In this document: one piece after another, positions 1 to 24,016 of the stretch
Numbering within the stretch: the stretch's first letter is position 1
How the letters are laid out: each line of letters begins with the position of its first letter
Assembly (NCBI GenBank): GCA_002171925.1
Contig: NHIT01000002.1
Span: 1 to 24,016, forward strand
Direction: 5' to 3'
Source of the DNA: Candidatus Pelagibacter sp. TMED196
Lineage (GTDB): Bacteria; Pseudomonadota; Alphaproteobacteria; Pelagibacterales; Pelagibacteraceae
DNA: 24,016 bases
The notes under the pieces: model-generated
The model's input: only the letters and a program-made list of their open reading frames with translations
The model's database searches: none
What the model was told of the DNA's origin: nothing
Program-made: the position numbers and the translations under genes

Positions 1-414
1 ACCTTCGGTCTTTAAAACTTTTTTCATATCTACTTCATAAGTTGCCATTTTTACTTTTTTTATCACCTCTCCTGTAAATCTAACAGAATTTACACCTAAA
101 GCACGTCCTTTACCTGGCTCACCAATCCAGCCTAAAAAAAATCCAACTAACTGCCACATTGCATCTAACCCCAGACATCCTGGCATAACAGGATCAGCTT
201 TAAAATGACAATCAAAGAACCACATTTTATCATTAATATCTAACTCAGCTTTAATACTCCCTTTTTTAAATTTTCCTTCATCTAATTTAATTTGTGTAAT
301 TCTATCAAACATTAACATTGGTGGTGATGGCAAACGTGCATTCCCTTCACCAAATAAATGACCGTTTGCACAATCGATTAATTCATTATAGTTGTAACTG
401 TTTTTTTGTTTCAT
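1..414 (-). CDS. fabA: 3-hydroxydecanoyl-ACP dehydratase/isomerase FabA (partial, 3' end outside window)
   Basis: FabA dehydrates 3-hydroxydecanoyl-ACP and isomerises the trans-2 product to cis-3-decenoyl-ACP, which starts anaerobic unsaturated fatty acid synthesis in the cytoplasm. The 138 visible residues (of about 170 in the family) start at an ATG at 414 and remain open to the window edge. The core at residues 65-96 is almost identical to the E. coli enzyme: WFFDCH with the catalytic His at 70, the [14 protein letters not shown] segment with the catalytic Asp at 84, then GFFLGW. Both numbers equal those of E. coli FabA. The GKGRALGV and VRFTGEV segments follow. It is divergent from irr with 71 bp between the starts. 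The fabA-irr neighbourhood is known from other alphaproteobacteria, where fabB usually follows fabA; here that would lie outside the window. Confidence 0.96.
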
Positions 415-433
415 TTTGAAAGCTAACAATTGC

Positions 434-461
434 TTGAGTTTTTAGCAATATCATATATAAA
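434..461 (+). promoter_or_regulatory. Candidate irr promoter
   Basis: A -35-like TTGAGT (434-439) and a -10-like TATAAA (456-461) are separated by 16 bp, giving an expected start about 18 nt before the irr ATG. In so AT-rich a spacer chance matches are common. A 6-bp inverted repeat, ATTGCT (429-434) and AGCAAT (444-449), overlaps the -35 element and could be an operator. Confidence 0.35.
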
Positions 462-485
462 ATTGAAAAATTATACAGTAAGTTA

Positions 486-908
486 ATGCAAAAAATGAAT
501 AATAAAAACAAGATTTTTATAGATAAACTCAGATCTTCAGGTCTGAGGCCCACAAATCAAAGAGTAGAAATAAGCAAATTTCTCTTTAATCGAAAAAAAA
601 CATTTCATTTCACAGTTGAAGAATTAAAAAACTCCATGAATCTAAAAAGGTCAAAAAAGATTTCTACTGCAACTTTTTATAACACCGTACACGCACTAAA
701 AAGTGCGGGACATTTGAAGGAATTCTCATTAGAAAATAACACATCATGTTATGATACAAATGTTACTTCTCACCATCACTTCTTTGATGATGGAAAAGTG
801 ATTGATATTAAGAGCGACAAAATTACCTTTCAAAAACTTCCAGAAGCCCCAAAAGGCAAGAAAATTAAAAACGTTGAAGTTGTAATAAGATTAGAAAATA
901 ATAATTAA
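486..908 (+). CDS. irr: Iron response regulator Irr (Fur superfamily)
   Basis: Irr is a Fur-family repressor/activator of alphaproteobacteria that follows heme availability rather than free iron and controls heme, iron and oxidative-stress genes. The 140 residues show the Fur winged-helix start (GLRPTNQRVEI, residues 19-29), the recognition-helix region STATFYNTVHAL (60-71) and the Irr hallmark triple His at 96-98 within a TSHHHFF segment. The C-terminal EVVIRLE tail is also typical of Irr rather than Fur, Zur or Mur. The only cysteine is Cys88, and there is no Cys-Pro heme regulatory motif like that near the N terminus of the Bradyrhizobium protein. Heme sensing, if present, would therefore rely on the His cluster. 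A second in-frame ATG lies at 495, and neither start has a clear Shine-Dalgarno. It sits between fabA and katG, and a candidate Irr operator lies just downstream. Confidence 0.9.
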   Translation: MQKMNNKNKIFIDKLRSSGLRPTNQRVEISKFLFNRKKTFHFTVEELKNSMNLKRSKKISTATFYNTVHALKSAGHLKEFSLENNTSCYDTNVTSHHHFFDDGKVIDIKSDKITFQKLPEAPKGKKIKNVEVVIRLENNN

Positions 909-931
909 TCTCAAAATCAGATCTTGCTGTA

Positions 932-3168
<2,237 letters not shown>

Positions 3169-3169
3169 A

Positions 3170-3418
3170 ATGACAGAACTAACTTCAGGTATATTTAATG
3201 CCTCAAAAAAAATCTACGACACAAATAGAGGTTCAATATTAAGAACAATTGTTTATACGATCGGTCACTTTGTGATTGCAATTACTGTATTAATGTTGGT
3301 TGCAGATGTATCTTTTTACATAGCATTAACAGATGCAATAGTTGAGCCTTTAGCAAATTCAGTTTGGTATTTTTTATTAGATAAGTTTTGGGCCTCAAAA
3401 GTAATGAAGAAAAGATAA
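3170..3418 (+). CDS. Small DUF2061 membrane protein
   Basis: An 82-residue protein of the DUF2061 family of predicted inner-membrane proteins, whose function is unknown. It shows the usual pattern: a short N-terminal region, a basic RGSILRTIVYTIGH segment, a first hydrophobic helix (about residues 31-53), an IALTDAIVEPLANSVWYFLLDKFW second hydrophobic region and a basic tail. Its ATG lies 1 bp after the katG stop, so it is almost certainly translated from the katG message and shares the Irr-type control proposed there. That context hints at a role in oxidative stress or iron handling, but this is inference only. The gene ends 1 bp from the stop of the convergent SH3 gene. Confidence 0.75.
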   Translation: MTELTSGIFNASKKIYDTNRGSILRTIVYTIGHFVIAITVLMLVADVSFYIALTDAIVEPLANSVWYFLLDKFWASKVMKKR

Positions 3419-3419
3419 G

Positions 3420-3866
3420 TTAAAGTCTACCAACTAAATTTTCTTTTCCCACCCACCCTGAAAATTTTTCTGTTTTAACTTTGCACCAATCACCTTTACA
3501 TTTCTTTATTAAAAATAACCTCCCTTTTTGAACTACAGCCAAAGGTTTAGAATATTTTGAAGATTTGTTAAAAATAATTAATTTATCTTTATTATTTAGC
3601 GCGGCCCTTTTTTTTGATAATTGGGAGATATGTATCCATCCTGAATTATTTTCGTGATCTTTGATTTTTCTAAAATTATATGATTTGTCTATAACTAACA
3701 CTGGTAAAAATTTTTTTTTATAAACTAATTTGATAGGATGATTTAAAGATGGCCCCTGCCTCAAATTAACCTTACTACTTCTTAGGGTTAGATAAAATTC
3801 TGTCTCTGCATATAAATTATTACCTATAAAAATAAATAATATTAAAAGAATTACTATTTTAACCAT
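3420..3866 (-). CDS. Exported bacterial SH3-domain protein
   Basis: A 148-residue protein with an N-terminal signal peptide (MVKIVILLILFIFIG, likely cleaved after the Ala at position 20) followed by two SH3b-like repeats. The first runs over about residues 27-83 and has a VNLRQGPSLNHPI motif and GWIHISQL. The second, around 95-145, ends in GDWCKVKTEKFSGWVGKENL. Such proteins are common in alphaproteobacteria as periplasmic SH3-domain proteins; some bind cell-wall peptides, but no enzymatic domain is present here. It is the last gene of the ubiE operon: its ATG overlaps the end of the moeB/thiF-like gene by 8 bp, so translation is probably coupled. Its substrate is not recognisable from sequence. 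Confidence 0.72.
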   Translation of the reverse strand: MVKIVILLILFIFIGNNLYAETEFYLTLRSSKVNLRQGPSLNHPIKLVYKKKFLPVLVIDKSYNFRKIKDHENNSGWIHISQLSKKRAALNNKDKLIIFNKSSKYSKPLAVVQKGRLFLIKKCKGDWCKVKTEKFSGWVGKENLVGRL

Positions 3867-4620
3867 GTAAATTTTTATTTTTACAATCAGGATTTTTTAA
3901 TAACTTAACAACCCTAAAATCAGAATTAAGAGAATTAAATATCATAACATTTCCTTTTTTTTTATTTTTTATATCTAGTATTGATTTTATAACTTCATTA
4001 GCTTGTAATGACCCCGCCACTCCAGCTAGAGTTGTCATGATACCATCAGTTTGGCAATTAACCTCATTATTCGGTATTTCTGGCATAAAACATCTGAAAC
4101 AGGCAGTTTTATTTCTAAAATCAAAATTAAATAATTGGCCATCAAACTTGTTTATAGCTGCAGAAATAAGTATTTTTTTATTTTTTACACAATAGTCATT
4201 TATTAAATATCTTGTTTTGAAGTTATCTGTTCCATCACAAATAATAGAATAATTTTTTCCAATTTTTTTTATATTATCTATGTCAATTTTATTTTTATAA
4301 ATATCAACAGATATTTTACTATTTATATTTTTTATCATTTGTTTAGCGATTAATACTTTTTTTTTACCTATATCTTTTTTGGTAAATAAAATTTGTCTAC
4401 TCAAATTTGAGATTTCTATAATATCATGATCTACAATTCCAATATTACCAACCCCAGAATATGCAAGATATAAAATTAAAGGACAGCCAAGGCCACCCGC
4501 ACCAACCACTAAAACTTTTGAGTTAAAAATTTTTTTTTGTCCAATAACTCCAATTTTCTTTAGAATTAGTTGTTTATAATATTTCTGATAATCTTCACCT
4601 TTAATTGAGGTTTTTTTCAT
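3859..4620 (-). CDS. MoeB/ThiF-family sulfur-carrier adenylyltransferase
   Basis: A 253-residue E1-like enzyme that adenylates the C-terminal glycine of a ubiquitin-like sulfur carrier (MoaD in molybdopterin or ThiS in thiamine synthesis). The ATP-binding loop GAGGLG is at residues 40-45, the catalytic-site SNLSRQ at 71-76, and the Mg-binding DGTDN at 129-133. Zinc ligands Cys174 and Cys177 (CFRC) are intact, and a conserved Cys189 stands in VNCQTDG. The second zinc pair is incomplete: Cys246 is followed three residues later by Lys249 where MoeB has Cys. No rhodanese domain is fused. Neighbours do not decide between MoeB and ThiF, so no symbol is given. Its start overlaps the end of coaBC by 20 bp, which implies coupled translation. 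Confidence 0.86.
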   Translation of the reverse strand: MKKTSIKGEDYQKYYKQLILKKIGVIGQKKIFNSKVLVVGAGGLGCPLILYLAYSGVGNIGIVDHDIIEISNLSRQILFTKKDIGKKKVLIAKQMIKNINSKISVDIYKNKIDIDNIKKIGKNYSIICDGTDNFKTRYLINDYCVKNKKILISAAINKFDGQLFNFDFRNKTACFRCFMPEIPNNEVNCQTDGIMTTLAGVAGSLQANEVIKSILDIKNKKKGNVMIFNSLNSDFRVVKLLKNPDCKNKNLHG

Positions 4621-5824
4621 TGGCGAGAAATGTATCTACAATTTTTTTGGCAACGATTGAAGCAATAAATTTTTTTGAATTTTTCTTAACTTTCTCAGCT
4701 TTTCCATTTTTATCAATTATAACTACTTCATTATAATCACTGTGAAAGCCCCTATCTTTTTTTGAAACATCATTAGCAATTATCATATCACAAAATTTTT
4801 CCTGTAATTTGATTTTGGAGTTCCTTATTAAGTTTTCTGTCTCAGCAGAAAAACCAATTAAAAGTTTTGGTCTAAATCTGTTACTTTTTCCGAGAAAACT
4901 TAAAATATCTGGATTTTTTTCTATTTTAATCTCTTTTATTTGATTTTTTTTTATTTTATTTGTCTCTGAAGATATTGGTTTAAAGTCAGATACTGCTGCC
5001 GCACATACAGCAATATGAGTTGGTAATTTTTTTTTTACTTCTTCTAACATTTGTTTACCAGTTATTACTCTTTTAACTCTTATCTCATTATCATATTTCA
5101 ATTTTGTTGGACCCGATATTAATGTGGTATTAACTCCCAGCCTTTTTAATTCTAAAGCAATTTCATAGCCCTGTTTTCCACTTGACTCATTAGATATGAA
5201 TCTAACTGGATCAATATATTCTTTAGTCGGACCAGTTGTAACTATAGCCTTTATCTTTTTTACTTTGAGGAAATCTTTTTTTTTAAAAAATCTAGATAAA
5301 AAAGATAAAATTTGACGTGGACTTGACATTTTTCCTTTTCCATACTCTCCACAAGCCATCTCACCATCTTCTGGGCCTATAAACTTATATCCATAATCAA
5401 GGAGCGAATTTAAATTTTTCTGTGTAGCTTTATGCTCCCACATTCTTACATTCATGGCTGGAACTAAAAATATTTCTTTATTTGATGCTAGAATAATAGT
5501 GGAAGCAAGGTCATCAGCACTTCCTTTGCTTAATCTAGACATAAAATTTGCCGTTGTTGGTAAAACCAATATTAAGTCAGCCCATCTCGATAAGGAGATA
5601 TGATCAATATTTCCCTTTTTTTTTTCGTCAAATACTTCTTCAAAAACTCTACTTTTTGACAAAGAAGACAAGGATAATGAGGTTACAAATTTTTTTCCAC
5701 TTTTTGTTAAAACTACTTTTACTGAACAACCTTTTTTCTGAAGAAGTCTTATTAGATCAAGAGACTTATAAGCAGAAATACCCCCACCTATTACTAACAA
5801 AATTTTTTTGTTTTCCAAGCTCAT
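4601..5824 (-). CDS. coaBC: Bifunctional phosphopantothenoylcysteine decarboxylase/synthetase
   Basis: CoaBC (Dfp) joins 4'-phosphopantothenate to cysteine (CoaB) and then decarboxylates the product (CoaC) in coenzyme A synthesis. The N-terminal flavoprotein half has GGGISAYK (residues 13-20), catalytic His75, PAMN (122-125), and the active-site Cys158 in GEMACGEYGKGKM. The CoaB half begins near residue 190 with TTGPTKEYIDPVRFISNESSG and has catalytic Lys282 in AAAVSDFKP, equivalent to Lys289 of E. coli. I chose the ATG at 5824 (407 residues), which is 6 bp after the ubiB stop and has GGGA directly upstream. A TTG at 5830 would add two residues. It belongs to the ubiE-ubiB-coaBC block common in alphaproteobacteria; the dut gene often found next is absent here. 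Confidence 0.95.
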   Translation of the reverse strand: MSLENKKILLVIGGGISAYKSLDLIRLLQKKGCSVKVVLTKSGKKFVTSLSLSSLSKSRVFEEVFDEKKKGNIDHISLSRWADLILVLPTTANFMSRLSKGSADDLASTIILASNKEIFLVPAMNVRMWEHKATQKNLNSLLDYGYKFIGPEDGEMACGEYGKGKMSSPRQILSFLSRFFKKKDFLKVKKIKAIVTTGPTKEYIDPVRFISNESSGKQGYEIALELKRLGVNTTLISGPTKLKYDNEIRVKRVITGKQMLEEVKKKLPTHIAVCAAAVSDFKPISSETNKIKKNQIKEIKIEKNPDILSFLGKSNRFRPKLLIGFSAETENLIRNSKIKLQEKFCDMIIANDVSKKDRGFHSDYNEVVIIDKNGKAEKVKKNSKKFIASIVAKKIVDTFLANEKNLN

Positions 5825-5830
5825 TCCCAA

Positions 5831-7396
5831 TTAAAATACTATAAATAGTCCTATTACAACACCTAAAATAACTATAATCATGTTGTTTCTTAAATTTTTT
5901 AATTTTAATTCCTCAACCTCAAAATTTTTTCCAGAAACTGAGTTAAGGTTAAATTTTCCTTCCGCAATCATTTGCAAAGTCGTATTAGCATTATCCATTA
6001 CATTTGGTAAGTCAGGGATTTTTTGCAAAATATCTTTAGATAATTCAATAGTATTTTTAATAGTTGATTTAGGGCCTTTTATACTTTGCATCCAATTTTC
6101 TAGGACTGGACGAGATACTTGCCAAATATTTGTTTCTGGATTAATTTTTCTTGCTACCCCTTCAACTACAACCATGGTTTTCTGCAAAAGTAATAATTGA
6201 GTTTGTGTGTGCATATTAAATTTTTCAGTAATTTCAAATAGTTGTCCTAATAAATTCGCACCTGAAATATCTTTAATCGATTGGCCGAAAATGGGTTCTC
6301 CGATAGATCTCAAAGCTTGTGTTAGTTCATCCTTTGAAGTATTAACTGGAACTAAACCTGCCAAGAAATGCATTTCAGCAACTTTACTATAATCTCTATT
6401 TATAAATCCAAAAAGTATTTCAGCTAAATATTTTCTGTTATTTTTATCTAATCTTCCCATTATTCCAAAATCAACAGGAACTATGTTGCCATCTTTATCA
6501 ACAAAAAGATTACCTTGGTGCATATCAGCATGAAAAAATCCATCCCGCACAGCCTGTTTTAAAAATATTTGTATTAAGTTTTCAGAAAGTATTTTTAAAT
6601 CAACATTTAAACTTTTAATTTTCACAGTATCTCGTATAGAAACACCCTCAATTTTATCAAGTGTTAAAATTTTTTTCGAAGTGAAATTCCAATATATTTT
6701 TGGAACCTTAATACCCTTGTCATTTAAAGTGTTTTCTCTGAGTTCACTAGCAGCCGCTGCCTCAAAACGAAGATCCATCTCCATGTTAGTAATTTGTTTT
6801 AAAAGAAAAATTACTTCTACTAGTCTTAATCTTTTAGTTTTTCTGAAAATATTTTCAATTAAATAAGCTAGAAAATTTAGTGCATCTAATTCTTCATTAA
6901 ATATTTTTTGTATATTGGGTCTAAGAATTTTAATTGCCAAATCTTTTTCAGAACCATCAATTTCTATTTTAGCAAAATGTACTTGAGCTATAGAGGCTGC
7001 CGCAATTGGTTCACTTACATTTTTGATTTTGGAGTTAAATTTTTCACCAATTTCTTTTTTGATTATTTGCTTAGCTTCAGATGTATTAAAAGCAGGTAAT
7101 TTATCTTGTAATTTTTCTAAACTTTTTGCAATTTCTTCTCCAATAATATCCGGTCTTGTTGCAAGAAACTGCCCCAATTTTATAAATGTAGGACCCATGC
7201 TTTCAAGCGATCCGCATAATTTTTCACCTGGTGATTTGTTTAGAGCCGCTAATTTTTTTGATGAACCAATTGAAAATAAGTAGACAATAAATTTAAAAAA
7301 ATTTGGAACAGGCTTTATATTATCAATAGTATCGACTGCACCTGATTCAGCCAGTTTTCTTAAAATTTTAAATAAATTGAATATTTTGTTAAACAT
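5831..7396 (-). CDS. ubiB: Ubiquinone biosynthesis protein UbiB (ABC1/ADCK atypical kinase)
   Basis: UbiB is a membrane-anchored atypical kinase/ATPase required for ubiquinone synthesis, thought to help extract or present lipid intermediates. In the 521-residue product the family-specific KxGQ motif is KLGQ (residues 73-76), the Ala-rich nucleotide loop lies in PIAAASIAQVHFAKI (130-144), and the kinase-like catalytic loop HADMHQGN is at 289-296 with DFG at 309-311. The last 18 or so residues form a hydrophobic membrane anchor. The reading frame can be extended to a TTG at 7411, inside ubiE. I prefer the ATG at 7396, 2 bp past the ubiE stop, with a GGAAA Shine-Dalgarno-like stretch 8 nt upstream. 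It sits directly between ubiE and coaBC in one operon. Confidence 0.95.
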   Translation of the reverse strand: MFNKIFNLFKILRKLAESGAVDTIDNIKPVPNFFKFIVYLFSIGSSKKLAALNKSPGEKLCGSLESMGPTFIKLGQFLATRPDIIGEEIAKSLEKLQDKLPAFNTSEAKQIIKKEIGEKFNSKIKNVSEPIAAASIAQVHFAKIEIDGSEKDLAIKILRPNIQKIFNEELDALNFLAYLIENIFRKTKRLRLVEVIFLLKQITNMEMDLRFEAAAASELRENTLNDKGIKVPKIYWNFTSKKILTLDKIEGVSIRDTVKIKSLNVDLKILSENLIQIFLKQAVRDGFFHADMHQGNLFVDKDGNIVPVDFGIMGRLDKNNRKYLAEILFGFINRDYSKVAEMHFLAGLVPVNTSKDELTQALRSIGEPIFGQSIKDISGANLLGQLFEITEKFNMHTQTQLLLLQKTMVVVEGVARKINPETNIWQVSRPVLENWMQSIKGPKSTIKNTIELSKDILQKIPDLPNVMDNANTTLQMIAEGKFNLNSVSGKNFEVEELKLKNLRNNMIIVILGVVIGLFIVF

Positions 7397-7398
7397 TA

Positions 7399-8103
7399 TT
7401 AAATTTTCCAAGCCGAATGGATTGCAACTACACCAACAGATAGGTTTCTATACTCCACATTGTTAAAACCACTTTCTTCTATAATTTTTTTGAAAGTTTC
7501 TTGATCATAAAACTCATCTATTGTTTTAATTAAATAATCATATGGTTCAGCATCACCAACAATATATTTACCAAGCAAAGGTATTGTTTTGGAGTATGCT
7601 TTATACATTTTACTAATGTATTCGTTTTCAACTTTTGAGAACTCTAAACAAATAAATCTTCCGCCCCCTTTCAGAACTCTACGAGCTTCTTTCAAAGCCA
7701 TTCTAATATTTGAAAAATTTCTTACCCCAAAACTTACTGAGTAAATGTCAAATGTATTATCCAGAAACGGTAATTTTTCAGCATTTGATACGCTCCAATT
7801 AATTCTGTTTAAATATTTTAATTTTTTTTTGCCCTGATCAATCATAAGTTTGTTTGGATCAACGCAAGTAACATTACCTTGATTTTTTACTCTCTTTAAA
7901 AATGCAGCTGCTATATCACCTGTGCCTGTAGCCATATCAATTAAGTGGTCATCTTTTTTGGGATTCATCCATTCAATTAATCTTTGTTTCCATAAGCGAT
8001 GTATTCCCAAGGACATTAAATCATTCATAATGTCATATTTATTAAAAACACTATTAAAAACTTTTGTTGCTTTTTTTATTTTTGACTGATTAATATTTGT
8101 CAT
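7399..8103 (-). CDS. ubiE: Demethylmenaquinone/2-octaprenyl-6-methoxy-1,4-benzoquinol C-methyltransferase UbiE
   Basis: UbiE is the SAM-dependent C-methyltransferase of ubiquinone (and, where present, menaquinone) synthesis. The 234-residue protein shows the Rossmann motif I LIDMATGTGDIA (about residues 54-65), the acidic CVDPNKLMIDQGKKK after strand 2, the family signature SFGVRNFSN (about 129-137), and the LKGGGRFICLEFS post-motif. It starts with an ATG at 8103 and is the first gene of the minus-strand operon with ubiB, coaBC, the moeB/thiF-like gene and the SH3 gene. Its start codon is only 15 bp from that of the divergent mutM, so the promoters for both directions must overlap the opposite coding sequence or be extremely compact. 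Confidence 0.95.
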   Translation of the reverse strand: MTNINQSKIKKATKVFNSVFNKYDIMNDLMSLGIHRLWKQRLIEWMNPKKDDHLIDMATGTGDIAAAFLKRVKNQGNVTCVDPNKLMIDQGKKKLKYLNRINWSVSNAEKLPFLDNTFDIYSVSFGVRNFSNIRMALKEARRVLKGGGRFICLEFSKVENEYISKMYKAYSKTIPLLGKYIVGDAEPYDYLIKTIDEFYDQETFKKIIEESGFNNVEYRNLSVGVVAIHSAWKI

Positions 8104-8118
8104 ATTATAAATAGTTAT

Positions 8119-8994
8119 ATGCCAGAATTACCGGAAGTTGAAGTTGTTAGAAGATCTCTAAATGAATTAATCCCAGGCTTAAAAATCAACAAAGTCAGTA
8201 TTTATGATAGAAATTTAAGGTATAAAATCAGCAAACAATTTAAAAAAGCTATTCAAGGCCAAAAAGTATTATCCGCAATTAGAAGAGGAAAATTTTTACT
8301 AATTGAGCTTAAAAATAAAAATTTTATTTTAATTCACTTAGGTATGACTGGAAAAATTTTAATTAAAAAAAAATCTAGCAAATCAACTGTTTTTACTGAC
8401 TATTATTTTGATAGAAAAATAATAAAAAAACACAATCATTTAAAAATTAAATTTAGTAACTCAATTGATTTAATATACAATGATATAAGAAAATTTGGTT
8501 TTTTAAAAATTTTAAATTATAAGAATTTAAATTCTGATAAGCATATTTCCAAGTTAGGTCCTGAACCTTTAAGTTTGGCTTTCAATTTTAACTATCTTAA
8601 AAATAAATGCAAAAATAAACATATTTATATTAAAAATTTTATAATGGATCAAAAAAATATAAGTGGATTAGGAAATATTTATTCAAATGAAATATTATTT
8701 ATTAGCTCAATACACCCAAAAAAAGTGACCTGTAAATTGTCAGATGATCAAATTTCTAAAATTATTTCGAGTACTAAAAGTATATTAAAAGAAGCAATAC
8801 AACTTGGAGGTTCATCCATCAAAGATTTCAATAGTATTTCAGGTAAGAAGGGAGATTTCCAGAAAAAATTCAAGGTTTATAACAGAGCGGATAAATCATG
8901 TTTAAAGCCCAAATGTAAGGGAAAAATAAAAAAATTATATATCGGCAATAGATCAACTTTTTATTGTCAAAATTGTCAGAAATTTAAACATTGA
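8119..8994 (+). CDS. mutM: Formamidopyrimidine-DNA glycosylase MutM (Fpg)
   Basis: MutM removes 8-oxoguanine and formamidopyrimidines from DNA and nicks the abasic site. The 291-residue protein begins MPELPEVE, giving the catalytic N-terminal Pro and Glu after Met removal; the conserved Lys58 is in RRGKFLL. DNA-contacting motifs are present: IHLGMTG, YNDIRKFGF and GLGNIYSNE. The C-terminal zinc finger has Cys261, Cys266, Cys283 and Cys286. The first pair is spaced by four residues rather than two as in E. coli; I believe this spacing occurs in other alphaproteobacterial Fpg proteins. It is followed after 32 bp by rpsT, an arrangement (mutM-rpsT-dnaA) common in the class, and is divergent from ubiE. 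Confidence 0.95.
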   Translation: MPELPEVEVVRRSLNELIPGLKINKVSIYDRNLRYKISKQFKKAIQGQKVLSAIRRGKFLLIELKNKNFILIHLGMTGKILIKKKSSKSTVFTDYYFDRKIIKKHNHLKIKFSNSIDLIYNDIRKFGFLKILNYKNLNSDKHISKLGPEPLSLAFNFNYLKNKCKNKHIYIKNFIMDQKNISGLGNIYSNEILFISSIHPKKVTCKLSDDQISKIISSTKSILKEAIQLGGSSIKDFNSISGKKGDFQKKFKVYNRADKSCLKPKCKGKIKKLYIGNRSTFYCQNCQKFKH

Positions 8995-9026
8995 CCAGAA
9001 TATTTTGAAGATATAGGTTCCGATCA

Positions 9027-9293
9027 ATGCCAAATATAAAATCTGCAATTCGCAAGGTAAAAAGGATTAAAAAACAGACTGAAGTAAACAAATTTCGGAA
9101 AAATAGGTATAAACAAGCAATAAAAAAAATACAAAAGTTAATTGAGAAGAAAGATATAAAAGAAATTAATAAATATTTCCCTACTTTCCAGTCTGAGTTG
9201 ATGAAAGTTGCAAAATCTGGGGTTATTAAGAAAAAAAATCTGTCAAGAAAGATTTCAAAAATTTCCAAAAGAATAAAAAAAATCACGAAATAG
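9027..9293 (+). CDS. rpsT: Small ribosomal subunit protein S20
   Basis: S20 is a primary 16S rRNA-binding protein of the small subunit. The 88-residue, very basic protein starts MPNIKSAIRKVKRIKK, has the QAIKKIQKLIE helix and the conserved KSGVIKKKNLSRKISKISKRI C-terminal region, and matches the usual length of S20. The ATG at 9027 is preceded by no strong Shine-Dalgarno. It sits between mutM and dnaA and is followed at once by two hairpins and a T-tract. Confidence 0.95.
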   Translation: MPNIKSAIRKVKRIKKQTEVNKFRKNRYKQAIKKIQKLIEKKDIKEINKYFPTFQSELMKVAKSGVIKKKNLSRKISKISKRIKKITK

Positions 9294-9358
9294 TTGAATT
9301 AAACCTGGCCGTTAATTCAATAACAATTTGGAGTTGTTAAAAAATTTTTTTTTTTTTT
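9294..9358 (+). terminator. Tandem-hairpin terminator after rpsT
   Basis: Directly after the rpsT stop lies a perfect 9-bp inverted repeat TTGAATTAA (9294-9302) and TTAATTCAA (9312-9320) with a 9-nt loop. A second repeat follows, TAACAA (9321-9326) and TTGTTA (9334-9339) with a 7-nt loop. Five A and then 14 T complete the pattern (9340-9358). The T-run after the second hairpin resembles an intrinsic terminator, although both stems are AT-rich and weak. Confidence 0.6.
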
Positions 9359-9521
9359 AAATTACTACATTTAGAGAAATTGTATTTGAGGTTGAAAAAA
9401 AATTCATTTTCTCTCCTAACGTTCATTCTACAACCCAGATCGAATTAATTTTTATAATTGAAAAAAAAAAATTGAATTTAAAAAAAATAAGTTATAAAAA
9501 ATATTTTATTTTTTTAATTTC
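9359..9521 (+). promoter_or_regulatory. dnaA upstream region
   Basis: This 163-bp non-coding stretch should carry the dnaA promoter. A possible pair is TTGAAT (9472-9477) and TATAAA (9493-9498) with a short 15-bp spacer. A 7-bp inverted repeat AGAGAAA (9373-9379) and TTTCTCT (9408-9414) lies upstream. I found no copy of the DnaA box TTATCCACA or close variants on either strand, so the sequence does not support an origin here. Confidence 0.35.
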
Positions 9522-10910
9522 ATGGACAAAACTTCTTTACAACAAAAACCCTCAGCACTAAGAGAAGAAAGTGTATTGAATTGGGAATCGGTCCAAACTT
9601 CTTTTGATAAATCCTTTGGAAATGAGATATTTACAAGTTGGCTAAAGCATATTTCACTTATAAAAGAATATAATGATCATGTAATTTTAGGGGTAAAAAC
9701 TAGATTTTTTAGAGACTGGATAACTTCAAGGTATGCAGATAAAATATTAAGCGAATTAAGAAAACATAAAATAAGCATTAATAGAATTGAGTTCAAAATA
9801 GAGCCAGAAGCATCAAATAGCAAATCAACGTTTAACAGTTCTGTTATAAATAAGATATCTGAAATAAAGAATTCTGCGTTAAATTACAACAGGCTGAACC
9901 CCTCATTAAATTTTGAGAATTTTGTAGTTGGAAAAAGTAACAATCTAAGTTTTCTTTCAGCGAAAAAAATATGTTCTCAATTATCGAGATACAATCCGTT
10001 ATTTATTTATGGCGGAGTTGGATTGGGAAAAACACATCTTCTTAATTCAGTAGGTTTAGAACTTAGTCAAAAAAACAAAGTAATGTTTATATCTGCTGAG
10101 AGATTCATGTACCAGTTTATTAAATCAATCAAAAAGAATGAAATGGTAAATTTCAAAGATTTTTTTAGAAAGGCAAATGTTTTTATAATTGATGATATTC
10201 AATTTATAAGGGGCAAAGAAGGTTTGCAGGAAGAATTTTTTCATACATTTAATTCCCTTTTTGATCAAAGTGCACAAATTGTAATATCTTCTGATAGAGC
10301 TCCTAATAAACTCGATCGAGTGCAAGACAGAATTAAGTCAAGATTATCTGGCGGTTTAGTTGTAGATATAGGCGCTCCAGACTATGACTTAAAACTTGAT
10401 ATTTTAAAAAAGAAAATTTTAGATTATCAAAACTCTTTTAAAGAAAATCCGGATTTAAATGATGATGTAATTAGTTACATAGCAAAAAATAGTAACTCTA
10501 ACATCAGGGAATTAATTGGTATATTTAATAGAGTGGTTGCATTTGGAAAAATGAGCAAAAAACCTCTCACTATAAGTGATTGTAAAATTATTTTAAAAGA
10601 TGTTTATAATGCGAACAAAGTAATCAGCATTGATAAGATACAAAATGTAACTTCCAATTTTTTTAGTATTAGTTTAGCAGATATGTTGTCACCAAGACGT
10701 TCAAGACCTTTGGCAAGGCCTAGGCAAGTAGCAATGTATATGGCAAAAAAATTAACAACAAGATCACTGCCAGAAATTGGAAGAAAGTTTGCTAACAGGG
10801 ATCATACAACCGTTATTCATGCAGTAAAAACTATTGAGAAATTGAGTGAGAATAATGACGATATGAGAAAAAATATAGAGGAACTAAAATCATTAATCTT
10901 GAGCGATTAA
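9522..10910 (+). CDS. dnaA: Chromosomal replication initiator protein DnaA
   Basis: DnaA is the AAA+ ATPase that binds and opens the replication origin. The 462-residue protein has the usual four-part layout. The N-terminal domain I contains NWESVQTSFDKSFGNEIFTSWL (about residues 20-41), and a variable linker spans about 95-130. The ATPase domain has Walker A GGVGLGKT (164-171) and Walker B IIDDI (222-226). The C-terminal domain IV holds the family signature NRDHTTVIHAV, with HTTV at 428-431. It is followed by dnaN after 1 bp, so the two are co-transcribed. The dnaA-dnaN-gyrB order is ancestral. Confidence 0.98.
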   Translation: MDKTSLQQKPSALREESVLNWESVQTSFDKSFGNEIFTSWLKHISLIKEYNDHVILGVKTRFFRDWITSRYADKILSELRKHKISINRIEFKIEPEASNSKSTFNSSVINKISEIKNSALNYNRLNPSLNFENFVVGKSNNLSFLSAKKICSQLSRYNPLFIYGGVGLGKTHLLNSVGLELSQKNKVMFISAERFMYQFIKSIKKNEMVNFKDFFRKANVFIIDDIQFIRGKEGLQEEFFHTFNSLFDQSAQIVISSDRAPNKLDRVQDRIKSRLSGGLVVDIGAPDYDLKLDILKKKILDYQNSFKENPDLNDDVISYIAKNSNSNIRELIGIFNRVVAFGKMSKKPLTISDCKIILKDVYNANKVISIDKIQNVTSNFFSISLADMLSPRRSRPLARPRQVAMYMAKKLTTRSLPEIGRKFANRDHTTVIHAVKTIEKLSENNDDMRKNIEELKSLILSD

Positions 10911-10911
10911 A

Positions 10912-12027
10912 ATGCAATTTCAAATAAAGCGTGACACACTTTTAAAGTCTTTATCAATAGCACATAATATAATTGAGAGAAAAAATACAATACCAATTCT
11001 TTCGAATGTTTTATTGGAAATTAAAGATAATATTTTAAATATAATTGCTACCGACTTAGACATAGTCTTTCACGATCAAATATCAGATTTAAAAGTTGAT
11101 AGTGAGGGGAGCACAACTACTTCAGCAACTGTTTTGTATGATCTATTGAGAAAGTTACCAACTAATTTAGACATTACTTTTGTTTTAGAAAGTAAAAATA
11201 AATTAAAAATTACTGCTAAAAATTCAAAATTTAATCTTCTTTGTTTACCAATTGACGATTTTCCAAATTTTTCAGATAACTTCAAAAATGAGCCTTTAAA
11301 TTTAGATGGTCAAAAATTTTTAACTTTGCTCAATAAGACAAAAATCGCAATGTCAAATGATGATACAAGACATTATTTAAATGGAATTTTTATACATCCA
11401 ACGGCTTCAAATAAATCTTCATATTTAACTGGTGTTGCAACTGATACCCATAGATTATCTTCAAGCAGCATACCGGTTCAAGATACCAAAGGTTTAAAAT
11501 CATTTATTTTACCAAAAAAAACTGTTTTTCAATTATCAAATTTACTTCAAGAGAATAACCAAAACGTTTCTATATTTGTTGGCGAAGGTAAAATACAATT
11601 TAAAATGGGTAATTCGTCAATTGTGTCAAAGATCATTGATGGAAAGTTTCCAGATTACGAAAAAGTTGTGCCTAAAAATAATAATAAAGTTGTAAAGGTA
11701 AATGCTAAAGATTTTATTAATTCTCTTGAAAGAGTAATAACCGTTTCCATTGATAGAAAAGAGGGAGTAAAAGTTACTTTTGAAAAAGACCAAATTCAAT
11801 TGTTTGTCGCAAGCTCATCCTCAGGCGATGGAAAAGAAACTTTAAAAGCTGATTTCAATTCAGATGGCCTAACTGTAAGTTTTAATGCTAGATATCTTTT
11901 AGATATCGCATCAGAAATAGGTGATGAAAATTTAATGATGAATCTTAATGATGCCGTATCTCCAGTTTTGATACAGGATAAATCAGACAATCACAGTTAT
12001 TACGTAATAATGCCAATGAAAATCTAA
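10912..12027 (+). CDS. dnaN: DNA polymerase III beta subunit (sliding clamp)
   Basis: DnaN forms the dimeric ring that holds the replicative polymerase on DNA. The 371-residue protein matches the family length and has three clamp folds. It begins MQFQIKRDTLLKSLSIAHNIIERKNTIPILSN, typical of the N-terminal domain. The middle domain has the ATDTHRLS motif and the C-terminal domain ends PVLIQDKSDNHSYYVIMPMKI, typical of the peptide-binding pocket. Its ATG lies 1 bp after the dnaA stop. The recF gene commonly found between dnaN and gyrB is not present; 131 bp of non-coding sequence follow instead. Confidence 0.97.
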   Translation: MQFQIKRDTLLKSLSIAHNIIERKNTIPILSNVLLEIKDNILNIIATDLDIVFHDQISDLKVDSEGSTTTSATVLYDLLRKLPTNLDITFVLESKNKLKITAKNSKFNLLCLPIDDFPNFSDNFKNEPLNLDGQKFLTLLNKTKIAMSNDDTRHYLNGIFIHPTASNKSSYLTGVATDTHRLSSSSIPVQDTKGLKSFILPKKTVFQLSNLLQENNQNVSIFVGEGKIQFKMGNSSIVSKIIDGKFPDYEKVVPKNNNKVVKVNAKDFINSLERVITVSIDRKEGVKVTFEKDQIQLFVASSSSGDGKETLKADFNSDGLTVSFNARYLLDIASEIGDENLMMNLNDAVSPVLIQDKSDNHSYYVIMPMKI

Positions 12028-12134
12028 GATTTTTTAATTTTAAGTAATAAATTATATTTATCTCTTATTATCCTTATCTTACAACAGTTTTTCAGTGTTA
12101 ACATAAAACCTGATTTTATCTCCTGAGAAAAAAA

Positions 12135-12143
12135 TGATATGAT
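12135..12143 (+). promoter_or_regulatory. Candidate gyrB extended -10 promoter
   Basis: The 131-bp spacer between dnaN and gyrB (12028-12158) contains TGATATGAT, an extended -10 pattern (TG, one base, then TATGAT), ending 15 bp before the gyrB ATG. No convincing -35 element stands 17 bp upstream. I saw no terminator and no DnaA box in the spacer. Confidence 0.3.
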
Positions 12144-12158
12144 GTTTTTTTCAAAAAA

Positions 12159-14225
12159 ATGACAAATCCTCAAAAAAATAGTTCGAATAAAGAATATAAA
12201 GCAGATTCAATTAAAGTATTAAAAGGACTGGACGCGGTTAGAAAAAGGCCAGGAATGTACATCGGGGACACTGATGATGGATCTGGATTACATCATATGG
12301 TTTTTGAGGTTGTAGATAATTCAATTGACGAAGCCATTGTAGGTTATTGCAAAAATATTACAGTTACCTTACACAAAAATCGATCTGTAACAGTGGAGGA
12401 TGACGGAAGAGGAATTCCAACTGATTTGCATAAAGGAGAAAAAAAATCTGCTGCTGAGGTTATCATGACGCAATTACACGCTGGAGGAAAATTCGATCAA
12501 AATTCATACAAAGTATCTGGAGGGTTGCATGGCGTTGGTGTTTCAGTAGTTAACGCGTTATCTAAAAAACTTGAATTGACAATATTTAGGGATGAAAAAG
12601 AATATTTTATTTCTTTCGAAAATGGAAAGACAGTAAACCCAATAAAATTTTTAAAGAAAACAAAAAAATCTGGCACTAAAATTAACTTTTTACCCTCTGA
12701 AGATGTTTTTTCATCTACAAAATTCAGTTCAACAATTCTACAAAAAAAAATGAGAGAACTAGCTTTTTTAAATAGTGGTTTAACAATTAAGCTAATCGAC
12801 GAAACATTTGCTAAACCTAAAATTTTTGAGAACAAATATGATGGAGGTGTAGCCCAATTTGTCCAATTTGTTGATCAGAAAAAGTCACTTTTAATTAATA
12901 AAAATGAGAAAGCTACTTTTAAAAAACCGATATATCTTAAAGGTGAAAAAAGCAGCGTGACTGTTGAATGCTCATTTCAGTGGAATGCTGGTTTTTCAGA
13001 GGATGTAATGGCTTTTACAAATAACATTCATCAAAAAGACGGCGGGACACACCTTCTTGGCTTCAGGAGTGCATTAACAAGAATAATAAATAAATATGCA
13101 TCAGAAAAAAATTTAACTAAAAAGAATAAAGTTGTTATAGGTGGAGAAGATATTAAGGAGGGTTTAACAGCAATTTTATCAATTAAAATGCCTGATCCAA
13201 AATTTTCATCACAAACAAAAGACAAACTTGTTTCATCAGAAATCAGAAATGTTGTTGAAACTATTGTAAGTGAAAAAGTAACAGTATGGTTTGATCAGAA
13301 CCCTTCTGTAGTAAAAGTAATTTTGGACAAAGTCCTTCAAGCTGCAATTGCTAGAGATCTCGCAAGAAAAGCACGGGATAGTGTTAGAAGGAAAGGTTCA
13401 TTAGAGCTTTCAGGTCTTCCTGGAAAATTGGCTGATTGTCAAATATCCTCAATGGAGGGCACAGAGCTTTTTATAGTTGAGGGAGATTCAGCAGGTGGTT
13501 CAGCAAAACAAGGGCGAAAAAGAGAATTCCAAGCTGTTTTACCTCTTAGAGGTAAAATTTTAAATACTTATGTAAATGAAAACAAAAAACGGAATGGAGC
13601 TAATGGAAGTCACGAAAATAAAACCCTATCTAAAATGATGTCTTCAAATGAGATCGTTACTTTAATAAATGCTCTAGGGACCGGATCAACTAATTTCAAC
13701 ATGGAAGACTTAAGATATGAAAAAATAATTATTATGACAGATGCGGATGTTGATGGATCACATATTAGAACATTGCTTTTAACTTTTTTTAATAATAAAC
13801 CATTTAATGAATTAATAGAAAAAGGACATTTATATTTAGCTCAGCCCCCGTTGTTTAAAATAACTAAAGGAGCAAAAACTTCTTATATTAAGAACGAGAA
13901 AGATTTAGAAAAATATATTCTCAAATCATTAGATAACGTAAAAAAATTGAGCAAAAAAGAATTAGAAAAAATTATTAACGAGGAAAGACAAAAGTTAAAT
14001 ATTCAAAGGTTCAAGGGTTTAGGGGAGATGAACCCAGAGGAGCTTTGGCAAACTACCTTAAATCCTGATAATAGAATTTTGTTGAAGGTTGAATATTCAA
14101 AAGGCACAAAAGAAAAATCTAAAGAAGACCAAAATATAATAAAAATATTAATGGGAGACGAAGTGGCTCCACGAAAAGATTTTATTACTGAAAAAGCCTT
14201 AGAGGTTGAAAACTTAGACATCTAA
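12159..14225 (+). CDS. gyrB: DNA gyrase subunit B
   Basis: GyrB is the ATPase subunit of DNA gyrase, which introduces negative supercoils. The 688-residue protein has the GHKL ATP site with catalytic Glu50 and Asn54 (E. coli Glu42 and Asn46), DDGRGIP, and GGLHGVG. The TOPRIM domain has EGDSAGG starting at Glu441, PLRGKILN, and the metal-binding Asp528, Asp530 and Asp532. The C terminus, GLGEMNPEELW followed by a stretch ending VENLDI, is complete. The protein lacks the roughly 170-residue insert in the C-terminal half of E. coli GyrB. ParE is an alternative in principle, but the position after dnaA-dnaN and the GyrB-type N terminus favour gyrB. The stop is 5 bp before regB. Confidence 0.94.
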   Translation: MTNPQKNSSNKEYKADSIKVLKGLDAVRKRPGMYIGDTDDGSGLHHMVFEVVDNSIDEAIVGYCKNITVTLHKNRSVTVEDDGRGIPTDLHKGEKKSAAEVIMTQLHAGGKFDQNSYKVSGGLHGVGVSVVNALSKKLELTIFRDEKEYFISFENGKTVNPIKFLKKTKKSGTKINFLPSEDVFSSTKFSSTILQKKMRELAFLNSGLTIKLIDETFAKPKIFENKYDGGVAQFVQFVDQKKSLLINKNEKATFKKPIYLKGEKSSVTVECSFQWNAGFSEDVMAFTNNIHQKDGGTHLLGFRSALTRIINKYASEKNLTKKNKVVIGGEDIKEGLTAILSIKMPDPKFSSQTKDKLVSSEIRNVVETIVSEKVTVWFDQNPSVVKVILDKVLQAAIARDLARKARDSVRRKGSLELSGLPGKLADCQISSMEGTELFIVEGDSAGGSAKQGRKREFQAVLPLRGKILNTYVNENKKRNGANGSHENKTLSKMMSSNEIVTLINALGTGSTNFNMEDLRYEKIIIMTDADVDGSHIRTLLLTFFNNKPFNELIEKGHLYLAQPPLFKITKGAKTSYIKNEKDLEKYILKSLDNVKKLSKKELEKIINEERQKLNIQRFKGLGEMNPEELWQTTLNPDNRILLKVEYSKGTKEKSKEDQNIIKILMGDEVAPRKDFITEKALEVENLDI

Positions 14226-14230
14226 TTAAT

Positions 14231-15517
14231 ATGAAATTTTCTGACTTCCTCAAATATGATGAGGATTTAACGCTTCAAAAAAAAACTGTAGTTATTCTAA
14301 GATGGATAGCTTTAATTGGTCAGCTTATAACTGTTTATGTAGTTCATTTTTTCTTAGATTTAAATGTTCCAATAATTTTATGTTCAATAACTATTTTTTG
14401 TGGGGGACTGACAAATATTTTTATACAATTCTCGTTTAAAAAAAATCAATTAAGTAATATTGAGTCAACTATTCTTCTTTTTTATGATGTAATACAATTG
14501 AGTGTCTTGATATATTTAACTGGTGGAGTAACAAATCCTTTTGTCATTTTTTTAGTAGTTCCAGCGATAGTTTCATCTACATTATTAAATTTAACAAGCA
14601 CTTTCTTTTTATCATTCATTACAATTATTGGTTTAATTCTTTTAACTTTTAATTATTTTCCATTACCAAACAAAGGGAATATACATTTTCATGTTCCTGA
14701 ATATTACTTATATTCTATACCTACAGCATTAATAATTGTTCTTATTTTTCTAAATTATTTTGGATTTCGTTTTGGTCATGAGGCAAGGAAAAGGAGCGAA
14801 GCATTAAATAGACTTGAAAGTGTACTTGCAAAAGAACAAGAGCTAGACTCAATCGGACACCAGGCAGCCGCCGCAGCGCATTCTTTGGGAACACCACTTT
14901 CAACTATTACTGTAGTAGCAAAAGAATTAAAAAAAGATATCAAAGATAACCCTAAATATTCTGAAGATGTTGATACAATTCTTTCAGAAGTAAAAAGATG
15001 TGGAGATATATTAAAAAAACTTTCTAAAAGAGAAATAGTTGATGACATCTATATTTCAAATATTGCACTCGAAGATTTATTATTTGAAATTAAAAATTCT
15101 TTTGAAGAAATTTCCGAAAAAAATATTGACCTATATTTAAGCAAGAAAAATGAAAAAACACCTATAAAAAGATCACCAGAATTAACTTATGGTATTCGTA
15201 ATTTTGTTGGAAATGCGGTTAAATTTTCTAAAAAAAATGTCTCCATAAACTTAATTAATAATAAAGATGAAATAAAAATTAAAATAATAGATGATGGTCC
15301 AGGATTTCCAGATGATGTATTTAAAATAATTGGTGAACCATATATTGCTTCAAAAGTAAAAAAGTTTAAAAATAAATCAGGTCTTGGTCTTGGAACTTTT
15401 ATTGGAAAAACACTTCTTGAAAGAAAAAAAGCTATTATAGAATTTTCAAATATTGAAAAAGGTGGTGCGTCCGTAGAGATCTCTTGGAAGTATTCTGATT
15501 TAGTTATAATTAATTAG
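14231..15517 (+). CDS. regB: Redox sensor histidine kinase RegB/PrrB/ActS family
   Basis: RegB is a membrane sensor kinase that reads the redox state of the quinone pool and cysteine thiols, and phosphorylates RegA to control respiration and carbon/nitrogen metabolism. The 428-residue protein has about six hydrophobic segments over residues 18-180. The RegB quinone-site motif GGVTNPF is at 98-104. The H-box AAAAAHSLGTPL carries the phospho-accepting His217, and Cys257 in VKRCGDIL corresponds to the redox-active Cys265 of Rhodobacter RegB. The ATPase domain shows NFVGNAVKFS, DDGPGFP and GLGLG. Oddity: the residue after His217 is Ser, where the family usually has Glu or another acidic residue. 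It follows gyrB by 5 bp and overlaps the end of the convergent aguA by 8 bp. The regA gene lies about 4.3 kb away. Confidence 0.92.
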   Translation: MKFSDFLKYDEDLTLQKKTVVILRWIALIGQLITVYVVHFFLDLNVPIILCSITIFCGGLTNIFIQFSFKKNQLSNIESTILLFYDVIQLSVLIYLTGGVTNPFVIFLVVPAIVSSTLLNLTSTFFLSFITIIGLILLTFNYFPLPNKGNIHFHVPEYYLYSIPTALIIVLIFLNYFGFRFGHEARKRSEALNRLESVLAKEQELDSIGHQAAAAAHSLGTPLSTITVVAKELKKDIKDNPKYSEDVDTILSEVKRCGDILKKLSKREIVDDIYISNIALEDLLFEIKNSFEEISEKNIDLYLSKKNEKTPIKRSPELTYGIRNFVGNAVKFSKKNVSINLINNKDEIKIKIIDDGPGFPDDVFKIIGEPYIASKVKKFKNKSGLGLGTFIGKTLLERKKAIIEFSNIEKGGASVEISWKYSDLVIIN

Positions 15518-16562
15518 GTTCTTGCTGTGTTAGACAATGTATTGTCCCAAAACCCCACACTAAAATAGAACAATCCACAGGTATAATTTCTCTGCTTTTG
15601 AAATGCCTTTTAAAAATTTTTAAAACTATTTCATCTTTAGGGTCTTTAAATGTAGGAACCAAAACAATCTTATTAGCAATATAAAAGTTCAAATAGCTTG
15701 CTGGAACTCTTGTACCATTTATTTTTTTTGGTTTTGGCATTGGGATTTGAACAATTTTTAATTTTTTTTGATTTTTGTTTTTAAACTCTTTTAAAATTTA
15801 AATATTTTCATTCAAATTTTTAAAATTCTTTTCTTGTTTATTACTTTCCTTTGCGATGAAAATTTTATCCTTATTTACAAATCTTGCAATATCATCTATG
15901 TGCCCATGCGTATCATCGCCCTCAATCCCATTATTGAGCCAAATTATTTTATTGATACCTAAAAATTTTTTAAAGATTTTTTCATAATCTTTGGTCTCGA
16001 ATCCCTTATTTCTTTCTTGTATTTTACTTATCAGACATTGTTTAGTTGTTATAAGTAACCCATTTCCATTAACGTCTATTGACCCACCTTCGAGAACAAT
16101 TTTCCTATTTTTAAATTTAGGTTTAATTACTTTAATTTTAGTTGTTTTTTTAATTTTTAAATAAGCTTTATTATCTTTTTTAAAATTCTTATATTTTGCC
16201 CAAGCATTAAATTTCCATTTTGATAGTATTTTCTTATCATTTTTAAATTTTAAAAAAATAGGTAACGAGTCCCTTGTCCACGATCTGTCAGTTTTGCAAT
16301 TAATAAGTCTAATATTATTAATTTTTGTACCAAACTTTTTTAAAGCGACAACCACCTCACGGTGATCTGATTTATTATTGACTAGGATATTTACTAATTG
16401 CACCTTCGATAAAGCTGAAATTATAACTGCAAAAACATTTGGAATACTCTTAAACTTACCTGGCCAATCTTTTTTATTATGGGGCCATGCAATCCAGGTA
16501 GACTTTTGAAGCTCCCACTCCGCAGGCATCCTGTATGCGCCATATCTTTTTAAATTAGGCAT
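15510..16562 (-). pseudogene. aguA: Agmatine deiminase AguA interrupted by one in-frame stop
   Basis: Intact agmatine deiminase converts agmatine to N-carbamoylputrescine and ammonia. Read without the interruption, this frame gives 350 codons, the full family length. It has the N-terminal MPAEWELQKSTWIAWPHN region, the EGGSIDVNG and GDDTHGHIDDIARF active-site motifs, the VPASYLNFYIAN motif, and the catalytic Cys343 in GTIHCLTQQ. Codon 255 is TAA (15800-15798), flanked by NENI and ILKEF. The frame does not change across it. Family proteins carry sense codons there, and a single base change from AAA (Lys) would explain it. Ordinary translation gives a 254-residue product without the catalytic Cys. 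It is the last gene of the polyamine operon, overlapping aguB by 8 bp. A sequencing error, stop readthrough or a true fresh mutation cannot be told apart here. Confidence 0.9.
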
Positions 16563-17430
16563 CTCTGGGATTATTTAATATGCCTTTATAATAGTCTATC
16601 CTTCGGTCTCTAAAAAATGGCCAGTGTCTTCTAGCAGTTTCAACTTTTTTATAATCAATATCACAAATTATAGTTTTTTCTTTTTGCTTGGAACTGACAA
16701 CAACATTTCCACTTGGATCAAATACAACGGTATTTCCCCAAAACTCTAATTTTTTTGATCCCTGTTTTTCTATGCCTACTCTGTTTACTGCCGCAACATA
16801 GACACCATTAGCAATTGCATGAGACCTTTGAATTGATAGCCAAGCATTAAGTTGAGATTTACCAAATTTCTTTTTTTCTTTTGGGTGCCATCCTATAGCA
16901 GTTGGATAAAAAAGTATTTCAGCACCTAATAACGATGTCAATCTAGCAGCTTCAGGAAACCATTGATCCCAACATACTAAAGTTCCAACATTACCCTGAT
17001 TTGTTTTAAAAGATTTAAATCCTAAATCTCCAGGAGTAAAATAAAATTTTTCATAGTATTGAGGATCATCTGGAATATGCATCTTTCTATACTTTCCAAT
17101 TAATTTACCTTTTTCACTTATAACAACACACGTATTGTGATAAATACCTGATGTTTTTTTTTCAAAGATTGATCCAATAATTATAACTTTAAGCTCTCTC
17201 GCTAACGAACAAAGAATATTACTACTTTTTCCAGGAATTTTTTCAGCCAAATCAAAATTTGAATGTTTCTCTTGTTGGCAAAAATAATTTGATAAAAATA
17301 GTTCAGGCAAACATATTATTTTTGCTTTTTTTTCACTAGCCTCTTTAATTTTTTTTATAGCAGTATTCATATTCTTTTTCTGCTCAGAAGACATTTTCAT
17401 CTGTATTAAAGCTATTCTTGTTTTTGTCAT
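16555..17430 (-). CDS. aguB: N-carbamoylputrescine amidase
   Basis: AguB hydrolyses N-carbamoylputrescine to putrescine, CO2 and ammonia, the last step of the agmatine route. The 291-residue nitrilase-fold protein has the Glu-Lys-Cys triad: Glu43 in CLPELF, Lys116 in KYRKMHIPDDP, and the nucleophile Cys153 in LVCWDQWFPE. The HIPDDPQYYEKFYF segment, the PTAIGWHP loop and the C-terminal RRHWPFFRDRRID are typical of AguB rather than other carbon-nitrogen hydrolases. It starts 4 bp after the deoxyhypusine-synthase-like gene and overlaps the start of aguA by 8 bp. With aguA broken, its substrate would have to come from elsewhere. Confidence 0.93.
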   Translation of the reverse strand: MTKTRIALIQMKMSSEQKKNMNTAIKKIKEASEKKAKIICLPELFLSNYFCQQEKHSNFDLAEKIPGKSSNILCSLARELKVIIIGSIFEKKTSGIYHNTCVVISEKGKLIGKYRKMHIPDDPQYYEKFYFTPGDLGFKSFKTNQGNVGTLVCWDQWFPEAARLTSLLGAEILFYPTAIGWHPKEKKKFGKSQLNAWLSIQRSHAIANGVYVAAVNRVGIEKQGSKKLEFWGNTVVFDPSGNVVVSSKQKEKTIICDIDYKKVETARRHWPFFRDRRIDYYKGILNNPRDA

Positions 17431-17434
17431 TTAA

Positions 17435-18478
17435 TTAAAATAATTTTTGAAAATTTCTTCGCTCTCTATTTTTCCAATTTTGACGATGATATGCGTCACT
17501 AGCAATTAATGGTAAAACGCTAGTTGCTTCGGCAAAAACCATTTGTTCCTTTGATGTATCTACCTTGCCCCATGAACTTGCCTCTTTCAAGGTCGAACTA
17601 CTGCAAGCACCATCTCTGGTGTCAGCAACAGTGATTTGAATTGCATACTTATGCATATCGACTTTTTTTCCTAAAAGCTCAGCACATACCACCGTATCTT
17701 GAACAAAGTTTTTTGGAACACCCCCACCGACCATTAACAATCCTGAAGCTTTAGACTTTAATTTAATTTCAGTAAGTTCTCTAAATTCTTTAATTGAATC
17801 TATCGTGATGTGTTTTGATGGATTCTGTTCTTGATGCATAACCAATCCAAAACCAGCTGAACTATCTGTAAATGCAGGACAGAATATAGGAACATTATGA
17901 TCATAGGCTAATTCAATAAGAGAATCCTTCTTTTTTGCATTATTTTTCAAATACTTACCTATTTCTTTAATAAATTCTCTAGAAGTATATGCTTTTGGAG
18001 TTAATTTATTTGCAATTTCACAAATAGTTTTATCACAAGCTTGTAACTGCTCTTCGTCAATATAGGTATCGTATATTCTATCTATATAGTTTTCTCTTAG
18101 TATTTTATCATCTTGAAATTGATCACCCTGATAATGTTTGAACCCTAAAGCTTCAAAGAAATCCATGTCAATTATAGAGGCACCCGTAGCAACTATAGCA
18201 TCAACCATATTAAATTTAATTAAATCAGAATAAAGTTTCATACATCCCGCGGCAGACATTGAGCCCGCAATTGTCAAAAATATTGAGCAATTTTTATCTT
18301 TAATCATCTCGTTATAAATTTCCGCAGCTTTAGCAGTGTCTCTTGAAGTAAAAGACATTTTTTTCATAGAGTCGATTATTTTTCGTGAGTCAAAAGAAGT
18401 GATATCTATGTGTTCAACTTCAGATTTTAATAAAGATTTTTTATTGTGACCAAGTGTAGGCCCATTTTTTTTATTCAT
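17435..18478 (-). CDS. Deoxyhypusine-synthase-like protein (probable homospermidine synthase)
   Basis: A 347-residue member of the deoxyhypusine synthase family, NAD-dependent enzymes that transfer an aminobutyl group. The catalytic lysine appears as Lys305 in SSWGKV, equivalent to Lys329 of human DHS in its SWGKI motif. The FLTIAGSMSAAG segment (residues 67-78), GGGVPKN (251-257) and EATSVLPLIASDAY (317-330) also align. The residue after Lys256 is Asn257 where human DHS has the active-site His288. Bacteria lack the eIF5A substrate. Plant homospermidine synthases evolved from DHS, so formation of homospermidine from putrescine is the likeliest role (inference). Its ATG shares one base with the stop of the decarboxylase gene (TAATG), showing coupled translation in a polyamine operon. 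Confidence 0.85.
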   Translation of the reverse strand: MNKKNGPTLGHNKKSLLKSEVEHIDITSFDSRKIIDSMKKMSFTSRDTAKAAEIYNEMIKDKNCSIFLTIAGSMSAAGCMKLYSDLIKFNMVDAIVATGASIIDMDFFEALGFKHYQGDQFQDDKILRENYIDRIYDTYIDEEQLQACDKTICEIANKLTPKAYTSREFIKEIGKYLKNNAKKKDSLIELAYDHNVPIFCPAFTDSSAGFGLVMHQEQNPSKHITIDSIKEFRELTEIKLKSKASGLLMVGGGVPKNFVQDTVVCAELLGKKVDMHKYAIQITVADTRDGACSSSTLKEASSWGKVDTSKEQMVFAEATSVLPLIASDAYHRQNWKNRERRNFQKLF

Positions 18479-19656
18479 TACGCAACTAAATATTTAACCT
18501 TTATCCCGCCATCATACATGGAAAGAATCGGATTATCATCCAATTGATAAATTTCGTCTGAATAAAAACCATTAAATTTTGTTCTAAAAGTTGTTCCATA
18601 AGCACCAAGCTGCCCAAGCTCAATATAATCACCCTCTTTGATATTATTTGGTAATAAGAAAGGGCCTTTCATATAATCAAGACTGTCACAAGTTGGACCA
18701 TAAAAATTAAAAGCAGTTAATTTTTTAGAGAGCGGCCTTCCATTTGTAATCATTTTAGAAGGCAGAATAAAATTTGGTACTCCGGCATCAAATAACGATC
18801 CATAAGTGCCGTCATTAATATATAATTTTTGTTTTTTTCTTAAAATCACTTTTACTATAGTTGATCCAGCCTCAGCAACTATTGCACGACCAGGCTCACA
18901 AAAAACTTCAGGCATTTTCTCTAATTTTAATTTTTCTAATCCGTTTTTAATTTCTGCCATATAGTTTTCCAATGGTTCTGGAATTAAATCTGGATATATT
19001 GAGGGAAAGCCACCACCTATATTTATAACATCCGGTATGATCTTGGTTTTTTTAATAATATTCCCAATTTCTTGTATTCCTTTTGAAAATGAAATTTTAT
19101 CCATACACTGAGAACCGACATGAAAACTTAAACCAACTTTTCTTCCATGTTCTTTGCAAAGTCTTAAAAGCCCTAAAGCTTCACTTGCTAAAGCCCCAAA
19201 TTTTCTGGATAAATCAATTTCAGCATGTTCATTTGAAATTGCGACTCTCACATACAAATTTAAATCCCTAGCATTGTTTGTTGCATCTAAAATCTTTAAT
19301 AATTCTTCTTTAGTATCTAAAGCAAAATCTCTAACATTATAATGAAAATATGCCTCTCTGATATTTTCTCTACTTTTAATTGTATGCATAAAATAAACTT
19401 TTACTTTATCATCTATTTTTTTAACTAATTTAATTTCATTAATTGATGCAACGTCAAAATTTTGAATTCCATTATTAATAATAGTTTTAATAACTTTTTC
19501 GTTTGGATTTGTTTTTACAGCGTAGAGTATTCTGCCAGGAAAGTTTTTTTTAAAAAACTCAACAGATTTTTTTATGGATTTAGGTCTGATGCAATAGACC
19601 GGATAATCTGGTTTTAAAGTGTTAACTAATTCGTTAACTTTATCAAATTTTCGCAT
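18478..19656 (-). CDS. Ornithine/lysine decarboxylase, alanine-racemase-fold type
   Basis: A 392-residue PLP-dependent decarboxylase of fold III (the family of eukaryotic ornithine decarboxylase and bacterial lysine/ornithine decarboxylases), producing putrescine and perhaps cadaverine. The PLP lysine is Lys48 in YAVKTNP. HVGSQ is at 179-183, the phosphate loop GGGFP at 214-218, EPGR at 254-257, and the active-site Cys323-Asp324 in GPTCDSLD. The length fits ornithine decarboxylase and not the roughly 630-residue biosynthetic arginine decarboxylase. Diaminopimelate decarboxylase is unlikely given the CDSLD motif. It is the first gene of the polyamine operon. A GGGGGA Shine-Dalgarno (minus strand, 19670-19665) lies 8 nt before the ATG at 19656. 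I give no symbol because ornithine versus lysine preference cannot be read. Confidence 0.9.
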   Translation of the reverse strand: MRKFDKVNELVNTLKPDYPVYCIRPKSIKKSVEFFKKNFPGRILYAVKTNPNEKVIKTIINNGIQNFDVASINEIKLVKKIDDKVKVYFMHTIKSRENIREAYFHYNVRDFALDTKEELLKILDATNNARDLNLYVRVAISNEHAEIDLSRKFGALASEALGLLRLCKEHGRKVGLSFHVGSQCMDKISFSKGIQEIGNIIKKTKIIPDVINIGGGFPSIYPDLIPEPLENYMAEIKNGLEKLKLEKMPEVFCEPGRAIVAEAGSTIVKVILRKKQKLYINDGTYGSLFDAGVPNFILPSKMITNGRPLSKKLTAFNFYGPTCDSLDYMKGPFLLPNNIKEGDYIELGQLGAYGTTFRTKFNGFYSDEIYQLDDNPILSMYDGGIKVKYLVA

Positions 19657-19664
19657 CTCATGTG

Positions 19665-19670
19665 TCCCCC
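19665..19670 (-). promoter_or_regulatory. Strong Shine-Dalgarno of the polyamine operon
   Basis: On the minus strand GGGGGA stands 8 nt before the decarboxylase ATG at 19656, an unusually G-rich site in this window. It also lies 3 nt before an out-of-frame ATG at 19661, which opens an 11-codon frame ending at 19626 and overlapping the gene start. Confidence 0.55.
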
Positions 19671-19684
19671 AATTATTACACAGT

Positions 19685-19716
19685 TAAGCTTCTAAAAAAT
19701 TTACTAAAAAAGCTTA
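19685..19716 (-). promoter_or_regulatory. Candidate leader hairpin of the polyamine operon
   Basis: TAAGCTT (19685-19691) and AAGCTTA (19710-19716) form a perfect 7-bp inverted repeat around an 18-nt AT-rich loop, 28 bp upstream of the decarboxylase ATG. The spacer between the decarboxylase and regA is 160 bp and must hold both divergent promoters, neither of which I can place confidently. The hairpin could be a leader structure or chance; each arm includes a self-palindromic AAGCTT. Confidence 0.3.
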
Positions 19717-19816
19717 TATATTTTTTCAAGTAATAGTTTTTTACCTTTATGTAAAGCAAATAATTCAAGATTGTCGCATTGTAATATTCACAATAGTGAC
19801 TATATGACAACAATAT

Positions 19817-20386
19817 ATGAAAGCAGACAAATCACCCCCAGGTTTAAAAATAACTGACTTTGAGGACAAGTCTCTCCTAATAGTTGACGATGATGATCCT
19901 CTGAGAATGAGGCTAAGTAGAGCTATGGAAAAGAAAGGTTTTCAAGTTAAAGACTCGAAAACTGTTGAAAACGCTATTAAAATGGTCATATCTGCCCCTC
20001 CAAAGTTTGCTTTAGTAGATTTAAGACTAGAGGATGGAAACGGCCTCGATGTTGTTAAAGAGATTAACAAAGTAAAAAAAGATAGCAGAATTGTGATGCT
20101 AACCGGCTATGGGAACCTTCCGACAGCTGTAGCAGCGGTTAAATCCGGTGCTATAGACTATTTGGCTAAACCTGTCGACGCCGATGATGTAGAGGCAGCT
20201 CTTCTTTCGGACCCAGATTCAAAGGCAAAACCACCTGAAAACCCCATGTCAGCTGATAGAGTAAAATGGGAACATATTCATCGTGTATTTGAGCTTTGCA
20301 ATAGAAATGTGTCTGAAACAGCAAGAAGACTTAAAATGCATAGAAGAACTTTGCAGAGGATTTTATCTAAAAGATCGCCTCGTTAA
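19817..20386 (+). CDS. regA: Redox response regulator RegA/PrrA/ActR family
   Basis: RegA is the DNA-binding partner of RegB and a global redox regulator. The 189-residue protein has a receiver domain with acidic pocket residues 24-27 (DDDD), phospho-accepting Asp68 in ALVDLR, Thr96 in MLTGYGN and Lys118 in YLAKPVD. A short proline-containing linker (KPPENPMSADRVKWEHI) leads to a Fis-type helix-turn-helix, VSETARRLKMHRRTLQRILSKRSPR (residues 165-189), which is the RegA hallmark. The ATG at 19817 lacks a clear Shine-Dalgarno; another ATG at 19803 is out of frame. regB is about 4.3 kb upstream with the minus-strand polyamine genes between. Its TAA overlaps the TAA of convergent bioY by two bases, so no terminator separates them. 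Confidence 0.95.
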   Translation: MKADKSPPGLKITDFEDKSLLIVDDDDPLRMRLSRAMEKKGFQVKDSKTVENAIKMVISAPPKFALVDLRLEDGNGLDVVKEINKVKKDSRIVMLTGYGNLPTAVAAVKSGAIDYLAKPVDADDVEAALLSDPDSKAKPPENPMSADRVKWEHIHRVFELCNRNVSETARRLKMHRRTLQRILSKRSPR

Positions 20387-20928
20387 ATCCTAAACTTCAA
20401 AACTTTTGGTATTAATATTGTTAAAATAAGAACTTTAAATAACTCCGCTAAAAGAAAAGGTTGTGCACCAAGTTCGAAAATTGGCTTATCCCAACCAATT
20501 AATGATCCTAACCAAAGCAGTCCAAATAAATATATAAAAGATACCGCAACACATAATTTCACAAAGTTCTTTAAAAAATTATTATCGAATTTTAAAAATC
20601 CAGTTAGATAAACAGTAACTAAAAATCCAAGTAAGTAACCCATAGTAGGTCCGGTAAAATATACTATACCCACCCCCTTTTCTGGAGTTCCAGCAAAAAC
20701 TGGCAAACCAAATATTCCTTCCACAAGGTATAATGATACAGTGAATAATCCAAGTTTCCAACCAAACAAAATACCAATTAACATTACAACAAATGTTTGC
20801 ATTGTCATCGGTACTGGCCAAAAAGGTATTTTTATTTTTGAGGAGATAGCCAAAAGTAACGTAGCCAAAACAGCTAAAAATAAATTTTTAACAATCGAGT
20901 TATCTTTAAAATTTTTAATTAGTTCCAT
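20383..20928 (-). CDS. bioY: Biotin transporter BioY (ECF S component)
   Basis: BioY is the integral-membrane biotin-binding protein that imports biotin, alone or with an energy-coupling-factor module. The 181-residue protein has about six hydrophobic segments and the family motifs IPFWPVPMTMQTFVVMLIG (about residues 34-52), GLPVFAG, GPTMGYLLGF, and the C-terminal PFLLAELFKVLILTILIP. It suggests that the cell takes up biotin; no bio synthesis genes are visible here to judge auxotrophy. It starts 33 bp downstream of an ABC ATPase gene on the same strand, probably in one transcript, although that ATPase is of a drug/lipid exporter type and not an EcfA. The stop codon interlocks with that of regA. 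Confidence 0.93.
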   Translation of the reverse strand: MELIKNFKDNSIVKNLFLAVLATLLLAISSKIKIPFWPVPMTMQTFVVMLIGILFGWKLGLFTVSLYLVEGIFGLPVFAGTPEKGVGIVYFTGPTMGYLLGFLVTVYLTGFLKFDNNFLKNFVKLCVAVSFIYLFGLLWLGSLIGWDKPIFELGAQPFLLAELFKVLILTILIPKVLKFRI

Positions 20929-20961
20929 ATCTTTATTATTACTTTTAAATCAAATAAAAAT

Positions 20962-21888
20962 CTACCTATTTGTTAATTTTAAAAATATATCTTCAAGATC
21001 GCCATCTTCTGTTGAAATATCAACAATTTCTACACTTTCTTTAACAACATTTATTATTTGATCAAATTTAAATTTATTTTTATCATAGGAAGCTACAATC
21101 TGGTTTTCATTCTTTGAGAATTTTACACCATTTAGGGATATTTTATCAAATTTATCTAAATTTCTTACTTTAAATTTAATTTTTTTAGTTTCAATCCTAT
21201 CTAATAACTTTGATGTACTGTCTAAAGCTACCAAATTTCCTTCATTAATAATTCCAATTCGATCACACATGTCCTGTGCTTCGTATAAATTGTGTGTAGT
21301 CAATATTATAGTGACCCCAATTTTGTTGAGCTCCGAAACATTTTTCCATAAATTTCGTCTTAATTCTACATCAACTCCAGCCGAAGGTTCGTCCAAAACC
21401 AATAAAGGAGGTTGATGTACCATTGCTTTTGCTATTAACAACCTTCTTTTCATACCACCAGAGAGACTTCTCGCATAAGAATTTGCCTGTTTATCCAATG
21501 ACACCATTTTTAAAATTAAATCAGTAATCCTATCTTTTTCTTTTACACCAAATAGACCAGCTTGAAGTTCCAACAACTTTTTTGGACTAAAAAAAGCATC
21601 CAAATTAACTTCTTGTGGCACTATCCCAATCGAAGCTTTCACTTGCCTAGGGTTTTTGTCTAAATCAAAACCCCAAACATCAACTTTACCACTAGTTTTT
21701 TCAACTAAACCACCAAGAATATTTATAAATGTAGTTTTTCCAGCACCATTAGGACCCAAAAGTCCAAAAATTTCCCCTTGTTTCACTTTTAGATTTAATT
21801 TATTTAGTGCCAAAATTGAATTATTAGCTGAATTTTTTTTTGAATAAATTTTAGTAAGATTTTCAGCAGATAGAATAACTTTTTCCAT
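20962..21888 (-). CDS. ABC-2-type transporter ATP-binding protein
   Basis: A 308-residue ATPase of the CcmA/YadG-like group that powers ABC-2 exporters. Walker A GPNGAGKT is at residues 45-52, the Q-loop in IGIVPQE (about 87-93), the signature LSGGM at 142-146, Walker B LLVLDE at 162-167, and the switch His199 in TTHN. An extra C-terminal part of about 70 residues after position 235 is typical of this group. The permease that usually follows such an ATPase is missing: the next gene on the strand is bioY. The partner may be encoded elsewhere. Substrate cannot be inferred. It diverges from polA with 47 bp between the starts. Confidence 0.88.
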   Translation of the reverse strand: MEKVILSAENLTKIYSKKNSANNSILALNKLNLKVKQGEIFGLLGPNGAGKTTFINILGGLVEKTSGKVDVWGFDLDKNPRQVKASIGIVPQEVNLDAFFSPKKLLELQAGLFGVKEKDRITDLILKMVSLDKQANSYARSLSGGMKRRLLIAKAMVHQPPLLVLDEPSAGVDVELRRNLWKNVSELNKIGVTIILTTHNLYEAQDMCDRIGIINEGNLVALDSTSKLLDRIETKKIKFKVRNLDKFDKISLNGVKFSKNENQIVASYDKNKFKFDQIINVVKESVEIVDISTEDGDLEDIFLKLTNR

Positions 21889-21935
21889 AATATATTATTA
21901 TTATATCATGAAAAATATTAAGATATCATGAATTG

Positions 21936-24016
21936 ATGAACAAAATTAAAAAAACTGATCATTTCTATTTGGTGGATGGATCTGGATATATTTTTAGGGC
22001 TTATTATGCACTGCCTCCCCTTTCTAGAAAAAGTGACGGACTACCTACTGGAGCAGTAATTGGTTTTAGCAATATGCTTTTCAAACTTCTAGAAGATTCA
22101 AGATCAGATGACTCAAAAAATAAACCAACACATTTTGCAGTTATATTTGACTCAGCAAGAAAAAATTTTAGAAACGAGATTTATAAAGATTACAAAGCTA
22201 ATAGATCTGAAGCACCAGATGATCTTGCGCCACAATTTGAATATATAAGAAAAGCCGTCGAAGCTTTCAATGTTCCATCTGTTGAGCAGTTAAATTATGA
22301 AGCAGACGATCTTTTGGCAACTTACGCTAAACAAATTTTACAAGCTGGTGCAAAAGTTACAATTATTTCTTCTGACAAAGATTTGATGCAATTGGTTTCA
22401 AAAGAAATAAGATTATTTGATCCAATGAAAAGTAAAGTGATTGGAGAAAAAGAAGTAAAAGAAAAATTTGGTGTCACACCGCAACAAGTAATTGACGTAC
22501 AATCTTTGGCTGGTGACTCGTCAGATAATATTCCTGGTGTCCCTGGAATAGGAATTAAAACAGCAGCAGAATTAATTAGTAAATACAAAAACCTAGAAAC
22601 ATTATTAAAAAAAGCTGATGAAATTCCTCAAAAAAAAAGAAAAGAAACACTTATTCAAAATAAAAAATTAGCATTAATAAGCAAAAAGCTTGTAACTTTA
22701 AAAGACGATGTTCCTGTAAAAGAAAAAATTGAAGAATTTTTAATTAAGGAAGTTAAAAAAGAAAAGCTATATAAATTTTTAAGAGAGATGGAGTTTAATA
22801 GACTTTTAAGCCAGGCAATAAGTTTTTATGGAGAGCCAGAAAATAAAGTAGAAAATAAAATAATAAAAAAAAATAAAATTGACATAAAGAAATATGAAAC
22901 AGTAATAACAGAAAATCAATTAGATAACTGGATTAAAACTCTAAAAAATCAAGACATAATTTCAGTAGATACTGAGACATCATCTCTAAACCCAATTGAT
23001 GCCGATTTAGTTGGAATTTCTTTTTGTTATGAGGAAGGAAAAGCATGCTACATACCACTAAAAAATAAAAATCAGAAATGTTTAAAACCTGAAACCGTAT
23101 TAAAAAAAATCAAGCCTATACTTGAAGATCCAAGTATTAAAAAAATTGGTCAAAATATGAAGTATGACTACATAATATTTAAAAAAAATAAAATTGAAGT
23201 TAAGCCCATAGAGGATACAATGTTAGCTTCGTACACTTTAGATGCGGGTTTGAACCGACATAATCTAGACACTCTAGCAGAACTTCATCTAGGTCATAAA
23301 ACAATCTCTTTTAAAGATTTAGTTGGTAGTGGAAAGAAACAAATTACTTTTGCAGAGGTTGATTTAAAAAAAGCTACCGAATATGCAGGAGAAGATGCAG
23401 ATGTAACGTTTAGACTATATCAATTACTTAAAAAAAGACTGGATCAAGAAAAACTTACAAAGATTTATGAAATTTTTGAAAAGCCGATGGTTGAACTGCT
23501 TGCAAGTATTGAAATTAATGGAGTCAAAGTTGATAAGGAATACTTAAAAAAATTATCTAAAAATTTTACTGAAAAAATATCCAAAATAGAAAAAGATATC
23601 TTTTCGATAGCTAAAAAAGAATTTAATATCGGTTCCCCAAAGCAACTTGGAGAAATCATTTACAATGACCTTAAAATCGCAAATTTAAAAAAAACTAAAA
23701 AGGGCAGCTTGGCAACTAATGCAAAAATTTTAGAAGATCTTGCTTTTAAGGGCCATAAATTTCCTAGTCTAGTGCTAGATTGGAGACAATTATCGAAACT
23801 GAAAAATACATATACAGATGCACTTCAAGAACATATTAATCCAAAAACAAACAGGGTTCACACTTCTTTTTTGCTTGCCGCAACAAATACCGGAAGGCTT
23901 GCTTCTAGCGATCCAAATTTACAAAATATACCAATAAAATCACAAGACGGAAGAGAAATAAGAAAAGCATTCGTTCCAGAAAAAAATAATATTTTAATAT
24001 CTGCAGATTATAATCA
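21936..24016 (+). CDS. polA: DNA polymerase I (partial, 3' end outside window)
   Basis: DNA polymerase I fills gaps and removes RNA primers. The frame opens at the ATG at 21936 and stays open to the window edge, giving 693 residues of roughly 900. The N-terminal 5' nuclease domain has FYLVDGSGYIFRAYYALPPL, the metal-binding EADD, SSDKDLMQL and GDSSDNIPGVPGIGIKTAAELI. The 3'-5' proofreading domain keeps its DEDD residues: Asp345 and Glu347 in VDTET, Asp in GQNMKYDY, and Tyr and Asp in YAGEDADVTF. The polymerase domain begins with TNTGRLASSDPNLQNIPI and runs into ISADY, the first catalytic Asp, at the edge. All three activities therefore look intact as far as visible. Confidence 0.97.
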   Translation, partial: MNKIKKTDHFYLVDGSGYIFRAYYALPPLSRKSDGLPTGAVIGFSNMLFKLLEDSRSDDSKNKPTHFAVIFDSARKNFRNEIYKDYKANRSEAPDDLAPQFEYIRKAVEAFNVPSVEQLNYEADDLLATYAKQILQAGAKVTIISSDKDLMQLVSKEIRLFDPMKSKVIGEKEVKEKFGVTPQQVIDVQSLAGDSSDNIPGVPGIGIKTAAELISKYKNLETLLKKADEIPQKKRKETLIQNKKLALISKKLVTLKDDVPVKEKIEEFLIKEVKKEKLYKFLREMEFNRLLSQAISFYGEPENKVENKIIKKNKIDIKKYETVITENQLDNWIKTLKNQDIISVDTETSSLNPIDADLVGISFCYEEGKACYIPLKNKNQKCLKPETVLKKIKPILEDPSIKKIGQNMKYDYIIFKKNKIEVKPIEDTMLASYTLDAGLNRHNLDTLAELHLGHKTISFKDLVGSGKKQITFAEVDLKKATEYAGEDADVTFRLYQLLKKRLDQEKLTKIYEIFEKPMVELLASIEINGVKVDKEYLKKLSKNFTEKISKIEKDIFSIAKKEFNIGSPKQLGEIIYNDLKIANLKKTKKGSLATNAKILEDLAFKGHKFPSLVLDWRQLSKLKNTYTDALQEHINPKTNRVHTSFLLAATNTGRLASSDPNLQNIPIKSQDGREIRKAFVPEKNNILISADYN

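Follow-up and report, generated by a model that had tools for sequence, protein, structure and literature searches.

An aguA gene that breaks off at an in-frame TAA, inside a polyamine operon of the SAR11 clade, raises the question of whether a pathway is being lost, a stop codon is being recoded, or a single copy or a single consensus sequence has gone wrong. The gene lies in Candidatus Pelagibacter sp. TMED196 (GenBank assembly GCA_002171925.1, contig NHIT01000002.1), of which positions 1 to 24,016 of the forward strand were analyzed (24,016 nucleotides, here called the window). The best genome matches of the window were Pelagibacteraceae records, placing it in SAR11; those carrying AG- names are presumably single-cell genomes. 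Here, we report that the TAA is a nonsense codon of an ordinary, isolated kind in a gene that is well conserved, and that nothing found indicates that agmatine use is being lost or that the stop is recoded.

The interrupted gene and its operon

The aguA reading frame runs on the minus strand from an ATG at 16562 to a terminal stop at 15512-15510. Its coordinates, frame, start, final stop, and single internal TAA were confirmed as given in a preliminary description made from the sequence alone. The parts of the gene are as follows.

15510..16562, minus strand: aguA (agmatine deiminase/iminohydrolase family), 350 codons, broken at codon 255
15800-15798, minus strand: in-frame TAA at codon 255, the single internal stop of aguA
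15801..16562, minus strand: predicted product, a 254-residue N-terminal piece
15513..15797, minus strand: 95 post-stop codons, still constrained, with H342 and C343
15513..15740, minus strand: first in-frame restart past the stop, at Met275 (76 residues)

Frame and family motifs were found on both sides of the stop, as had been claimed. The piece before it matched PF04371 at residues 11-253 (profile positions 1-224, 226.2 bits) and the post-stop piece matched profile positions 227-321 (113 bits), both above the Pfam gathering score (25 bits), so the profile runs on across the stop; the best solved match, 1xkn_A, likewise aligned at 5-249 and then at 253-345. The read-through AguA was gapless in a 350-column alignment with 23 homologues (chosen from database protein-search matches), of which 12 had 1 to 11 gaps. 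In the same alignment, H342, C343, W336, and G337 were invariant, and invariant residues were present both before and after the stop. Compared with members of the PF04371 family (agmatine deiminase/Porphyromonas-type peptidyl-arginine deiminase), the window DNA covers the profile and keeps the C-terminal Cys and His, but the gene is interrupted. Because the frame continues, the motifs persist, and dN/dS downstream is low (0.11-0.15), the interrupted gene is real as sequence, beyond chance. Its internal stop was the only one in 21 gene intervals of the window, the other 20 having been taken from the open reading frame list and being open by construction. A nonsense step is an easy one in aguA: a single base separates 90 of its 350 codons from TAA, and across the window 5.6% of all conceivable substitutions in coding sequence create a stop.

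Cys343, which we take to be the catalytic Cys of the AguA family, is encoded after codon 255, in agreement with the preliminary description, and is thus absent from the 254-residue product, which we infer to be inactive. None of the codons between the stop and Met275 is ATG, GTG, or TTG.

The minus-strand gene order is PLP decarboxylase, dhs/speY, aguB, and aguA. The three genes upstream of aguA are open, with ends touching or overlapping, as described earlier. The operon and the rest of the window contain the following.

18478..19656, minus strand: PLP-dependent decarboxylase, Orn/Arg/DAP family
17435..18478, minus strand: dhs/speY (deoxyhypusine-synthase-like), intact; homospermidine synthase in a published cluster
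16555..17430, minus strand: aguB (N-carbamoylputrescine amidase family), intact, overlapping the aguA start by 8 bases
14231..15517, plus strand: regB-type histidine kinase, convergent with aguA, the 3' ends overlapping by 8 bases
19817..20386, plus strand: regA-type response regulator, flanking the operon on the side opposite regB
Window, followed by the minus-strand operon: coaBC, ubiB, ubiE, mutM, dnaA, dnaN, gyrB, and regB
Window, beyond the minus-strand operon: regA, ABC ATPase, and polA
Window, same side of the operon as regB: katG
Window, same side of the operon as regB: Irr-like regulator, scoring under that model's cut-off
Window, same side of the operon as regB: ThiF/MoeB-type adenylyltransferase, scoring under model cut-offs
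Window: other genes, presumably bioY, rpsT, fabA, and an SH3 protein

The polyamine operon is thus flanked by regB and regA, redox two-component genes (14231-20386). A convergent regB followed aguA in 30 of 30 loci (L001-L030), and no regB match was present in the examined stretch of L031-L035 and L040. GyrB (12159-14225, plus strand) has 688 amino acids against 803 positions in the proteobacterial model; long matches in SAR11 loci suggest that the short form is common to relatives rather than a defect.

The four operon genes stand side by side on one strand as an ADC-SpeY-NCPAH-AIH cluster, and 33 of 36 SAR11 loci had the full set; contig ends cut the remaining three (L008, L021, and L023). 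According to the available part of a 2023 report (PNAS, PMC9992855), Ca. Fonsibacter ubiquis clusters the same kinds of enzyme (ODC/ADC, DHS/SpeY, NCPAH, and AIH), a likeness in gene content; the window differs in that its aguA (AIH) carries the in-frame TAA. The Ca. Pelagibacter ubique cluster in the same pages shares the decarboxylase kind (ODC/ADC) with the window but has an arginase/agmatinase homologue where the window has AIH and NCPAH. There, decarboxylase homologues from SAR11 were assayed as arginine decarboxylase, and DHS/SpeY is described as a homospermidine synthase (PMC9992855). By analogy, the operon would lead from arginine through agmatine and N-carbamoylputrescine to putrescine and homospermidine, and it is most likely a biosynthetic route rather than an agmatine-consuming one.

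The substrate name of AguA is putative and rests on operon context, not on TIGR03380, whose equivalog cut-off (381.8 bits) was missed by the read-through AguA (236.3) and equally by two intact SAR11-type proteins, P0002 (232.3) and L001 (235.1). AguB also scored under its equivalog cut-off (289 versus 410.25). The dhs product (17435-18478, minus strand) passed the NCBIfam model for 1,9-bis(guanidino)-5-aza-nonane synthase (579.8 versus 500 bits) and for this reason might use agmatine ahead of AguA/AguB, instead of putrescine after them.

Codon 255 in relatives

At the codon 255 column, a sense codon was found in 36 of 36 SAR11 loci (16 K, 8 Q, 6 E, 3 D, 2 N, and 1 R; 36 of 40 loci used, four others left out). 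Three overlapping genome draws gave no internal stop in aguA: 0 of 21 copies in the genus (from 31 genomes, 21 of which matched), 0 of 63 family rows (from the 61 genomes of 147 that matched, one row being a short fragment), and none among the rows listed for a larger draw (aguA matched in 150 of 397 genomes). Among the matches listed, the nearest database protein, P0002, was intact and 99% identical to the read-through AguA. Compared as protein, the two differ at residues 38, 130, and 255 only, with Glu at position 255 of P0002 and no difference in the 95 post-stop residues. The preliminary description had suggested AAA as a possible earlier codon, which finds no backing in a column this variable or in the Glu of the nearest intact protein. 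It had also proposed comparison with related genomes, and the sense codon found there, the outcome that it had named as refuting, points, as it foresaw, to a sequence error or a rare variant.

A search with the 254-residue piece returned no 254-residue product among the best 120 of 8000 metagenome protein matches, and one with the 76-residue piece returned no identical 76-residue protein among the best 120 of 170; clustering of the database at 90% could conceal copies with the same stop, and recurrence may escape such searches. As a side observation, AguA C-terminal fragments of exactly 76 residues were numerous, and nine that were inspected begin at a Met matching Met275; they may be contig-edge gene calls or broken genes. 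A separate protein, P0144 (81 amino acids, on a 247,515-base contig), is 87% identical to the AguA C-terminus, and its first residues resemble another frame of the region. The aguA of that relative may be frameshifted near a poly-A run, truly or by homopolymer error.

Between the window and six relatives, dN/dS was 0.06-0.09 upstream of the stop and 0.11-0.15 downstream; the 15 pairs of those six relatives gave downstream values of 0.06-0.23, a range that encloses the window pairs. Taken alone, the higher post-stop values of the window pairs could hint at relaxed constraint. The identity of P0002 over that part suggests that the post-stop divergence is older than the stop. No decay was visible in aguA downstream of the stop, and close relatives showed no shared disabling change or added decay of the kind that a pseudogene fixed in the lineage would leave. 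The stop is isolated among the relatives examined and is probably a very recent single-codon change; the earlier view that the damage is recent is supported by the near-identity of P0002 and the low downstream dN/dS.

The slot after dhs/speY

In the family draw, dhs was present in 132 of 147 genomes. Among these 132, the slot after dhs/speY held aguB/aguA in 62, an arginase-family gene in 70, and both in none; related genomes are not independent, and Fisher values were given no weight. A first count by distance limits had given 59 with aguA, 69 with an arginase-family gene, 0 with both, and 4 with neither, and those four were then read. Three (G117, G093, and G050) have aguB directly after dhs, heading to the contig end, and were counted in the 62 from aguB; in the fourth (G069), one inserted open frame is followed by a gene with 78% identity to the L051 agmatinase, and this genome was counted in the 70. 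The aguB search covered only the genus and the four re-read genomes. The insertion in G069 (L060, 1089-1871) is an extra 261-codon open frame between dhs and the agmatinase-type gene, the sole such spacing among the 70.

Within the genus, dhs was found in 27 of 31 genomes, 21 of them with both aguA and aguB. The other six had neither and carried an arginase-family gene just after dhs (a partial match in G031); in G020, G023, G024, and G027, none of the four gene searches matched. No arginase-family match was found in the 21 genus genomes with aguA. Across the family, 10 of the 59 genomes with aguA in the slot had an additional arginase-family match elsewhere (marginal in G048), none of the ten belonging to the genus of G001. 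In L051, an agmatinase-type gene lies between dhs and a convergent regB (388-2322); it passed the TIGR01230 agmatinase cut-off (203.6 versus 174.3) and was the sole slot gene of its kind scanned.

Both slot states are already present in two published clusters (PMC9992855, available part), and the available parts of PMC9992855 and PMC10407285 contain no count of their mutual exclusion. With 0 of 132 slots empty, the pattern suggests that selection maintains the step even where genomes are streamlined.

Error, private allele, and weaker readings

The window very probably records an isolated, very recent nonsense change in one aguA copy, either as a private null allele or as a consensus error; how the weight falls between these two is our judgement and not a measurement. 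If the stop is real, translation would end after 254 residues, Cys343 would be lost, and AguA would be dead, and the cell would have to take in polyamines or rely on an agmatinase encoded beyond the window. If it is not real, a one-base consensus error would account for it.

We put a consensus or amplification error, with the organism's own aguA intact, only just short of an even chance. Such an error would fit the absence of the stop from all relatives examined (36 loci, 21 genus copies, and 63 family rows), the existence of an intact protein 99% identical to the read-through product, and a filled slot in every dhs-bearing family genome. The preliminary description had suggested a sequencing or assembly error near a poly-A/T stretch. 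Error is still a candidate, but an indel in a poly-A/T run is no explanation because the frame is kept, and codon 255 lies outside any long homopolymer. Nor do private changes at otherwise invariant columns show a clear excess: they numbered 3 of 5270 (0.57 per 1000) in the window, 3 of 5267 in L001, 0.19-0.34 per 1000 in L002, L003, L004, and L016, and 1.63 per 1000 in L005 (29 of 40 loci used, L023 and L031-L040 left out). The window sequence is not clearly poor, nor is it the cleanest, and poor assembly in general was rejected as an explanation on this count. The single-cell genome error rate given in the available part of PMC4053759 is low (5e-6 per base) and corresponds to about 0.0003 expected nonsense errors per aguA, or 0.006 at 1e-4; the rate of 5e-6 does not favor error unless the source was more error-prone. 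True nulls are likewise rare (0 of 63 family rows).

We hold it possible, at somewhat below even chances, that one cell or strain carries a genuine null allele private to it and obtains its polyamines by uptake. Loss could be tolerated, given that two SAR11 strains took up and concentrated five polyamines (PMC8437039, available part). Against a private null stand the absence of the stop from every relative examined and the 21 aguA-bearing genomes of the genus, in which no arginase-family match hints at a backup enzyme.

An established loss of the AguA step in the lineage is very unlikely. Six dhs-bearing genus genomes do have neither aguA nor aguB, but in all six dhs is directly followed by an arginase-family gene (partial in G031), P0002 is intact, and the window operon is open apart from aguA. 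With the stop in no relative examined and no empty slot among the 132 dhs-bearing family genomes, loss across the lineage was rejected. The ongoing loss of agmatine use considered in the preliminary description is not supported either, the operon looking biosynthetic.

Programmed readthrough, which had also been raised, or reassignment of TAA is still harder to credit. The constrained post-stop part would suit it, but none of the 36 loci has a stop at the codon 255 column, the RNA after the stop folds like its shuffles (z 0.06; 109 of 200 shuffles at least as good), and TAA terminates 17 of the 21 window genes. Least probable of all is a split enzyme, in which a 76-residue piece restarted at Met275 would join the 254-residue piece. 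This Met is invariant in the 24 aligned sequences and the database has stand-alone 76-residue proteins beginning at it, but such an enzyme would lack the stretch between residues 255 and 275, many of the short proteins come from contigs no longer than about 1 kb and could be gene calls at contig edges, and no 254-residue partner appeared among the best 120 matches of each of two protein searches.

The isolated nonsense change itself carries little weight beyond caution in annotating this contig. It is doubtful, though conceivable, that a real TAA marks a SAR11 strain with an empty agmatine-to-putrescine step, in transit between exclusive slot states; in such a strain, agmatine would be made but could not be processed, and imported putrescine would sustain the cell. 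The slot pattern is of more interest than the stop, and a true aguA null in the wild would be an exception to it.
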